A stretch of 64,000 nt of DNA from Methanomassiliicoccus sp. (lineage in GTDB: Archaea; Thermoplasmatota; Thermoplasmata; Methanomassiliicoccales; Methanomassiliicoccaceae): assembly GCA_018262895.1 (NCBI GenBank), contig JADFDJ010000003.1, positions 1-64,000 on the forward strand, read 5' to 3'. A program made the position numbers and the translations under genes. Under the pieces are notes generated by a model. That model worked only from the letters and a program-made list of their open reading frames with translations. It searched no databases and was not told the origin of the DNA. Below are positions 1 to 64,000 of the stretch, one piece after another. The first letter of the stretch is position 1. Every line of letters begins with the position of its first letter.

Positions 1-1
1 G

Positions 2-1006
2 TTATTTACGTACTGGTCGGATTATGTGCACCAATCTGTAAGCTATTATCGTGAGATGTTTCCCGAAGCGAAAATTATCGTAGGGGGAATTTACGCCACT
101 TTGCTTCCAGATGTTGTTGAGAAAGCGACCGGTGCTGAAGTATTCCATGGAACGTGCGAAAGAGCAGAAGAGTGGTGCAGGAACAAAGGGATCGATTATT
201 CATTTCTACCATCGGAGGTGGATTTCGAGATCATTCATGGAATGAGGGGGTGTTTTAGGAAGTGCGGCTTCTGCGGTACATGGAAGCTAGAGCCGAATGA
301 GCAATATTTTGACAATTTTAAATTTAATAAGAATCACGTAGTGTTCTATGATAACAACTTTCTCAAGCATCCAAATGTAGCGAAGATCTTGAAGGATTTT
401 GAACAGTTGCGAGTTAACGGTAGGGTAGTCACCTTTGAGTCACAAAGTGGCTTCGACGGAAGGATACTGAATAAAGAACTTGCGACCCTCATAAAAAAAG
501 CCAGATTCATTAACCCAAGGATTGCTTGGGATCACTCCATTGAGGACTTTGCTAAAATAAAGAAGCAGGTCGGATTTCTCCAAGATGCAGGATATCACGC
601 TAAAGAGATAAGTGTCTTCATGATTTTCAACTGGGAGCTTGATTACGACCAAATGGAGAAAAAGCGGGAAAAATGCTGGGAATTGGGAGTACAAATAACG
701 GATTGCCGATATCGTCCATTGACTCAGTTATTCGATAGATTCAATGCTCGGATTACCCAAACGACTGATGACTACTTTATTGCGGAAAATTGGACCGATG
801 CAGAAGTAAAACAATTTAGAAAGAATGTTCGGAAGCATAACATATGCATCAGGCACGGTTTCCCATTCCATTCTCCAACCCTGGAGCATATGAGGGTCAG
901 TAAGGCTGAGTATCAACAATTGATGAAGAGTAAAACAAAGTCAGCCATCAGGAAGAAATTGCCCGATGCTTGGTTTCCTGATGAGTGTACAATTATCAAC
1001 AAGTGA
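2..1006 (+). CDS. Radical SAM protein with B12-binding-type N-terminus (5' truncated by window edge)
   Basis: The frame is open to the left edge, with codons before the first possible GTG start at 26, so the true N-terminus lies outside. The visible start holds the end of a Rossmann-like cobalamin-binding fold (IIVGGIYATLLPD). A radical SAM cluster motif CFRKCGFC (Cx3Cx2C) follows at about residues 75-82 of the visible part, so a 4Fe-4S/SAM radical enzyme is expected. The substrate cannot be told. The gene is AT-rich compared with the genes after 2.1 kb and sits in the putative island ending near 2085. The family call is sure; the function is not. Confidence 0.8.
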   Translation, partial: LFTYWSDYVHQSVSYYREMFPEAKIIVGGIYATLLPDVVEKATGAEVFHGTCERAEEWCRNKGIDYSFLPSEVDFEIIHGMRGCFRKCGFCGTWKLEPNEQYFDNFKFNKNHVVFYDNNFLKHPNVAKILKDFEQLRVNGRVVTFESQSGFDGRILNKELATLIKKARFINPRIAWDHSIEDFAKIKKQVGFLQDAGYHAKEISVFMIFNWELDYDQMEKKREKCWELGVQITDCRYRPLTQLFDRFNARITQTTDDYFIAENWTDAEVKQFRKNVRKHNICIRHGFPFHSPTLEHMRVSKAEYQQLMKSKTKSAIRKKLPDAWFPDECTIINK

Positions 1007-1080
1007 TCGTTCTGATGAAGCGAAGTATTCATTCCGTATGATTGAATTATCTTCAATCACCGACCTATTGGATAAGAGGA

Positions 1081-1740
1081 TTACCCGATAACGGTGATTG
1101 GGATATTGCCCTTTAACTTGACATCGCTACCACTCCTAACGAACGCCGCCCTTTGAAATAATCCTGATGATTCAGTGATGAAAACAACGGCTGATAACCC
1201 CGACTCGATAAATATCGAAGCCTTAATAGCTCCCTCAAGCTCATCATAAAAGCCAAAAACTCTCGCAATCCTGGGATCGACTTCTACGAAAAGGATAGAT
1301 GTACCCTTTTTCTTATCGTATCCATAGTTCTTGTGCATATAGTCAAAGTTTTTCACGGTAGCGTGTTCGATGACCTCATTTATTTTGGTGACTCGTCTGG
1401 TCCCATTGTGCCATTTCTCACTATCCTCCTCATCGACTATCTCTCCCTGGTTTGTGGGGAAAACAATGGATGTTGATTCGATGATGACCTTGCGATCAAG
1501 TGAGATGAAATCTGGGGTCTTTATGTTCTTGACCTCATTAACCTTCTCAATGGGATAGTCAACTCGGAACTTTATGCTCTCTTCGAAGCGTCCCGTTAGA
1601 ATGGGCACCACCTTGCCCCGTTCGTATTCTTTGACCTCTTCGAAATGGCCTTCTCCATAGTATTTCTCCACGAGCCCATCTATTGGAGTCCACTCTTCTT
1701 CTTCCATCGGTTCGTCGTCTTTCTTCTCTTCACTAGCCAC
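1081..1740 (-). CDS. Conserved-looking hypothetical protein, 219 aa
   Basis: I do not recognise this protein. It has a very acidic N-terminus (about 20 residues rich in E, D and K), then a globular alpha/beta region. The stretch TPDFISLDRKVIIESTS (about residues 75-91) loosely recalls the beta-hairpin of PD-(D/E)xK nucleases, but the final ExK lysine is a Thr, so nuclease identity is only a guess. There is no signal peptide or membrane segment. It converges on the radical SAM gene with a 75-bp gap. AT-rich codon use matches that neighbour and differs from the genes to the right. Confidence 0.6.
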   Translation of the reverse strand: MASEEKKDDEPMEEEEWTPIDGLVEKYYGEGHFEEVKEYERGKVVPILTGRFEESIKFRVDYPIEKVNEVKNIKTPDFISLDRKVIIESTSIVFPTNQGEIVDEEDSEKWHNGTRRVTKINEVIEHATVKNFDYMHKNYGYDKKKGTSILFVEVDPRIARVFGFYDELEGAIKASIFIESGLSAVVFITESSGLFQRAAFVRSGSDVKLKGNIPITVIG

Positions 1741-1977
1741 GTCGCTCAGAACAGGTTCGGAATATTAATTGACTGTGTTTTGTGAACAAGGGAGTAAATG
1801 GGGTCCTTCCTCTCGAATACTTGCATATAGCGCCACCATATGCACGGAGGTATGGCGATGTCGTGTTATGGTCGGTGTGCTCTAAGATGTGATTCCGCCA
1901 TTATAAGTTCGCCAATAAGAAATTTTATAATGGATCCCCCCGCCATAGGCGCATCTGCTAAGGGCCAGGCATAGGGA

Positions 1978-2015
1978 GGAGACCATTTAATACGGGGGAT
2001 AGCATAATGGTCTCC
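1978..2015. repeat. 10-bp perfect inverted repeat beside the tRNA fragment
   Basis: GGAGACCATT at 1978-1987 is the exact reverse complement of AATGGTCTCC at 2006-2015, with an 18-nt spacer. It lies 11 bp before the tRNA-like sequence. It could be a recombinase or excisionase arm site of the inserted element, or a hairpin. Only the symmetry is observed. Confidence 0.5.
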
Positions 2016-2026
2016 GACCGGCCTGG

Positions 2027-2085
2027 AAGCCTGGAAAGCTTGTGTCCGCAAGGACTCGGGAGTTCAAATCTCCCCCTCGGCGCCA
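2027..2085 (+). pseudogene. 3' part of tRNA-Ser(GGA), probable integration-site remnant
   Basis: The right part reads as the 3' portion of a class II tRNA. An anticodon loop CTGGAAA (anticodon GGA, Ser) sits between AAGC and GCTT. A long variable arm carries a GTCC-GCAA-GGAC hairpin. The T-arm is GGGAG-TTCAAAT-CTCCC, followed by acceptor strand CCTCGGC, discriminator G and an encoded CCA (2083-2085). The matching 5' acceptor GCCGAGG is absent upstream: the best-placed heptamer, at 1991-1997, fails its first two pairs, and no normal D-arm forms. A 3' tRNA fragment on the + strand at the right edge of AT-rich DNA is what integrase insertion into tRNA-Ser would leave. Confidence 0.6.
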
Positions 2086-2170
2086 TCACTCAACTTTTCT
2101 GTATGATCACCTTGCCATCAACTATCAAATATTCCGAATGCGGTGTGCTCGGTGTAACGAAGGTGACCGT

Positions 2171-2665
2171 GTGAAGGTGAACGTTGACCTGCGACTGAAG
2201 GATATCCCTGGGCAGCTGGTGGCAGCCCTGGAGCCGATCTCCAAGTATGACGGGAACATCAGAGGTGTGGTGCACCACCATGACGACCGGGTCGGCGGTA
2301 GGATCACCGTCAACGTCATCTTCGAGGTGCGCTCCGAGCAGTCCTTGGACAAGATCCTGAGCACATGGAAGGAGGGGGAGGTGGACATCGCCAAGATCGA
2401 CGCCTTCTTCGAGACCTACCCCATCCAGTACCTCCTCGTGGGCAGCATCACCTCCAAGGAGCTGGAGAGCATCACCAAGGGACTGGAAGCGATGGAGAAC
2501 GTGGCCTCCATAGAGATACGCTATACGGGAACGGCGAACTCCTCCTCCCGCGCCGCCCTGGTCACCGGGAAGGCGTCCAAGAAGGAGACCCTGACCACGC
2601 TGGAGTCCTTCTTCAAGCAGCGTGCGGACAAGCACAACTACATGCTCATCAGGGGGCTGGACTAG
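2171..2665 (+). CDS. ACT-domain amino-acid-binding regulatory protein
   Basis: This small protein of about 164 aa has an ACT-like N-terminus (VNVDLRLKDIPGQLVAALEP), a fold that binds amino acids and regulates biosynthetic enzymes. I chose GTG 2171 because GGTGA lies just upstream and the ACT fold begins at once. Longer starts would run into the tRNA remnant. The second half is probably a second ACT-like unit. The TAG stop abuts the ATG of homoserine dehydrogenase (TAGATG), so the two are co-translated. It probably senses threonine or a related amino acid for that enzyme, which lacks its own ACT domain. Confidence 0.85.
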   Translation: MKVNVDLRLKDIPGQLVAALEPISKYDGNIRGVVHHHDDRVGGRITVNVIFEVRSEQSLDKILSTWKEGEVDIAKIDAFFETYPIQYLLVGSITSKELESITKGLEAMENVASIEIRYTGTANSSSRAALVTGKASKKETLTTLESFFKQRADKHNYMLIRGLD

Positions 2666-3679
2666 ATGAAGGTGGTCATCGCCGGCTTCGGGACCGTGGG
2701 GCAGGGAGTGGCCGAGGTCATCGGGATGCGCCGGGAGCTGTTCCAGAAGGGCTTCCGGCAGAAGGTCACTATCGTAGGGGCGTTCGATTCCTCCTCCCTG
2801 GTCAAGAACCCTCGGGGTCTGGACCCGGAGGTGCTGGTCGCCCGCAAGGCGGGGACGGGGAGGGTCGGCAAGCGCCCCCTGGACGGAGGTGCTGAGGAGT
2901 TCATCGAGGAGTACGACTTCGACACTCTCATAGAAACCACGCCCACCAACATCGTGGACGCGGAGCCAGGTCTCACCTACATCAGGACGGCGCTCAACGC
3001 CGGTAAGAACGTGGTCACGTCCAACAAGGGGCCCCTGGCGCTCAAGTTCCGGGAGCTGACCAGCACCGCGGCCAAGAACAAGGTCCAGCTGCGTTACGAG
3101 GCCTCCGTGGGAGGGGCCATGCCCGTGATCAACCTCTCCCGGGAGCTGCTGAGGGGGGAGCAGATATACTCGCTTCGGGGCATCCTCAACGGGACGTGCA
3201 ACTTCATCCTCAACCGAATGAAAGATGAGGGGCTGCCCTTCGAGCAGGCTCTTAGGGAGGCGCAGGAGATGGGCATCGCCGAGCGTGACCCCACCTACGA
3301 CATCGACGGCGTGGACTCAGCTTGCAAGCTCGCCATACTGGCCAACGCCATCTTCGGAAGGGACGTCACCTACAACGACGTCATGCGCACAGGCATCAGG
3401 AGCATCACCGAGGACGCCATCTCATTGGCGTCAGAGCAGCACATGGTGGTACGTCTCATCGGTGAGATAAATGACAAGCGGGTGGAGGTATCGCCCCGCA
3501 TGGTGCCCGTCGGGCATCCTCTGGCCATCGGGGGAACGCTCAACATCGTGCAGCTGATCACCGACCTTGCAGGGGACATCACCGTGGCCGGCCGGGGCGC
3601 AGGACGCAAGGAAACGGCCAGCGCAGTACTGAGCGACCTTCTGGCGCTGATGAACGAGGGACGCGGCAAGCGGCGATGA
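2666..3679 (+). CDS. hom: Homoserine dehydrogenase
   Basis: Reduces aspartate semialdehyde to homoserine with NAD(P)H, on the route to threonine and methionine. The N-terminal nucleotide-binding loop is VIAGFGTVGQGVAEV (residues 3-17), and the family hallmark GILNGTCNFILNRM lies near residue 172. At 337 aa it has only the dehydrogenase core, without a C-terminal ACT extension, so regulation is probably supplied by the adjoining ACT protein. It is followed by an 80-bp gap with a TATA-like element before citramalate synthase. Together the genes cover the threonine and isoleucine precursors. Confidence 0.95.
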   Translation: MKVVIAGFGTVGQGVAEVIGMRRELFQKGFRQKVTIVGAFDSSSLVKNPRGLDPEVLVARKAGTGRVGKRPLDGGAEEFIEEYDFDTLIETTPTNIVDAEPGLTYIRTALNAGKNVVTSNKGPLALKFRELTSTAAKNKVQLRYEASVGGAMPVINLSRELLRGEQIYSLRGILNGTCNFILNRMKDEGLPFEQALREAQEMGIAERDPTYDIDGVDSACKLAILANAIFGRDVTYNDVMRTGIRSITEDAISLASEQHMVVRLIGEINDKRVEVSPRMVPVGHPLAIGGTLNIVQLITDLAGDITVAGRGAGRKETASAVLSDLLALMNEGRGKRR

Positions 3680-3690
3680 TTACGGGATAG

Positions 3691-3700
3691 AGTTTAATAA
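3691..3700 (+). promoter_or_regulatory. TATA-like element for the citramalate synthase gene
   Basis: AGTTTAATAA follows the end of hom by 12 bp and would start transcription near 3720. The predicted leader then contains a possible 19-codon ORF (ATG 3722, stop TAA 3779-3781) that overlaps the start of the synthase gene in another frame. Whether it is translated is unknown. Confidence 0.4.
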
Positions 3701-3761
3701 CGCCTCCCGCTATAGCGATAAATGTCTTGGAGAAGATGTCCTATGAGAGACATGGCGCGGG

Positions 3762-5342
3762 ATGTATTTATTAGCCAGTAAAGTGGCCCTCTACGATACC
3801 ACGCTGAGGGACGGGACCCAATCCGAGGGTGTGTCTTTTTCGACCGAGGACAAGCTGGACATAGCTAAGAGGCTGGACCAGTTCGGGGTGGACTACATCG
3901 AGGGGGGCTGGCCGGGGTCCAACCCCAAGGATGTGGCCTTCTTCGAGGCCGCCTCACGCTTGAGGTTCGAGAGAGCGAAGCTTGTGGCCTTCGGCAGCAC
4001 CCGCAAGGCGGGGATATCGGCCGAGGACGACCCCAACCTCCGCTCGCTGGTGGGCTCAAAGGCCCCCGCGGTAGCAATATTCGGGAAGAGCTGGGACCGC
4101 CATGTCAGGAACGCCCTGAAGATACCTCTGCCGGAGAACCTGGAGCTGATCGCGGACAGCGTATCGTTCCTCAAGAGGAGCGGGGTGGAGGTTGTGTACG
4201 ACGCCGAGCACTTCTTTGACGGCTATAAGGCAGTACCCGACTACGCGCTGAGCACCTTGGAGGCGGCGGCCCAGGCGGGTGCCGACTGGCTGGTGCTGTG
4301 CGACACCAACGGCGGGACGCTGCCCGGAGACGTCAGGGCGGCAGTGGACGTGGTGGCCAAGCGTTTCGACCTGCCGCTGGGGATCCACGCGCACAACGAT
4401 GCCGACCTCGCGGTCGCCAACTCCCTGGCGGCGGTGGAGGGGGGCGCCACCATGGTGCAGGGGACCATCAACGGCATTGGGGAAAGGTGCGGCAATGCCA
4501 ACCTCTGCTCCATAATGCCCACGCTGGCACTGAAGATGGGGCGTGAGATATCTGTTCCAGACCTCACAGCCCTTACCTCGCTCTCCAACTTCATCAGCGA
4601 GACCGCCAACGTGGTCATAGACCCCAAGCTTCCCTATGTCGGGCGGAGCGCCTTCGCCCATAAGGCGGGAGTGCACGTGAACGCGCTGATGAAGGATGAG
4701 AAGACGTACGAGCACATCGACCCCCGCCTGGTGGGCAACCAGCGGCGCGTGCTTATGTCCGAGCTATCGGGAACGGCGTCGATAATGGCCAAGATGAGGG
4801 AGTTCGGGATCGACACCGAGAAGGAGTCCGGACGCAGGGTCCTGGAGCACCTCAAGCACATGGAGTCGGAGGGGTACCAGTTCGAGGGCGCGGACGCATC
4901 CTTCGAGCTACTGGTACGCCGCCTGAACGACGGCATCAGGCCGCCATTCCGCCTCGAGGGCTTCCGTATCTTCGTTGACGTGACCGGGAATAACGTGTCC
5001 TCGGAGGCGAGCATCAAGGTCGTCGACTCCACCGGGATGATGGAGCACACCGCAGCCAACGGCAACGGTCCCGTCAACGCCCTGGACCGTGCCGTCCGCA
5101 AGGCCCTGGAGCGGTTCTACCCGGAGCTTAGAGAGGTACGCCTGGCCGACTACAAGGTCCGGGTCATCGACAGCAAGGACGCCACCGGGGCCAAGGTCCG
5201 AGTGCTGATCCGCTCCACCGACGGGGAGGCCTCGTGGACCACCGTGGGCGTGTCCACCAACGTCATAGAGGCCTCGCTCATCGCGCTACTGGACAGCATG
5301 GAGTACAAGCTCATGAAGGGCCCCCGGCCCTCTTCCAGATGA
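3762..5342 (+). CDS. cimA: (R)-citramalate synthase, TIGR00977-like
   Basis: Condenses pyruvate with acetyl-CoA to citramalate, the first step of the pyruvate route to isoleucine. The HMGL-like barrel begins YDTTLRDGTQSEGVSFS (residues 9-25). The metal-binding HAHND lies near residue 212 and GERCGNANL near 243. The C-terminal part (about 390-526) is the LeuA allosteric dimer domain, which normally binds the end product. The start GDGTQSEGVSFS plus EGGWPGSNPKD favours the citramalate family over isopropylmalate or homocitrate synthases. 526 aa is typical for the family. Substrate choice is inferred from family resemblance. Confidence 0.9.
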   Translation: MYLLASKVALYDTTLRDGTQSEGVSFSTEDKLDIAKRLDQFGVDYIEGGWPGSNPKDVAFFEAASRLRFERAKLVAFGSTRKAGISAEDDPNLRSLVGSKAPAVAIFGKSWDRHVRNALKIPLPENLELIADSVSFLKRSGVEVVYDAEHFFDGYKAVPDYALSTLEAAAQAGADWLVLCDTNGGTLPGDVRAAVDVVAKRFDLPLGIHAHNDADLAVANSLAAVEGGATMVQGTINGIGERCGNANLCSIMPTLALKMGREISVPDLTALTSLSNFISETANVVIDPKLPYVGRSAFAHKAGVHVNALMKDEKTYEHIDPRLVGNQRRVLMSELSGTASIMAKMREFGIDTEKESGRRVLEHLKHMESEGYQFEGADASFELLVRRLNDGIRPPFRLEGFRIFVDVTGNNVSSEASIKVVDSTGMMEHTAANGNGPVNALDRAVRKALERFYPELREVRLADYKVRVIDSKDATGAKVRVLIRSTDGEASWTTVGVSTNVIEASLIALLDSMEYKLMKGPRPSSR

Positions 5343-5400
5343 CCTCCACGGCGGAGCCAGGAGCCAACCTTTTTACTTCACTTCAGCTCTCTATCGGGCG

Positions 5401-6348
5401 ATGCGATACCACCTAGAGCTCATTGGGCCGGACGAGCGCAACCAGCTGTTCGAACGATATGAGGCCCGCTACCTATACTCATCCAAGTGCGAACTGCACG
5501 GGACGTGCATCCGACTGTTGACGGACCAGGAGCGCACCGACCAGACGTGGGACAACAACTTCTACGGCATGGCGGAGAGCGTGCGCTCCCACGGGCGCCT
5601 CATCGTCCTGAACGATCCCCAGCAGCAGACCGGTGTGAAGTACGATCCGCTGACCCGCACCGCCTTCATGTTCAACATCGACTACTACGGTTGGGTTAAG
5701 AGCGTAGCCCTGGCCCTGGCGGGGGACATCCTGGAGGACCAACACAACATACACTCCGTCCACGGGGCTGCGCTGGACATCGGGGGACGGGGCGTATCCC
5801 TCATCGCTCCCTCGAAGTCGGGCAAGACCACGCACTCCTGGGGGCTGCTCCGCATGAAGGATGCCCGCCTGGTGACCGATGACTGGTACTTCGTCAGGAT
5901 GTCAAGCAAGAGGCCGTTGGCGTACGGATCGGAGAAGAACTTCTACGTGGAGGGGGACATCTCCACCATCTGGCCGGAGTACCAGGGGTTGGTGGACAAG
6001 GCCTCCTTCGACAGCCGGGGCCGGGCCATAGTGAACGTTCGGTGGACGGTGGGCCAGGGCGGAGTGTCCCCGCTGACCACGATGTACAAGGTGATACTGC
6101 TGAAGCGTGATACCGATGATCCTGTCACCAGCAGGGAGATGGGGCCGGAGGAGGCGATGGAGTACCTCGAGGCCCATGACTTCTGCAACCCCCATCAGCT
6201 GGTGAGGGATGAAAGAAAAATATCTCTGCGCCGGAGGTTCTTCCGCGATTACCTCGAGCATTGCGAGGTGCACTTGGTCAACACCGTAAGACCCCCGGAA
6301 GAGACCCAGGCGATCATAAGGGGGATAGTGTCGCGCTGCGAACAATAG
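5401..6348 (+). CDS. HPr-kinase-like P-loop protein
   Basis: A 315-aa soluble protein. The nucleotide-binding loop SLIAPSKSGKTTHSWGLL lies near residue 140, in the position and style of HPr Ser kinase/PEP carboxykinase-like folds, followed by VTDDWYFV (Walker-B-like acidic pair). No PTS component is visible, so HPr is an unlikely substrate. Archaeal relatives are usually of unknown function. It follows cimA by 58 bp on the same strand and could be transcribed with it. The ATPase/kinase call is fair; the substrate is unknown. Confidence 0.7.
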   Translation: MRYHLELIGPDERNQLFERYEARYLYSSKCELHGTCIRLLTDQERTDQTWDNNFYGMAESVRSHGRLIVLNDPQQQTGVKYDPLTRTAFMFNIDYYGWVKSVALALAGDILEDQHNIHSVHGAALDIGGRGVSLIAPSKSGKTTHSWGLLRMKDARLVTDDWYFVRMSSKRPLAYGSEKNFYVEGDISTIWPEYQGLVDKASFDSRGRAIVNVRWTVGQGGVSPLTTMYKVILLKRDTDDPVTSREMGPEEAMEYLEAHDFCNPHQLVRDERKISLRRRFFRDYLEHCEVHLVNTVRPPEETQAIIRGIVSRCEQ

Positions 6349-6549
6349 GGCGATGATGCGTCTGGCTGAGGGAGCCAGATACTCAGAAAAAAGGGTTGTG
6401 TGAGGAGCCCCCGAAGATTAAAGAAATGGTGGGGAAGTTGGAGAAGGTCCACGGGGACTCCCCATAACCAATATATTACAGGGGTTAATAAAATGTATCG
6501 TTGATTTGCATACTAAAACCGTATGCCGTTCTATAGAACGAGGTTGCGC

Positions 6550-6834
6550 TCATATGTCTAGCCCGAAGGCATCGGCGAACTCCTCCATCTTGCGGAACTC
6601 CATCAGGAACTTCGTCCCCTTCTCGGTGATGGAGTATGTCGATCGGTCGCCGTCCTGCTCCTTCAGTATCAGCCCTGTCTCCTCCAGCTGGACAAGGTAC
6701 TTGGTCAGGCGGTCGTGGGATAGGTTGGCCTTGTAAAGTATGTGCGTCACCTTGGCCGGACCGTCCGCCTGCACCGCGCGCAGGATGTCCGCGAAGATGC
6801 GTCCCTTGGAGCGGTATTTCTGGGGCTCCTTCAT
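6550..6834 (-). CDS. Winged-helix transcriptional regulator, ArnR1-like
   Basis: A 94-aa protein that is one winged helix: a recognition helix around KANLSHDRLTKYLVQLEETG and a wing at DRSTYSITEKG. It resembles the small archaeal HTH_45/ArnR1-like regulators. It overlaps the end of the upstream membrane-protein gene by 4 bp (ATGA-type coupling), so the two are translated together. The pair looks like a split membrane sensor and DNA-binding output. Targets are unknown. Confidence 0.8.
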   Translation of the reverse strand: MKEPQKYRSKGRIFADILRAVQADGPAKVTHILYKANLSHDRLTKYLVQLEETGLILKEQDGDRSTYSITEKGTKFLMEFRKMEEFADAFGLDI

Positions 6835-7592
6835 CCCCCCCTCCTGAGGCCGTACAGGACCACGAACAAAGAGAGGAAGCCTGTTAGCTCGAGCACCCTG
6901 CCTACCACGTACACGATGTCCTCATGGGAGCTGAACATGATCAGAAGGTGGCTCACCAGCATGAACAGGAAGCTCAACGTGACCATGATGGCGTAGCGGC
7001 TCCTCCTCACCATCAGGTGGGCAAGCTGAGAGATGACAATTATCAGGAGCAGTATGACCAGGATCAGCTCGGCCACGGGCCCGGCGGTCAGCAGGGTGCT
7101 CCCGGCGGCACCTCCGCCTCCACCTCCGCCGCCTGCACCGCCACCTGATCCGTTGCCGCCTGCCCCTACCAACAACAGCATTGACAAAGGCATGGAGGAT
7201 TCCCGCAGCCGGAGGGTATACGCGAACACCAGCAGGGAGTAGGCGAACATGCTCAGTGCATAGTAGGCCCAGAACCCCATGTCGGCGACCGAGAGGGGGT
7301 CCGAGGGAGAGGTGAACGATACGCCGAAGAGGTAGGCATAGGTCAGGGTGATGCAGTTTATGAACAGGCCTATGGACAGCAGCAGGAACGCCAGGAACAA
7401 GGCGTACAGCGTTCTTTCTCTGACCCATTGATGCCCCTTCAGGGCATACATGGCCACGGCCAGGGCTACAAAGGCGGTTATGAGCTGGAATAATGCATCA
7501 TACGGCAGGAACCATCTAGGCGGGAACATGAATGCACCGGCACAAAGGCCTGAGCACGGAATGTATATTGGCAATATGAAGGATTCCTTCAT
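6831..7592 (-). CDS. Multi-pass membrane protein with glycine-rich loop, coupled to the regulator
   Basis: A 253-aa protein with about six or seven hydrophobic spans. Midway (about residues 143-167) is a low-complexity loop made almost only of Gly, Ala and Ser, followed by more helices and a short basic tail. No enzyme motif is visible. The reading frame overlaps the winged-helix gene downstream, which argues for a joint role, possibly sensing at the membrane. The low-complexity DNA of the loop may be prone to length change. Function unknown. Confidence 0.65.
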   Translation of the reverse strand: MKESFILPIYIPCSGLCAGAFMFPPRWFLPYDALFQLITAFVALAVAMYALKGHQWVRERTLYALFLAFLLLSIGLFINCITLTYAYLFGVSFTSPSDPLSVADMGFWAYYALSMFAYSLLVFAYTLRLRESSMPLSMLLLVGAGGNGSGGGAGGGGGGGGAAGSTLLTAGPVAELILVILLLIIVISQLAHLMVRRSRYAIMVTLSFLFMLVSHLLIMFSSHEDIVYVVGRVLELTGFLSLFVVLYGLRRGG

Positions 7593-7784
7593 TAGTTTTT
7601 ATAACAAGGGATGAAAATATTTTGCACGGTCGCCGAACGGCCATCCTCCCATAAGGCCTTAGGGAACGGATGCCCTTCTAGCTCGATACCTTATTGTTAT
7701 CTCCGTAAGTGCATGAATCGTCTAGATGACTATTTCCTAATTTGAATATAATTTAAAGTAGATTCATTTATCAGAGGTCAGTCA

Positions 7785-8327
7785 ATGAGAACAAGCATCA
7801 AGATGTTAGCATTGGGCGCTGTTGCTGCCCTGATCATATCGGGAGTGGCCCTGACCACTCTGAAGGAGAACGACCTGTCCGCCGTGGGCGCGGACGCCCC
7901 CACGGTCTCCGTGGTGAGCCTTGGCTCCGATGCCGGCGAGGCGGTCATGGTCACTACCGAAGCTAATGGAGAGAGCGTTCCGCTCAGCGGCGCGAAGGTG
8001 ATGATCTGCAAGATGAACGTTACCTGCGACGGCGAACAGACCACCATGAGGGTCATGGAGATGATCGCTCTCCAGACCGGCGAGGACGGCAAGGTCCAGT
8101 ACAACTTCTCCGAGGGATACAAGTACATGATCTGCGCGGAGAACCAGGAGCAGATGGGATTCGCCAACAAGAACATGAACCAGACCGAGGCGGGGCTCTG
8201 CTACCAGCACCAGTGGGAATGGAGCCACATGAACGGCCAGATGTTCACCGCGAACTGCCCCGGTGAGGCCCAAGAGGGGACCCAGACCGCGATTCAGGGC
8301 GGTGAGGGCGTAAAGGCGGGGCAGTAG
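7785..8327 (+). CDS. Secreted cysteine-containing protein, paralogue 1
   Basis: A 180-aa protein with an N-terminal signal or anchor helix (basic MRTSIK, then about 18 hydrophobic residues). A beta-rich segment like a carboxypeptidase-regulatory or Ig-type fold follows (PLSGAKVMICKMNVTC, GEDGKVQYNFSEGYKYMICA), and then a Gln/Gly-rich tail. Four cysteines in the mature part could form disulfides or bind metal. It shares the N-terminus and fold with the next gene at 8506, so the two are tandem paralogues. Acts at or outside the membrane; partner unknown. Confidence 0.7.
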   Translation: MRTSIKMLALGAVAALIISGVALTTLKENDLSAVGADAPTVSVVSLGSDAGEAVMVTTEANGESVPLSGAKVMICKMNVTCDGEQTTMRVMEMIALQTGEDGKVQYNFSEGYKYMICAENQEQMGFANKNMNQTEAGLCYQHQWEWSHMNGQMFTANCPGEAQEGTQTAIQGGEGVKAGQ

Positions 8328-8505
8328 GGAGGACGCGCGCCCTGCCCTTAAAACCACTTCCATTTCTAGGCGTCTCCCCCTTGTGGCGGTCGTGATGACC
8401 TCCCCAAGGGTAAGTGAAGAACATTATGTGAACGATTCATCCAGATGATTCTTTCCGACCTGGGATATAATGTTCGGACGCTCCTCTTTCCCGGAGGAAC
8501 ATGGT

Positions 8506-9105
8506 TTGAGACTAAGGACCAAAATGATGTCGATCGGGGCGATCTCCGCCCTACTGATCTCTGGGATAGCTTTCGCTCTTATGTCCTCGACCAGTGTCTC
8601 AGCGGATGATGATACTCCGGTCGTGACGGTCGAGGAAGAGGTCACGGAGACGAGCTATGCGCTGACGGTCAACGTGGTCTGCATGGTGGATGGTACCCCC
8701 ATCATCCTTGAAGGGGTCAACGTAACGGTGTACACCGTGAACATCACCGAGGACGATGACACCACCACTATCGTAGTCCAGAACGTCGCCCAGGGGCTGA
8801 CGGACGCCGAGGGCAACGTGACCTTCGAGCTTCCGGATGGTAAGTATGTGGTGTGCGCCACCTACCAGGGCCTCTGCGGGTTCGGAGAGGTCAACCTGAG
8901 CGAGGAACAGCTCAGCACCATCATGCTGCACGGAAGCGGCTGGTGTGATGGGTGCGATCAAAGCCTGAGGTTCAGGGACGGCGACCGCTGGTGCCAAAAC
9001 GATGGTGGTCGGGATGGGGGCCGCAACAGTGACAACGGGTCACTCAGCGCCAGAGAGAGAGCGTGCAATGGAACCTGCGACCGCACCAGGCTGGTGGCCA
9101 ACTAG
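8506..9105 (+). CDS. Secreted cysteine-containing protein, paralogue 2 (TTG start)
   Basis: About 199 aa. I chose TTG 8506: CGGAGGA lies 8-14 nt upstream, and the resulting N-terminus (MRLRTKMMSIGAISALLISG) aligns residue by residue with the neighbour's MRTSIKMLALGAVAALIISG. After the signal helix comes a beta-domain with VVCMVDGTPIILEGVNV and GKYVVCATYQG, matching the paralogue. The tail is charged, Gly/Asp/Arg-rich, and holds several Cys (WCDGCD, RWCQND). Function unknown; the tail has diverged more than the fold. Confidence 0.7.
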   Translation: MRLRTKMMSIGAISALLISGIAFALMSSTSVSADDDTPVVTVEEEVTETSYALTVNVVCMVDGTPIILEGVNVTVYTVNITEDDDTTTIVVQNVAQGLTDAEGNVTFELPDGKYVVCATYQGLCGFGEVNLSEEQLSTIMLHGSGWCDGCDQSLRFRDGDRWCQNDGGRDGGRNSDNGSLSARERACNGTCDRTRLVAN

Positions 9106-9334
9106 CTCATGTCGACGGGCACCGTCACAGGCATGGTGTGATCGGAGAGCGGCCAGATACGGGAGAAGAACCATTGGACCGTTACCGCGGTGGGTCAAGG
9201 CCACCGCGCGAAACACTTTTCTTTTTCCTTACTTATCGGCGTATCCCTCAAAGATGGCAATCATGTCGGGCCGCCCCCACCCGCCCGTCCCCCTATGATC
9301 GCTCCGATGAATCGATTTAAACATCGTCCGCCAT

Positions 9335-9772
9335 ATGCTGTCGAGATGCATGGATGAACAACGCTCTGATTTCACCAACTGCTATGGCTGCGGACAGGAG
9401 AACCCCATAGGATTTCGCCTGAAGTACTCGTTCATAGGGGAGAGATCGCACATAGAGTTCGAGGTCGGACCAGAGCATTGCGGCTACCCTGGGCTTATGC
9501 ATGGGGGCGTGACCTGTGTGCTATTCGACGAGGCGATGTACCACGTAATCGCCCGCACTGTCCCCGAGGTTGTGACCGTCAGCATGGCCGTCGACTACAA
9601 GAGCCCTGGCTTCGAGGGCCACAGGCTCATATGTGAGGCATGGGTGGAGAAGCGCGAAGGCCGCAGGATCGAGGTGTCCTCCGCTTTGGTCGATGCCAGC
9701 ACCAAGAAGGTTGTGGCAGAGGCGAGGGCCGTTTACCGAGAGGTAGACCTCAAGAGGATCATCGGCCGCTAG
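9335..9772 (+). CDS. Hotdog-fold thioesterase, PaaI/YbgC-like
   Basis: A 145-aa single hotdog domain, expected to hydrolyse acyl-CoA thioesters. The motif GLMHGGVTCVLFDEAMYHV (about residues 54-72) is the classic HGG active-site helix, and DYKSPGFEGHRLICEAWV follows as in PaaI relatives. The N-terminal CYGCGQENPIG is typical of this subgroup. A TTTAAA element at 9315 places transcription close to the start, so the second Met (9350) may be the real one. Substrate unknown. Confidence 0.85.
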   Translation: MLSRCMDEQRSDFTNCYGCGQENPIGFRLKYSFIGERSHIEFEVGPEHCGYPGLMHGGVTCVLFDEAMYHVIARTVPEVVTVSMAVDYKSPGFEGHRLICEAWVEKREGRRIEVSSALVDASTKKVVAEARAVYREVDLKRIIGR

Positions 9773-9857
9773 CGACGGCACGTTCTCAGAACAGTTCGGG
9801 TCCAGATGCATACCTGGCCAATAAGGTGAAATAACTGGCAGGGCCTTCTGTACCCTG

Positions 9858-10625
9858 ATGGGTCGGCACAGCCAGGTGTTCGGAGCTATCGCCCTGTCCT
9901 GCTTTTTCCTATTTTTCTTACTACCCAGCGCCACAGCGCGTGATGCTAGTATGCCCGTCGTCGTGGTGATCGGTGATCACATCACCGTCGGTGAGACCAT
10001 GGTGAGGGATGACGCCAACAACTCTCAGAGCTCGGTTATATCTAAGCTTGGTACAATGCTCAATGTAAGCATCTTCAACAGGGTCATGAAGGGAGATATA
10101 TCACGGAATATGCTTGCTAGGTTCGAAGCCGACGTGATCTCGCTGCGACCCGATGTTGTCATCCTGACGATGGCAAGGGATGACATGGCCTGGCTAAGCG
10201 TCCCGGAGAGCGAGAGCAACTACCTGAACATGATCTCCTTGGCCTTGGCCAACGGAGCCCGCGTCCTACTGGTGACCGTCCCTGTCAACGATAGAACATC
10301 TTCCTTCCATTCGGCCGTGAACGGATGGGCCATGGAGCTGTCCTATAGGAACGTCCAGGTCATCGACTCCTGGCTCCTCCTCAGCGATGCCAACGATACA
10401 CTGGCACCGGAGTACCAGATCGGCGACGGTGTCCACCTCAGCGCTGCTGGATACCAGCGGATCGCCGATGAACTGTTCTCCGTTGGTTTCAACAGCACCC
10501 CTTACGAGAGTGGGGAAGAAATAACACCCTGGAGGGATCCTATGGTAGGGTGGGGCCTGATCGGGGGTATGGGGGCCATCAGCGGGCTGCTCTACTTCCA
10601 GGGCAGAAGGATGAAGAAGAGCTGA
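9858..10625 (+). CDS. GDSL/SGNH-like extracytoplasmic protein with altered nucleophile position
   Basis: 255 aa with a signal sequence (about residues 8-28) and a C-terminal membrane helix followed by a basic stop (RRMKKS). The middle is a flavodoxin-like SGNH fold. Block I reads VVVIGDHITVGETM, where family enzymes have GDS, so the catalytic Ser is His. Block V, DGVHLSAAGYQ, keeps the Asp and His. It is membrane-tethered with the domain outside. It may be a non-catalytic binding protein or use another nucleophile. Confidence 0.75.
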   Translation: MGRHSQVFGAIALSCFFLFFLLPSATARDASMPVVVVIGDHITVGETMVRDDANNSQSSVISKLGTMLNVSIFNRVMKGDISRNMLARFEADVISLRPDVVILTMARDDMAWLSVPESESNYLNMISLALANGARVLLVTVPVNDRTSSFHSAVNGWAMELSYRNVQVIDSWLLLSDANDTLAPEYQIGDGVHLSAAGYQRIADELFSVGFNSTPYESGEEITPWRDPMVGWGLIGGMGAISGLLYFQGRRMKKS

Positions 10626-10652
10626 TTTCTTTACCGGCCAATAGGGCAGCGA

Positions 10653-11534
10653 TCAGCCCTTACCTTCGGTACGATGCTGTTTACATTGCGTCTCATCCTC
10701 TATGCGGAAGTTAGGAACGATGCCGGGGACCACCGCCCTTAGCTCCTCCTCCACCTTGGCCACGATCCCCTGGCCCTCGGAGATCGTCCTCTTACCATCG
10801 ATGCAAACATGGACGTCCATGAAAACGGTGGTGCCGGACCGGCGGGTCCTTAGATCGTGGTACTCAAGGAGGTCCTGGTTCTTTTCCAAGACGCCCACGA
10901 TGACCATCTCCTCGTCCTCGCAGCTCGCGTCCATGAGATCGCGGGTGGTCTTCCTGAGGACGCCCACACCCATCCTAATGAGCAGGACCGCGACCACCAG
11001 TGCGATGACCGAATCGAGGACGTATAGCCCGGTCAGGACCGCAACGACCAGACCCAGGACCACCCCTACCGAGGACACCACGTCCGAGAACAAGTGCTTG
11101 GCATCGCCCTCCAGTGCCATTGATCGACTCCTCCTCGCCTCCTTCATCATCGCCCAGGCGAGGATCCCGTTAAGGGATGTGGCGCTGATGGATACTATCA
11201 GGCCAAGGTCGATGTTCTCGAGCGGAATAGGATCGGACAGACGACCCAGGGCGGCCTCGATGATCAGGATGGCCGCGATTATTATGAGAATGCCCTCTAC
11301 CAGAGCGGATATGTTCTCGGCCTTCTGGTGTCCATACCTGTGGCCTCTGTCCTCGGGCTGGCTCGCCAGCATGAGGGCGTAGAACATCATGATGGAGGCG
11401 ACGATGTTGATGGTGGACTCCAGAGCATCGGAGAGAAGCGCAACGGAGTTGGACAGGAAGTAGGCTATCAGCTTCAGCACGAAGACTATCAGCCCGACCA
11501 GTATCGCCAGGATGGCGATCTTCCTTTTGTCCAT
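10653..11534 (-). CDS. Cation diffusion facilitator (CDF) transporter
   Basis: A 293-aa CDF protein, probably exporting divalent metal (Zn, Fe, Mn or Co) in exchange for protons. Six membrane helices are expected in residues 1-200. Metal site residues appear in SNSVALLSDALESTIN (TM2) and in LEGDAKHLFSDVVSSVG (TM5, H-x3-D). The C-terminal cytoplasmic dimer domain (about 210-285) has VFMDVHVCIDGKRTISEGQ, the usual ferredoxin-like fold. TM2 D-E and TM5 H-D resemble iron/manganese-type members more than HD/HD zinc types; this is a weak inference. Confidence 0.9.
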   Translation of the reverse strand: MDKRKIAILAILVGLIVFVLKLIAYFLSNSVALLSDALESTINIVASIMMFYALMLASQPEDRGHRYGHQKAENISALVEGILIIIAAILIIEAALGRLSDPIPLENIDLGLIVSISATSLNGILAWAMMKEARRSRSMALEGDAKHLFSDVVSSVGVVLGLVVAVLTGLYVLDSVIALVVAVLLIRMGVGVLRKTTRDLMDASCEDEEMVIVGVLEKNQDLLEYHDLRTRRSGTTVFMDVHVCIDGKRTISEGQGIVAKVEEELRAVVPGIVPNFRIEDETQCKQHRTEGKG

Positions 11535-11793
11535 GGACCTTACAGCTAGTTATCGCTTTTTTTACCTTTTCTTGTTCCATTGGACAGTGGAGAGGGTATG
11601 GCAATAATGATCGATAGCGTTCTAACAGGAGAGAACGAAACCGGTCGCCAGTGCAGAGTGCGAGAACAGCGGAAATCATAGGATTTTCGCAGGGAGGTTG
11701 ACGTTGTAGGGAGATATTTCTCTGTTTAAGCATTATTATTTTAATTCATTGTATATTATCGTCTTTTTCAATTTAAATGATTTCTAATATATA

Positions 11794-11803
11794 GTTATAA
11801 ATC
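11794..11803 (+). promoter_or_regulatory. TATA box of small paralogue gene
   Basis: GTTATAAATC is centred about 20 bp before the ATG at 11817 in a strongly AT-rich stretch (from about 11700). Transcription would begin at or just before the start codon, giving a leaderless message. Confidence 0.5.
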
Positions 11804-11816
11804 AAATTTCATCATT

Positions 11817-12011
11817 ATGATCGTCCGTATCGCTTCAACCTACGATGATTCTTCTGCCCGAGAGATGTACGACCGCTTCATGGAAGAGGGGTCCTGCCCC
11901 ATTGGTGATGACAAGGTAGCCATGGGATCGGTAAAGGAAGCCAGGGGAGGCCCGGTAGGGTATATCCTCACTGTAGAGCTTGCATCCCCGTTGCTCAATA
12001 GATCGGCATGA
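11817..12011 (+). CDS. Small protein, paralogue of the gene at 38066
   Basis: A 64-aa protein of unknown function. It aligns with the 75-aa product at 38066 along most of its length: IVRIAS/IIRIIS, AREMYDRF/AEEMYERF, EGSCPIGDD/EGYCPFGTD, MGSVKEA/MGFIADA and GYILTVE/GYILKVE. A single cysteine in a G-x-C-P turn is shared. No membrane segment or known DNA-binding motif. Both copies stand alone behind TATA boxes. The C-terminus is shorter here, ending SPLLNRSA. Confidence 0.65.
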   Translation: MIVRIASTYDDSSAREMYDRFMEEGSCPIGDDKVAMGSVKEARGGPVGYILTVELASPLLNRSA

Positions 12012-12146
12012 TCGTACCATTTTTTCCATCGCTCGTTTGTTATTCTTTTTTTTGGTTCCACGATAACAAGGCTACCGCGTTCGAGTGCCTGCAAGGCCCT
12101 TCCCTTATTTACATTAACACCAAATTCCAGATGATCCGGGAAGACC

Positions 12147-12641
12147 ATGATGGACTACACGATTCGACGGGCCGGTCAGGATGATCTGCCAGCTGTGATC
12201 GGGATTACCAACCATTACATTCGGCACTCCTCCTGCATCATGAAGGAGAGGGATGAGCAGATGGAGGAGAGGAGCATATGGCTGACGGAGAATGGAGACC
12301 GTTACCCCCTTTTTGTTGCGGTGAAGGGCGATGAGGTCGTCGGATGGGGTGGTCTTTCCCCTCATTCGGAACGAACCGCGTACCGCTACACCGTTCACGA
12401 TGCCGTCTACGTTCGTCAAGACCTCAGGGGCCAGGGCATCGGATCATGCCTTCTGGATAGACTGATATCGGCTGCCAAGGGGCTAGGGTATCGGAGCGTC
12501 ATCGCGGTCGTCGTGTCCGACCACCAAGCCTCCATCGACCTCCATCACCGCCATGGCTTCAGGGATGCGGGGTGCCTAAGGCAGGTCGGCTACAAGTTCG
12601 GTAAATGGATCGATGTGATGAACATGCAGCTGATGCTGTAG
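12147..12641 (+). CDS. GNAT N-acetyltransferase, phosphinothricin acetyltransferase-like
   Basis: A 164-aa single GNAT domain. The acetyl-CoA loop is VRQDLRGQGIGSCLLDRL (about residues 90-107), and the end VSDHQASIDLHHRHGFRDAG is typical of the Pat/YncA subgroup that acetylates small amines or amino-acid analogues. Start ATG 12147 or the adjacent 12150. It stands alone between the small paralogue and a pseudogene. Substrate not predictable. Confidence 0.85.
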   Translation: MMDYTIRRAGQDDLPAVIGITNHYIRHSSCIMKERDEQMEERSIWLTENGDRYPLFVAVKGDEVVGWGGLSPHSERTAYRYTVHDAVYVRQDLRGQGIGSCLLDRLISAAKGLGYRSVIAVVVSDHQASIDLHHRHGFRDAGCLRQVGYKFGKWIDVMNMQLML

Positions 12642-12784
12642 CTCTCGCCTCCGTCACCTATGGGGAGGGGGGGGGGTCGGGCATGAAGCGCCGGTGCAGA
12701 CTAAGGAGCGACCGAACAACTTCCGCTGCTTCGTCCATGATTTAGTCGCCAAAGAGCTTACATCCTTCAACCAAGATCGTGAGT

Positions 12785-13757
12785 CTACATCCTCTCCAGG
12801 AGTGCGTCCAGTCTCTCGAACCCCTCGTTCATTCCTGCCTCCATGCCCGCGCTTAGCTCACCGTCCCGATCCTTGACGGACAGGTACACGCTCTTAGCAA
12901 AGAAGTATGTCTTCCCCCTACGCTCTTCGAACCTGGCGATCTGGAGCACGACATGGCCGTGCATGGGCTCGAACTCGAAGGTCTGGATGATCCTCTCCGG
13001 GACCTTGACCTCGTGGAAGACCCCCGGAAGGCGAAATCGTTGCCCTCGTCATCACGTTGAACGAAGCGCCATGGCCCTCCATCTCTGACCTCAATTTTGT
13101 CGATGGTCGTCCGGTACTTGGCGGGTCCCCACCACGTCGGTACCAGCATGTCATCGGTAAACGCTTTGAACATCAGCTCCCTGGGCGCATCGAACGTCCG
13201 CTTTATGATGATCTCCTGCACGCCAGGATTTGCTATGAGGGTGGTCCTGGGCACGTTCACGCCGCCCTTCTCCAGGTACTCCTCCAGTTTATCGAAGGAC
13301 TCTTCCAACCGGCCCTGGCCATCTCACTGGCCATTCCCTCAGGGCTGCCGCTCGATACCATTCTTAACTCGGTCATCTCCCCGTCCTTCTTTAACTCCAC
13401 GGTCACCACTGTCTCCATGGGCCACTCTCCGGGCATACCGTAGTGGGAAGCGGGAACGACGTTCCCATCCGAATCCGCAAATGAATCGATAAGGACCAGG
13501 CGGTCCATGGGAACGACCTCCTTGAACACGCCGGCGGAACAGAAGTCCATCTCATCAGGGGACCGCATGCATGAGAAGTACCCCCCTCCAACTCAAAGGT
13601 CAATGCGGTAGACGGGGGTAGTGAAGCCTCTCGGACCCCACCAGATCTTGAGCTCTTCGGGATCGGTCCATGCTTTCTAGATACGCTCCCTTTTCGCATG
13701 GAAGGTGCGGGTGAGCACCATCTCGGGACACTTGCCTAGCTCCTCGGAGGCCATCAT
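12785..13757 (-). pseudogene. Broken tandem AHSA1/START-family (SRPBCC) gene
   Basis: Read from ATG 13757 on the minus strand, the product starts MMASEELGKCPEMVLTRTF and is an AHSA1-type domain, but TAG falls where the family has Trp (ERI-stop-KAWTDPEELK), and a TGA follows near 13600 (RIDL-stop-VGG). A frameshift near 13305 joins EMARAGW to EESFDKLEEYLEKG. A second AHSA1 domain (KRTFDAPRELMFKAFTDD) is shifted again near 13020 before ending VFHEVKVPER...ERM at 12785. Two stops and two frameshifts across otherwise readable sequence mean recent decay of a two-domain protein. Confidence 0.85.
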
Positions 13758-13900
13758 GCATCTTGTTTTTAAACCGCCCCCCCCCCACAAACCTATGTCC
13801 ATTTGAGCCTATACTGGCGTTGTCGGATCGAAAAGGAGGGAAACACGGGAGTGAATGACGTTTTAAGAACGCCCCCCTTTCTGGTCTTGCATTGCGCTCT

Positions 13901-14524
13901 TCAGGCTTCCTTCGGCTTCTCCTTCACGCGCGGTTTCAACTTGGCGATCAGTCGGGGGATGCCTGTCCTCACCTTGGGGTTCTCCGGGCTCCAGTACCTT
14001 GCGTGCTTGCCGTCCGGGGTCGGAAGGTGAAGTTCGATGTAGTTTTCCGGGAGGACCTTTACGGCCAGACCCTGCCTCTTGGCCCACCTCTGTACCTCGG
14101 CGCCGAGCAGTATCAGGGTAGAGTCGTCCGACAGATACTTCTCGATCTCCTCCAGCAGATGGGGGTCGGCCCTCTTCCTTTTGTTCCACCGTTTCAACGG
14201 CTGCTTATGATAATGGGTCCAGTGGCCTTCCTCGAGTAGCCATGAATAGAACGTCTCCGAAAGGTTATCGACGCCCTCTGCCTCAAACGATGGCATGACC
14301 TTCTGCACCTCATCCTTCAGCTGCTTGGGCGTCCCGCTGTCAAAAAGGCTCTTCCGGCAATCGGAGTAATACATGAAACCGAGCTGGTACGATGCCAGCG
14401 CAGGCATGTAGTAATCATTGTACCACGAGGCCTTGGGAAAGAGAGACACTATGACTACCGAGACCTTCTTAGGGGGAGGTATATCCACTGGTTCAATGCG
14501 AGCGGGCGATGTCATTCTCCTCAC
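13901..14524 (-). CDS. Hypothetical protein, 207 aa
   Basis: Not recognised. Soluble, mixed alpha/beta. It starts VSVVIVSLFPKASWYNDYYMP, then has a helical Lys-rich middle. Next comes STLILLGAEVQRWAKRQGL, which looks like a Rossmann-style strand-loop-helix, and then a basic C-terminus (LIAKLKPRVKEKPKEA). The overall order loosely recalls uracil-DNA-glycosylase-like folds, but no diagnostic motif is present. Start ATG 14524 or 14515. It is isolated between the AHSA1 pseudogene and a ferredoxin. Confidence 0.6.
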   Translation of the reverse strand: MRRMTSPARIEPVDIPPPKKVSVVIVSLFPKASWYNDYYMPALASYQLGFMYYSDCRKSLFDSGTPKQLKDEVQKVMPSFEAEGVDNLSETFYSWLLEEGHWTHYHKQPLKRWNKRKRADPHLLEEIEKYLSDDSTLILLGAEVQRWAKRQGLAVKVLPENYIELHLPTPDGKHARYWSPENPKVRTGIPRLIAKLKPRVKEKPKEA

Positions 14525-14756
14525 CAGTGAACCACACCATGTGTTATCATTCTTTACCTCACGTTATCTCTGAAGAAACCACTACCAGGATGCTTGAACG
14601 GTCGATCGGTCGGGCAGGGGACCGTCCTTCTGGCCTCATCAGGACAAGGTGAGTTCATGAGGATGGTCATCGCCTCTTCAGGTCCCGACCTTAGTTAACA
14701 CGAGGACAGATTATGCCGGTTGACGCCCTACAACGCCCCTCGAACCGCCAAGGTGC

Positions 14757-14990
14757 TCAGGAGAGGTCCAACACGCTTATCGCAGTCGCCGGGCAGGCGT
14801 CCGCAGCGTTCTTCGCACAGTCCGTCAGGTCACTGGGCACCTCACCCTGAGATGCGCTGTCGGTTCGGTACCGCTCTGCGATCTCGGATGTCCCGTCAGA
14901 ACCCTCCTTGAACACATCCGGACAGTTGTCAAGGTAGCACAGGCCGCATTGTATGCACGCCCCCTGGTCCACCACCACGATAATGGTCAT
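14757..14990 (-). CDS. Small ferredoxin
   Basis: A 77-aa single-cluster-type ferredoxin. The first motif is CIQCGLCYLDNCPDVF (about residues 12-27), and a distal Cys pair sits in CAKNAADACPATAI near residues 58-71. This arrangement fits one 3Fe-4S or 4Fe-4S cluster, as in the archaeal/Thermotoga monocluster ferredoxins. It would act as a soluble low-potential electron carrier. An insert of about 30 acidic residues separates the halves. No redox partner adjoins it. Confidence 0.85.
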   Translation of the reverse strand: MTIIVVVDQGACIQCGLCYLDNCPDVFKEGSDGTSEIAERYRTDSASQGEVPSDLTDCAKNAADACPATAISVLDLS

Positions 14991-15216
14991 GGGAATGAAT
15001 CAGCGCCCACCAAGAATAAGATGTTGCCTTTGTAGCGGCCTGCGCAGCCCGTGAGGGGCACAGAATCCGGGGGAGCTTCCTCGGGGTCAGTAATAAGGAG
15101 GAGCGGCTGCCAGCCGGTCCTCCGTCGCCGGCCGGTGTGAAGGGCCGAACGGGTCGGGCAGTGACGTACCGGTGACGGCCCAGTCCCACATCTTACGAGC
15201 TAGAGGGCTTTGGGAA

Positions 15217-15229
15217 CTTATATATAAAG
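15217..15229 (+). promoter_or_regulatory. TATA box of CBS-domain gene
   Basis: CTTATATATAAAG lies 27-39 bp before ATG 15256. Standard archaeal spacing puts the transcription start within about 10 nt of the start codon, which fixes that start and rules out the longer in-frame extension to 15172. Confidence 0.65.
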
Positions 15230-15255
15230 TCGGCACTTTCGGCACCCACGATAGT

Positions 15256-15654
15256 ATGGTACAGCTCGTTAAAGATTACATGATCCAAAAGAAAGAGGTA
15301 GTGACCCCTGAAGACTCAGTTATTAGCGCCGTTGAGCTGATGATCGAGAACGACATCGGCAGCGTGATAGTAGTAGATGAGAAGACCGAGGCAGTGGTGG
15401 GGATCTTCACTGAGCGGGATATCCTGCGCCGCTACATGACAAGCAGGTCCAAGTTCATCCACCTGAGGATCTCGGAGGTCATGACCAAGCCGGTCCACAC
15501 GGTCACCCCGGAGACGAGGCTTTCCACGGCGGTCAAGATGATGAGGGACCATGATGTCGCACGCCTTCCTGTGGTGGACGATAAGAATCACCTCCTGGGC
15601 ATCCTGTTCTGGAAGGACGTCTTCGATGCCTTCTGCTGCAACAAGATCGAGTGA
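15256..15654 (+). CDS. CBS-domain pair protein
   Basis: 132 aa, start ATG 15256 fixed by the TATA box. Two CBS motifs: residues about 8-62 (VTPEDSVISAVELM, GIFTERDILRRYM) and 72-128 (VTPETRLSTAVKMM, ARLPVVDDKNHLLGILFWKDV). Such pairs bind adenosine ligands (AMP, ATP, SAM) or NAD and report energy or methylation state. There is no attached catalytic domain, so it probably acts by binding another protein. The C-terminus FCCNKIE has two cysteines. Confidence 0.85.
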   Translation: MVQLVKDYMIQKKEVVTPEDSVISAVELMIENDIGSVIVVDEKTEAVVGIFTERDILRRYMTSRSKFIHLRISEVMTKPVHTVTPETRLSTAVKMMRDHDVARLPVVDDKNHLLGILFWKDVFDAFCCNKIE

Positions 15655-15863
15655 TGGTCATCCGGTGCGGGCCGCTTGTCGCCCATGCACCTACCCGTGC
15701 CTTCAAACCTTTTGGACGTGAAAAAACGCCTGACAGACCCTTTTTGCCCAGTCCCTTGGGGAGGGTGTCGAAAACGCCCCTGACGTTACCAAGCACATGC
15801 CAGTTCGGTAGAAATTCAGCGATTGTCGATGGACGGGTTTCGATAGAGGGGAGCCTTAGCTAA

Positions 15864-15872
15864 CTTATAAAT
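15864..15872 (+). promoter_or_regulatory. TATA-like element for the acyl-CoA synthetase operon
   Basis: CTTATAAAT lies 54-62 bp upstream of ATG 15926, giving a predicted leader of about 30 nt. It would drive the two genes to 19023. Confidence 0.5.
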
Positions 15873-15925
15873 CAGACCTCGGGAGTCTCGGACAAAAATT
15901 TATCAACGTTTCTTGGTCGATCTAA

Positions 15926-18022
15926 ATGAAAGCCCTCTTCGAGCCAGAATTTATTGCGGTGGTCGGTGCATCGAACGATGAAAGAAAGATCGGGCATATC
16001 GTCTTCAGTAATCTCATCCGATCCAACTTCAAGGGAACGGTGTACCCCATCAATCCCAAGGCCAGCGAGATCCTTGGCTGCAAGGCCTACCCCTCCCTGA
16101 CCGCCGTGCCGGGAAAGGTGGAGCTGGTCGTGATATGCGTTCCTAACACTCTCGTACCCTCGGTCATGGAGGAATCGGGCATCAAGGGGGCCGAGGCCGT
16201 CATCGTCATCACCGCTGGGTTCAAGGAGCTGGGGAAGGAGGGGGCCCTGCTGGAGCGCAAGGTGGGGGACATCGCCAAGAAGTACGGCATGCGCGTGCTC
16301 GGCCCGAACTGCATGGGCATCATGAACACCCATCAGCGGATGAACATCACCTTCACCAACATCCACCCCATGACCGGCTCTATCGCCATCGCCTCCCAGT
16401 CGGGAGCGGTGTGCAGCTCCATGCTGGACTGGTCGACCAAGTCCAAGGTAGGGTTCTCTAAGTTCATCAGCGTCGGCAACAAGGTCGACATCGATGAGGC
16501 GGACCTGCTGAGCTATCTCAAGGATGACCCCGATACCAACGTCATCGGCATGTACATCGAGGGGGCCAACCGCGGGAAGGAGCTCATGAGCGAGGCGTTC
16601 CGGACCAGCCAGGTCAAGCCCATCATCGTTCTCAAGTCGGGAAGGACGAGCTCCGGCTCCAAGGCGGCCTCGTCGCACACCGGGGCGCTCTCCGGCAGCG
16701 ATAAGATCTACGATGCGGCGTTCCACCAGGCCAACGTCATCCGTGTGAACACCATAGATGAGCTGTTCGACCTCCTGCAGGTCTTCGCCAACATGCCCAT
16801 GCCCAAAGGCGATGGATTGGCCATCGTCACCAACGCCGGCGGCCACGGTGTCATGGCCGCTGACGCCTGCTCCGACTACGGGCTAAGGCTGGCATCCTTC
16901 GAGAAGAGCACCATCGACAAGCTGAAGGGTTACCTCCCGGCAGCGGCCAACCTCTACAATCCCGTGGACGTCCTGGGGGACGCGACCGCGGCCAGGTACG
17001 AGTTCGCCATCAAGACGGTCATGGAGGACCCTAACGTGTCCTGCGTCGCTGTTCTGTTGGCCCCCTTGGACACCGTGGACATAAAGGCGGTGGCGGAGCA
17101 CGTGGCATCCTTCGCCGGCAAGGTATCCATGCCTGTGGTGGGAGCGTTCGTGGGAGGGACCAAGACCAACGTGGGAATCGAGCTCATGCACGAGGCCAAC
17201 GTGCCCTGCTACGACTCCCCGGACAAGGCCATCCGCGCGCTGGGGGCGATGGTCCACTACAAGAAGATGAGGGAGGAGTCCGGCGACACCGCCCCCGTGG
17301 TGGTTGAGGGCGACAAACAGAGAGTAAAGGACTTGATCGCGTCGGTGCGCCGCACCGGCCGCACCTCCCTGAGCGAGAGCGAGGGGAAGGAGATACTTCG
17401 CGCCTACGGCGTGGCGATCCCCGCGGAGATCACCGCGGCGACCCCTGAAGAAGCTGCCCGGGCCGCTGCCAGGATAGGGTTCCCGGTGGTCATGAAGATC
17501 GACTCCCCCGACATCGCCCACAAGTCCGACGTCGGTGGCGTCATGGTCGGAATCGGCTCGGAGAGCGCTGTGCGCCAGAGCTTCGAGCTGATGATGTCCA
17601 AGGTGCGGTCCCGCGTTCCCGGCGCCACGATCAACGGCATCACCATTTGCCAGATGGTCAAGGGCAAGGAGGTCCTGATGGGCATGACCCGCGACGAGCA
17701 GTTCGGGCCGGTCATCACCTTCGGCCTGGGCGGGGTCTTCGTGGAGATAATGAAGGACGTGGCCCAGCGCATCGCTCCCCTGACCAGGCACGACGTGGAC
17801 ACCATGGTGCGTTCGATAAGATCGTACGCTATACTGACCGGCGCCCGAGGGGGGAGGGCGGCGGACATCGAGTCGCTGAAGGATACCATATTCCGCATAG
17901 CTCAGATCGCGCTCGACTTCCCGGAGATATCAGAACTGGAGGTCAATCCAGTCATGGTAGGGGACGAGGGAAAGGGCACATATGCCGTGGATGCCCTTGT
18001 AGTATTGAGGAGGGAGAACTGA
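15926..18022 (+). CDS. Acyl-CoA synthetase (ADP-forming), fused alpha and beta subunits
   Basis: A 698-aa NDP-forming acyl-CoA synthetase that makes ATP from acetyl-CoA or another acyl-CoA plus ADP and Pi. The order is CoA-binding Rossmann domain (FIAVVGASNDERKIGHIVF, from residue 9), succinyl-CoA-ligase-like core with the phospho-His in SSHTGALSG (about 250), and a C-terminal ATP-grasp (from about 470; VMKIDSPDIAHKSDVGGV). Fusion in one chain is common in archaea. The stop overlaps the next ATG by one base. Acetate is the default substrate guess, with branched or aryl acids as alternatives. Confidence 0.92.
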   Translation: MKALFEPEFIAVVGASNDERKIGHIVFSNLIRSNFKGTVYPINPKASEILGCKAYPSLTAVPGKVELVVICVPNTLVPSVMEESGIKGAEAVIVITAGFKELGKEGALLERKVGDIAKKYGMRVLGPNCMGIMNTHQRMNITFTNIHPMTGSIAIASQSGAVCSSMLDWSTKSKVGFSKFISVGNKVDIDEADLLSYLKDDPDTNVIGMYIEGANRGKELMSEAFRTSQVKPIIVLKSGRTSSGSKAASSHTGALSGSDKIYDAAFHQANVIRVNTIDELFDLLQVFANMPMPKGDGLAIVTNAGGHGVMAADACSDYGLRLASFEKSTIDKLKGYLPAAANLYNPVDVLGDATAARYEFAIKTVMEDPNVSCVAVLLAPLDTVDIKAVAEHVASFAGKVSMPVVGAFVGGTKTNVGIELMHEANVPCYDSPDKAIRALGAMVHYKKMREESGDTAPVVVEGDKQRVKDLIASVRRTGRTSLSESEGKEILRAYGVAIPAEITAATPEEAARAAARIGFPVVMKIDSPDIAHKSDVGGVMVGIGSESAVRQSFELMMSKVRSRVPGATINGITICQMVKGKEVLMGMTRDEQFGPVITFGLGGVFVEIMKDVAQRIAPLTRHDVDTMVRSIRSYAILTGARGGRAADIESLKDTIFRIAQIALDFPEISELEVNPVMVGDEGKGTYAVDALVVLRREN

Positions 18023-19023
18023 TGAGGACACTATTCTTAAGCTCGGTGCTGGAATATTCTGGAAAGAGCACGATCGCCCTTGGCCTGGCCAAGAATTTTT
18101 CGGGCAGGCTGGGGTACTACAAGCCCTTCCGCGAGGAAGTGCTGTGCATAAACCACCGCGTGGTGGACAGGGACGCCCACATGATGAGGACGGCGCTCGG
18201 CCTGGAAGCCAGCGAGGAGATGTTGTCCCCCCTAAAGTACGATATCTTCAACCCCGTGAGCATCCAGAGCGTGATCGAGGGCTTCGATAAGGTAAAGGAT
18301 GAGAGCGAGTTCATGCTGGTCGAGGGCCCGCAGCTGTTCAGTACCGGGGCCAGGCACCACATGGACGGCATGACCATCGCCAAGGAGCTGGGCGCAGAGG
18401 TGATCCTTGTCTCTCCCGGAACTCCAGAGGCCATCGACATGATCACCATCTACCAGCGCCTCATGGAAGCCAGCGGCCAGAATCTCAAGGGGGTCATCCT
18501 CAACAAGTGCAACAACCCCGGAGTGAAGAAGCTGGTCGAGAACGGAGGGGTCGACGTCCTAGGCACCATTCCCGCGTTGGAGGAGTTAAACTATCCTCGC
18601 GTCAAGGAGATCGCGGAGGGGCTGAACGCCGAGGTCCTGGCAGGCATCGAGGGCCTCAACCGCAGCGTGGAGAAGGTCATGGTCGGGGGCATGACCGCGG
18701 AGTCGGCCATGAAGGAGATGAGGCGCCTGAACCGGAAGGCCATGATCACCGGGGGCGACAGGTCGGACATGCTGTTGGCTGCCCTGAGCACGGACACCTC
18801 CTGTCTCATCCTCACCGGCGGGCTGTACCCCGACAACCATGTCCTGGCCAAGGCCGAGGAGCTTCAGGTGCCGGTCCTGCTGGTCGGGCACGGCACCCAG
18901 GTGGCCGCGGACATGTTCGAGAACCTTATCGCCCGCATCGATCCCTCGGACACGGCCAAGGTGGACATGGTGGCGGAGATGGTCCGCCGGCATGTGGACC
19001 TGAGCAAGGTCTGGGGCGACTGA
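18022..19023 (+). CDS. BioD-like P-loop plus DRTGG-domain protein
   Basis: A 333-aa protein matching the N-terminal part of long phosphotransacetylases but lacking the catalytic PTA domain. It has an AAA_26/dethiobiotin-synthetase-like P-loop variant VLEYSGKSTIALGLA at residues 9-23, then GVILNKC, then a DRTGG domain (about 215-320; ITGGDRSDMLLAAL). ATG 18022 shares a base with the TGA of the synthetase, so the two are co-translated. It probably modulates or senses acyl-CoA/acyl-phosphate metabolism with the synthetase. This role is inferred from context. Confidence 0.85.
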   Translation: MRTLFLSSVLEYSGKSTIALGLAKNFSGRLGYYKPFREEVLCINHRVVDRDAHMMRTALGLEASEEMLSPLKYDIFNPVSIQSVIEGFDKVKDESEFMLVEGPQLFSTGARHHMDGMTIAKELGAEVILVSPGTPEAIDMITIYQRLMEASGQNLKGVILNKCNNPGVKKLVENGGVDVLGTIPALEELNYPRVKEIAEGLNAEVLAGIEGLNRSVEKVMVGGMTAESAMKEMRRLNRKAMITGGDRSDMLLAALSTDTSCLILTGGLYPDNHVLAKAEELQVPVLLVGHGTQVAADMFENLIARIDPSDTAKVDMVAEMVRRHVDLSKVWGD

Positions 19024-19213
19024 GGCCGCGCCCGCTCGGCGCCCCCCGAGGCGCCGGGTTCACTCATTTTTATTTTACATAGAGGCTGATAAGACCTTCC
19101 GACAAGTTCCTTTTGATAATGAGTCCGACACCTAGCTACCATTAAAATCCAATAAGAACACTTTTTGTGGTAGGGATAGGGGGCGCTTAGGACCTAGCTT
19201 GTTTATTATAACC

Positions 19214-19651
19214 CTACCTTCGGCGTCTCTGCCCTGGCATCTCCCACCTCATCAGTTGGGGACCACCGTATTGCATACCGAAGTTCCCGAAAAGGCCTTT
19301 CTTACGAGGGGGCTTGGCGAGGGACTTCATTATCTCATCGATCAGCTCGTCCTTGGATAGGTCGCTCCTCAGGTCATTGTCCTTGCAGATCCTTTGGAGG
19401 CTCTCCTTCGGTACGGCAGTTAGCACGGACCTCCATGGGAGGCTACTGTACTTTCCGCGCACCCTGCTCCTGAGATCATCCAACGTTCCAGAGGAGTCGT
19501 CGCTCATCGACCGCAGTACGGCCCTCAGATCCTCTGCCGACAAGGACTCGATTAAAGTATCGACGTTCAAATCCCTTTTCCTCGGTAGGCTCGAGATGGT
19601 CGTAGAAGGTGAAAATTGTTTCTGATTAGATGATCTACAACTCTTCCTCAC
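19214..19651 (-). CDS. SAP-like small protein, unknown function
   Basis: 145 aa. The middle holds two short helical hairpins (LIESLSAEDLRAVLRSM and SLQRICKDNDLRSDLSKDELIDEIM) similar in pattern to SAP or Rho-N nucleic-acid-binding motifs. The end is basic and Gly/Pro-rich (PRKKGLFGNFGMQYGG, QRRRR). It may bind DNA or RNA. It lies 7 bp downstream of the 80-aa gene at 19659 on the same strand. The exact start is uncertain because the first 20 residues look unstructured. Confidence 0.55.
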   Translation of the reverse strand: MRKSCRSSNQKQFSPSTTISSLPRKRDLNVDTLIESLSAEDLRAVLRSMSDDSSGTLDDLRSRVRGKYSSLPWRSVLTAVPKESLQRICKDNDLRSDLSKDELIDEIMKSLAKPPRKKGLFGNFGMQYGGPQLMRWEMPGQRRRR

Positions 19652-19658
19652 CTGCTCA

Positions 19659-19901
19659 CTAGGTTCTTTTCTTCTTTTTGGGTGCGAGGTGTAACTGGCG
19701 CTCGGTCTCTACGTACAAGCGAGTGGCTTCGAACTTGACGCTGTCCAAGATCGTCATAAGGTCTGCAAGTCCGCAGGCGCCCTCCTCAAGATATTCGGCC
19801 TCAACCCTCGCCAAGGCCTCATTGGCCCTGGAAAGCTCCCTCTTTGCATTCTTAACGAATTCCATCAGCTGGTCGTCCAGCTCCTCTGTGGTCAGGTACA
19901 C
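19659..19901 (-). CDS. Small helical protein, 80 aa
   Basis: Unrecognised. It is predicted to be almost wholly helical and coiled-coil-like (LDDQLMEFVKNAKRELSRAN, VEAEYLEEGA, SVKFEATRLYVETERQL), with a basic tail APKKKKRT. It is probably co-transcribed with the SAP-like gene 7 bp downstream. Perhaps a nucleic-acid or complex accessory factor; there is no direct evidence. Confidence 0.5.
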   Translation of the reverse strand: MYLTTEELDDQLMEFVKNAKRELSRANEALARVEAEYLEEGACGLADLMTILDSVKFEATRLYVETERQLHLAPKKKKRT

Positions 19902-20154
19902 GAGTATCCAATCGGCTTGTATGTTAATGACACTTTTCGTCCGTACCTTCCCTCGATGAGTGTTCTCCTACCATCCGTTCCCAATACTCGATCCAGCACC
20001 TCGGAACCTTTGATGCTCAGGCTGTGCTTGTTGATGGGATATCAGAATACAGGGAGATCCCTCTTACTTGGCGTTTTTATAGGGAGGTGGCACCGAAGGT
20101 GAGGACCTTACAATCGAAATATTATTATAATGAAAGGTTCCCGAACAATATTCA

Positions 20155-20655
20155 ATGCCGAATAAGGTCGATGAGGAGATGATCCTGCCCGCATCTCTCC
20201 GCAGGGCCGTCGGTTTCGGCATCGCTGGGGGCCTTGTTGGCACCGCTCTGATGGATATTGTCCTGGTGCTCACTTTCATAATGGTCGGTGCACCGGCAGA
20301 CGCTTTCTTCTCAACTGTCGGGGAGAGGCTGGGCGATGGAGCCTTGGCCGGTCTGGCGGTCCATAATCTGGTCGGTCTGACCGGAGGATTGGTTTTCTCC
20401 CTCCTGGTGTCGTTCTTCAAGCCTCTTCGGATTGATAGCTGGCGCAAAGGGGTAGGGTTAGGGTTCATCGCGGGCGCTCTGACGATACCCCTAGGTTGCA
20501 TCCCCTTCGCACTGTGGCTGAACCAACCGGTGCTCGAGGTGATCGCCTTCTCCGTCCTACCTCATCTAGTCTGGGGAACCACCCTAGGATGGTTCGTCGG
20601 GTATGGGCTTATCTCATACGGACACAAGCCAATGTCAGCTACTGGGCCCCTATGA
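20155..20655 (+). CDS. Four-helix membrane protein, unknown
   Basis: 166 aa with about four hydrophobic spans (from residues 18, 58, 96 and 125) rich in glycine (GFGIAGGLVGTALMD, GVGLGFIAGALTIPLG). The pattern resembles small integral membrane proteins annotated only as hypothetical. Short soluble loops, no cofactor motif. It stands alone between divergent neighbours. Start ATG 20158 is in frame just after AATGCCG at 20155. Confidence 0.55.
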   Translation: MPNKVDEEMILPASLRRAVGFGIAGGLVGTALMDIVLVLTFIMVGAPADAFFSTVGERLGDGALAGLAVHNLVGLTGGLVFSLLVSFFKPLRIDSWRKGVGLGFIAGALTIPLGCIPFALWLNQPVLEVIAFSVLPHLVWGTTLGWFVGYGLISYGHKPMSATGPL

Positions 20656-20907
20656 ATATCAGACGGCAGGAATCGTTGTCTAGACCCACATTGGCCCGGT
20701 ATATGCAAATATATTGGAACACGGCCTGTTTAATGTTTTAAAGTCCTCGTCAACAAAAGGGCGCTATGAGGAGGCCCAGTAAAGCTAACAAAAAACAAGT
20801 GCGATAAAGGATTGCATAGATGACGTAGATCTACGCATCTGTCAACTGTTGCTCCAGAACTCAAGAAGACCGCTATACAAGATGCTAAAAAAAGGCATCG
20901 ATCCATT

Positions 20908-21177
20908 TTACCGCTCGACGAACCTCCTGGCCTCCACAGCCGGGATCGCAACCATGGTCTCGATGATGTGGTTCTCACATCGTCTGATCGACATCCTCAT
21001 GGCCGCTTCAACGTCAGGCGCCTCCACGATCGCGACCGCATCATAGCGACCAAGCGTCCAATATATGTCGATCAGCTGAATGCCTTCCTTCACCTCTTCC
21101 TCGATTATCTCGAGGTTCTGGGCGATTATCTCTTCTGTGGGCCCCGTCCTGAACTTTACCAATAGGATAAATCTCAC
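20908..21177 (-). CDS. GYD-domain/AsnC-dimer-like small protein
   Basis: An 89-aa ferredoxin-like alpha/beta fold: FILLVKFRTGPTEEIIAQN, then LIDIYWTLGRYDAVAIVEAPDVEAA, as in the GYD family. Members form dimers and may bind small ligands; the fold also resembles the ligand-binding half of Lrp regulators without the HTH. A role in metabolite sensing is possible but unproved. Confidence 0.7.
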   Translation of the reverse strand: MRFILLVKFRTGPTEEIIAQNLEIIEEEVKEGIQLIDIYWTLGRYDAVAIVEAPDVEAAMRMSIRRCENHIIETMVAIPAVEARRFVER

Positions 21178-21254
21178 TGACTCGCCTCCGTTATAACCAA
21201 ATCATATTTTTGGGGTCCTAGACCTTATAGATTTGGATTGGACCAATAAAAACC

Positions 21255-21431
21255 ATGTATTATCGCAAACAGGAACTTCAGGATAGTACCAGGGAACCAA
21301 TTTGGCGGAACCCATTCTTCGCCCCGAACTATGAGGCATTTCAACCCATTGACGATACATCCAGAATAACGTTACACTATGTTTCGAACAATAACCTCTT
21401 AGGCCGTCATTTTGAGAGCAGCATGTTCTAG
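21255..21431 (+). CDS. Possible 58-aa ORF
   Basis: An open frame from ATG 21255 to TAG 21431 in the AT-rich gap before the basic mini-protein. CCAATAAAAA lies just upstream as a weak TATA. The product has no recognisable domain (begins MYYRKQELQDSTREPIW). Kept only because it fills the gap; it may be chance. Confidence 0.2.
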   Translation: MYYRKQELQDSTREPIWRNPFFAPNYEAFQPIDDTSRITLHYVSNNNLLGRHFESSMF

Positions 21432-21528
21432 ATGTGAATAAGTTGGCTTACTTTCACTCGTTTATTATAAAAATGAACATTCAGGAGCCAATCTTTTAAT
21501 CCTCACCGGGAAGTATTTGCAGATCACT

Positions 21529-21663
21529 ATGAGCCAAATGAAGAAGAAAAAGAAGGGTGCAGATGATCCACCAGTTAACATGAACCGGTCGGATCATAAG
21601 ACCTCGAAAGCCTCATCCGCTATCGTAACCCCGGTCGGAAAAGGGGCAAAGGGTAAGAAGTGA
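21529..21663 (+). CDS. Lysine-rich mini-protein, 44 aa
   Basis: ATG 21529 to TGA 21663. The product begins MSQMKKKKKGADDPPVN and ends GKGAKGKK: highly basic, probably disordered, able to bind nucleic acid or the ribosome. A strong hairpin-plus-T-run terminator follows within 10 bp, and an AT-rich promoter-like region (around 21465-21500) precedes it, so a short monocistronic transcript is likely. No family recognised. Confidence 0.5.
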   Translation: MSQMKKKKKGADDPPVNMNRSDHKTSKASSAIVTPVGKGAKGKK

Positions 21664-21670
21664 TCTATCC

Positions 21671-21726
21671 GTCCGATGAAATCTCTAAACATCTGGTGAT
21701 CTCATCGGACCGACCTTTTTCTTTTT
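21671..21726 (+). terminator. Hairpin and T-run after the mini-protein gene
   Basis: GTCCGATGA (21671-21679) is the exact reverse complement of TCATCGGAC (21702-21710). CGACC and a T-rich run to 21726 follow. Archaeal termination needs mainly the T-run; the hairpin may stabilise the transcript end. Confidence 0.55.
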
Positions 21727-22069
21727 CAATTTAATTTGGGTTCTCGTTGAATTTATGTGTGAGCAGCCGACCTCCACCGTAAGATATGCTGACTCCCTGC
21801 AATGTTGGATGGTTGCCGCATCGAGGACCGGCCTGTTTGCACTCTAGCCCTATTCATACATCGTAATGCCCACGATGCAAACGAACCACTCATCGGATGA
21901 TCGTGATAGAGCGGGCCCATTGGGCCTTTCCCCATTGTTGGCATCTATTCGAAGACTTGGACCTGGAAAATGAGTGAACCTTCGCGTTGTCCACCTACTG
22001 TCTCCGAAAGAGGCGGTAAATGGGTGTGAGATTGCACCTCTTCTAGATCGATCATGGAAGTATTCATCT

Positions 22070-22432
22070 ATGCCGGTTGGCAATATTTTCCTTGGTGAGA
22101 GCCTGGACCCATTCGATAAAATGCTGCATGACCTTAATTCCGGGGACCCGGAGGTCAATGAGAGCAAATTGGCCAGTTTGAAGAAGGCGTGTGTCTGTCC
22201 ACAATGCCCGACCTTCAACAAATATGCAGAGGACCATGGGGAGATACTCTACTGCATAATTGGAAAAAGCGATCAGCCCTTGAAGGAAGAGCTCGGTTGC
22301 ATCTGTGCTGATTGTCCCGTGGCCGCTGAGGGAGGGCTTCTGAACAATTACTACTGCACCATAGGTTCCGAGATGGAGATGCGGAAGAACCGGCGAGTGC
22401 CACGTGGCGTTAGGCCCGAAAGGCTATATTAG
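22070..22432 (+). CDS. DUF2769-like cysteine-rich protein
   Basis: About 120 aa from ATG 22070 (an in-frame upstream ATG at 21974 would add 32 residues with no visible conservation). Two cysteine modules, CVCPQCPTFNKY and GCICADCPVAAEGGL, with single Cys in YCIIGKSD and YYCTIGSE between and after them. These are the hallmarks of the archaeal methanogen-enriched DUF2769 family. It probably binds a metal or Fe-S centre. Role unknown; no operon partner. Confidence 0.65.
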   Translation: MPVGNIFLGESLDPFDKMLHDLNSGDPEVNESKLASLKKACVCPQCPTFNKYAEDHGEILYCIIGKSDQPLKEELGCICADCPVAAEGGLLNNYYCTIGSEMEMRKNRRVPRGVRPERLY

Positions 22433-22935
22433 GAAAAACTCGAACGGCGACTCCCATGCCATAGGCTGTCGATCGCCCTCATGCATGCTAGCTCACGATG
22501 GCCCTCATCGGAGTGGGTTGTCTTTACAACGAAATACGCGATCTCCTCTCGAAGGAGGGTATTTTCCTCCATTAATAAGTATTATGAACAGTAAGGACTG
22601 GAGAGACCGCTCCGCGGTGTTGGGGTAACGCGTTCTTAAGCTGCTATAGAGCTTAAACCAATTTGTGGGAGATGCTAAATAAAGAGCTGATGTTTTCAGA
22701 GCACCATTTTTTTATTACACTATGGAAAAAAGACCGAGAATCAGAATTGGGACTGTGAGTACTGGTATCTGAACATTCTCTTCGTCTCCCCAAGGCAGAT
22801 AGGCTTCAGACGGTGGACCACGAAATTGGGCATCAGTAAGAGGACTTTACCGCGATCATGGGAAAGGAAAGGCCGGAATATCTCCAAAGTTGGGGATTCG
22901 GTATGATTCCGTGGCCTAGGCCGCCTAAACCTCCT
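22433..22935. other. 500-bp gap without a clear gene
   Basis: Contains a 7-bp inverted repeat TTAAGCT/AGCTTAA near 22634-22655. On the + strand a frame without an ATG stays open from 22691 to TGA 22906 (71 codons). Its translation includes GFRRWTTKLGISKRTLPRSW, which looks protein-like and may be a gene remnant. The convergent gene at 22936 ends just beyond. No RNA gene recognised. Confidence 0.4.
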
Positions 22936-24096
22936 TCAATTCTTTTTCAACAACAGCAACAGGCCTGCGACGACCACCGCCGCCGGGACGGCTATAAGCC
23001 ACGAGGGGAACGGCAGGTATCTCTCGATGAACGTCAGACGGTAGGTGGCTATGTTCAGAGACGCGTCGGTCGAACCGTTGGACGATATCCAGTACTGCAT
23101 GGTGATCACCTCGTCACCGTCGCCGCAGCTCATGAGCCAGTAGTCGTCCCCGACATCAGACATCTCCAGGTCCCCTTTTATCAGCTCGTAGGAACCGTCC
23201 AAGGCGAGAACCGAGTCGGAAAGGGTCCACTGGAGGTCGACGTACTCGCGCAGGTACGGTATGACCATCGCGCTCCCGCAGACCGCCGCGCTCTTCCCGT
23301 ACATTCGATGGTCGTCGTAGTCCTCAAGGGAGGTCAGGGGCTCAGCATGATCCTCTTCAGCGTTGTAGATGAAAGAATCGGAGAGAGCCTTGTCTCCCGC
23401 CCAGTAAACGAAGAACTTGCCGTCGAAAGGAAGGAGCACAGCATCGCAGAGGTGTTCCGGAACGGCCACGCTGTCGATCATGTCATGGCTATCCAGGTCC
23501 CAGGTCACGATGGTCAAGCTGGGGACCATCTCGGTTCCTTTATCGCCGAGCACGACGACATGGCCCGGCATCTTGTACAGCAAGCCATCGTCTATCAGGA
23601 GGTCGCACTGGGTGGCGTTCTCCAGTTCAGGGACCATCCATCCTTCCCCGATCCGCATGGTTTGGAGGTTCAGCTCGTAGATGATCGCTCGGCCGAACAG
23701 GTGGTCCACGTCCGAGGTTCCCTGGTGCCCGATCAGATAGATCCCGTCCTCCCCCTGCAGGAGCTCGTAGAGCACGGTGTTGTCGTCGAGGTTCTCCATC
23801 CCGGTGATCGCGCGATCCTCGACCTCCCCGCTCCGCAGGTCCAGTCGTCCCACGGTGTAGTCGTGGGTGACGTTGTTGTCGACGATGTCCCGATCGTCAA
23901 GTAACAGATAGACCGAGTCGCCGACCTTGGCGGGGGCCCCTCTCTGCATGCTCGCCCACAAAGGGTCCAATCCGGTGAACTCCATCCCCTTCTCCATTTC
24001 AAGGCTGGCATCGCTCTGAAAGAGGACAAACATCGATGACATCGTCACCAGCAGCACCACGCCGGTAACTAGGATCTCCAGAGCCGCCCTGTTCAA
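22936..24096 (-). CDS. Membrane-anchored extracytoplasmic beta-propeller-like protein
   Basis: 386 aa. An N-terminal membrane helix (about residues 7-27) and a C-terminal one (about 362-382, followed by KKN) bracket a large acidic beta-rich domain with repeated strands such as GDSVYLLLDDRD, GEDGIYLIGHQG and GKFFVYWAGDKA, spaced like propeller blades. The domain would face outside. No enzymatic residues are evident, so ligand or partner binding is the reasonable guess. It is divergent from the heliorhodopsin gene with a 450-bp gap. Confidence 0.6.
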   Translation of the reverse strand: MNRAALEILVTGVVLLVTMSSMFVLFQSDASLEMEKGMEFTGLDPLWASMQRGAPAKVGDSVYLLLDDRDIVDNNVTHDYTVGRLDLRSGEVEDRAITGMENLDDNTVLYELLQGEDGIYLIGHQGTSDVDHLFGRAIIYELNLQTMRIGEGWMVPELENATQCDLLIDDGLLYKMPGHVVVLGDKGTEMVPSLTIVTWDLDSHDMIDSVAVPEHLCDAVLLPFDGKFFVYWAGDKALSDSFIYNAEEDHAEPLTSLEDYDDHRMYGKSAAVCGSAMVIPYLREYVDLQWTLSDSVLALDGSYELIKGDLEMSDVGDDYWLMSCGDGDEVITMQYWISSNGSTDASLNIATYRLTFIERYLPFPSWLIAVPAAVVVAGLLLLLKKN

Positions 24097-24545
24097 TTCT
24101 CCACCAGGGGCATCATCTCACAGTTCGGCATAATATTGTTGTTCTAGGAAATGGAATGTAAATAATGTTAAAAGAGGCGTTTCAGCATCTTAACGCAAGC
24201 TATACTCAACAACATAATTAGTTGCGATTCGATATGGTCCTCGGGGACCATTGCTGAGACGGCTGGTGGTACCGGCCGCACCGCAACATCATCATGGCCT
24301 TGTAGGACGAGATACGCAGAAACCGAGGCGCCAGTTACGACTCATCATCGTTGACAACAACAGGTTCCATCATTTCTCTACTACTACGTCCAATAATACC
24401 TCTCTACCCATCTGGCGCCTTGAAAGGCGTCAATTATGTCCATTTGAGCCAAATCTCGTCCATAATTGCCTTATGACCACCTTCATGTTGATTCTATCAT
24501 GAACTTGGCCAACCTATTTTGAACTGCACTTTCATACCGGGCAGG
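24097..24545. other. 450-bp intergenic region between divergent genes
   Basis: AT-rich, and should hold promoters for the propeller-like gene (minus, ATAATATTG near 24130) and heliorhodopsin (plus, weak CCTATTTT at 24513). No coding sequence or RNA recognised. The possible frame at 24251-24502 has poor composition and no homology that I can see. Confidence 0.4.
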
Positions 24546-25322
24546 ATGCCGGAGGGGGAGGACTGTAGGTATGAAGGGCTGCGCCGCTTCAACCTGGTCA
24601 CCGGCTTGGCCCATGCGGTCCAAGCTACGCTGATGCTAGCCCTGAGTGAAGATCAGGGGTTGCCGATTCAAACCAGCTTTTTAAGATATGATCCAACGGC
24701 TTCAACGGCGATGCCGAACATCGAGACCTGGTTCTATCTGCCCATCGGTCCGACCATCGCCGTAATGATGTACCTGACCGCATTATCGCACCTTCTAGTG
24801 TCCACGGTCGGATACAACTGGTATCGCCAAAACCTGATCAAGCATCGCAATCCGGCACGGTGGATCGAGTACTCCATCACATCGTCGATCATGATCATGC
24901 TCATCGCGCTATTATGCGGAATAAATGATCTAGCGGCTCTCTTACCGCTAGTGGCCATCAATGCGACCATGAACCTGTTCGGCGATCTCATGGAACTACA
25001 TAATCAGACGACGGAACGGACGGATTGGACCTCTTTCCTGTACGGAACGTTCGCTGGGGTGGTCCCATGGATAGTGATCATCCTCTACTTTCTGGGAGCG
25101 GTTATACCGTCCTCGGACGCCCTTCCAGGGTTCGTGCTCCTTATCGTCCTGTCAATGCTAGCATTCTGGATCCGCTTCCCCATCAACATGATACTGCAGT
25201 ACAAGAAGGTAGGAAGATGGGAGGATTACCTGTATGGCGAAAGGGCGTACATCATCCTCAGTCTGGTCTCCAAGAGTGCGCTGGCGTGGCAGGTATGGTT
25301 TGGGACGCTGAGGGGGGGATGA
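24546..25322 (+). CDS. Heliorhodopsin
   Basis: A 258-aa seven-helix retinal protein. The retinal Schiff-base lysine is K243 in SLVSKSALAWQVWFGTL (helix G). The counterion Glu is E108 in ARWIEYSITSSIMI (helix C). H23 (GLAHAVQ) and H82 (ALSHLLV) match the conserved cytoplasmic/active-site histidines of this family. Further signatures are NATMNLFGDLMEL, VPWIVII, INMILQYKKVGRWEDYLYGE and AYIILSLV. The membrane topology of this family is inverted relative to type-1 rhodopsins. ATG 24546 gives the usual length; an in-frame TTG at 24519 is an alternative. No retinal-synthesis gene is in the window. It is light-responsive with a signalling or accessory role, not a known pump. Confidence 0.93.
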   Translation: MPEGEDCRYEGLRRFNLVTGLAHAVQATLMLALSEDQGLPIQTSFLRYDPTASTAMPNIETWFYLPIGPTIAVMMYLTALSHLLVSTVGYNWYRQNLIKHRNPARWIEYSITSSIMIMLIALLCGINDLAALLPLVAINATMNLFGDLMELHNQTTERTDWTSFLYGTFAGVVPWIVIILYFLGAVIPSSDALPGFVLLIVLSMLAFWIRFPINMILQYKKVGRWEDYLYGERAYIILSLVSKSALAWQVWFGTLRGG

Positions 25323-25764
25323 GATCGAGAATCGAGAGGTGGTGTTGGAGCGAGTTTGATAGGTTGCTCCCGACAATTACCTCCCTCGTCGCCGTATGTA
25401 ATACACAGGCCGTACTGACGACCTTGACGGTGAGAATTCCAACCCGCTTCTTTGTTCGAGTAGAAAGCCTGAGTTGCCCGGGACCACAGACAAGGTCTAT
25501 TTCATCTTCGTATCTATCCACTTGGCCATTCACATAAGAATATTATTAAATCCAGATTAAGGGAATTAGGCCACGATAGGACAGAGAGTAAGATCTCCAT
25601 CCCGGTGTTTATGTATATGATTCTGTGAATAAAATATTTTATAGCCGAGCCGTCGTTGAACAGAGGATCGGGAAGTAAAAGCTGTCCTTCTGCCGTAAAG
25701 ATTGGAATTTGTGAAAACCTGTTTTACACGCCGGGGCAAAATCGCCCTTAGCCAGATAAGGAAG
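25323..25764. other. 440-bp gap before tRNA-Trp
   Basis: I see no gene. The region becomes AT-rich from 25540 (TATTATTAAATCC, AAAATATTTTATAG), which may include terminator signals of the heliorhodopsin transcript and of the tRNA gene reading leftwards. Open frames here have no recognisable features. Confidence 0.4.
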
Positions 25765-25936
25765 TGGGGGCACTGGGATTTGAACCCAGATCAGCGGGTT
25801 TCCACCAGACAGGGAGCGACCCTGTCGGAATCGTACGGGTCAACGCTCCAGTCAATCATCACTGGTCAGCAAACCCGTTACCTTTCATTCCCGTATAACT
25901 GGAGCCCGCGAGTATACCGTGTTAGCCCATACCCCC
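25765..25936 (-). tRNA. tRNA-Trp(CCA) with about 99-nt intron
   Basis: Read on the minus strand: acceptor GGGGGTA (25936-25930) pairs with TGCCCCC (25772-25766), discriminator A 25765, no encoded CCA. Anticodon stem GCGGG (25909-25905)/CCCGC (25798-25794) encloses CTCCAG and a 3' A, giving anticodon CCA. T-arm CTGGG-TTCAAAT-CCCAG. The intron spans about 25800-25898 at the canonical 37/38 site and ends with a 7-bp hairpin (GACAGGG/CCCTGTC). The D-stem is weak. The exact splice points are approximate, because the BHB has one mismatch. Confidence 0.92.
25840..25889 (-). ncRNA. Box C/D guide RNA inside the tRNA-Trp intron
   Basis: On the minus strand the order is box C-like AATGAAAG (25889-25882), guide ACGGGTTTG, box D' CTGA (25869-25866), box C' GTGATGA (25862-25856), guide CTGGAGC (25851-25845), and a D-like TTGA (25843-25840). 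CTGGAGC pairs with GCTCCAG of the anticodon loop, and the fifth base before TTGA faces C34. CGGGTTT pairs with AAACCCG at the 3' splice region, and the fifth base before CTGA faces C39. This matches the known euryarchaeal design for 2'-O-methylation of residues 34 and 39 of tRNA-Trp. Confidence 0.88.
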
Positions 25937-25947
25937 ACTGTTCAGCT

Positions 25948-26055
25948 TTATACCTTGCGCATCTTCTGCTGCCGCTTGCGGCGCCTCATCTTCTTCTTGC
26001 GCCACTTCCATCTCTGCTTGCCTCGCTTTTTCCAAGCGCGTGAGCTTCTCTTCAT
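25948..26055 (-). CDS. rpl41e: Ribosomal protein eL41
   Basis: ATG 26055 to TAA 25948, 35 aa, extremely basic. The core RWKWRKKKMRRRKRQQKMRK is the single-helix eL41 pattern, a small protein at the bridge between ribosomal subunits. The N-terminus MKRSSRAWKKRGKQ is a longer arm than the minimal 25-residue form. It lies between tRNA-Trp and tRNA-Arg on the same strand, 11 bp from the tRNA-Trp 5' end, possibly in one transcript. Such a short gene is easily missed. Confidence 0.85.
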   Translation of the reverse strand: MKRSSRAWKKRGKQRWKWRKKKMRRRKRQQKMRKV

Positions 26056-26124
26056 CAGTAATTCCTCAAGTGCTATCTTCTTGCCCTGATTCTATGGTCC
26101 CTTAAGAAGGTTTTGATTGGAAAG

Positions 26125-26243
26125 TGGCGGGCTCGTCGGGAATTTCGCCTTCTAGAGAAGGTTTCGAACCCGAGACCACTGACTTACTTCCATGAGGTTC
26201 ATGGTAGAAGGCCAGTGCTATATCCAGGCTAAGCCACGAGCCC
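26125..26243 (-). tRNA. tRNA-Arg(TCT) with two introns, one in the T-loop
   Basis: Acceptor GGGCTCG (26243-26237) pairs with CGAGCCC (26135-26129), discriminator G, CCA encoded (26127-26125). Anticodon stem CTGGC/GTCAG with loop CTTCTA + A. Intron 1 is 26204-26185 (20 nt): CTTC/GAAG central helix with bulges TAC and TAA and a CATG/CATG helix, a perfect BHB. Intron 2 is 26162-26142 (21 nt) in the T-loop: stem TCGGG/CCCGA, central helix TTCG/CGAA, bulges AAA and ATT, hairpin CCTTC-TCTA-GAAGG. Cutting in the bulges restores the loop TTCGAAT. Confidence 0.92.
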
Positions 26244-26291
26244 GCGAGACCTCGATAGGGCTTTTCCGATAAAAGGTTTGGCCTAGGACAA

Positions 26292-26302
26292 GTATATAAA
26301 TA
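26292..26302 (+). promoter_or_regulatory. TATA box upstream of the nitroreductase gene
   Basis: GTATATAAATA is a strong archaeal TATA element, 49 bp after the tRNA-Arg 5' end. Transcription near 26325 would give a leader of about 20 nt to ATG 26346 or 60 nt to ATG 26385. Confidence 0.6.
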
Positions 26303-26384
26303 GCTGGAGCGGCGCCGAAGCCTGGAAACCTGACAAGACCTAGCAATGATTAATGGATACGTTCCCGTATTCTATGGTGACATC

Positions 26385-26948
26385 ATGGACGTCACGGAAG
26401 CGGTTCATAGTCGTAGAGCGCTGCGGGCCCTGGAAACACGGACCATTGAGGAGGATAAGGTCCGGAAGATGGTGGAGGCCATGCGCCTTGCACCAAGCTG
26501 CAACAACAATCAGCCGTGGAGGGTGGTACTGTGCACCGGGGAAGCATTGGATAAGGTGAAGGAGTGCCTGGACAAGGGAAACGTATGGGCCACGAGGGCG
26601 CCCCTCATCATCGTTGTGTCTGCCAAGCCTTCCGAGGACTGCCGCCAGGGCGAGGGCCGGGACTACTACAAGTTCAGCTGCGGCCTGGGCGTCGCCCAGA
26701 TGATCCTGCAGGCCACGGAGCTAGGGCTCATCGCGCACCCCATATCCGGCTTCAACCCCGTGAAGACGCGCGCAGCCCTGGGCATACCCGCTGACTACGT
26801 GGTGATCACCTACGTTATCTGCGGCTATCCCAGTGACGATGAGAGCCTGCTATCGGACTGGCAGAAGGAGAGGCAGCGGACCAGGCCTGAACGCAAGCCC
26901 ATAGGCGAGACGTTCTACAGCGGCCGATGGGGGGAGCCGCTCCAATAG
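26385..26948 (+). CDS. Nitroreductase-family FMN oxidoreductase
   Basis: 187 aa from ATG 26385, which gives the usual family N-terminus MDVTEAVHSRRALRALE with the FMN-phosphate-binding SRRALR. An upstream ATG at 26346 adds 13 residues. RLAPSCNNNQPWRVVL (FMN contacts) and the glycine-rich GLGVAQMILQATELGLIA are typical. The domain is about full length, and members act as homodimers reducing quinones, nitro compounds or flavins with NAD(P)H. A GNAT gene follows 16 bp downstream, in a probable operon. Substrate unknown. Confidence 0.85.
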   Translation: MDVTEAVHSRRALRALETRTIEEDKVRKMVEAMRLAPSCNNNQPWRVVLCTGEALDKVKECLDKGNVWATRAPLIIVVSAKPSEDCRQGEGRDYYKFSCGLGVAQMILQATELGLIAHPISGFNPVKTRAALGIPADYVVITYVICGYPSDDESLLSDWQKERQRTRPERKPIGETFYSGRWGEPLQ

Positions 26949-26964
26949 GGAGGGATAAGCTGCC

Positions 26965-27528
26965 ATGAACGAGGATGGACATGCCGGCGGAGCGGGGCCG
27001 GCAGATGACGAGCTGAACCGAGGGAGGGGAGTCATCAGAACGAGGGTCCCCGGGTTCACCATCCGCTTCGCTCGAGAGGGCGATGAGGCTCTGGTCCTCA
27101 GTTTCATCCAGCACCTGGCTGAATACGAGCGGTTGTCCTCGGAGGTGGTGGCGACAGAGGGCGTCCTCCACGAGTCCTTGTTCGTGAGGAGGCAGGCCGA
27201 GGTCATCATCGGAGAGCTGAACGGTGCCCCGGTGGCCTTCGCGCTGTTCTTCCACAACTTCTCCACATTCCTGGGCAAGGCCAACCTGTACCTGGAGGAC
27301 CTGTTCGTGGAGGAGGAGCACCGAGGACGCGGTCTGGGACAATGCATGTTCGCCTGTCTCGCCGCCATCGCCCTCGAGCGAGGGTGCGAGCGCCTGGACT
27401 GGTGGTGCCTGGACTGGAACGAGCCGTCAATTGCTTTCTACAGGCGCATGGGCGCCAAGCCCATGTCCGACTGGACCGTGTACCGTATCGAGGAAACTAC
27501 CCTGCAGGTTCTGGCGAGTAAGCTGTGA
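26965..27528 (+). CDS. GNAT acetyltransferase, diamine-acetyltransferase-like
   Basis: 187 aa. After an acidic, Gly-rich leader of about 28 residues, the GNAT domain begins FTIRFAREGDEALVLSFIQH. The fold includes LYLEDLFVEEEHRGRGLGQ (acetyl-CoA loop) and WWCLDWNEPSIAFYRRMGAK, the signature of the spermidine/diamine N1-acetyltransferase subgroup. It may acetylate polyamines or thialysine-like compounds, and arginine decarboxylase for agmatine is encoded at 59 kb. The leader is unusual, and a start nearer residue 22 is possible. Confidence 0.85.
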   Translation: MNEDGHAGGAGPADDELNRGRGVIRTRVPGFTIRFAREGDEALVLSFIQHLAEYERLSSEVVATEGVLHESLFVRRQAEVIIGELNGAPVAFALFFHNFSTFLGKANLYLEDLFVEEEHRGRGLGQCMFACLAAIALERGCERLDWWCLDWNEPSIAFYRRMGAKPMSDWTVYRIEETTLQVLASKL

Positions 27529-27653
27529 GGTATTGCCCTTCGGTCCCCTCTCAACAATTGGGGACCGCCGGCCACTATCAGTAAATCATCGCCAATACTA
27601 GGTCCTCGATAAGCGTTGTATACCTCGACCGACAATGTACAGAGGTGGTGCCG

Positions 27654-27974
27654 ATGGTAAAGACGGCAGTTTGCCTGACCTCAGAGCTCCTTCCGGGGAG
27701 CATGCGCGGCGTTGAGGTCCTGGGACGCAGCGTCCTGGTGGTCAACGTGGAGGGGACGTTCTATGCAGTGGACGGCATATGCTCCCACGGCCTCGCGGAC
27801 CTAGCACGGGGGAAACTGGAAGGCCACATACTCCAATGCCCCCGGCATGGGGCGCGCTTCGATGTGCGGAACGGCAAGGTCCTCACCGGGCCGGTGGACA
27901 TCGAGGGCCGGGCATGGGACCTCCGCACCTATCCTGTGGTCGTGGAGAAGGGATGCTTGACCGTGGACGTTTGA
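27654..27974 (+). CDS. Rieske [2Fe-2S] ferredoxin
   Basis: 106 aa from ATG 27654, chosen for the GAGGTG 7 nt upstream rather than the GTG at 27645. Cluster ligands are in CSHGLADL (Cys-x-His) and CPRHGARFD (Cys-x2-His), with the usual spacing of about 20 residues. It is a soluble Rieske protein like the electron donors of dioxygenases or NirD-type proteins; no oxygenase is nearby. In an anaerobe it may serve as a general electron carrier. It precedes the 510-aa orphan by 43 bp. Confidence 0.9.
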   Translation: MVKTAVCLTSELLPGSMRGVEVLGRSVLVVNVEGTFYAVDGICSHGLADLARGKLEGHILQCPRHGARFDVRNGKVLTGPVDIEGRAWDLRTYPVVVEKGCLTVDV

Positions 27975-28016
27975 TCCGCGAAAAGGGCATATGGACAGAG
28001 GGCATTAGGAGCGAGC

Positions 28017-29549
28017 ATGTCCATACGCCAAGTACCTGCTGATAGGCCGGGCGACGCTGAGATTCTGGCCTCCCTGCAGGGCTTTTGCCCGGTCCCCTCT
28101 GGGAGCATAATCGAGCTCTTGCCTCGGCGGCGGGTCATGGACCTTGTTGAAAAGAGGCGTAGGTCCGGTGAGGGAGATGTGGAAGTGCTCCTCAAAGCCC
28201 TGGATTTCGACGGGGAAGCGGTTTTCCAGAAGGGCTACTCCCTGATATCGTCCTGCAGGCTGAGCCTCCGGACCTCGACCATCTTCATGCTTCTCAGGGC
28301 CATGTCCGAGAGCGGGGAGAGCCGCAACGATGTCCTGCGGCGTGTCCTGGTCCCAGCGGTGGAGGAGGCCTTGGAACGGACCGTGGACAGCATGGATGAG
28401 GGCAAGTCCCGCCTGCTGCGGTACTCCTTGGACAACTGGAAGGGCCTGCGCCGGAGCACCGGGGACCTTGTTGAGCCCGGGGACGAGCGCTGCGGGGAAG
28501 GGGTCTCGGGCATCACCCACCGCAGATGCTTGGGAAGCGAGGACCTTCCTCCGGAGCTGAGCAAGACCTCCAGGTACTTCCTGAAGAACCTCTTCCGCCT
28601 GAACAACCTGCACGGGGACAACGAGTTCTACCATCCTCCGGAGGTGCTGGAGGACTACTGGGAGGTGATCTCCCCGGACCAGGGCACCTTTGACGTTCGC
28701 ATGACGCCGTCCAGGAAGGAGCTCACTGTGGGGCTGTTCCGCACATCCCGGGGCTTCGGCATGAACCGGACGGAGAACGAGGACTACTACAACCTGCTGG
28801 AGTTCCTGGCCTCGGAGCGCAGGGACCCCCGCATCCACTGTTGTCGAGTGGAGCTGCACGGACCTACCTTCGAGGACGAGCAGTACCTCCAGGAGGCCCT
28901 CAGCGTGGAGACAGTGCTGGTCGAGGGGCCCGTCATCGAGGGCACCCTGGCCGGAAGGCCCCGGCCCCTGAGCCCAGAAGGCGCTGGGATCTTCCGCTCC
29001 CTGCTGCGGAAGATGTCCGGGGTCCGCGCGGAGGTGCAGTTCCCTGTTAACCTCGCCGATCCCGACCACGGCCAGGAGGACTTCTCAGTCCTGGGCTTCG
29101 ACCTTGAGCACGATCCCGATGCGGACCGCTTCCTCCTAGATGATGTCGCTGTGTCCTCCGGCAACCTTCAGGACGTGGTGCTGGTGATCGGGAGCAAGCT
29201 GCTGGCGCTGTCGCGCAGGGTGTACCCGCGCCCCGCTTCCTTCCCCCAACCGGACGTAGAGAGGCTGGAGGAGGAGGTTCAAGCCCTCATGTCTCGGGTA
29301 GAGGGGGAAGAGCTGACTGAGGATATCGCGCGGGAGATCGTGGCCAAGATCACCGTGCTCGATTACTATGAGTCGCTAACGAGGTACAGCTTCTCCCTGG
29401 GGGAGCAGCTGCTGGCATATCTGGAGGGTGAGCACGTAGTCACCCTGCCCATCCCCCGGGTTCTCCTGGCCCTCCTGAACGAGGGGTTAGAGCATCAGCC
29501 AGCGGACGAGCGTCTGCGGGCAGCCTTGAGGTCGGAGGATGGGGGATGA
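28017..29549 (+). CDS. Unknown 510-aa protein coupled to a NYN-domain nuclease
   Basis: I recognise no domain. It is soluble and mainly helical in the first 200 residues (long Arg/Glu helices such as RRVLVPAVEEALERTVDSM), with a mixed middle and a helical C-terminus. The middle has scattered Cys (IHCCRVEL). The stop overlaps the start of the NYN gene by 4 bp (ATGA), so the two are translated together, and the pair lies behind the Rieske gene. A role with the nuclease in RNA handling or in a defence-like module is conceivable but rests only on coupling. Confidence 0.7.
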   Translation: MSIRQVPADRPGDAEILASLQGFCPVPSGSIIELLPRRRVMDLVEKRRRSGEGDVEVLLKALDFDGEAVFQKGYSLISSCRLSLRTSTIFMLLRAMSESGESRNDVLRRVLVPAVEEALERTVDSMDEGKSRLLRYSLDNWKGLRRSTGDLVEPGDERCGEGVSGITHRRCLGSEDLPPELSKTSRYFLKNLFRLNNLHGDNEFYHPPEVLEDYWEVISPDQGTFDVRMTPSRKELTVGLFRTSRGFGMNRTENEDYYNLLEFLASERRDPRIHCCRVELHGPTFEDEQYLQEALSVETVLVEGPVIEGTLAGRPRPLSPEGAGIFRSLLRKMSGVRAEVQFPVNLADPDHGQEDFSVLGFDLEHDPDADRFLLDDVAVSSGNLQDVVLVIGSKLLALSRRVYPRPASFPQPDVERLEEEVQALMSRVEGEELTEDIAREIVAKITVLDYYESLTRYSFSLGEQLLAYLEGEHVVTLPIPRVLLALLNEGLEHQPADERLRAALRSEDGG

Positions 29550-30304
29550 CCACCGTGGGGATCTACGTGGACGGCCCTAACATGGAGCGGGGCCTGTTCG
29601 AGGCGGGGGAGCTGAAGATCCTGGAGAGGGTGGGTAGCGTTCTGATGGAGCACGCCCAGAGCTTGGGTGAGGTTGTGGACGCGGACGTGTTCCTGGACGA
29701 GGCGACCCTGTGGAGGTCGCAGAAGACCCGGGAGGACTACGAGCTGAACGGCTTCCGTTTCAGGGAGACCAAATCGTTCAAGCACATGGACCTCAACACC
29801 GGCGCCATCTCCTTCGGGAAGAGCCTGACGGACCCGTCCATGCACTGCGCCATCGTGGACAGGCTCCATGACCAGGACTGCCCCGACATTCTTGTCCTGG
29901 TCACCGGGGACAAGGACATCACCGTGGTCCTGGAGTACATCAGCATGCATCACAAGGAGGCGGTCGTGGTGGGAGAGGCCAACTCCATCTCCAGCTTCCT
30001 CATCTCCAAGTGCGAGGACCTGGGCTTCGGGTGCCATGTCCTGCAGCTGATGGCCCCACGCAGCAGGGTGCTGGAAGGCCTTGCGGACAGGGACATCAAG
30101 GAAAGGAGGGGCGCAGAGGGGCTGCGCGTCACCGACGGGGCGGGCAAGCCGATAAGCATGCACAAGTACCTGAAGTACCGCAACGACCGCTCCAACCAGA
30201 AGAACCCCAACAACATCGCCTACTGGCGCTCCCGCGGGTACCGCGAACGCCCTCCGGACTGGGAGGAAATCTGGAAGAGGGAGAAGGAAAAGGAGCCGGA
30301 GTAG
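29546..30304 (+). CDS. NYN-domain (LabA/DUF88, PIN-like) protein
   Basis: 252 aa. The PIN-like NYN ribonuclease fold has its first acidic residue in GIYVDGPNMERGLFE (residues 5-19) and the second cluster in DILVLVTGDKDITVVLEYI (about 113-131; TGDKD), the metal-binding acids expected for an RNase. A region VVVGEANSISSFLISKCEDL follows. The C-terminal 60 residues are basic and rich in Arg, Lys and Asn (KYRNDRSNQKNPNN, WKREKEKEPE), probably RNA-binding. It is co-translated with the 510-aa protein. Targets unknown. Confidence 0.85.
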   Translation: MTTVGIYVDGPNMERGLFEAGELKILERVGSVLMEHAQSLGEVVDADVFLDEATLWRSQKTREDYELNGFRFRETKSFKHMDLNTGAISFGKSLTDPSMHCAIVDRLHDQDCPDILVLVTGDKDITVVLEYISMHHKEAVVVGEANSISSFLISKCEDLGFGCHVLQLMAPRSRVLEGLADRDIKERRGAEGLRVTDGAGKPISMHKYLKYRNDRSNQKNPNNIAYWRSRGYRERPPDWEEIWKREKEKEPE

Positions 30305-30438
30305 TGCATCACATTCCCCAGGGGCGTGATCGCGGTCAAGGAAGGGCGTGGGGAAGCAGGCTCAGCAAGGGTCTAACGCTCGCATGCTCGCATCAGGCCT
30401 CACATAGCGCCATCCGGGCCGTTCGGCGATCGCGGGGC

Positions 30439-30933
30439 TCACCTGCAGGAGCAGGGATCGTCAGTGTCGTCTTCCTCAGCGTTCGAAGTTGTTTGATCAC
30501 CATCCTCGGAAGGAGCGGATGATGACAGACCTTGACCTTCCTCGTAAGCCTCCTTGAACCTCAGCACGGTCGAGCTGTCGTCCGATCTCATCTCCAAGGT
30601 GCGTTCTTGAACGCTCAGCGTCATGATCAGGCCCAGGGCCCTGAAGAAGGCGTCCTCGACGTGCATGGTCTCATGGCAGTACATCTTCGTGGATGCAATG
30701 TTCCCGAAGCTCAGGAGGTCCTCCGCGAGCGAGTAGGCGCCGAAGAAGCGGTTGCACCCGCCCCGGCCCTGGACCATCATGTCCGATCCCAGGACCATGT
30801 AGGCGCCAGCTTCCTCCGCCCCCTCCAACTGTCGACCGTCCACCAGGATCGACATCAGCTCCCATCTCCGTCCCGCGATCTCTTTCCCAACGTCCATGGT
30901 CCCATCATCAGCGGTCAGGGGCATAAAACCCAT
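30439..30933 (-). CDS. META-domain (HslJ-like) protein
   Basis: 164 aa. The META domain is at about residues 20-125: GRRWELMSILVDG, then QGRGGCNRFFGAYSL, then FGNIASTKMYCHETMHVEDAFFRAL, a close match to the HslJ/META pattern (G-GCN-F-G-Y, T-M-C). In bacteria, members are linked to heat resistance and novobiocin tolerance. An acidic Ser-rich tail ends DDTDDPCSCR with two Cys. There is no clear signal peptide, so it is probably cytoplasmic. It is divergent from the chagasin-like gene across about 110 bp, a recurring pairing type. Confidence 0.85.
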   Translation of the reverse strand: MGFMPLTADDGTMDVGKEIAGRRWELMSILVDGRQLEGAEEAGAYMVLGSDMMVQGRGGCNRFFGAYSLAEDLLSFGNIASTKMYCHETMHVEDAFFRALGLIMTLSVQERTLEMRSDDSSTVLRFKEAYEEGQGLSSSAPSEDGDQTTSNAEEDDTDDPCSCR

Positions 30934-31041
30934 CTTCGGTGCATAATCATCATAAAAAGGAAAAGGAAGAGGAGGTTTCGTTCAGGTGCTGCCGCTGAGG
31001 ACAAACAATAATTCCGACGGCGGCCATTCACCGATGATCAG

Positions 31042-31404
31042 ATGGACCTGGACGAGCAGCGCATCGAGGCCAGGGTCGGGGAGAGGTTCTCCATCGTCCT
31101 GAGCTCCAACCCCACCACCGGTTACCGATGGGAAGTAAGATACGATGATGGGGTTCTGGAGCTGCAGGGGGAGGAGTACGAGAGGTCCTCGGACCGTATC
31201 GGCGCCGGGGGGCACCAGACGTTCACGTTCGTACCCTTGACCAGCGGAGAGACGGTGGTTCGCCTCAGGTACAGGAGGCCGTGGTTGAAGGAGGTCCATG
31301 AGGAGAGGGAGTTCAGGATCTGTGTCGCAGAGCAGATGGATGGTGACAACGATGCGTCCGAACCGTCTACAGGCAGCATCCCGCCATCAAGGGAAATGCT
31401 CTGA
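31042..31404 (+). CDS. Chagasin-family (I42) cysteine-protease inhibitor
   Basis: 120 aa. An Ig-like inhibitor of papain-type proteases with all three binding loops visible: NPTTGYRWEV (L2, about residues 23-32), GAGGHQTFTF (L4, about 55-64) and RRPWLKE (L6, about 77-83). No signal peptide is seen, so it works in the cytoplasm unless exported otherwise. The C-terminal 25 residues are acidic and disordered. It is divergent from the META-domain gene. Its target protease is not in the window. Confidence 0.9.
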   Translation: MDLDEQRIEARVGERFSIVLSSNPTTGYRWEVRYDDGVLELQGEEYERSSDRIGAGGHQTFTFVPLTSGETVVRLRYRRPWLKEVHEEREFRICVAEQMDGDNDASEPSTGSIPPSREML

Positions 31405-31530
31405 CACAATATCGTTCCGGCCGTTACCTGCCCCCTTATGCGTTCCGACGTCTCGTTCATCTGACGCAATTTGGACCAACAAGGTTAACCTAGACCAGGG
31501 GATAACCATGCCCGTTCGTAGGGAGAATCT

Positions 31531-31953
31531 ATGCCGTCGGAAGAGGAAGCCGTCAAGCACGCGTCAGAATGCTGGGAGAAGGGGTTCAACTGCACCGAGT
31601 CTGTGCTGCGAGGTGTGTGCCACGGCCTGGGCGTGGAGCTCCCGGAGGTCGCCCTGAAGATGGCCACGCCCTTCGGCGGCGGAGTAGGGAGGAGCGAGGA
31701 CCACTGCGGTGCCCTGTCCGGAGGGGTCTTGGCCGTCGGAAGCGTGCTGGGCAGGACCGAGAGCGAGGAGGACCGTTTCGTGAGCTATAACGCTGCCAGA
31801 GACCTTCACGACAGGTTCCGGGACAAGTTCGGCTCTTCGCTGTGCCATGAGCTGAACTTCGGCGACTTCACGTCCCCCGAGCACCGGGAGCGCTGCGCCT
31901 GCTTCGTAGTGGACACCGTACGGACCACTTTCAGGATAATCCGCAGAGCGTGA
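31531..31953 (+). CDS. C_GCAxxG_C_C family redox-type protein
   Basis: 140 aa. The conserved cysteines are in ECWEKGFNCTESVL, GRSEDHCGALSGGVLAVG (the GCAxxG-type signature as HCGALSGG), SSLCHELN and RERCACFV. The family is often found beside metalloenzymes and redox genes and is thought to bind a metal or cofactor. SD AGGGAG lies 7 nt before ATG 31531. Stands alone. Confidence 0.85.
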   Translation: MPSEEEAVKHASECWEKGFNCTESVLRGVCHGLGVELPEVALKMATPFGGGVGRSEDHCGALSGGVLAVGSVLGRTESEEDRFVSYNAARDLHDRFRDKFGSSLCHELNFGDFTSPEHRERCACFVVDTVRTTFRIIRRA

Positions 31954-31990
31954 TCCGGCAAGGTCCTATCAAGGTCTACTGCTTGACAAG

Positions 31991-32338
31991 TCAGTCCAAG
32001 GCCTCGTCCTGGGTGGTGAACAGCTCTATCCTGCTGTGGCCATCCAGGTCCAAGGAGTCCTTCAGACCGTTCATGCTGTCGAGCCCGACGACCGCCGACG
32101 CCCTCACGAACGGTGTGTTGGAGGCCACGAACTCCCTGGCCACGTCCACGCTGTCCCCGTTGTAGTGGGCATTGACGCCCACGGTGAGCACCAGGAGGCT
32201 GTTCTTGGGCATGAGGGCGATCCTCTGCTGCGCGTCCCGGATGATGGATATCGCCTCCTCGGCCGAGGTGTTGGAGCAGTCTACGACAGCGATCTTCTTA
32301 CCCTTATGGCTCACGAATCCGAACGGGCACATGGACAA
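31991..32338 (-). CDS. STAS-like small protein
   Basis: 115 aa. An alpha/beta pattern of the SpoIIAA/STAS type: KKIAVVDCSNTSAEEAISII, then SLLVLTVGVNAHYNGDSVDVAREFV, then ASAVVGLDSMNGLKDSLDL. Such domains bind nucleotides or partner kinases. The promoter region upstream (about 32365-32400) is very AT-rich with TTATATATTATTAATATTATAA. Its function is not known. Confidence 0.6.
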   Translation of the reverse strand: MSMCPFGFVSHKGKKIAVVDCSNTSAEEAISIIRDAQQRIALMPKNSLLVLTVGVNAHYNGDSVDVAREFVASNTPFVRASAVVGLDSMNGLKDSLDLDGHSRIELFTTQDEALD

Positions 32339-32669
32339 ACACCAAGCGGCAGGGCACGCTTCGTTAAAGATGTTTATAATATTAATAATATATAATTAAT
32401 TCTAATGATAATTGGCGGATGATAACCAGGACTCTCGCTCCTGCGATAAGAGGCCCTGGGATGCTTCACCGCCCCCATCCTGCCTTCAGGCTCACTGTGG
32501 CAGCCATTGGTGGGACGGCCTTCTTTTCGGCCGAGACGCGAACGTCATGTCCCAGGGCGGTAGGGTGGAGCGTTCCGCTGAAGGGTCAATCCCCATCCCG
32601 GGAGTGAACCTGCGGCCGACCCCGATGAATGGTGGTTTTTTGATGCCTCGGCCCCATTGCAGGGGCACC

Positions 32670-33086
32670 ATGCACCCGCGGATGAACGTCATCACCCTGG
32701 GGGTGGAGGACCTCCACAGGTCCCTCGCTTTCTACAGCGAGGGTCTAGGCTAGAAGGCACAGGTCCAAGGGGACATCGCGCTCTTTCAGCTGAACGGAGT
32801 GGTCCTCGCTCTCTACCCCAAAGGCGAGATGGCCAAGGACGTCGGTGTCCCTCTGGATGGACAGGGCTTCAGGGGCATCACACTGGCATACAACTGCCGG
32901 GATGAGAGCGAGGTCGATGATGTCCTAGCATATGTGGGGAGCTTTGGCGCGCATATTGTCAAGCCTGCGCAGAAGACCTTCTGGGGCGGGTACAGCGGAT
33001 ACTTCTCCGATCCTGACGGCCACCTTTGGGAGGTCGCGCACAACCCTTTCTGGAAGCTGGACCCGGAAGGGAACATCAGGTTGTGA
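32670..33086 (+). pseudogene. VOC/glyoxalase-family gene interrupted by one in-frame UAG
   Basis: From ATG 32670 the product is a normal VOC protein (MHPRMNVITLGVEDLHRSL, FYSEGLG), but TAG at 32751-32753 stands where relatives have Trp (GLGW). The same frame continues without another lesion: KAQVQGDIALFQLNGVVLAL, VKPAQKTFWGGYSGYFSDPD, HLWEVAHNPFWKLDP, ending at 33086 with full family length (138 codons). It is either a fresh nonsense mutation (TGG to TAG) or, if the organism decodes UAG as pyrrolysine, a readable gene. Metal ligands such as E in HLWEV are intact. Confidence 0.8.
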
Positions 33087-33290
33087 CGTCAGAGCCTGTC
33101 CTGCCACGGGCCCAGGGGCGCTCCTTCCGTGGGGAGATCATATCCTCGAGGTTTCACTACCCGGCCCGGGAAGGGCCTACGCCTGCTCCACGGGATTCTC
33201 GAGCGTCCTCTTTCTCGTCTTTCGCAGCGTTAGACACGATTCTCCAGCCCGATGAGGACACGGGTGGGCATCGACCCCTCCGCGAGGTCG

Positions 33291-33300
33291 TTTATAATAA
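33291..33300 (+). promoter_or_regulatory. TATA box of the histidine kinase gene
   Basis: TTTATAATAA lies 61-70 bp before ATG 33361, with a predicted leader of about 40 nt containing GGGAAGGAG just before the start codon as a good ribosome-binding site. Confidence 0.5.
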
Positions 33301-33360
33301 GTTAGAAAGACCTTCAAGCATCAACACTGAAGGAATAATTGACGCATAGCCGGGAAGGAG

Positions 33361-35829
33361 ATGAAAGATCGGGACGATCATCAGGACGATGCTTCAGGGA
33401 ATAGCGGCGAGCTGAGAGAGGAACCAACTGAAGCTCATGGTAGCACCGAGAGGGGTTCAGCTCTCCCGAGGTCTATCTTGGACAGCGCCATCAACGTCTG
33501 CCTCGCATACATGGACGTGCAATTCAACTTCATCTATGTGAACGAGGCGTACGCTACTAATGCTGGACTTCACCCCGAGGAACTGATCGGCAAGAACCAC
33601 TTTGCTATGTATCCGAGCGAGGAGAACGAGGCCATCTTCAGGAGGGTCCGTGATACCGGGGTCCCGGCGAAGTATCGGGACAAGCCCTTCACCTACCCCG
33701 ACCAGCCCCATCGAGGCACCACCTACTGGGACTGGACGCTCGTTCCAGTGAGGGACGGGGGCGGGAACGTCATCGGCCTGGTGCTGTCCCTGATCGAGAC
33801 CACGGAAAGGAGGAGGGCCGAGGAGGTCCTCCGGCAGTCCGAGGAGAAGTACCGGCTACTGCACGATACTATGCTCCAGGGGGTCGTCTTCCAGGATGCC
33901 AGCGGCGAGATATTGTCCATGAACCCGGTGGCCGAGCGCATACTGGGAAAGGACCCTGAGGATTTCATCGGCAGCAGCTCCATCGGCCAGGAGCGCTATT
34001 GCATCCGAGAGGACGGTTCCACGTTCCCGGGAGAGGAGCACCCGGCCATGGTGGCTCTCAGGACGGGAGTAAGGATCAAGGGGGTCATAATGGGGGTCTG
34101 GAACCTTCGCGATGCGGACTACCGCTGGATCGACATCACCGCAGTGCCTCTGTTCAGGCCGGGGGAGCTGAGGCCTTACCAGGTGTACACTGTCTTCGAG
34201 GACATCACGGAGCGGAAGCGGACGGAACAGGCCCTGCGCAAGAGCGAGGGCAAGTACCGCCACCTGTTCGATTCCATGGGCGAGGCCTTCGAGCTGGTGG
34301 AGCCGGTCTTTAACGACGGCAAGCTGGTGGACGGCAAGTACCAGGACGTCAACCCCTCATGGGAGAGGATGACCGGCCTGAAGAAGAGGGACGTGGTGGG
34401 GAAGAGGGTCGGGAGCATTTTCGGATCTGCGAGCGAGCAGTGGCTGGACGCATTGGAGAGGACCCTGAGGACGGGCCTGCCCATCCAGATCGAGAACTAC
34501 AGCGCGAGATTGGACAGGCATTTCAGCGTTATCGTCTGGAGATGCTCCGAGAGGACCTGCGGGGTGACCACCACCGACATCACCAAGCGCAAGAAGGCCG
34601 AGGAGGAGGTCATGCGCAAGCAGGCCATCCTGGAAGGCATCAACCGCATCTTCCGAGAGGCCATCACCGCCGGGTCCAACGAGGAGCTGGGCCTCGCTTG
34701 CCTGAAGGTGGCGGAGATGCTGACCGACAGCAGGTTCGGACTGATAGGGTACGTACAGCCTCAGAGCAACCTGGAGGGGATGGTCCAGGGAATGGAGTGG
34801 GAGGCCTACAGCATCACCGCCCCTCAACAGTATGGGAGGTTCCCCGCGAACCTCAAGGTCCATGGCATCTTCGGCCGTGTCCTGACGGAAGGGAAGGCGT
34901 TCTACACCAACGATCCCAGCTCCCATCCGGACTACGTTGAGCTGCCAGACGGGCATCCTCACCTGACCTCCTTCCTGGGAGTGCCCCTCATGCACATGGG
35001 CAAGGTGATCGGGATGATAGGGCTGGGGAACAAGGAGGCGGGGTTCAGCGACGAGGACCTCCGCGCGGTGGAGGCACTGGCTCCGGCGATCGTTGAGGCC
35101 TTGCACCGCAAGAGGGCGGAGGAGGAGCTAAAGAGGTCCGCCGAGGAGCTCCGGCGGTCCAACGCCGAGCTGCAGCAGTTCGCCTATGTGGCATCGCACG
35201 ATCTCCGGGAGCCGCTGAGGATGGTCTCCTCGTACCTGGGACTTCTGGAAAGGCACTACGCCGGGAAGGAGATGGACGTCAAGGCGAAGGAGTTCATGCG
35301 CTTCGCATCCGAGGGCGCGCTGCGGATGAGGCGCATGATAGACGACCTTCTCCTGTACTCGCGGATAGAGACGCAGGGCAAGGCGCTGCAAAAGGTGGAC
35401 CTGGAAGAAGTCCTGGCCGTCGTCCTCAAGGACCTGAAAAGGGCGATAGAGGAGAGCGGGGCCTCCATAACCTTCGATCCCCTGCCCACGGTCACCGCAG
35501 ACCGCACTCAGATGGTGCAGGTGTTTCAGAACCTCATCGGCAACGCCGTCAAGTTCCGCGCCGAGGAGGCGCCGCAGATACATGTGTCCGCCCGCAGGGG
35601 GAACGATGCCTGGGTGTTGTCCGTTCAGGACAACGGCATCGGCATTGACCCAAAGCACGGGGACCGTCTCTTCCTCATGTTCCAGCGCCTGCACTCGCAG
35701 GAGGAGTACGAGGGGACCGGCATCGGCCTTGCCATCGTAAAGAAGATCGTCGAGCACCACAACGGTAAGATATGGTTCGAATCCGAGCCGGGCAAGGGAT
35801 CGACGTTCTACTTCACGCTGCCCGCGTGA
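33361..35829 (+). CDS. Cytoplasmic PAS-PAS-PAS-GAF sensor histidine kinase
   Basis: 822 aa without membrane spans. Order: PAS 1 (about 37-150, SAINVCLAYMD to ETTERRRAEEV), PAS 2 (160-285), PAS 3 (290-415), GAF (425-590, DSRFGLIGYV, FLGVPLMHMGKVIGMIGLG), HisKA with phospho-His in YVASHDLREPLRM (about 614), and a HATPase with N box QNLIGNAVKF, G1 DNGIGID, F box FLMFQRLH and G2 GTGIGLAIV. It senses a soluble ligand or redox cue. No response regulator adjoins it, so phosphotransfer must go elsewhere. Two-component proteins are typically acquired from bacteria in methanogens. Confidence 0.95.
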   Translation: MKDRDDHQDDASGNSGELREEPTEAHGSTERGSALPRSILDSAINVCLAYMDVQFNFIYVNEAYATNAGLHPEELIGKNHFAMYPSEENEAIFRRVRDTGVPAKYRDKPFTYPDQPHRGTTYWDWTLVPVRDGGGNVIGLVLSLIETTERRRAEEVLRQSEEKYRLLHDTMLQGVVFQDASGEILSMNPVAERILGKDPEDFIGSSSIGQERYCIREDGSTFPGEEHPAMVALRTGVRIKGVIMGVWNLRDADYRWIDITAVPLFRPGELRPYQVYTVFEDITERKRTEQALRKSEGKYRHLFDSMGEAFELVEPVFNDGKLVDGKYQDVNPSWERMTGLKKRDVVGKRVGSIFGSASEQWLDALERTLRTGLPIQIENYSARLDRHFSVIVWRCSERTCGVTTTDITKRKKAEEEVMRKQAILEGINRIFREAITAGSNEELGLACLKVAEMLTDSRFGLIGYVQPQSNLEGMVQGMEWEAYSITAPQQYGRFPANLKVHGIFGRVLTEGKAFYTNDPSSHPDYVELPDGHPHLTSFLGVPLMHMGKVIGMIGLGNKEAGFSDEDLRAVEALAPAIVEALHRKRAEEELKRSAEELRRSNAELQQFAYVASHDLREPLRMVSSYLGLLERHYAGKEMDVKAKEFMRFASEGALRMRRMIDDLLLYSRIETQGKALQKVDLEEVLAVVLKDLKRAIEESGASITFDPLPTVTADRTQMVQVFQNLIGNAVKFRAEEAPQIHVSARRGNDAWVLSVQDNGIGIDPKHGDRLFLMFQRLHSQEEYEGTGIGLAIVKKIVEHHNGKIWFESEPGKGSTFYFTLPA

Positions 35830-36038
35830 TCTCCGGAAGGAGAGATGGGGACAAAGGGGCACCACGTCGATGGAGATCTTTTCTTTACACCGGGATCGTT
35901 GGGTAATAGCGCCATGAGGGCTCGAGATCCCTCCTGGTTAGACCTTGATCGCGTTCACGATCCGTCTACTTTGATGATACTGCCTCACTGGATTATATCT
36001 ATGATAAACGCTCTTCCTCCTCACCCGGAGAACCTAAA

Positions 36039-36953
36039 ATGGAAACGCCAGCAGCTGATTTCAAGGACAATATCCTCCAAACGATCGGCAACACACCATT
36101 GGTCAAGATCAACAAGCTCAATCCCAACAAGAACACTACCATCTACGCCAAGGTGGAGGGCTTCAATCCCACCGGCAGCATCAAGGACAGGATCGCCCTG
36201 AGCATGATCCAGCAGGCGGAGGAGGAGGGCAAGCTTACCAGGGGCAAGACCATAATCGAGCCCACCTCCGGCAACACCGGAGTGGCCCTGGCCATGATAG
36301 GTGCGATCAAGGGCTATGGAGTGGAGATAGTCATGAGCGAGTCCGTCTCGGTGGAGAGGCGGCAGATGATCAAGGCGTTCGGAGGGACCGTGACCCTGAG
36401 CGAGGGTAAGTACGGCACTGACGGCGCCATAAGGAAGGCGAGGGAGCTTGTCAGGGAGTATCCCGAGAAGTACTTCATGCCGGACCAGTTCTCGAACCAG
36501 TACAACAAGATGGCCCACTACAAGACCACGGGGGATGAGATCTGGAAGCAGACAGGTGGCAGATTGGATTACTTCGTCTCGGCCCTGGGCACGTCCGGTA
36601 CGATAATGGGAGTAGGCAAGGCGCTGAAGGAGCATGACCCGCACATCAAGGTCGTCAGCGCCCATCCCGTCAAGGGACACTACATCCAGGGGCTCAAGAA
36701 CATGGAGGAGGCCATCGTCCCGGCGATCTACGATCCGTCCGAGATCGACACCACGATAATGGTGGAGACGGAAGCGGCGTACGAGATGACCCGCCAGATC
36801 GTGAAGCAGGAGGGTATCTTCGTCGGCATGAGCAGCGGCGCCGCGATGTACGCCGCCGTGGAGCTGGCAAAGCAGATCGATTCCGGGGTCATCGTGACCA
36901 TCCTGCCGGACCGGGGCGAGAAGTACCTGAGCACCAGCCTGTTCCAGGCCTAG
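36039..36953 (+). CDS. cysK: Cysteine synthase (O-acetylserine sulfhydrylase type)
   Basis: 304 aa, PLP enzyme. The Schiff-base Lys is K49 in NPTGSIKDRIAL. The substrate loop is PTSGNTGVALAM, and the phosphate loop is ALGTSGTIMGVG (about 186-197). The C-terminal MSSGAAMYAAVELAK carries the Ser that contacts the PLP ring. It makes cysteine from O-acetylserine and sulfide; the related O-phosphoserine sulfhydrylases and cystathionine beta-synthase-like forms cannot be excluded by sequence alone. It is monocistronic, with a basic/hydrophobic leader region before the ATG. Confidence 0.93.
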   Translation: METPAADFKDNILQTIGNTPLVKINKLNPNKNTTIYAKVEGFNPTGSIKDRIALSMIQQAEEEGKLTRGKTIIEPTSGNTGVALAMIGAIKGYGVEIVMSESVSVERRQMIKAFGGTVTLSEGKYGTDGAIRKARELVREYPEKYFMPDQFSNQYNKMAHYKTTGDEIWKQTGGRLDYFVSALGTSGTIMGVGKALKEHDPHIKVVSAHPVKGHYIQGLKNMEEAIVPAIYDPSEIDTTIMVETEAAYEMTRQIVKQEGIFVGMSSGAAMYAAVELAKQIDSGVIVTILPDRGEKYLSTSLFQA

Positions 36954-37123
36954 AAGGAGTAAAAAAAGACCGTGATCATGCGCGATCGGGGCTTCGACCT
37001 GGCCTCACCACCAATTACGGCGACTGAAGCCCTCAACTCGAGTCCGTCCCTGTACAAGCGATCCGGGCCGGATCGAGTAAACTTTGAAAGCTGGTCCGCT
37101 TACCGCCCAGAGACCTGGGAGCA

Positions 37124-37801
37124 TCACTCCCCGGCGGTCTTGGCCGGCTTCGAGCTTGTCTTTTTCTTCTTACCCTTCGTGGACTTCTTGGCGGCCTTCT
37201 TCTTTGGCTTGGCCGACCTCTTCTTCGCCTTCATCTTCTTCTTGGTCTCCGCATCCGGCTCCGGCTCGGCCAGCCCCATCTCCGCGGACATCCTTCGCAT
37301 GTACTCCACCGACGCATCGCACTGGGCCCCGTAGAACCATATGCCCCTCTCCATCTGCAGGGTACGTGCCACTCCCTCCGGCGTCAGGAACGGATAGCGG
37401 CGGCAGACATCTGGTCTCGCGTCATAGATAGTGCACTCAGCGCCATCGAAGAACGGGCATCGATCGCCATCGGCGAGCTTCAGAGCATGGTAGATGCCTA
37501 TGCCCGCATAGGACATCCTCTTCAAGCCGTACTTACGTATGAACTGGGGGACATTCATGCCTTGTTTCTTGGACGCCAGCTTCAGATCGTCCATGCTGAA
37601 CTCGATCTCCTTCTGCTCCCTGCAGCACTTGCCGCACCTCTCGCACTGGAAGCCGTCCTGAAGCTCTGCAAGCAGGGCCATTCTCCCAGCTATGTTGCGG
37701 TCGATGCCTCCGGTCGCAAACAGTTCCTCCACCCATTGAGCGTATGTTTGGTCAACCGCTTTCCCCTTGAAGATCAGCTGCTCTATCCCCAATCGAACCA
37801 C
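37124..37801 (-). CDS. YkgJ-family zinc/iron-chelating cysteine-cluster protein with Lys-rich tail
   Basis: 225 aa. The cluster is CERCGKCCREQKEIEFSMDD (about residues 54-73), then CPFFDGAECTIYDARPDVCR (about 122-141), followed by YPFLTPEG: the CxxCxxCC...C...C pattern of UPF0153/YkgJ. It probably binds Zn or Fe-S. The last 40 residues are a Lys/Ala-rich tail (KAKKRSAKPKKKAAKKSTKG) not found in the core family, a likely nucleic-acid or ribosome anchor. A second YkgJ-type protein is encoded at 45755. Confidence 0.85.
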   Translation of the reverse strand: MVRLGIEQLIFKGKAVDQTYAQWVEELFATGGIDRNIAGRMALLAELQDGFQCERCGKCCREQKEIEFSMDDLKLASKKQGMNVPQFIRKYGLKRMSYAGIGIYHALKLADGDRCPFFDGAECTIYDARPDVCRRYPFLTPEGVARTLQMERGIWFYGAQCDASVEYMRRMSAEMGLAEPEPDAETKKKMKAKKRSAKPKKKAAKKSTKGKKKKTSSKPAKTAGE

Positions 37802-38030
37802 CAGTTGTGGTACCTAATCTCATTTGATGTAATTATTTGGCACTGATGCATTCTATCACCAGATTACTGGATTCGTGGTAGATCTGTTCTGAGAACGGAG
37901 AACCGACCGCTCATTTCCGATCTAGCTGTCATATCAAGTGTCCATTTTTCACAAGCTATAGCATCATGTGAACGGTGATATGGCAACATGAAAAAGGCAG
38001 ATCGGATGATATTATCTATCATAATTATTC

Positions 38031-38039
38031 ATATAAATC
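38031..38039 (+). promoter_or_regulatory. TATA box of the second small paralogue
   Basis: ATATAAATC lies 27-35 bp before ATG 38066, as for the paralogue at 11817. The message would be almost leaderless. Confidence 0.55.
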
Positions 38040-38065
38040 AAAATAAATAGGGCTACCAAAATCCT

Positions 38066-38293
38066 ATGGACGTGATCATTCGCATCATCTCACCGATCCA
38101 GGATAAGCTTGCTGAGGAGATGTATGAGAGGTTCACCGTTGAGGGTTATTGTCCGTTCGGCACCGATGGGCTTACGATGGGTTTCATCGCGGATGCGAAG
38201 AAGAGCTTGGAAGGTTACATCCTGAAGGTCGAGGTCGTCGACACCTCGACCTTTGAGTACATGAAGGAACTGGAGAAGATGCTGGAGAAATAG
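38066..38293 (+). CDS. Small protein, paralogue of the gene at 11817
   Basis: 75 aa. Shares with the 11817 product the line MYERF-x-VEGYCPFGTDG-x-TMGF and GYILKVEV, but carries an extra C-terminal helix (FEYMKELEKMLEK). An alpha/beta ferredoxin-like mini-fold is plausible. The conserved Cys-Pro pair suggests a functional turn. No neighbours on the same strand within 250 bp. Unknown function. Confidence 0.65.
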   Translation: MDVIIRIISPIQDKLAEEMYERFTVEGYCPFGTDGLTMGFIADAKKSLEGYILKVEVVDTSTFEYMKELEKMLEK

Positions 38294-38553
38294 GTCGCAT
38301 AGGGGCGCCCATAATAGTCTCCATCATGATCCTATCTCATCATCGGTACCGTCGGCCGAGGATGAACATTATGCTCAGTTTCATCATGGCCAGTATGCTT
38401 AAAATATCATTACTATATAATATGACGTATATATTATAATAGATAGGAAGTCTTTCTAATGGTAATTCCGTCTAGGCTGGGGGTCCTCGCAAACTTCCTA
38501 CCCCTGCCTGTGAAGCGAGCAGGGAGTGGGGTGGGCACTATGAGGTTGACGGC

Positions 38554-38751
38554 ATGGATAAAGAGGTCAGTAACTCCGAGGTCTTCAAGTGGTTCGTGGT
38601 AGCCTTTCTGGTGTTCGTAGTTGCCATCGTGTGGTTCATTCCTGGGCAACTGATCGTGGCGCTGGGTCTGGTGATGATGATAGAAGGCTCGGCTTTATGG
38701 CTGCTGCCAATATTCTTCAGTCCCAAGCCGGCAAAGGATGAGTGGTCCTGA
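38554..38751 (+). CDS. Small two-helix membrane protein
   Basis: 65 aa. Two hydrophobic spans (about residues 12-31, VVAFLVFVVAIVWFIPGQ, and 33-55, VALGLVMMIEGSALWLL) with a charged N-terminus MDKEVSN and tail KPAKDEWS. It is preceded by a GC-rich hairpin CCCTGC/GCAGGG (38502-38507/38519-38524) in a predicted leader downstream of AT-rich promoter-like DNA (38400-38450). The hairpin may regulate translation. Unknown role. Confidence 0.5.
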   Translation: MDKEVSNSEVFKWFVVAFLVFVVAIVWFIPGQLIVALGLVMMIEGSALWLLPIFFSPKPAKDEWS

Positions 38752-38957
38752 ATCGCCCGGTGGCGAAACCCAGCTTCCATCTTTTCTTTCAATAAATAGA
38801 GGTAGACTGGGAATGACCTGAAAGCTATACTTCGTTGACGCCTGCTCCTTCATCAAGTGCGATGCTTGACCGGTCTCCATCTTGAGCTGGGAGCCATCTG
38901 ACTGGTCGCAGGTGCAACATGGCTTAACGGTCGATTTTGGTGATATTTTTAGTATCA

Positions 38958-39725
38958 TCAGGGCAGGATCTTCTCGATGTCGTTTATGTCATCCAAGATC
39001 GCTTTTGCTCCATTCCTTACCAACAGGTCCCTCGCTCGGGCACCTTCCACGCCGGGGGAGATGCAGCCTACAGGGTGCACGTCTGCTCCTTTGGCAGCTA
39101 TCATGTCATCAACGCTATCGCCTATGTACATCGCATCCATTTTTCCTATCCTGCTCAATGCAAGCCTGATGGGATAGGGGTCGGGTTTCGACCTCTCGGG
39201 CGGATAATCCTCCATAGCCACAATGACATCGAACATTTGCTCCAGGTTGTTTTTTCTGAGAACGAACACGGCCTCCTCTTTCGGCCTTCCCGTGACGATG
39301 CCTAGCACATATCTTACCTTCAGCCTCGCCAGCAGTTCGCTCGATAGCAACCATCTCTCACTCTCTATGTAACCTCCCCTGTCCTTGGTACCACGGTACA
39401 GCTCCTGGAACTTCTCTACTATTTCGGTCTTCGGTACGCTCATCCCCCGAACGACCAGGATCGCCTCGGTCAGGTCCCAATCGTTGTTGTACCCCCCTTT
39501 CTCCTTGAGGGCCTGGATCTCCTCGAGCATGACTCCCTTCCCCGAAAAAAAACGCACGGTCTCTTGGATGGCCCGGCGATAGGAAGATGTCACATCGACA
39601 AGCACGCCATCCATATCGAACAGAATCGCTGGCCGTCCGGATTCATCCTCGATTTCAGCTTGTGAGCGATCGATTATTTTGTCCAATTCTCCGTCTGAAT
39701 GATTATCCTTCACGCATTTCACCAA
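38958..39725 (-). CDS. HAD-superfamily hydrolase, phosphoglycolate-phosphatase-like
   Basis: 255 aa. HAD motif I is ILFDMDGVLVDVTSSYRRAI (about residue 34), motif II VLGIVTGRPKEEA, motif III K in SKPDPYPI, and motif IV MYIGDSVDDMIAA. The insert LYRGTKDRGGYIESERWLL and the VLVDVTSSYRRAIQETV start match subfamily IA proteins sometimes found with histidine-biosynthesis or aminotransferase genes. A phosphatase is expected; substrate unknown. The N-terminal 30 residues are acidic and may not belong, and a Met/GTG nearer residue 25 could be the start. Confidence 0.85.
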   Translation of the reverse strand: MVKCVKDNHSDGELDKIIDRSQAEIEDESGRPAILFDMDGVLVDVTSSYRRAIQETVRFFSGKGVMLEEIQALKEKGGYNNDWDLTEAILVVRGMSVPKTEIVEKFQELYRGTKDRGGYIESERWLLSSELLARLKVRYVLGIVTGRPKEEAVFVLRKNNLEQMFDVIVAMEDYPPERSKPDPYPIRLALSRIGKMDAMYIGDSVDDMIAAKGADVHPVGCISPGVEGARARDLLVRNGAKAILDDINDIEKILP

Positions 39726-40391
39726 ATTGTCCTGTCAATTCACTAACTACGACTTCGACTCAGGATTCCAATTTCAGCATTTCTACATTTTCAATGAAGG
39801 CATAGTGACACCAAGATGATGTTTCGAGATGGGCTCGATATCATAATCTTGTGAACGGGCATCACTGCTTAGCAACGCCCATTGTTTGATGCTCAGGCTT
39901 TGATCGGATAGGCATCTCATCGACAATCAGCTAGGTCGGGTGATGACAATGTATTGGTAATACGGGCATTCAATAAAATAGCTGGCGAGTGCGCTAAAAG
40001 CGGTCAGTAATTCACCTACTGGGCTGTAAGAGGACCGATTCAGAATGACCGGTCTCGTTGTTTTCGAGCGCATGCTCGCTCCCGACACTCACTACAAAGC
40101 CGACCCATTATGAATGGACCTGAACCACCCGGCGGTAACTCATCGTCGCACAACTCCTCATTGATCATTGAAGGTAGGGCCACCGGGGAAAAAGGTCCTG
40201 CTTCTCGAACGTCTCCTACTCATAAGGTTCAACTTCAATCTGGCCTCATGTATGAAATTGAAACAGAGGCCTCTCCGTTCAACGATCACCTTGTTCCGAA
40301 TGAAGACCTGGTTCAAAGGAAGGCTGTTCACTAATGGCGACGTGACCAAGGCCCTCGGCTCATTCCTCAGAGGACCGGCCATCGAGTCGTC
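39726..40391. other. 670-bp gap with possible gene remnants
   Basis: Mixed composition. On the + strand, codons from TTG 40168 to TAA 40395 stay open (75 codons; ...GDVTKALGSFLRGPAIES) and could be the C-terminal relic of a gene. The opposite frame is also open, so neither is convincing. The left half (39780-40100) holds nothing that I recognise apart from a short inverted repeat GAGCG-CATG-CTCGC near 40067-40081. Confidence 0.35.
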
Positions 40392-41165
40392 CTAAGAGTG
40401 CCATGGCCTGGCCCTACTCCATTGGTCTTCGAACAGGTCGCCTGCCCATTTCATTGACTCTGGATCTTTACCTTCGAAGACCTGGTAATCCATCTTTCCA
40501 TCCATCTTTGGTAACGCGATCCCCACTATCTTTTCGGTCAAAATGATAATAGCGCAAATTCTGGGAATAATTCTCCTCTCCCACGTTTGCTCTACCGCGA
40601 TGGGGTCTTCCTTGATGGTCTCAATCTTGTTCTCCTGCAACAAGGACCTAACCTTCACACCCTTCAACGATTGCTGTCTGAGTATCTGGCCATTGTAATT
40701 CAAATGTTGTTCATTCATTACATAGATCCGCTTCTCTGCGTTCTTGAAGACCTCAGTGGAGGTGTTTAGGTTGACGACAGCCTCGGTGAGCAGGACGGTC
40801 TTCGAGAGCTCTCCGAACCTGGCGCGGAACTGAGGAGGAATGAGCGACGTATCATGGCCCAAGAAATACTCCCTGTGCTTGGAAAGAAAGTCCATGGCGG
40901 CGGAGGATTCGAGGATAAGCTTGGAATATGGGGTGGAGCGGTATTTGCCATCAGATGTCTTCTCCAAGAAGCCGGCATCCGTCAACCGCTGCACCTGCCT
41001 GAACGCCTCGGTGGCGGTGATGTCCAGTTTCTTTGCGACTTCGTTCAGCTTGAGAGTCTGCGTCTGAAGCTCCTCAATTATCCTGCGCCTGTCGGCGCTT
41101 GATAACTGAAAAAGAAGGTCGGAGAGATGATCCTCATCGACGTTCGTTTTCACCAAATGTAACAC
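40392..41165 (-). CDS. FilR1-domain (DUF1724) winged-helix regulator
   Basis: 257 aa. An N-terminal winged helix (about residues 12-75; LNEVAKKLDITATEAFRQVQ as recognition region) and a C-terminal FilR1/DUF1724 domain (about 125-255; KRIYVMNEQHLNYNGQILRQ, GVKVRSLL, ILTEKIVGIALP). This architecture is common in methanogens, where such regulators control methanogenesis or filament-related genes. It is divergent from the 41253-42761 membrane-protein cluster with an 88-bp gap, which it may control. Confidence 0.88.
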   Translation of the reverse strand: MLHLVKTNVDEDHLSDLLFQLSSADRRRIIEELQTQTLKLNEVAKKLDITATEAFRQVQRLTDAGFLEKTSDGKYRSTPYSKLILESSAAMDFLSKHREYFLGHDTSLIPPQFRARFGELSKTVLLTEAVVNLNTSTEVFKNAEKRIYVMNEQHLNYNGQILRQQSLKGVKVRSLLQENKIETIKEDPIAVEQTWERRIIPRICAIIILTEKIVGIALPKMDGKMDYQVFEGKDPESMKWAGDLFEDQWSRARPWHS

Positions 41166-41252
41166 CTACACACTACTGATAACGGCAACACATCCGAGTC
41201 AAATAATGATTATCAGCCCTAGTTCTCACTTAACAGATTTGAGGTTTGCTAA

Positions 41253-41516
41253 ATGTCTCAAATAAGGAATGGACAAGATGAACGGATGTTCACTATCGAA
41301 CTCAAATCGAGGGGCGACGTGAAGAGATTATCCTGGGACGGCGACGAGAAGGTCCTCGTAGAAGGCTCCATTGGTTCGTTGAAACATGCTCACTTCCTGG
41401 AAGATCTCGTTCTGGAAGCTATCGGAAGCAATGGTGTGCTGAGAATGGACTTGACCAGTAGAGACCTGGAGGCCTCAAAATTAATCAGTGGGCCCAAAGT
41501 GCGAACTGAGGAGTAA
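41253..41516 (+). CDS. Hypothetical 87-aa protein
   Basis: Small soluble beta-rich protein (MFTIELKSRGDVKRLSW, DEKVLVEGSIGSL) with a charged C-terminus. Not recognised. First gene of a tight cluster: it ends 3 bp before the ATG of the DUF4386-like gene, whose ribosome site GAGGAG overlaps its final codons. It may be the cognate small partner of the membrane proteins. It faces the FilR1 regulator divergently. Confidence 0.6.
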   Translation: MSQIRNGQDERMFTIELKSRGDVKRLSWDGDEKVLVEGSIGSLKHAHFLEDLVLEAIGSNGVLRMDLTSRDLEASKLISGPKVRTEE

Positions 41517-41519
41517 TCG

Positions 41520-42278
41520 ATGAATGCTCTTCTCAGTTTTGGAGGTGAATACCGTTCTACAGGGGAGGGAGATAGACAAATTAGCTCGATGAATAGGGCT
41601 GTAAAAATTGCGGGGTTATTTTACTTGATCTTCGTCTTGTTATTGCCCCTCGCCACATCTATCCGCTCTCAACTTGTCGTGTTCGGGGATGCCACCGCTA
41701 CGGCCCAGAAAATCACGGCAAACGAGCTTCTGTTCAGCATCAGTTTCATAACCGAGCTGGCGTCGGCCTTGTTCTTTGTTCTTGCGGCTTGGGCCCTATA
41801 TGTTTTATTGAAGCCGGTCGACAAGAACCTTGCTTTATTATTCCTGTTGTTGAACCTGTGCGGAGTGGCCATCGAGTGCATAAGCGTGCTCAATCTGTCT
41901 ACTGCCCTGTCGCTGTTAAGCGGAGCTGATTACCTGACCGTGTTCCCAGCTGACCAGCTACAGGCCCAGGCCCTCTTGAACATCAATACTTATTCCAACG
42001 GGTTCATGATCGCCCAGATATTCTTCGGCGCGTGGTTGCTCCCTCTTGGCTATCTGGTCTATCGATCGGGTTTTCTTCCTCGGCCACTTGGTATTATACT
42101 GATCGCGGACTTTTTTGGCGTCCTGATATGGTTCCTCCAATACTTCCTACTGCCCGAGTACGAGGTGATATCCTATCCGGGTCTAGCAGTGAGCTTCATT
42201 GCCGAGGTCTCGCTAACATTGTGGCTTCTTGTCAAGGGAGTGAAGGAGAGCGGACCGTTACTGACAGAGGGTGGCTGA
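41520..42278 (+). CDS. DUF4386-like membrane protein
   Basis: 252 aa with six hydrophobic spans. The segment MNRAVKIAGLFYLIFVLLLP (from residue 24) is the typical DUF4386 N-terminus, followed by GIALE-type helices and SGFLPRPLGIILIADFFG. A strong GAGGAG 7 nt before ATG 41520 supports a start that adds 23 polar residues; ATG 41589 would match family starts. Function unknown. Third-party homologues are common in bacteria, so transfer is possible. Confidence 0.8.
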   Translation: MNALLSFGGEYRSTGEGDRQISSMNRAVKIAGLFYLIFVLLLPLATSIRSQLVVFGDATATAQKITANELLFSISFITELASALFFVLAAWALYVLLKPVDKNLALLFLLLNLCGVAIECISVLNLSTALSLLSGADYLTVFPADQLQAQALLNINTYSNGFMIAQIFFGAWLLPLGYLVYRSGFLPRPLGIILIADFFGVLIWFLQYFLLPEYEVISYPGLAVSFIAEVSLTLWLLVKGVKESGPLLTEGG

Positions 42279-42284
42279 TCTACA

Positions 42285-42761
42285 ATGGAAACTCAAACTA
42301 CGGATCTAAGCAAGAAAAAGACGCAGCACGAGTTCTGCAAGAAGCTGTTCAAAATGACTATTGTGGGAGGAGCAGCATTCTGGGCGACTAACCTCGCAAT
42401 TTCCCGGACTTCCATCGCCGCTGAGTATAGAACTGCTCTTTCAATTTCTTACCTTCCAATGATTATTGAATCATTGATCGGCGGCCTGATCATCGGTTTC
42501 CTTGTCAGCTATCTCTTGCTTCATTTTTATGAAAAGATACCAACAAAGAATCCAATCATTAAATCCGTGATCCTCAGCTTCATTGTCCTGATCATTTTTA
42601 CGATCCTGCTCGAAGGTCCTGCACGTTTTCTTACGGCTGGTGATGCCTTCCGTTACTTCCTTATCGGCACATCGTTTAACGTGCTAAGGATTCTCAGCCT
42701 TGGGATAGTTATTGGATACCTGTACGAGAGACTTTCTAAGAGGATTTCCGTTGAAAGCTAA
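42285..42761 (+). CDS. Four-helix membrane protein, unknown
   Basis: 158 aa. A polar start (METQTTDLSKKKTQHEF), then four hydrophobic segments (about residues 22-45, 55-78, 88-110, 125-148), ending YLYERLSKRISVES. It lies 6 bp after the DUF4386-like gene and is clearly part of the same operon. Not recognised. Confidence 0.6.
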   Translation: METQTTDLSKKKTQHEFCKKLFKMTIVGGAAFWATNLAISRTSIAAEYRTALSISYLPMIIESLIGGLIIGFLVSYLLLHFYEKIPTKNPIIKSVILSFIVLIIFTILLEGPARFLTAGDAFRYFLIGTSFNVLRILSLGIVIGYLYERLSKRISVES

Positions 42762-42975
42762 CCTCTTTATCCGTGAACAGCGACATGTACCCCCTCCTGG
42801 ACATGTATGCACAGATGCGGCACAAGGATAGGTCAAACCCATAAGTTCTACTGTCGAATGGGGCAGAGGGGGCCGGAAAGCAGATCAAGAATACATGGAA
42901 AAATGGTCCAGGAGTAATCGCAACCAAAAACCCGTCATTGAATCCATTTACGAACCATCTGGATGTAGTTAGAAG

Positions 42976-43048
42976 TGGACAGGGGGGGATTTGAACCCCC
43001 GGCCTCTACCATGCCAAGGTAGCGATCTTCCAACTGATCTACCTGCCC
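42976..43048 (-). tRNA. tRNA-Ala(GGC)
   Basis: Read on the minus strand: acceptor GGGCAGG (43048-43042)/CCTGTCC (42983-42977), including the G3:U70 pair that marks alanine tRNAs. D-stem GATC/GATC. Anticodon stem CTACC/GGTAG with loop TTGGCAT (anticodon GGC). T-arm GGGGG-TTCAAAT-CCCCC. Discriminator A; CCA not encoded. No intron. Confidence 0.93.
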
Positions 43049-43161
43049 GGTGTATCCTGGCAAGCAGATTCCTCTAAATAAAGGTTTTCGTCCGGGACCA
43101 GACATAGTCAAATCCTAGCTTGGAGAATGGTTTATGGCTACCCCCTCCAATCTCCCTGGCC

Positions 43162-43863
43162 ATGGAGCTATCTGAGAAGCTGCCGAGGCTGGTGCGCCGG
43201 CTGGGCGGCGACATCTACGGGGTGGCGGACCTGACAATGGTAAAGGAGGAGGTCATCAGGCAGAGCGGGCAGTATCTTTCCGAATTTCCCAGAGCGGTCT
43301 CCATCGGCGTCAAGCTCACGCACCCTATAGTCGACCGCCTGCCGGAAAGGGACCGGTCGGCGGTGGCGATTGCATACCACACCAATGCCTACGAGGTCGT
43401 GAACCTGAGGCTGGATGCCATCGCATCCCGCGTTGCCTCCGCGCTACAGGATGCTGGTTTCAGAGCCTATCCCGTATCGGTAGCAGAGAGGATCGAGGAT
43501 GAGCGCATCTGCGCGGAGTTCTCCCACAAGCTGGCGGCCCATGTGGCCGGCCTCGGGTGGATCGGGAAGAGCTGCCTCCTGGTGACACCTCAGGCGGGCC
43601 CGCGGGTGCGGTGGACCACGGTGCTCACGGACGCGCCCCTGCCGGCTACGGGGACGCCCCTGGAACAGCGATGCGGGGACTGTCGCGAGTGCGTGGACGC
43701 CTGTCCCATACACGCCTTCACCGGCCGGAACTTCATCCCCGGAGAACCGCGGGAGATGAGGTACGACGCCCGAGCCTGCGAGATATATTTCAATAATATG
43801 AAGGCGCAGGGCAAGGTGGCGGTGTGCGGGATGTGCCTGTACGCCTGCCCCTTCGGCAAATAA
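43162..43863 (+). CDS. 4Fe-4S double-cluster protein, epoxyqueuosine-reductase (QueG)-related
   Basis: 233 aa from ATG 43162; a longer frame to 43120 adds 14 unlikely residues. The Fe-S motifs CGDCRECVDACPIHAF and CGMCLYACPFG near the C-terminus bind two 4Fe-4S clusters as in QueG and reductive dehalogenases. The middle AAHVAGLGWIGKSCLLVTP is the conserved cobalamin-domain segment. It is shorter than bacterial QueG, so the function may differ (corrinoid-linked electron transfer or activation). It converges on purF. Confidence 0.8.
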   Translation: MELSEKLPRLVRRLGGDIYGVADLTMVKEEVIRQSGQYLSEFPRAVSIGVKLTHPIVDRLPERDRSAVAIAYHTNAYEVVNLRLDAIASRVASALQDAGFRAYPVSVAERIEDERICAEFSHKLAAHVAGLGWIGKSCLLVTPQAGPRVRWTTVLTDAPLPATGTPLEQRCGDCRECVDACPIHAFTGRNFIPGEPREMRYDARACEIYFNNMKAQGKVAVCGMCLYACPFGK

Positions 43864-43875
43864 GCGTCGCGCGAC

Positions 43876-45294
43876 CTACACGTCTAGGCGCTGCTGGAAG
43901 CGCATGCGCTCTCCCGGTACCTGCGTGGGGTACTCCGCATTGAGGCACGCCAGGCAGAGGTCGTTCTCTGGTATCGCCAGGGCCTCCTCGAGGCCGTCCA
44001 GAGACAAGTAACCGAGGCTGTCGGCAGTGAGGTACTCACCGATCTGCTGGACCGTCTTCCCGGTGGCGATGAACTGCACGCGGGTCTTCATGTCGATGCC
44101 GTAGTAGCACGGTGCGCGGACCGGAGGGCATCCGATGCGGACATGGACCTCCTTGGCCCCGCCCCTCCGCAGTATCTGAACGATCTTGCGCAAGGTGGTG
44201 CCGCGAACGATGGAGTCGTCCACCACCACTACCCTCTTCCCATAGATGGTCGAGGTGATGGGGTTGAGCTTGATGCTGACGCCCTCCTCCCTCTGCGACT
44301 GCTCGGGCATGATGAACGTCCTCTCGACGTAGCGGTTCTTCATCAGCCCCTCGTCATAGGGGATGCCGGAGGCCAGGGAGTAGCCCAGGGCGTGCGCGCG
44401 GCCGGAGTCGGGCACCGGTATGACCACATCGGCTTCGGCCGGCTGCTCCTTCGCCAGGGTCATGCCTATGCGCTTGCGGACCGCGTACACCTCGCGGCCG
44501 CCTATCACGGAATCGGGACGGGCGAAGTATACCCACTCGAACATGCAGTGGGCCCTGTGTGGCGGCACGGTGGCCATCTTGGAGGAGGTGAACCCGTCCT
44601 TGGTGAGTTCGATGATCTCCCCGGGGAGCACGTCCCTGATGAACTCTCCCTGGAGGATGCTGAAGATGGCGGACTCGGACGCGATGCAGTAGCCGTGGGG
44701 AAGCTTTCCCAGGCACAGGGGGCGGAACCCCAGTGGGTCCCTCACACCGTAGACACGGCTCCCGATCATGATCACTAGGGAGTACGCGCCCTCCAGCATC
44801 TTCATCGTGGCGCGTATGGCCTTGATGGCGTCGGATGTCTGGCGCAGCTCGTTGGCCAGGAGGCGTACGATGATCTCCGAGTCCGTGGTCGTAAGGAAGG
44901 CCCACCCTGTCTCCTGGAGCTTAGAGCGCAGCTTCTCCGCGTTCACTATATCGCCGTTATGGCCCAGCGCCACGTCCCCGGCCTGGGAGGTGACGACGAT
45001 GGGCTGCGCGTTCTGAGAGCAGGAAGAACCGGTGGTGGCGTAGCGGACGTGGCCGATGCCTACGTGTCCTTTGAGAGAATCGAACTCCCTGCCCGCCAGG
45101 ACCTCGTGCACGAGGCCCTCGCCTCGGACATAGGACGTCTTCCCAGAATCATTGACGACTATGCCCGCTGCTTCCTGACCGCGGTGCTGGATAATGCGTA
45201 AAGAACGTTTCAGGTCCGGAGCTACGGGGGTGTCGTAGGCCATGGCGACGACCCCGCAGTAATGCTTGGGCCTGTCGTCCATGTCATCGTTCAT
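43876..45294 (-). CDS. purF: Amidophosphoribosyltransferase
   Basis: 472 aa. The first committed step of purine synthesis: PRPP plus glutamine to phosphoribosylamine. The N-terminal glutaminase nucleophile is Cys13 in KHYCGVVAMAYD, after a short propeptide that is likely removed. The PRTase PRPP loop is VVVVDDSIVRGTT, and CLACLNAEYP near the C-terminus resembles the Fe-S-binding region of B. subtilis-type PurF. It is 5 bp downstream of rpl37e, which follows the LSm gene, so an LSm-eL37-purF operon is likely. Confidence 0.95.
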   Translation of the reverse strand: MNDDMDDRPKHYCGVVAMAYDTPVAPDLKRSLRIIQHRGQEAAGIVVNDSGKTSYVRGEGLVHEVLAGREFDSLKGHVGIGHVRYATTGSSCSQNAQPIVVTSQAGDVALGHNGDIVNAEKLRSKLQETGWAFLTTTDSEIIVRLLANELRQTSDAIKAIRATMKMLEGAYSLVIMIGSRVYGVRDPLGFRPLCLGKLPHGYCIASESAIFSILQGEFIRDVLPGEIIELTKDGFTSSKMATVPPHRAHCMFEWVYFARPDSVIGGREVYAVRKRIGMTLAKEQPAEADVVIPVPDSGRAHALGYSLASGIPYDEGLMKNRYVERTFIMPEQSQREEGVSIKLNPITSTIYGKRVVVVDDSIVRGTTLRKIVQILRRGGAKEVHVRIGCPPVRAPCYYGIDMKTRVQFIATGKTVQQIGEYLTADSLGYLSLDGLEEALAIPENDLCLACLNAEYPTQVPGERMRFQQRLDV

Positions 45295-45298
45295 GGGA

Positions 45299-45466
45299 TT
45301 AGTGCTGCTTAGCCCAGGAATAGGACCTCAACCTCGGGGACTTACCATATCCACAGGACGCGCACACGCCCTTCTGCATATTGTAAGCGCTCCTTCCGCA
45401 GCGGCGGCAGGGAATATGCGATTTGCCACTTGATCTCTTACCCATTGACGGAGTGCCCTTGCCCAT
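45299..45466 (-). CDS. rpl37e: Ribosomal protein eL37
   Basis: 55 aa from ATG 45466. A single zinc finger [20 protein letters not shown] (residues 20-39), basic ends, closing [13 protein letters not shown]. This is a standard archaeal eL37. It lies between LSm (12 bp upstream) and purF (5 bp downstream), an arrangement that many archaea keep. Confidence 0.95.
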
Positions 45467-45478
45467 GTTTTCATCTCC

Positions 45479-45694
45479 TTACGGTGAAATGTAAATGACG
45501 TTGTCCCCGCGCACGATAGTAACATCGAGCTTCCTCACCACTTCGTTGTTGATGAGCTCTTCCGCGTTCTTCAGGACCAGGTTCATGTGGGGGTCGTATC
45601 CATCGAGGATGCCCCGGTATTCCCTGTTAGCCTTTAGCTCGACGATCACGGGACGGTTGATCGCCTGGTTCAGAACGGTCAGAGGTTTCTGCAT
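45479..45694 (-). CDS. Sm-like archaeal protein (LSm/SmAP)
   Basis: 71 aa from ATG 45694; the in-frame ATG at 45718 would add eight residues and sits nearly on the predicted transcription start (TTTTAAGG near 45733). Sm1 is [31 protein letters not shown], given here by its ends VIVELKAN...LVLKNAEE, and Sm2 is [15 protein letters not shown]. It forms a heptameric ring on U-rich RNA and may act in RNA turnover or tRNA processing. First gene of the operon with eL37 and purF. Confidence 0.93.
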
Positions 45695-45754
45695 GTTACA
45701 GCCACCAAAGTGCCCCATAAACCGGGGACTATTTTAAGGTTACTAGCTCAGGGG

Positions 45755-46876
45755 CTAGATGAACGCGCCTATCGTGGGAGCGTCCAGCCTGTCCATGTCG
45801 TAGGCGATTATGCCCTCGATCATGCCCTCGCGGTCCAGCTTCCCGCCGCGCATGTGGGCGATGAGGGATGAGCGCCACAGGAGGTCCAGGGCCGCAGCGG
45901 CCATGGCCCCGTAGTAGGTGTTGGCCACGGGGTCCTCGTAGCCGTAGTCGTCAACAAGGTAGTAGGCGTACCCCAGCATGCTGTCGCGGCGGTTCAGGGT
46001 GCGGAGGTAGTCTACGAACACCTCCCTCCCTGGTCCCTCCGGCTGCAGCAGCTCCACCTTCCGGGGGTCGATGGAGCGAACCGGAGATATTTTCCCGTCA
46101 TCGTCCATGACCGTCCACTCCACCCTGTCATCTCGCGCCAGGAGCACGTTCCACGTGCCTGAGGGGTCGCAGTACACCGGGGCCGAGAACACGTCCTCGG
46201 CGCTCAGGGACTCCAGCCCGGTCTCCCTGGCGGACGCCTCCAGCTCCCTGCGGTCGTACGCCGGTAGGGAGGACGTCGCGGGAAGCGCCTCCATCTCTTC
46301 CTCCTCGGCGGAGAGGTCCAGGACGTGGGCCAGGTACAGCGGGTCCACGAGGTCCGGAAGGTGCTGGTCCAATGACCTGCGCAGCGCCTCTGGTGCCCGG
46401 GCGATACCGGCCTCGGCGCAGTTGTCCTCGAACTCCCGGTGCACGGCAAGGGACTGCTGCAGGGTCCTCCTCAGCACCTCCGCATGCTCCGAGACCATCT
46501 GGCCTCCGACGACGAGGGCGTCCTCCGTACCGCCGTACCATACTCCCCGGCAGGAGAGGTCCAGCTCCACCTGCACCCGCGTGCCTACGTACATGTGGAA
46601 GGGGAACTGGCGGCAGTAGTGGGGCCTCTTCGCGTAGATCTGACAGCGCCGGCCGGAGGACAGGAATGAGCACGGCCCCTCCCCGTTCTTGAGCGCCAGG
46701 GCCACATGGCGGTGGGGCTCGTTCTTAATCACTATGCGGTCCGGGTGGTTCTTCTTGAAGAACGGCAGCTCATGGGGCAGAACCTCCGCCTGGCAGAGAC
46801 AGCATAGTCCGCACTTATCATCGCAGGTGAAGGCCCGGCCCTCCAGCTCCGACATGTCCACATCAAGGTCCAACAA
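45755..46876 (-). CDS. YkgJ-type cysteine-cluster protein, large form
   Basis: About 373 aa. I place the start at TTG 46876: GGGGAGG precedes it by about 12 nt, and the N-terminus LDLDVDMSELEG fits. A longer frame to 46951 lies inside pyrC. The cluster CDDKCGLCCLCQAEVLP and CQIYAKRPHYCRQFPFH is the UPF0153/YkgJ pattern. The remaining 230 residues are helical with no known domain. It overlaps the end of pyrC by 14 bp and so is translationally coupled to it. Confidence 0.8.
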   Translation of the reverse strand: MLDLDVDMSELEGRAFTCDDKCGLCCLCQAEVLPHELPFFKKNHPDRIVIKNEPHRHVALALKNGEGPCSFLSSGRRCQIYAKRPHYCRQFPFHMYVGTRVQVELDLSCRGVWYGGTEDALVVGGQMVSEHAEVLRRTLQQSLAVHREFEDNCAEAGIARAPEALRRSLDQHLPDLVDPLYLAHVLDLSAEEEEMEALPATSSLPAYDRRELEASARETGLESLSAEDVFSAPVYCDPSGTWNVLLARDDRVEWTVMDDDGKISPVRSIDPRKVELLQPEGPGREVFVDYLRTLNRRDSMLGYAYYLVDDYGYEDPVANTYYGAMAAAALDLLWRSSLIAHMRGGKLDREGMIEGIIAYDMDRLDAPTIGAFI

Positions 46877-48116
46877 CCACGTCCCGTCCTCCCCTCTCGC
46901 CGGCGATGGCGCCGTCCTCCACGACCTTGTGCCCGCGTACGTATGTGGCATAGGGGAAGATGGCGTCGAATCCCTCGTAGAGGGTCCAGCCGCACTTACT
47001 GTGGAGGTTATTAACCTTTATGCCTCCCAGGGCACGGGTGTCCACCACCATGAGGTCGGCGTCCCGTCCCTCCTCTATGCGGCCCTTCTTCAACGAGAAT
47101 ACCTCTGCGGGCCTCTCCGCCATGGCCCGCACCAGTACGTCCAACGGGAGCGCCCCCTTCTTGACCAGGGCGAGCATGAGGGGCACCTGCGTCTCCACCC
47201 CCGGCATCCCCGAGGGGGCGATGTCGAACTCCTGCGACTTGTCCTCAATGGTGTGGGGAGCGTGATCGGAGGCGAGCATGTCGATCCTTCCGTCGAGGAA
47301 CGCCTTCATTAGGGCGAAGCGGTCGTCCCTGGTCCTGAGGGGCGGGTTGACCTTGGCGAACGCCCCCCGCTCGTTGTCCCGGTCCAGGAACAGGTGGTGG
47401 GCCGTGACCTCCTTGGTGAAGTTGTATTTGCTGGCGGCGTTCAGCCCGGCGGCCGATGACAGGTGGCAGACGTTCACGCGGCATCCCAGGGCCGACAGCC
47501 TGTCGATCGCGGCCACCTCCGCCTGGAAGGGCCTGTTCCTCAGATGGTCCCGGATGTCCTGCTCCCGCTCCTTCCCGATCAGCGCCTCCTCCTCGGCATG
47601 CACGCTCAGGACCTTGCCCGTGGCCTTGACCGCCTGACCGATGCGCGCCCTGTCCCTCTCCTCTGCGACCAGGAGCTTGCCGGTGGACGAGCCCATGAAC
47701 ATCTTGAACCCGACGGCATGCGGGGCCATCTCCTCCAGCTTGCCGCCGGGGATGCATCCAGCGAACAGGCCGTAATCGGTCCACGCCTTCCCGGCGATGG
47801 TCCGCTTCTTCTCCCTGAGGTCCGCCAGGCTGGTCGCCGGCGGGATGGTGTTGGGCATGTCCAGCACGCAGCCGACGCCCCCGAAGGCCGCTGCCAGCGT
47901 CCCCGTCGAAAAATCCTCCTTGGCGGTGAGCCCGGGGTCCCGCAGGTGGACGTGGGGGTCGATCGCTGCCGGAAGTACCAGCATCTGACCGTAGTCCACA
48001 TGCTCCTCCCCCCGGAGGTTCTTCGCCACCTCCACGATACGGCCGTCCTCTATCCCTATGCACCAGTTAGACAGGCGGCCCTTGACGAAGGCGCGGCCTT
48101 CAATGACCAGATCCAT
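46863..48116 (-). CDS. pyrC: Dihydroorotase
   Basis: 417 aa, zinc amidohydrolase of pyrimidine synthesis. Metal ligands are DPHVHLRDPGLT (residues about 53-64), the Lys-carboxylate region KMFMGSSTGKL, His in SVHAEEEAL and NVCHLSSAAG, and the catalytic Asp in LASDHAPHTIEDK. Class I type, as usual in archaea. It overlaps the AMMECR1 gene upstream by 17 bp and the YkgJ-type gene downstream, forming a three-gene operon. Confidence 0.95.
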   Translation of the reverse strand: MDLVIEGRAFVKGRLSNWCIGIEDGRIVEVAKNLRGEEHVDYGQMLVLPAAIDPHVHLRDPGLTAKEDFSTGTLAAAFGGVGCVLDMPNTIPPATSLADLREKKRTIAGKAWTDYGLFAGCIPGGKLEEMAPHAVGFKMFMGSSTGKLLVAEERDRARIGQAVKATGKVLSVHAEEEALIGKEREQDIRDHLRNRPFQAEVAAIDRLSALGCRVNVCHLSSAAGLNAASKYNFTKEVTAHHLFLDRDNERGAFAKVNPPLRTRDDRFALMKAFLDGRIDMLASDHAPHTIEDKSQEFDIAPSGMPGVETQVPLMLALVKKGALPLDVLVRAMAERPAEVFSLKKGRIEEGRDADLMVVDTRALGGIKVNNLHSKCGWTLYEGFDAIFPYATYVRGHKVVEDGAIAGERGGRDVVVGP

Positions 48117-48714
48117 GAGCTATATCCTTCCTCTGCACCTGACCCCGCGGGGTCAGCTCGTGGAATATCTCTCCCTCGAACTTATAGACCTTTGTGCGCT
48201 CGTCCAACCACATGTCCGGCGGCAGTCCCGCCTTGTTGCATGTGTGTGCCAGGAACTCCTCCACCGTCCAGCTCCACTCCACGGGCACCTGCGGTAGCAG
48301 GAGACCCCGGTACGGTCCGTACTCCACGATGAGCCCGTCCCTGCCAATGACGACCTCCTGGGGCAGCTCCCTGCGGTCCCTGACCCGGACCTCCTGGGGT
48401 GGGGTGAGGATAGATACTTCCACCACGATGCCGTCGACCTCATCCGGCCTCAGGTCATCGAAGCGGGGGTCGTGGCAGGCATGATGGGCCGCCTGCACGA
48501 TGGCGCTTGCCAATGAGTAGATGGGCTCCGGGAAGCCGATGCAGCCCCTCAGGGAGAGATCGGGATATGTGCTCAGGGTGACGAAAGCCCCTCGCTTCTC
48601 CCGGAAGCTAGCCGGGGCGTCCACGCGGTGGTCGTCCTTTCCATCGACCTCGGCCTCCACCGCCCGCCTCGCGATCCTGACCGCCAGCTCTCCCTCGAAA
48701 TCGTTCACTCTCAT
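48100..48714 (-). CDS. AMMECR1-family protein
   Basis: 204 aa from ATG 48714; an upstream in-frame ATG at 48774 adds 20 residues. The family hexapeptide is LRGCIGF. Other conserved blocks are DPRFDDLRPDEVDGIVVEVS, GLIVEYGPYRGLLLPQVPVE and FLAHTCNKAGLPPD. It is universally conserved and often paired with radical SAM or MEMO proteins. The function is unknown, possibly protein or radical-linked modification. Coupled to pyrC. Confidence 0.92.
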   Translation of the reverse strand: MRVNDFEGELAVRIARRAVEAEVDGKDDHRVDAPASFREKRGAFVTLSTYPDLSLRGCIGFPEPIYSLASAIVQAAHHACHDPRFDDLRPDEVDGIVVEVSILTPPQEVRVRDRRELPQEVVIGRDGLIVEYGPYRGLLLPQVPVEWSWTVEEFLAHTCNKAGLPPDMWLDERTKVYKFEGEIFHELTPRGQVQRKDIAHGSGH

Positions 48715-48834
48715 CACCCGTACCAATGACGGCATCAACCGATAGAAGGATTTATCGCTCAATTGAGGTTGCATCAGGAAAACCGAAGGTCTCCTTGACC
48801 AACTATTTCTACAGCCGTATGGATATATTTATCC

Positions 48835-49425
48835 ATGAAAGAGGAACGGGCACGCGACATCTACGTGGAGGAGATCATGACCAGGGTCCCCATTACAGGC
48901 TGCCCGGACCTGTCCACGAAGGAGCTCGGCTCCCTCATGCGCTCGTGGAAGGTGGGCTCCATCATCATCACCGTGGAGGGACGGCCAGTGGGCATCGTGA
49001 CCGAGAAGGACCTGGTGGAGAAGGTCGTGGCCGAGGACAAGCTGCCGGGAGTGGTCACGGCCCAGGAGATCATGTCCTCACCTGTGGTCACGGTCTGTCC
49101 CCGGGACAGCGTGGCGGATGCAGGCAGGAAGATGGCCCGCCTTCATCTGCGTCGCCTACCAGTGGTGGAGAACGGTGAGCTGATGGGCATAATCACGGAG
49201 AACGACATCACCCGATTGTCGCCCACCCTCATAGAGATAACAAGGGAGTGGGAGAACATCAACGCCCCCCTGATGGACAGGAGGGGGCTGGGAGCTTTCA
49301 TCGGCTACTGCGAGAGGTGCGAGGCCTATTCCTATGACCTGCGTCGGGAGGGTGGAGCGTCTGGCAAATCGTCCATGCTGTGCCCGGACTGCCGCGATAT
49401 GCTCATCCAGGAACGGCCGGAGTGA
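48835..49425 (+). CDS. CBS-domain pair with C-terminal zinc ribbon
   Basis: 196 aa. Two CBS motifs (about residues 10-65, TRVPITGCPDL, GIVTEKDLVEKV; and 80-132, SSPVVTVCPRDSVADAGRKM, GIITENDITRL). A zinc ribbon follows, CERCEAYSYDLRRE with CPDCRDM. Such CBS-Zn proteins are common in archaea and may couple adenine-nucleotide sensing to nucleic-acid or protein binding. Divergent from AMMECR1, with AT-rich TATATTTATCC before the start. Confidence 0.88.
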   Translation: MKEERARDIYVEEIMTRVPITGCPDLSTKELGSLMRSWKVGSIIITVEGRPVGIVTEKDLVEKVVAEDKLPGVVTAQEIMSSPVVTVCPRDSVADAGRKMARLHLRRLPVVENGELMGIITENDITRLSPTLIEITREWENINAPLMDRRGLGAFIGYCERCEAYSYDLRREGGASGKSSMLCPDCRDMLIQERPE

Positions 49426-49773
49426 TCACTCCAGCTCGATCTTCCTCAGGCCGGGCTCCTCTTCCTGCGGCTTCCTCTCCATCTCTTTGATCACATTCAG
49501 CTGAGCGTCCAGGAGGCACTTCCATATCATGAGGGTCTCCCGCTTGGCGGCGATGAGGTGCTGCTTGACGTCATCGGGGATCTTGTCGCGGGGGATCATG
49601 TAGTCTAAGGCCAGGAGCATCTCCGAGCCCGCGCGGACCAGGTGCTCCCTGGCAGGCTTGGGCAGTATCGCCTCGGTTATCCTCTCGGCCTCATCCTTCA
49701 ACCTCTGGCCGCGGCCGATCTCCTCCTCGGCCGCTCCTTCCTCAACGTTTCCCTCTTCCTCCATCCTCATCAC
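49426..49773 (-). CDS. Hypothetical 115-aa helical protein
   Basis: Acidic N-terminus (EEEGNVEEGAAEEE), then helices with KPAREHLVRAGSEMLLALDY and DVKQHLIAAKRETLMIWKCL. It resembles small archaeal proteins found after ArsA-type ATPases, but I cannot name it. It starts 32 bp inside the end of the ATPase gene, so the two are translationally coupled and probably functionally linked (an adaptor or membrane-protein targeting helper is a guess). Confidence 0.65.
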   Translation of the reverse strand: MMRMEEEGNVEEGAAEEEIGRGQRLKDEAERITEAILPKPAREHLVRAGSEMLLALDYMIPRDKIPDDVKQHLIAAKRETLMIWKCLLDAQLNVIKEMERKPQEEEPGLRKIELE

Positions 49774-50929
49774 CTTGGAACATGATCAGCAATCTGCCGT
49801 CCTTGAACTCCGCCCGCTTCGGTTCCTGCTTGGCGAAGGTGGTCGGGAGCGATATGGAGCGACGGTAGTGCCCCACCTCCACCAGGAGGTTGTCACCTGC
49901 CTTGTAGAGGTTCACGCTCTCCCTCATGGTAAATGGCAGGTTCAGGGATATAATGTCCATGCCATCGTTGGTGTAGATCTCCATAGGCTTCTCCCGCGAG
50001 AAATGAGTTGTGGGGTCGACGTCCCCGAAGACCATATCCCCGAGCTTCTCCAGCGACCTGATGCCTACAAGCTCGGACGGGAGCTGATAGGCCTTGAGGA
50101 TGGTGAGAGGGTCGAAGGACTCGTTGATGATCTTCAGGTAGCGTTCCTGCTCCTCCAGCTTCTCCTTGAAGAAATCGCCGGCGTCCTGGGGGATGACGCG
50201 GTTGACTATGAGCGCCTCCACCGTGAGATTGTAGAGGCACATGTAGGTGAAGGCCCGTTTGGTCTCGTTGATGACCATCTTCTCGGGGTTTACCACCAGG
50301 CGTATCGAGGTGACCTCCGGGTCCAGAAGTATCTTCTGCACATCCCTCATCCGATCGCCCATGGCGGCGATGTCCCCGAGAAGCTCCTCGGAGGGCAGGG
50401 GGGTGCTCATCACCTTGCCAACGGTCATGCGGGCGATCTTCATCATGTTCCTGAACACGCCGTACAGTCTCTCGGTGTACCATTCAGATATCTCGGGGAA
50501 GCTGAGAAGACGCAGTGTCTCCCCCGTAGGCGCGGTGTCCATGACCACGACATCGTATGCATCGCGCTTGTAGAAGTCCTCGACGTAGAACAGGGCGGAC
50601 ATCAGCTCCATCCCCGGGAGGACGGCCATCTCCTTGGACGAAATCCCGTCCATGCCCTGAGACATGAGGAAGCTGGAGACATACCTCTGTATCTCCTTCC
50701 AACGTGTCTCCAGCTCATACAGCATGTCGATCTCGATGGCATCAAGGTTCTTTTCTACGGTGGTTATCTGCCCTGAGAGGGGGAGTTCCAGGGAATCGGA
50801 CACGGAGTGCGCTGCATCGGTCGACATAAGGACCGTCCGGTAGCCCATCCTCGCGGCCTTCAACGCAGTGGCGGCGGCCACGGAGGTCTTGCCCACCCCG
50901 CCCTTCCCTGTGTAGATCAAAAGTCTCAA
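49742..50929 (-). CDS. ArsA/Get3-like ATPase
   Basis: 395 aa, a single ArsA-type domain. The deviant P-loop is YTGKGGVGKTSVAAATAL (residues 6-23), switch I STDAAHSVSDSL, A-loop/switch II VVMDTAPTGETLRLLSFPE, and the helical region follows. One-domain archaeal members are Get3 homologues that may bind tail-anchored proteins. No arsenite efflux gene is nearby, so arsenic resistance is unlikely. Coupled to the 115-aa gene. Confidence 0.9.
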   Translation of the reverse strand: MRLLIYTGKGGVGKTSVAAATALKAARMGYRTVLMSTDAAHSVSDSLELPLSGQITTVEKNLDAIEIDMLYELETRWKEIQRYVSSFLMSQGMDGISSKEMAVLPGMELMSALFYVEDFYKRDAYDVVVMDTAPTGETLRLLSFPEISEWYTERLYGVFRNMMKIARMTVGKVMSTPLPSEELLGDIAAMGDRMRDVQKILLDPEVTSIRLVVNPEKMVINETKRAFTYMCLYNLTVEALIVNRVIPQDAGDFFKEKLEEQERYLKIINESFDPLTILKAYQLPSELVGIRSLEKLGDMVFGDVDPTTHFSREKPMEIYTNDGMDIISLNLPFTMRESVNLYKAGDNLLVEVGHYRRSISLPTTFAKQEPKRAEFKDGRLLIMFQGDEDGGRGKR

Positions 50930-51036
50930 TGGTTCACCGAAACCTGCCTACTGTCATCTATGTACTTGAAAGATACGGCAATGGCCAGTCGATGGAAAAG
51001 AGGGGTAAGGGGGCTCGACCCCCTGATGAAAGTTAG

Positions 51037-51140
51037 TGCCGGGGATGGGCTTTGAACCCATGACCTACGGATCTCTCGGACCCTGGCCTATGGTCAGGAC
51101 CTTATGAGTCCGTCGCTCCACCAGGCTGAGCCACCCCGGC
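51037..51140 (-). tRNA. Elongator tRNA-Met(CAT) with 30-nt intron
   Basis: Acceptor GCCGGGG (51140-51134)/CCCCGGC (51044-51038), discriminator A, no CCA. Anticodon stem ACGGA/TCCGT; after removal of 51102-51073 the loop is CTCATAA (CAT). The intron is an almost perfect BHB: central helix CTCA/CGAG (one A-C mismatch), bulges TAA and AGA, then a 7-bp helix GGTCCTG/CAGGGTC with a 9-nt loop. T-arm ATGGG-TTCAAAG-CCCAT. The acceptor matches archaeal elongator Met rather than initiator or Ile(CAU). Confidence 0.92.
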
Positions 51141-51151
51141 ATTGTTCAGTT

Positions 51152-51922
51152 TCAGTTCTCTTCTTCGCTCTCTTCGGAGACCTCTTCTTCCTCGGCCTCC
51201 TCATCCTCTGAGGGCTCATCTGCCTCGACGGGGGCCTCCGCGGTGGCGACCTCGGCCTGGGCTGCAGCCTGAGCGGCGGCCTCCTGGCCGAACCTCTCCT
51301 GGATGCTTGGTTCGTCTGCGGCGGCGGTACCAACCTCCAGGACCTCGCTCTTACGTACCTCTATCCTCTTGATGGGGATGATGACCTTGGCAGCGTTGGA
51401 GAGCTCCTTGGACATGTCCCCGGTGATTATGGACTTTACCATCTCGGACACTGTCATGTTTGCTGCGAGATCGGTGAGGGTCTTGTCCATGATGTTCCTG
51501 ATGGCCGTTTCCTGAGCGGCCTGGATCCTCTGCTCGGTGATGCTCATGGGCTTGACCCGTAGCAGGAAGCCATCTTTGGTGCGAACATCGACGACATGAT
51601 CGGTCTTGGTCCGCTTCCTGCGGGTGAGCCTGCGGACATAATCGCTTGTAAGATCATGGCCTACAAAGCTGGTGTGGGCCTCGAGCCCGCGGATATCAGA
51701 GACGCTGAAGCGGATCTTGATGTGCATCTTGGAAAAGTCCCCGGTCAGCTCGTGAACGGTGACCTCGGTGTTACGGCCCATTAGAGCCGAGGGCTCGGAG
51801 CTGGGGGTCTCTCCAAGTTCCACCTGGTTGAACATCCGGGGAGCGTAGAGCTTGTACCACTCCTTTGCCTTCCACTTGTCCTTGACCTTTCTAGCTGCCG
51901 TCTTTGCCTTCTTGACCGCCAT
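51152..51922 (-). CDS. rps3ae: Ribosomal protein eS1 (S3Ae)
   Basis: 256 aa. Core AKEWYKLYAPRMFNQVELGE, LTGDFSKMHIKIRFSV and SVSDIRGLEAHTSFVGHDLT match eS1. The last 50 residues are an acidic Glu/Ala extension (EDEEAEEEEVSEESEEEN) typical of this lineage's ribosomal proteins. It is 12 bp upstream of the tRNA-Met 5' end on the same strand, so the two may be co-transcribed. Confidence 0.95.
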   Translation of the reverse strand: MAVKKAKTAARKVKDKWKAKEWYKLYAPRMFNQVELGETPSSEPSALMGRNTEVTVHELTGDFSKMHIKIRFSVSDIRGLEAHTSFVGHDLTSDYVRRLTRRKRTKTDHVVDVRTKDGFLLRVKPMSITEQRIQAAQETAIRNIMDKTLTDLAANMTVSEMVKSIITGDMSKELSNAAKVIIPIKRIEVRKSEVLEVGTAAADEPSIQERFGQEAAAQAAAQAEVATAEAPVEADEPSEDEEAEEEEVSEESEEEN

Positions 51923-52125
51923 AGTAAACCTCCGTGAATCGCGCAGCGGCCAGACAGATTGCCATGGACCGTCATGCTCGTGTGAACGGGATAAAGGTCG
52001 AAGGTACCACTTTTATAAAAACATTTGCCTTAGGACGTTTTATCTGACCGCGCTCTAAAATTGAGTTCACCCTTCATGACCGACGAACTGATCGTTGGTT
52101 CGGGGCCCCCGACAAAGGTCAGGTC

Positions 52126-52431
52126 TTACTTCTTTGCCTTTGCAGCCGGTTTCTTCTCCGCCGCCTTCGCTGCAGGCTTCTTTGCAGCAGTCTCGGCCTT
52201 CTTAGGTGCGGCAGCCTTCTTGGCGGGAGCCTTCTTGGGAGCCGCGGCCTTCTTCGCTACGGTCTTGGTCTCGGCCTTCTTAGGTGCGGCAGCCTTCTTG
52301 GCGGGAGCCTTCTTGGGAGCCGCGGCCTTCTTTGCAGCAGACTTGGCGACGGTCTTCTTCGCGCTAGCAGAGCTTACCTTGCCCTTCGCTGCGGGCTTGG
52401 CAGTCTTTGTTTCGGTTTTCTTGGTTGGCAT
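52126..52431 (-). CDS. Lys/Ala/Pro-rich histone-H1-like protein
   Basis: 101 aa composed almost only of Lys, Ala, Pro, Thr and Glu, in PKKAxAKKAA-type repeats (AAAPKKAPAKKAAAPKKAE appears twice). It has no globular domain and should be disordered and strongly DNA-binding, like bacterial AlgP/HctB or eukaryotic H1 tails. It is probably an abundant nucleoid protein. A 65-bp perfect DNA repeat within it signals recent duplication and possible length variation. A long AT-rich, noncoding region precedes it. Confidence 0.75.
   Translation of the reverse strand: MPTKKTETKTAKPAAKGKVSSASAKKTVAKSAAKKAAAPKKAPAKKAAAPKKAETKTVAKKAAAPKKAPAKKAAAPKKAETAAKKPAAKAAEKKPAAKAKK
52190..52332. repeat. 65-bp direct repeat pair within the H1-like gene
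   Basis: 52190-52254 and 52268-52332 are identical over 65 bp with a 78-bp period. They encode the repeated AAAPKKAPAKKAAAPKKAE block. The lack of synonymous differences means a recent duplication or ongoing gene conversion. Confidence 0.85.
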
Positions 52432-53085
52432 TTATATCGTAGAGGGGATATTGGAGTCCTTACTAAAGTTCTTTTCTATGTTTATCGAATTTCAGGCCGT
52501 TAACACTTACTGGTCATTATCAAAAAAAACGTTCTAATTTTTGAGATTTTTGTCTGGCTATTTTTTTACGAGCCAGATTATTATTAAAAAATGATATAAA
52601 ATAAAAAAAATAGCTGAAAAATGACCTCGTTGTTCGATTATTTCGAAAAATTCACCGTCCGCCGCGGCCCGCGGCTCCGGAAGTCGAAAATCGCCAGAAA
52701 AAAAACGGAATTACGGCGTCCGAGCGGCCGCCGAAGGGCATTTTTCTCTCGCATATGGTATCGAGATATTGAACGCCTACCTCCCCTTCCTCGCCCGTCC
52801 TAACGTCGATTTGAGAGCACTTTGAGGGAGTGTACTTCCTCACTGCAAGTCATGCGGTCTGCTTCGAAGGGTTTCTACCCTCGACCTAGAACTATAGTCG
52901 CAGTATCGAGCTCTCTTTCTGCTGAACCGCCCCTTGGACCGTGCAGAAATAAAGTGAAGGCATCGGCCTCCATTCCTTTCATGTGAAAACGATGATCGGT
53001 GGTCCCGTTAGGAACAGGCCATTAAGCTTATTAATATCAATAAAAAAATGTTAAAAGGAAAGGGTTTCTCAGTTTCGTATTGGCC
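52432..53085. other. 650-bp region, AT-rich then structured GC-rich, no clear gene
   Basis: 52500-52620 is extremely AT-rich (A runs, TATAAAATAAAAAAAATAG). 52650-52930 is GC-richer with several self-complementary stretches: CCGCGGCCCGCGG (52660s), CGGCCGCCG, GAGG...CCTC (52831-52848) and the hairpin AGGGTTTCTACCCT near 52870. The composition looks like a structured RNA or long leader rather than coding DNA; the 60-aa frame at 52621 is unconvincing. 52960-53060 is again AT-rich and should contain terminators of hdrB. Confidence 0.4.
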
Positions 53086-53937
53086 TTAGAAGTTGCCGGG
53101 TATCTCCTGGACGTCCAAGCCGAGCTTGTTCTTGGGTAGCCCCATAGCAAGACCGTAGAGCTGAGAAAGGTGTATCACCGGGAAGGAGTAGGTTCCCAAC
53201 TCCTTCTGGGTCCTGTCGAACTGGAGGTGGCAGAAGGGGCACACATCGATGATATATTGCGCTCCCGCGGCCTTGAGGTTCTTCAGCTTCTCCTCGGTGA
53301 ACTTGGTGGCCAGGGCAGGGTTCCCGGACCTGACGCCGCCGCCCGCGCCGCAGCACATCTGCTTGTCCTTGTAATCGACGCTCTTGGCGCCGGTGATCTC
53401 GACCAGCTCATCGAGTATCTTAGGGCGTTCTGGGTCGTCAAGCTGCTTTATGTTGCTGGGCTTCAGGAAGTGGCAGCCATAGTGGACCGCGACGTTCATC
53501 TCGAGGGGTGTCTTGATGTGAGATTTGACGGCATCTAGGCCAATCTCCTTGTAGACCAATTCGGCAAAATGGTGAACCTTGGTCTCTCCGTTGTACTCCA
53601 GGCCGACCTCGCGCAGGATCTTGTTGACGTTGCGGAGCTTCTCGGGGTCGTTGTGCAGGACGTGGGCAGCGTCGAACAGCGAGCCATAGCAGCCGTTGCA
53701 GATGGTGAGGATGTCCACGCCCTTCTTCTGAGCGAGGGCCAGGTTCCTGGCAGCGATGGCCAGCCATGCGTCCTGCTCGAACGATTTGATCACACCGGGG
53801 GCGGGGCAGCAGCCAGCGCCCTCAAGCTCCACCAGCTCGATGCCCAGTTCCTTGCAAACCTCACGGGTGGAGGACTCAATACCGGGGTATCTGGCAGGGG
53901 CGACGCAGCCGAGGAAAAACGCGTACTTCTTGGCCAT
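53086..53937 (-). CDS. hdrB: CoB-CoM heterodisulfide reductase subunit B
   Basis: 283 aa. Carries the non-cubane 4Fe-4S catalytic cluster motifs: the two CCG domains, GAGCCPAPGVIK with flanking Cys, and KQMCCGAGGGVRSG ... CPFCHLQFD. It reduces the CoM-S-S-CoB heterodisulfide made in the last methanogenic step. It is 1 bp from hdrC. No hdrA is adjacent, as in several methanogens where hdrA sits elsewhere. Diagnostic of a methanogen. Confidence 0.95.
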   Translation of the reverse strand: MAKKYAFFLGCVAPARYPGIESSTREVCKELGIELVELEGAGCCPAPGVIKSFEQDAWLAIAARNLALAQKKGVDILTICNGCYGSLFDAAHVLHNDPEKLRNVNKILREVGLEYNGETKVHHFAELVYKEIGLDAVKSHIKTPLEMNVAVHYGCHFLKPSNIKQLDDPERPKILDELVEITGAKSVDYKDKQMCCGAGGGVRSGNPALATKFTEEKLKNLKAAGAQYIIDVCPFCHLQFDRTQKELGTYSFPVIHLSQLYGLAMGLPKNKLGLDVQEIPGNF

Positions 53938-53938
53938 A

Positions 53939-54460
53939 TTAATTGCCTCCTATGAGCTTGTCGAATCCAGTGGCCTTCAGGACCTTCTGGAAGTCTTCCA
54001 ATGCCTTCTTGTCGCCCAGGGTGTTCACGGGGCGGCGGGGCAGGCCGAGCTTCTCCCTGATCTCCTCATACTTTGGATTCAGGGGGATGGTCGCTCCGTT
54101 GGCCAGGAGGTACTGCCCGACCTTCTTGTGCTCATCGGACATTATGCCCTTGCTTACTGCCTTGTTGCGCAGGATGGTGATGATGTCCACGATCTCGACA
54201 CCGCGGGGGCAGCGCTCCATGCAGGCGTAGCAGGTGGTGCACATCCACAGATCGGGGGACTGCAGGACCTCGTCCTCAAGGCCTAGCTGGGCCTTGCGGA
54301 TGAGCTTTCGGGTCCTGTAGGAGGTCAATCTGCCGGAGGGGCAGCTTCCGCTGCATGTACCGCACTGGAAGCACAACATAAGGGTTTCACCGCCGTGCTC
54401 CTTCTGCACGGACTCAGCGAAATCGATGCTTGGTTGCTTTGGAGATGACAATAGGTTCAC
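53939..54460 (-). CDS. hdrC: CoB-CoM heterodisulfide reductase subunit C
   Basis: 173 aa, two 4Fe-4S clusters: CFQCGTCSGSCPSGRLTSY (about residues 30-48) and CTTCYACMERCPRGVEI (about 74-90). It passes electrons from HdrA to HdrB in the soluble HdrABC-type complex. The final codons meet hdrB with a 1-bp gap. No membrane segment, so this is the cytoplasmic HdrC rather than HdrE-type. Confidence 0.95.
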   Translation of the reverse strand: MNLLSSPKQPSIDFAESVQKEHGGETLMLCFQCGTCSGSCPSGRLTSYRTRKLIRKAQLGLEDEVLQSPDLWMCTTCYACMERCPRGVEIVDIITILRNKAVSKGIMSDEHKKVGQYLLANGATIPLNPKYEEIREKLGLPRRPVNTLGDKKALEDFQKVLKATGFDKLIGGN

Positions 54461-54529
54461 CTTGTATGGGCCATGTTTCTGAGTTATTTAAACATATACA
54501 AAAAAACGCCCTACTATTACCTAAATAGG

Positions 54530-55351
54530 TTATACTAATCTGCCAGCGCGCCTGATCTCCGCCACGATCTTCCGGACCGCGGGCGTTCCCTTCTTGTATA
54601 CGGCATTTATCTGGTGAGCGAGGATACCGGGGTCGGTGTCGCTCCGAAGCTTGATCCCCTTCCTAAGAACCAGGGACTCGTTCAGGAAGAAGCTGAGGCC
54701 GGACCTGATCATCAGCTCAGGGGAACGGAAGGTGCGCTCGACGCGGTGGTCCACGCCCCTGGTCTCCAGGTGGCGGAACCCGATCCTCTGAGCACCGTAG
54801 AGGAACCGGGCATACCGTGGTCCTCTATCCACATGCAGCAGGCGATCGGAGGCGACCTCCTGCCACTGCACCCCCTCAAGATCGAAAAGGAGCAGGGGAT
54901 CGTCGAGGACGATCACGTCCATCAATCCCGCCTGGAAGTCCTCCAGGTTTCGGCCGTCGTCAGATATGATGAGCCCACATTCTCCCTGCGGGTCTGCCCG
55001 AGATAGGGCTCGCAGCAGCAGCTCCTCTGTGATCAGGGTCCCTCCGACCACGAGCTTGGTGGAGGGGGCCATTCGCCTGGTCAGAGCACCATATTCCAGG
55101 GCGATCCGCTCTCCCTCCTCGTTGAGCCGGGTGCCCCTGGGGGTGGCCTGCACCAGGCGAGCTCCCACCTTGGCCTCTATCTGGGAAAGGTAACGGTTGA
55201 GGACCGGCGTGGACATCCCCAGTTTCCTAGCTGCCCGGTTCTGGCTTCCTTCCTCATGAACCGCCTGGATGACCTGCAGCTGCCTCTCTGTCAGTACAAC
55301 GTTCCCCACCCTCAGCGTGACCGACGGCTCCAGTTTCAGCTCCCGTACCGA
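54530..55351 (-). CDS. LysR/ModE-type HTH regulator with substrate-binding-like domain
   Basis: About 273 aa from ATG 55351 (MSVRELKLEPSV); the frame extends to 55444 but those residues look spurious. LTERQLQVIQAVHEEGSQNRAARKLGMSTPVLNRYLSQIE (residues about 20-60) is a LysR/ModE-like winged HTH, quoted here by its ends LTERQLQVIQ and PVLNRYLSQIE. The rest resembles a periplasmic-binding fold (LIISDDGRNLEDFQAGLMDV) that may bind a small effector. It is 70 bp downstream of hdrC, convergent with nothing, and may regulate methanogenesis genes. Confidence 0.75.
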   Translation of the reverse strand, partial: SVRELKLEPSVTLRVGNVVLTERQLQVIQAVHEEGSQNRAARKLGMSTPVLNRYLSQIEAKVGARLVQATPRGTRLNEEGERIALEYGALTRRMAPSTKLVVGGTLITEELLLRALSRADPQGECGLIISDDGRNLEDFQAGLMDVIVLDDPLLLFDLEGVQWQEVASDRLLHVDRGPRYARFLYGAQRIGFRHLETRGVDHRVERTFRSPELMIRSGLSFFLNESLVLRKGIKLRSDTDPGILAHQINAVYKKGTPAVRKIVAEIRRAGRLV

Positions 55352-55650
55352 CATGAGTTCATGGATGTATGTGCGGAGATATGAAACAGGCCGAGCATTG
55401 CATACAGCATCTTTATTTCCTGAGATGCAAGGATCATTCCTCATTCAGTTCAAGCATGAGTTCCTCTCTGGGAGCGGCCTCACGACCTATGGCGCACAGG
55501 GTCCATGGACTCCTTAATTAGTCTCTTTAGGTTTCACATAAAAAGTGACGGACTGGAATCCCTTGTTGGAGGACTCGTTGACCATGGGCTTGCATAAAGT
55601 ATAGAGGGATAACGAAAACTCTTTTTAGGTGCCGCCTATAGGGCGCTTAG

Positions 55651-56115
55651 ATGACCCACCGAACGCTTGTCCTAGGGATCGGAAGCCCGATCATGTGCGA
55701 TGATGCCATCGGCATAAGGGTACTGCAGGAGCTGGAGAAGATGGGCGTCCCTGGCGTGGATCTCGAGGAGGCCTGCACCAGCGGCCTGGACCTCATAGAG
55801 ATAATGCTGGACTATGACCGGGTCATCATCGTGGATGCCATCATTAAGTCTGGCAAACCTCCAGGCACGGTCATGGTCATGGGTCCGGAGGCGTTCGGCG
55901 ACACCGTCCACGGCACCAATCCTCACGAGGCCAACGTGGCCACCACTCTGGAGCTGGGCAGGACGCTGCAGCCGGAGCGCTTCCCCAAGGAGGTCAAGTT
56001 CGTGGCCGTGGAGGCGAACGATGTGTTCACCTTGAGCGAGGTCATGACACCCGAGCTGGAGGCAGCGTTGGGCAGGACCGTGCAGACGGTCCTGGAGCTC
56101 GTGAAGAACGATTGA
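55651..56115 (+). CDS. Hydrogenase maturation endopeptidase (HycI/FrhD-like)
   Basis: 154 aa. Nickel-binding acids and His of the family are in GIGSPIMCDDAIGIRVLQEL (residues 9-28), VIIVDAIIKSGKPPG and GTNPHEANVATTLELG. It clips the C-terminus of a NiFe hydrogenase large subunit after nickel insertion. No hydrogenase gene is in the window. It fits a hydrogen-using methanogen. Confidence 0.92.
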   Translation: MTHRTLVLGIGSPIMCDDAIGIRVLQELEKMGVPGVDLEEACTSGLDLIEIMLDYDRVIIVDAIIKSGKPPGTVMVMGPEAFGDTVHGTNPHEANVATTLELGRTLQPERFPKEVKFVAVEANDVFTLSEVMTPELEAALGRTVQTVLELVKND

Positions 56116-56126
56116 GGAGGGACCGG

Positions 56127-57401
56127 TCAGAAGTCCAGGTCCTCCAGGTTCTTCGCCGCTCTTTCGCTCTCGTCCCCGGGGGCGTGCATGGCGATGGACA
56201 GCTTCTTCCTGTCCATTAGGCGCTCGGCCATGGCGATCACCTGCTCCTCGGTGACCTGGTCCATCATGCTAAGGTACTCGTCCGCCGAAAGAACGCTCCC
56301 CGTGGACATGAACATCTCGCCCAGCCGGACCATCCTCGTCTCCGTGCTCTCCAGCCGGCGGACGTAGATGCCCTTGACCAGGCGCTTGGCCCTCATGAGC
56401 TCCCCGTCCTCCAATCCCTCGCGCTTGAGCCTCCTTATCTCCTGGGCCACCAGCCTGGCCACCTTCTCCTGGTCCTTCACCGAGGTGTTGTAGAAAACGC
56501 TCACCGCACCACAGTCCGTATAGCTGGCCGATGAGGAAAATATCTCATAGACCAGGCCCGAGCGCTCTCGGACCGCCTGGAAGAGGCGGGATGAAGTGCC
56601 CATGCCCAGGACAGAGGTGAGGAGCCGCTGGGCGAAGCGGTCGGGGCTTACCGTGCTCAGGCCCGGGAAGCCCATTCCCACATACGCCTGGGCATCGTCC
56701 CGTGGGTACACCATGAACCTCGCCAAGGGCTTGGGGGGATCACGGGAGCGGTAGCCGTTCGAACGCTCCAGATGGTCGAAGCTGCGACCGGCCCAGTCGA
56801 CTACCTGGGCGTGCTCGAAGTTGCCTGTTGCCACCACGGCCATGTGCGGCGGACGGTACCTCTGCTCGAAGAACGACCGCACATCCCTGACTGACAGTGA
56901 CGCAACGGTCTCCGCGGAGCCTGCCTCGGAGCGGCCCATGGGATGGTCCCCCCACAGGGTTTCCAGGAACAGGACGTGGATGTTCTCCTCAGGATCGTTC
57001 TCCAGCATGCGTATCTCCTGGGTCACCACGTTCTTCTCGGTGACCAGGCAGTCCTTGTCCAGCTTGGGGTTCAGAACCATGTCCGCAAGGATGTCCTGGG
57101 CTATGCCCACCGTCTCGTCCAATGAAAAGGACTGGTAGGTCGTGACCTCCTTGGTGGTGTAGCCGTTGGTCTCGCCGCCAGCGGACTCTATCTCCTCCGC
57201 CATCTGCTTAGCGGTGCGGTTCACCGTTCCCTTGAACAGCATGTGCTCGAGCATGTGGGCGATACCGGCCTGCTCCTTGGTCTCGTCCCGGGACCCATGC
57301 CCGAAGTACACTGAGAACGACGCGCTATGAGAATCGGGCAGTCTCTCCATGACCACTGGAATGCCCCCAGGGGTCCTCTCGATAAGTATCTCGCTCTTCA
57401 C
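56127..57401 (-). CDS. M16-family zinc peptidase
   Basis: 424 aa. The inverted zinc motif is HMLEHMLFKGT (about residues 47-57; HxxEH), with the third ligand Glu downstream in the E-rich helix near 120. The C-terminal M16 domain (RLTSVLGMGTSSRLFQAVRE, GLVYEIFSSSASYTDCGAV) is present. The architecture matches the mitochondrial-processing-peptidase/PqqL subgroup. It probably degrades or processes peptides in the cytoplasm. Monocistronic, divergent from the GTPase gene. Confidence 0.93.
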   Translation of the reverse strand: MKSEILIERTPGGIPVVMERLPDSHSASFSVYFGHGSRDETKEQAGIAHMLEHMLFKGTVNRTAKQMAEEIESAGGETNGYTTKEVTTYQSFSLDETVGIAQDILADMVLNPKLDKDCLVTEKNVVTQEIRMLENDPEENIHVLFLETLWGDHPMGRSEAGSAETVASLSVRDVRSFFEQRYRPPHMAVVATGNFEHAQVVDWAGRSFDHLERSNGYRSRDPPKPLARFMVYPRDDAQAYVGMGFPGLSTVSPDRFAQRLLTSVLGMGTSSRLFQAVRERSGLVYEIFSSSASYTDCGAVSVFYNTSVKDQEKVARLVAQEIRRLKREGLEDGELMRAKRLVKGIYVRRLESTETRMVRLGEMFMSTGSVLSADEYLSMMDQVTEEQVIAMAERLMDRKKLSIAMHAPGDESERAAKNLEDLDF

Positions 57402-57500
57402 GTCGATTCAAAGAACTACCGAGTGATATTACTTTGCCCGCACCTCTCTAGATGGCATAACAATATGGAGATGGACATATCACATCGACAAGAATGAACA

Positions 57501-57520
57501 AGGTATCCTTTTTGATACCT
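57501..57520. promoter_or_regulatory. Palindromic operator-like site before the GTPase promoter
   Basis: AGGTATC-CTTTTT-GATACCT is a perfect 7-bp inverted repeat with a 6-bp spacer, ending 11 bp before the TATA box. The placement suits an activator or repressor dimer. It could instead be a hairpin. Confidence 0.4.
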
Positions 57521-57530
57521 GCCCGCCAAC

Positions 57531-57540
57531 GTATAAATAT
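57531..57540 (+). promoter_or_regulatory. TATA box of the GTPase-V4R operon
   Basis: GTATAAATAT, 29-38 bp before ATG 57569. The spacing implies a very short leader and identifies 57569, not the in-frame 57494, as the start. Confidence 0.65.
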
Positions 57541-57568
57541 CGAACTGCTCGATTTTAAAAAGCCTTTC

Positions 57569-58081
57569 ATGGAGAAGAAGAAGATTATCCGCAAGATATG
57601 TCTGCTGGGTGATGGTGGCGTAGGCAAGACCAGCTTGATCAGCCGTTATGTTCTCAACAGCTACAGCGATGAGTATATCAAGAGCATCGGGACCAGGGTC
57701 TCCAAGAAGGTCATGGATTACGAGGGCACCGAGCTCACGCTAATGATCTGGGATGTCCTCGGGCAGAAGTCCCAGAAGTCGCTGCATGCAGCATATTATC
57801 GAGGGGCCAACGGCGTGCTGCTGGTCTGCGACAATGCCCGGGAGGAGACGCTGCTACACCTTCCATCGTGGAGAAAGGACCTGGAGGATGTCACTGGCCC
57901 CATACCTCTGGTAGCCATCGTGAACAAGGCGGACCTGGAGAGCGCTCTCAGCAAGGATGCTCTGGCTCAGGTCTGCTCCAAGCTGGGAAAGAGCCCTCTT
58001 TACACCAGTGCCAAGAGCGGGGAGGGCGTGCAGGCAGCTTTCGAGGCCCTTGGTCAGGAGATCATCGAGGTATCCAAATGA
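57569..58081 (+). CDS. Ras-like small GTPase
   Basis: 170 aa from ATG 57569. G1 is LLGDGGVGKTSLI, G3 WDVLGQKSQ (DxxG), G4 NKAD, G5 SAKSG. The switch region SIGTRVSKKVMDYEG and the length match the Rab/Arf/Ras-like archaeal small GTPases. Its G3 is DVLGQ rather than DTAGQ. It overlaps the next gene by 4 bp, so it works with the V4R/DUF835 protein. Probably a signalling switch; no GAP or roadblock protein is in the window. Confidence 0.9.
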   Translation: MEKKKIIRKICLLGDGGVGKTSLISRYVLNSYSDEYIKSIGTRVSKKVMDYEGTELTLMIWDVLGQKSQKSLHAAYYRGANGVLLVCDNAREETLLHLPSWRKDLEDVTGPIPLVAIVNKADLESALSKDALAQVCSKLGKSPLYTSAKSGEGVQAAFEALGQEIIEVSK

Positions 58082-59052
58082 ACCCTTTCTTCGTTCTGCC
58101 GGCCTCCGCGCTGATATCATTGCGGGAGGAGCTGGAGCTGTTGGCGGGGGACTGGGCCGGGGAGACGCTGGAGCGCACCGGTTTCCGGGCGGGAATGAGC
58201 CTAGTGTCATCCCTGGACTTCACCACCACGAAGCTGGAGGACTTCGCCGAGGTGTTCTCCCAGCTGTGGTCCGAGGCTGGTCTGTCCAGCACAAAGGTGG
58301 AGAAGGTGTCCGAGGATGAGATCGTCGTGTCGTTCAAGGGTTCGGTGGAGGCCACCTCCAAGAGGAGATGCGATTTCACCCGAGGGTACCTGGAGGGCAT
58401 CGCTTCCGGGCTGCTTGGAAGACGGTACGAGGCCACGGAGGTGATGTGCGCGTCCCAGGGCTCCGAACGGTGCGTTCACCGCCTGCTTCCATCGGACGTG
58501 CCCTTGCATACTGGCCGCTCGACGATAGTTACCTCAGAGAAGAAGTATCATCTCGAGCCAGGATGTTCGTATCTAATAGAATCGGACGACTCCAGGGAAT
58601 CGTTCCAGATCATGGAGGACTACCTGGCCCATGGCACCCCGGGGCTGTGCATCACCCGGGAATTTCCCGACAAGCTGCGCAAGGCCTTCAACCTTGAGGG
58701 AAGCCAGCTCATCTGGCTCTCCTACGAGAGGGACCTGGACATCTCCAGGGAGCCCACAAATATCCCTCTCATCTACAGCGAGATCAAGGCCTTCCTGGAG
58801 GAGAACCATGGCTCGATCTTCCTCATCAGCGGGCTGGAGTATCTGGTGTCCCAGACCAACTTCGTCAAGATACTTAAGTTCGTGCAGCTACTCACCGAGG
58901 CGGCCGCGGTGCACAACGCCATCTTCCTCCTGCCCATGAGCCCCGGTGCCCTCGCACCCCGTGAGGTGAAGCTTCTGGAGAGGGAGTTCCAGGACATAAG
59001 GCACGAGTGCCGTTATGGAGTGGAGGAAGAGGAGACGAAGCAGGAGGAGTAG
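58078..59052 (+). CDS. V4R-DUF835 signalling protein
   Basis: 324 aa from ATG 58078, overlapping the GTPase TGA. A V4R (4-vinyl reductase-type ligand/heme-binding) domain is at about residues 50-145: TRGYLEGIASGLLGRRYEAT then CASQGSERCVH, the usual Cys pair. A DUF835 domain spans about 165-310 (LEPGCSYLIESDDSRESFQI, FLISGLEYLVSQTNF). Acidic C-terminus. It probably senses a hydrophobic ligand or redox state and acts through the GTPase. The pair is a two-gene unit. Confidence 0.85.
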   Translation: MNPFFVLPASALISLREELELLAGDWAGETLERTGFRAGMSLVSSLDFTTTKLEDFAEVFSQLWSEAGLSSTKVEKVSEDEIVVSFKGSVEATSKRRCDFTRGYLEGIASGLLGRRYEATEVMCASQGSERCVHRLLPSDVPLHTGRSTIVTSEKKYHLEPGCSYLIESDDSRESFQIMEDYLAHGTPGLCITREFPDKLRKAFNLEGSQLIWLSYERDLDISREPTNIPLIYSEIKAFLEENHGSIFLISGLEYLVSQTNFVKILKFVQLLTEAAAVHNAIFLLPMSPGALAPREVKLLEREFQDIRHECRYGVEEEETKQEE

Positions 59053-59157
59053 GAACGGTGAAACAGTGCCCTTGCCGGTGCTGTCCACCATGACATGTGG
59101 GGGGCTGAAAAATGGCCGGGGAAACTCTTAAATTCGAAATCCTTCTTACTTCGCGTA

Positions 59158-59628
59158 ATGTATCTCGTCCCGAAGAAGTTCTTCATCAGTTCTGGCTGTG
59201 CTGTCAGCAAGGTCTCCGACCTTAACGCCTTTGACAAGGCCCTGCTCGAGGCCGGTATCGGTGAGCTAAACATAGTGTCCGTTTCCTCGGTCCTCCCCGT
59301 TGGGGCTGAACAGGTTGGAATCCGGGAGCTGCCGATGGGGGCCGTCACTCACTGCGTCCTTGCCCAGATGAGGGGGGGAGAGGGTGAGATGATATCCGCT
59401 GGCATCGCCTATGGCTTCAGGAAGGACGGTAAGGGCGGCTACGTTGCCGAGGGACACATCCATGGGTCCAAGAAGGCCCTCCGTGAGATCATGGAGTGGA
59501 AGATGGACGAGATGGCCAAGCTGCGGGGGATAGAGATGGAGACCATCGAGTACCGCATCGAGGAGCTCTCTGTGCCCATGGACAACTACGGCGCCTGCGT
59601 CGCCGCTTTGGTGTTCGTAGAATACTAG
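59158..59628 (+). CDS. pdaD: Pyruvoyl-dependent arginine decarboxylase
   Basis: 156 aa from ATG 59158 (MYLVPKKFFISSG). The proenzyme self-cleaves at a Ser-Ser pair, SVSSVLPVG (residues 41-49), giving a pyruvoyl group on the new N-terminus. It makes agmatine from arginine for polyamines and for agmatidine in tRNA-Ile2. GAVTHCVLAQMRGGEGEMIS and GKGGYVAEGHIHGSK are typical. The TAG stop directly abuts the ATG of the next gene. Confidence 0.95.
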   Translation: MYLVPKKFFISSGCAVSKVSDLNAFDKALLEAGIGELNIVSVSSVLPVGAEQVGIRELPMGAVTHCVLAQMRGGEGEMISAGIAYGFRKDGKGGYVAEGHIHGSKKALREIMEWKMDEMAKLRGIEMETIEYRIEELSVPMDNYGACVAALVFVEY

Positions 59629-60060
59629 ATGTTCGGTGTCATCGTCTGCCCCCACTGCACCCTGGTGCTAGGGGCCGACCTGGAAATGGCCCGCGTGACC
59701 TGCCCCCGCTGTGGTGGGAAGGTGAACGTGAGGAAGGCCAAGGTCTACTTTCGCACCGATTCCGGCAAGGAACTGGCAGAGGCGGTGCGGCAGGTGGGGG
59801 AGCGCCTGGTGTACGACATCGAAAGCCCCGCAGCGCCTGATGTTGCCCGCTTGCCGGCAAAGGCCCCTTTGCGAGGGGAGGAGACGGCGTTGTGGACACA
59901 GGCCCAAAAGATGATCGAGGAGGTCGAGGAGTTCTCGCGGGAGGAGCTGAGGGCGGCCTTGGGCGGTGTGGACGAGGACCAGCTGGACCGCATACTCTTC
60001 AACCTGCTGGAGGATGGCATCATCTACGAGGCTACCGCCGGAAGATACAGGCCAGCATAA
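59629..60060 (+). CDS. Zinc-ribbon protein with C-terminal helical domain (DUF1922-like)
   Basis: 143 aa. An N-terminal zinc ribbon CPHCTLVLGAD ... CPRCGGKVNVRKAKV (residues 7-40), then a helical linker and a C-terminal winged-helix-like part (DEDQLDRILFNLLEDGIIYE). It begins immediately after the arginine decarboxylase stop, so the two are co-translated. The 3' end overlaps the convergent transglutaminase gene by 29 bp. Perhaps a nucleic-acid-binding regulator. Confidence 0.8.
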   Translation: MFGVIVCPHCTLVLGADLEMARVTCPRCGGKVNVRKAKVYFRTDSGKELAEAVRQVGERLVYDIESPAAPDVARLPAKAPLRGEETALWTQAQKMIEEVEEFSREELRAALGGVDEDQLDRILFNLLEDGIIYEATAGRYRPA

Positions 60061-61171
60061 GCTCTGGTCCCATGGAGTAGGTGTTACCCCGGCTGATGGT
60101 CTTGGTCGACTCCTCGTAACCGAGGCTGGTGTACTCGTCCGAGTACATCGGCACCTTTCCAAGATCATAGGTGGTGGGATCATAGGTCGTGGAGAAGGTG
60201 TAGTAATAATCGCTGAGGTGGGTGCCGTTGCCATCATCGGTGAAGTCGATGAAGCGGTTGGACTTGAACACCATGAAGTCCTTGTTCACCACGTCAATGG
60301 TCACATTCTCCCCTCCCCCAGAGGCCAGGGGAACGTAGGCCTGAACCCATCCGTGTCCGCCCCAGCTGCTCTCCGCCTCCACATACAGAGCGCCCATCTG
60401 CAGCCAGGCAGGCACGCCGGCGGCCCGGGCGAGGGAGCAGAAGAGTATCGACTGGTCGTCACAGTCCCCGACCTTGGTCAGCAGGGTCTGCACGGCGCTC
60501 TGCGGCTCACCGCCAGTGGACCCGGTGGGGTAGCGGATGTTCACCGTCATCCAATCATATATGCTCTTGAGCACCTGGTAGCTGTTGGTCTCGTTGCCCA
60601 CTATCTGCTCGGCCGTGGACCGTATGAGGGGCGATGTTACGTTGATCTTGTACTCCCCGTGGCTGTTGGACCACTGGTCGTGGATGTACTGACCCTTGAG
60701 GTATGAGGGGATGTAGCTGATCCCCCGGGACCCGTCCTTCTCTATGTCCCAAATCTTGCTCTTCACCGTCACCTCGTAGGTGACCACGCACGTCCTCTCC
60801 TGATCCCCTCCGAAGGCCGTGCCGTTCCACTCGACCCAACGCTGACCGTAACGTACCTCACTGGAGGTGACCACAGGGATGTAGCTTATGTCGGTGACGT
60901 TCTGCAGGGTGAACCCGTTCTGGACTATGGTCTCCGGCTCGCTGATATCGAAGTTGTAGCCCAGGATATCCCCGCCGTTGGCATCGACGGTCAGCGAGCG
61001 TTGTAGAGTGAAGGTGGAGCTCTCCGGATACCGGGGGTTGAAGGGAGAGGAGATAAGGTCACGGAGGAACGACTGGACCGTGGGTGTGAACAACAACAAG
61101 GCTACGATGATGATAACGGCGACCACCGCGACCACCTTCGCCGCCTGGCCTCTCTTTATACCCTGGGACAC
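60032..61171 (-). CDS. Membrane-anchored transglutaminase-like (papain-fold) protein
   Basis: 379 aa. An N-terminal signal anchor (VVAVVAVIIIVALLLFTPTV, about residues 12-31), a beta domain, and then a transglutaminase core with Cys in VGDCDDQSILFCSLARA, His in SWGGHGWVQAYVP and Asp near VTIDVVNKD. The domain faces outside. The papain-like triad is compatible with a protease or peptidase. The chagasin at 31042 is a class-level match as inhibitor but has no genetic link. The 3' end overlaps the convergent gene. Confidence 0.85.
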   Translation of the reverse strand: MSQGIKRGQAAKVVAVVAVIIIVALLLFTPTVQSFLRDLISSPFNPRYPESSTFTLQRSLTVDANGGDILGYNFDISEPETIVQNGFTLQNVTDISYIPVVTSSEVRYGQRWVEWNGTAFGGDQERTCVVTYEVTVKSKIWDIEKDGSRGISYIPSYLKGQYIHDQWSNSHGEYKINVTSPLIRSTAEQIVGNETNSYQVLKSIYDWMTVNIRYPTGSTGGEPQSAVQTLLTKVGDCDDQSILFCSLARAAGVPAWLQMGALYVEAESSWGGHGWVQAYVPLASGGGENVTIDVVNKDFMVFKSNRFIDFTDDGNGTHLSDYYYTFSTTYDPTTYDLGKVPMYSDEYTSLGYEESTKTISRGNTYSMGPELMLACIFRR

Positions 61172-61207
61172 GATTTTAATGAGGAAGGGGAAATGATTTT
61201 AACCTTT

Positions 61208-61924
61208 CTACTTGGCTACCTTTCTCGCCTTTTTAGACTTCCCTTCACCCGTTCTCTCGAGAGCCTCCTTGACATACTGGGGGAGGAGCTTCTCGTGAAC
61301 GAGGTAGTAGTATACCGCGGTGAAAACCAGCGCTATCACGAACAGGGCCACCCCCAGCGTGTTCCCCTCTGACATAGTGATATCGGACAAAGGTAGGAGC
61401 ATCAGGGCCACCGCGAGGTGCACCACCACTGCCTGACCGAAGAACGGCCAAGGGGTACCACGGGCCACGCCCATGCCGATCGTTGTCCCTGTGGAGATCT
61501 GCAGCAGGGCGAGCATCAATGAATAGACGACGGTGATCAGTATGGCTAGGAGGTCCAGGCCTACCCCGGCCAGGGCGCGGTTAACGATCCCGAACGCCAG
61601 CGCCGAGGCCATCCCCGCGCTCAGGCCAAAGGCGTAGAAGGGAGTGTCCGCCCTCCTCTGGAACCGTGGCATGTTCATGATCACGAGCTTCACGGTCTCC
61701 TCAAGAAGGAAGCCTACTATCATGTATTCTAGCGGCAGAACCAGTGATACGACGTAGAGGGCTACCCCCAGCACTATGCCTACGGCGAACAGCCCGAAGA
61801 GCTTGGGGTCGCTGAAATATGGGCGCTCCACCTTCGGATAGGTGTACTTCTGAAGGGTCCACAGCATCAGGATGATCGGGGGGGCGAAGCCTATGGCGGC
61901 CGCCACGAGGGAGGTGGTCTCCAT
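61208..61924 (-). CDS. PrsW-like membrane protein
   Basis: 238 aa, seven or eight hydrophobic helices. EETVKL in GFLLEETVKLVIMN (about residue 75) resembles the EExxK motif of PrsW/CAAX-type intramembrane proteases. A second conserved element is FGIVNRALAG, and the loop has HLAVALM (His). A basic tail EGKSKKARKVAK. It may be a protease or an inactive relative. It lies 37 bp downstream of the transglutaminase-like gene's start region, and the two share a strand. Confidence 0.65.
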   Translation of the reverse strand: METTSLVAAAIGFAPPIILMLWTLQKYTYPKVERPYFSDPKLFGLFAVGIVLGVALYVVSLVLPLEYMIVGFLLEETVKLVIMNMPRFQRRADTPFYAFGLSAGMASALAFGIVNRALAGVGLDLLAILITVVYSLMLALLQISTGTTIGMGVARGTPWPFFGQAVVVHLAVALMLLPLSDITMSEGNTLGVALFVIALVFTAVYYYLVHEKLLPQYVKEALERTGEGKSKKARKVAK

Positions 61925-61963
61925 CCGTCTTCGTGGAGAAGGTGTGCCTATTTCAACCTATGT

Positions 61964-63847
61964 CTAGGTGACGAGCTTGTCATAGTAGTGGGCGACCACG
62001 CAGGCCTCGGTGCACTTCCCGCACCGCGTGCACCTCTCCTCGTCGATGACGATGCCGTCGTCCAACCTGATAGCCCTGGTCCTGCAGTTACGAAGACAGA
62101 TGCCGCACTCGGTGCACAGCTGTGCACGCAGCAGCGCCTTGGCCCCAGCCTCGAATATGGCGTGGGCCTTCTCCGGCGTGGGGCCTGTGGCCACGATCTG
62201 CCCTCCACCGAACACCTTCAGGGTCGAGTCCTTGGTCTTGACCAGGGCGATCTCGAACTCCTTGGAGTACTTCACCTGGCCGACGGTCTTGAGGGCCTCC
62301 ACCACCCGTGAGAAATCGCGCTTGCGGGGTACGGAGAGGACTCCCTCCGCGGAGTACCCTCCGGTGAGGCATGGAGACACTCCCTTGACCCATTTCAGGT
62401 CCAGGCGGTCGGAGCGAACCTCGGGGAGCCGGAGGTGGACCTCCTCGGCCAGCTGGCGCATCTTCCGTGGGTACACCTTCCAGCGCCAGAAGCCCAGCTT
62501 GACGTACTCGTCACCACCGCCGTTCTTCCGCGACCACGCCTTGAGATGGGAGTCCCATCGGGCATGCAGGTCTGGGTGGATCTCCGCGGTGCTCCTCCAC
62601 TCGCTCTCCAGGCAGGAAGGGCAGAGATAGCACCCGATGCGCTCGAAGTCCTTTTCGTATAAGGGGTTGTAGTCCAGGTTCCTCCACCAGATGTACCCCC
62701 AAACGTCCACGGCCCGCCAGTCCCGGATGGGGTTAAGGATAACCTGGTTGGGGACGAAGGGGTTCCTCTCCACGAAGGAGATGGTGGAGCGGGCGAAGGA
62801 CTCGAAGGCACGGTTGCCCTCGATGGTCACCGTTCCCCGGGGGAAGTTCTTCTCGATGAGATCGGTCAGCGGAGCGAGCTTGCACACCTTGCAGCACCAG
62901 CGGAAGTCCTTGGCCGGCGGACCGAAGGAGCCGACCTGCTCCCAGAAGGCGTTGCCGGCGTCGGCGACCAGCAGGCGCTTGCGGTTCTTGCGGGCGAAGT
63001 CCTCCACGAAGCGCACCGTCTCCGGGAACTCCAGGCCGGTGTTCACGAAGATCAGAGCGGCCTCGGGGGCGGCCTTCATGGCCAGACCGTAGCAGGCCAG
63101 TGAGTCCTTCCCCCCGCTGAAGGAGAGCGTGACCGGAAGCTTGTTGTTGCCGATGAACGACCGGATGTCGGACACCCCCTTGCCCTCCAGCGCCCGGAGG
63201 TAGTTCTCGTTGGCGTTGACGAAGCCGGTCCAGGAGGAGCGCTTCTTCGACACCTCGATGGTGCCTTTGCCCACGTCCCGTACCCCCACCGCCTTCTCGG
63301 CCTCGAGGACGCGATCGCTCGGCACCTTGGCCACGGCGCTGCATATCAGGTTCCCGGCGACAACGATTAGCGGGTCTCCCTCCTGGAAATCCCCCTGCAC
63401 GCCGGTTATGGCCTTGCCGGGAAGGCTCTTCCCTTTGAGGTGCCCCGTATCGTGCCCCACCGTCACCACCCCTTTGGTGGCCAGGGGTCGCAGCAGGAGC
63501 GCCCCCTCCAGCCTAAGGTCAAGACGGAAATCGCAGGCCTTCAGGTCGTAGCGGAGCACGCCGATGACCAAGCCCTGAAAGACGATCTCATCGGTCCGGT
63601 CCTCCCCGGCAACCTTGTTAAAGAACACCGTACGGTTCCTGAGAAAGTCCGCGTAGCCGAAGTGCTTCTTGAATACGCCTACGAGCACGTCCAGGCTCTT
63701 GCCCATGCAAGGTCTAAGATCGCCCGGCTTGGACACCTCGAAGCGTCTGCCGGGTGAGGAGCAGACATCACATTTAGCTCCTAAAACCAAGGTGCCGCAG
63801 GTGTCGCACCAGCGGAAGCCGACCTTACCGTGCTCGAAATGGGCCAC
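61964..63847 (-). CDS. PAPS-reductase-family PP-loop enzyme fused to a PUA-like domain and ferredoxin
   Basis: 627 aa. Order: N-terminal zinc ribbon (CDTCGTLVLGAKCDVC, residues 14-29), PUA-like domain (about 105-180, GVVTVGHDTGHLKGKSLPG), PP-loop ATPase (about 235-440) with SFSGGKDSLACYGLA and conserved Cys in WCCKVCKLAPL and CYLCPSCLESEW, and a C-terminal 2x4Fe-4S ferredoxin (CTECGICLRNCRTRA, CTRCGKCTEACVV). It activates or transfers sulfur, perhaps in sulfate assimilation or tRNA/cofactor thiolation. Known only from archaeal genomes to my knowledge; substrate unproved. Confidence 0.88.
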   Translation of the reverse strand: MAHFEHGKVGFRWCDTCGTLVLGAKCDVCSSPGRRFEVSKPGDLRPCMGKSLDVLVGVFKKHFGYADFLRNRTVFFNKVAGEDRTDEIVFQGLVIGVLRYDLKACDFRLDLRLEGALLLRPLATKGVVTVGHDTGHLKGKSLPGKAITGVQGDFQEGDPLIVVAGNLICSAVAKVPSDRVLEAEKAVGVRDVGKGTIEVSKKRSSWTGFVNANENYLRALEGKGVSDIRSFIGNNKLPVTLSFSGGKDSLACYGLAMKAAPEAALIFVNTGLEFPETVRFVEDFARKNRKRLLVADAGNAFWEQVGSFGPPAKDFRWCCKVCKLAPLTDLIEKNFPRGTVTIEGNRAFESFARSTISFVERNPFVPNQVILNPIRDWRAVDVWGYIWWRNLDYNPLYEKDFERIGCYLCPSCLESEWRSTAEIHPDLHARWDSHLKAWSRKNGGGDEYVKLGFWRWKVYPRKMRQLAEEVHLRLPEVRSDRLDLKWVKGVSPCLTGGYSAEGVLSVPRKRDFSRVVEALKTVGQVKYSKEFEIALVKTKDSTLKVFGGGQIVATGPTPEKAHAIFEAGAKALLRAQLCTECGICLRNCRTRAIRLDDGIVIDEERCTRCGKCTEACVVAHYYDKLVT

Positions 63848-63896
63848 CCGATTAAATTGCGCTTATTATTTCAAGCTATTTGCTCTTGAGGAGCGC

Positions 63897-64000
63897 TCAT
63901 ACGTTCAGCAGCACCATGATGAAGAAGACGACGTACAGCAGCCCCCCCAGCATTAGGCTGGCCATGCTGAGCTCGGTCTCCGAAGAGCGCCAATAGAGGA
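63897..64000 (-). CDS. C-terminal end of a membrane protein (cut by window edge)
   Basis: Minus-strand frame open to the right edge, ending TGA at 63897. The visible 33 residues finish MLGGLLYVVFFIMVLLNV after a charged SSETELSMAS, i.e. one hydrophobic helix at the C-terminus. The family cannot be told from this part. Confidence 0.5.
   Translation of the reverse strand, partial: LYWRSSETELSMASLMLGGLLYVVFFIMVLLNV

Follow-up and report, generated by a model that had tools for sequence, protein, structure and literature searches.

The window, the whole stretch of 64,000 nucleotides of DNA that was analysed, contains a gene for a 258-aa heliorhodopsin (HeR), which stands between a divergently oriented gene and a pair of tRNA-like genes. 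The features to which the text refers are as follows:

22936..24096, minus strand: membrane-anchored beta-propeller-like protein of 386 aa, divergent from the HeR gene, no Pfam family
24519..24545, plus strand: candidate N-terminal extension of the HeR from an in-frame TTG start (ORF list)
24546..25322, plus strand: HeR gene, 258 aa (Pfam and NCBIfam HeR models, PDB and fold matches, conserved residues, dN/dS 0.15)
24867-24869, plus strand: codon of Glu108 in helix C of the HeR
25272-25274, plus strand: codon of Lys243 in helix G of the HeR
25764..25938, minus strand: intron-bearing tRNA-Trp(CCA)-like gene, its 3' end toward the HeR (read from the sequence, pattern search)
25949..26055, minus strand: short ORF for an eL41-like ribosomal protein between the two tRNA genes, a backbone marker (read from the sequence)
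26125..26243, minus strand: second intron-bearing tRNA-like gene, probably Arg(TCT) (read from the sequence)
26346..26948, plus strand: nitroreductase-family protein, first gene of a flanking block (neighbour clustering, NCBIfam)
27645-27974, 28017-29549, and 29546-30304: rest of the flanking block, the first of these a Rieske protein
53086..53937, minus strand: hdrB, CoB-CoM heterodisulfide reductase B (TIGR03288, 422 bits, cut-off 345)
53939..54460, minus strand: hdrC (TIGR03290, 200 bits, cut-off 160)

The heliorhodopsin and its surroundings

The original prediction had read the plus-strand ORF at 24546-25322 as a heliorhodopsin with K243, E108, H23, and H82 at the positions typical of the family. 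The ORF is exactly as described, the alignment placed all four residues correctly, and the Pfam, NCBIfam, PDB, and fold matches agreed on the family. The PF18761 Heliorhodopsin model spanned the entire protein (E=6.8e-92; 307.6 bits, cut-off 26.7), and the NCBIfam model NF038020 scored 319 bits (cut-off 100). Among PDB sequences, the protein matched heliorhodopsins only, with TaHeR (6is6) as the best match (E=3.1e-72) and 48C12 at E=2e-57. The AlphaFold model, built with 16 aligned sequences (pLDDT 86.5), revealed seven long helices and a hairpin in the A-B loop (strands 38-49 and 54-66). Its ten best PDB fold matches were all HeRs (TM 0.84-0.91), with type-1 rhodopsins far behind, and all matches at E<=1e-14 were HeRs. 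We confirmed that the window ORF encodes a genuine heliorhodopsin (type-3 rhodopsin). The inverted membrane topology, with the N terminus inside, was assumed from homology. An alternative TTG start lies at 24519, 27 nt 5' of the HeR start, and the congeneric copy has an extension (MNC.F.P) similar to the one that it would add.

S239 and K243 form the helix 7 SxxxK motif, which Bulzu et al. (PMC8612252) used as a criterion for HeRs. In the alignment of HeRs of the order Methanomassiliicoccales, H23, H82, E108, S239, and K243 were near-invariant, and they were invariant in the full-length proteins; the sole exception at the Lys column was a fragmented frame in one genome (G011). In that gene (L032), the frame is split into two matched stretches and the helix G Lys is absent from the aligned ORF; it is possibly a decaying copy.

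The closest characterized protein was TaHeR of Thermoplasmatales archaeon SG8-52-1 (PDB 6is6, 7u55), which belongs to the same family, has the same fold (TM 0.91), is 48% identical, and shares H23, H82, E108, K243, and Gln26. At two positions beside the Schiff base, the window HeR has Thr112 and Ser242 where TaHeR has Ser112 and Ala242, and it also differs by its separate clade in the tree and its methanogenic host; the two substitutions may shift the colour. HeR 48C12 (PDB 6su3) likewise shares the family and the key residues at 41% identity, whereas it is of actinobacterial origin and distant in the tree. The signal path proposed for TaHeR and 48C12 couples rotation of His-23 to Gln-26 and a tryptophan (PMC9385722), and the window HeR possesses both H23 and Gln26.

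The beta-propeller-like gene had been suggested as a possible partner. We rejected this reading because no homologue was found near any other HeR locus examined, the congeneric copy included. Neighbourhood clustering identified no conserved operon around the window HeR. On the other side of the gene, neither of the two tRNA-like genes was called by ARAGORN or reached the Rfam gathering threshold. A 25-mer of the tRNA-Trp-like gene recurs in another genome of the order (G012) beside an integrase fragment and another HeR. The order of tRNA-Trp, eL41, and second tRNA is also repeated there (L042; second tRNA at 8299-8416), with the integrase fragment and then the HeR on the same 3' side of tRNA-Trp, and the nitroreductase/Rieske block adjoins HeR in that genome as well. 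The G012 HeR belongs to a different clade and is 43-46% identical to the window HeR. In G001 (L040), only 0.9 kb separates a HeR from a complete integrase gene that adjoins tRNA-Leu, and integrases were located within 10 kb of HeRs in G003 and G027. A search for att sites, in the form of a tRNA 3'-end repeat flanking the window HeR, was negative. The occurrence of HeR copies at tRNA and integrase sites makes tRNA-targeted integration a plausible route by which these genes arrive and move. The intron of the tRNA-Trp-like gene resembles the box C/D type, and a third long tRNA match in the window (Rfam, 51037-51140, 104 nt) is probably also intron-bearing.

Host, distribution, and descent

The window is part of a 200-kb contig (contig 24) of a 2.34-Mb assembly that is 99.7% complete with 1% contamination. 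The original prediction of a methanogenic host carrying hdrBC was borne out: both hdr genes exceeded their curated cut-offs, and the same assembly encodes McrA (PF02249, E=5e-68) in an mcrB-D-G-A run, of which B, D, and G were named from size and order rather than by a model. The HeR locus of another member of the window genus (G004) is contained in contig MVRB01000037.1 of Methanomassiliicoccales archaeon PtaU1.Bin030. On the basis of mcrBDGA, hdrBC, and the order-level placement, the host was identified as a methanogenic member of the Methanomassiliicoccales that shares its genus with the MAG PtaU1.Bin030. Methanogens are strict anaerobes, and this host would be expected to be one as well.

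The window genome carries a second HeR (C30:101318-102049) that is 47% identical to the window HeR. A HeR scored above the family cut-off in 31 of the 61 sampled Methanomassiliicoccales genomes (32 at E<=0.001; 15 of 24 genera). Maximum-likelihood analysis of 115 HeRs grouped the window HeR with seven others, all from Methanomassiliicoccales (support 100/98), and these eight nested in a wider clade of 12 members, again confined to the order (95/94). The view that a HeR would be unexpected in a strict anaerobe was overstated, since about half of the sampled order carries one and HeRs of anaerobes have been published; their presence in archaea, Thermoplasmatota, and anaerobes is already known (PMC8612252, PMC7110647). 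A literature search linking heliorhodopsin with Methanomassiliicoccales returned nothing relevant; these genomes may well appear in the supplementary tables of Bulzu et al., which are based on GTDB r89.

We compared the window HeR with its copy in a congeneric genome (G003), which is 84% identical and occupies a different genomic place. The comparison yielded a dN of 0.11, a dS of 0.72, and a dN/dS of approximately 0.15, and the window HeR is native and under purifying selection. The paralogue had a dN/dS of 0.06 and a dS of 0.29. The higher dS of the window HeR could have pointed to a fast-evolving or recently transferred gene; this reading was rejected because the genes flanking the paralogue have dS values of 0.44-0.83 in the same genome pair. 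A dS of 0.72 is therefore ordinary for this pair, and the window HeR has probably been retained since the ancestor of the genus. These data also bear on whether the contig came from another organism as contamination. Such an origin is extremely improbable and was rejected, given a 200-kb contig that bears hdrBC and archaeal genes, an 84% identical congeneric orthologue, a strongly supported clade confined to the order, and the low contamination of the assembly.

Retinal supply, carotenoid genes, and photolyase

We searched for enzymes that could supply retinal. Blh/Brp (PF15461) was absent from the window genome and, within a sample of 245 genomes of the phylum, from all Methanomassiliicoccales except for a weak match in G003 (E=8e-4, two stops), which was dismissed as spurious. 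Six genomes from a single other family of this sample had a clear Blh and served as the positive control; none of these carried a HeR. The 61 genomes of the order yielded neither a CrtYcd lycopene cyclase nor an RPE65-type carotenoid oxygenase. The sole match to PF05834 was weak (21-29.6 bits), and this family also scores in Escherichia coli and M. jannaschii, whose genomes have no carotenoids; the match is therefore most likely a geranylgeranyl-reductase relative. Blh/Brp or an oxygenase in combination with a lycopene cyclase, which we took as the mark of an own retinal supply, was not found in the window genome. Own synthesis by the recognised enzymes was rejected on these grounds, with PF05834 being too weak a match to count. 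The earlier suggestion that retinal is scavenged or made elsewhere agrees with this outcome: with no recognised retinal-forming enzyme or CrtYcd in the order, retinal would come from outside or through an unrecognised enzyme, and the gene content suggests that it is probably scavenged. Scavenging is proposed for Saccharibacteria rhodopsins (PMC9296517). Retinal genes are also reported to be missing for the HeRs of Bathyarchaeota, which, similar to the present case, belong to sediment archaea with no complete retinal pathway; unlike the window HeR, they come from another phylum, and their hosts were not shown to be methanogens (PMC7110647).

The original prediction had also noted that the window holds no carotenoid gene. 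Nothing observed contradicts this statement for the window itself; outside it, contig 22 of the same genome carries a crtI-crtB-ubiA operon (L034:7514-10728). Its CrtI passed the NCBIfam equivalog for bifunctional phytoene desaturase/3,4-desaturase (688.6 bits, cut-off 640), and its UbiA-type protein passed PRK12875 (335 bits, cut-off 205). Six of the 61 genomes, from four genera, carry crtB; crtI adjoins every one of these crtB genes, and ubiA comes next in five of the genomes, the remaining one (G004) being a case in which the stretch read contains crtB only in part. With the LyeJ pathways of haloarchaea (PMC9410494) as a guide, the gene set suggests an acyclic C45/C50 carotenoid, probably C50. 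A CrtI-like enzyme of Methanosarcina yields hydroxyarchaeol instead of a carotenoid (PMC10821996); in the present operon, the position of crtB and ubiA beside crtI would argue for a carotenoid function and against a hydroxyarchaeol function. A review gives the carotenoids of methanogens as unknown (PMC9410494), and a literature search joining Methanomassiliicocc- with carotenoid and phytoene found no publication.

A photolyase scored above the cut-off in 21 of the 61 genomes of the order, and 18 of these were HeR-positive (Fisher P=1e-4). The association gave P=0.035 in a within-family permutation and P=0.007 at the genus level, where all nine genera with a photolyase also had a HeR; these tests were devised after the data had been seen and correct for phylogeny only coarsely. 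All six crtB genomes carry both a HeR and a photolyase, whereas 13 HeR genomes have no detected photolyase and 25 of the 31 HeR genomes have no crtB. In a post hoc grouping, 10 of the 11 genomes with a HeR of the window type contained a photolyase. In eight genomes of one family (f3), HeR and photolyase lie on the same contig at a distance of 3.8-11.7 kb with several genes between them; one of the eight HeRs, that of G056, is a fragment at the end of a contig and does not reach the cut-off. Against TIGR00591 (phr2; cut-off 550 bits), the photolyase of G016 scored 574 bits and that of the window genome 502 bits, the latter copy running off the end of its contig. In the window genome, the photolyase is on C13, the crt operon on C22, and the HeRs on C24 and C30, so that the window HeR is linked to neither. 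Tandem pairs of HeRs from two different clades were observed near a class II-type photolyase in G016 (L044) and G030 (L045).

Two published systems resemble this co-occurrence. In Trichococcus, the HeR binds and activates a class II CPD photolyase (TfHeR-TfPHR, PMC9769723); in contrast to that system, the window genome has no operon uniting a HeR and a class II photolyase, and the shared feature is that a HeR and a class II-type photolyase occur together. The archaeal Znf-HeRs of Thermoplasmatales (PMC8612252) show an association with carotenoid and photolyase genes, as in Methanomassiliicoccales, whereas the window HeR has neither the N-terminal zinc ribbon nor such neighbours.

Proposed function and alternatives

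Taken together, the window HeR is most likely a light-sensing regulator of defence against light and UV stress that uses scavenged retinal. In this model, K243 would bind all-trans retinal from the surroundings as a Schiff base, and E108 would be the counterion; visible light would isomerise the retinal in a slow photocycle, and the protein would signal to a partner, acting as a sensor rather than a pump. More tentatively, the HeR may belong to a light/UV-stress set together with the class II-type photolyase and, in some genomes, the acyclic carotenoid operon, and its genes may spread and relocate through tRNA-targeted integrative elements, which would leave the window copy without an operon partner. 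We give about an even chance to this explanation as a whole, namely a functional, retinal-binding light sensor of a methanogen that serves a photo/UV-stress set and is spread by mobile elements.

The HeR might instead bind and boost the class II-type photolyase directly, as TfHeR does with TfPHR, and thereby widen the colour range of DNA repair. The published precedent concerns the same photolyase class, and the strong co-occurrence, the 4-12 kb linkage in one family, and the photolyase of nearly all genomes with a window-type HeR are in keeping with such a role. We nevertheless consider it unlikely: the two genes share no operon and are separated by several others where linked, they are unlinked in the window genome, many HeR genomes have no detected photolyase, and the linkage may be the inherited synteny of a single family. 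Another reading, in which integrative elements carry the gene as a neutral passenger and its product is mostly an apo-protein in cells that normally lack retinal, is quite unlikely. The missing retinal-forming enzymes, the several HeR copies near integrase and tRNA sites, and the unconserved neighbours would accord with a passenger, whereas the low dN/dS of both copies, a dS typical of the genome pair and hence probable retention since the genus ancestor, and Schiff-base residues that are almost never lost argue against it. Light-gated or light-driven proton transport similar to that of viral V2HeR3, which would aid the methanogen in lit sediment, is very unlikely. The Schiff-base site is intact and the family has a viral precedent in what PMC9448325 describes; the window HeR is nonetheless close to archaeal TaHeR, and transport is reported for a viral HeR, with no literature report for a prokaryotic HeR found.

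Methanogens are commonly regarded as dark, oxygen-shy organisms. If the sensor model is true, methanogens would sense sunlight and defend themselves against it. A light receptor kept in half of the sampled order, and accompanied in part of it by photolyase and carotenoid genes, would imply that light acts as a cue or a stress on some methane producers. That some strictly anaerobic Methanomassiliicoccales run a light-response module of HeRs, class II photolyase, and a C50-type crtI-crtB-ubiA operon on retinal made by others is a possible, still doubtful, generalization. The new elements are the missing retinal synthesis and the co-occurring light-defence genes in a methanogen order, and they render two open questions testable, namely the function of HeRs and the scavenging of retinal by their hosts.

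Several other arrangements were observed around HeR genes. The second HeR of the window genome neighbours genes for a 2-thiouracil desulfurase-like/DUF1722 protein, a SOUL haem protein, and a glutaredoxin-like protein. HeRs from two distinct lineages of archaea have SOUL haem-binding genes close by (L035:7551-9089 in the window genome, and L130); in L035, the 2-thiouracil desulfurase/DUF1722 gene stands between the SOUL gene and the HeR. Fasciclin-domain genes or a C-terminal remnant of one occur just 5' of HeRs from two clades in three genomes of one family (L038:7699-8037, L040:8224-9448, and L042:9340-9382). In G012 (L042:9493-13323), the HeR is followed by a short-chain dehydrogenase and then by a DrrA-like ABC transporter, two classes reported as general neighbours of HeRs (PMC11109279).
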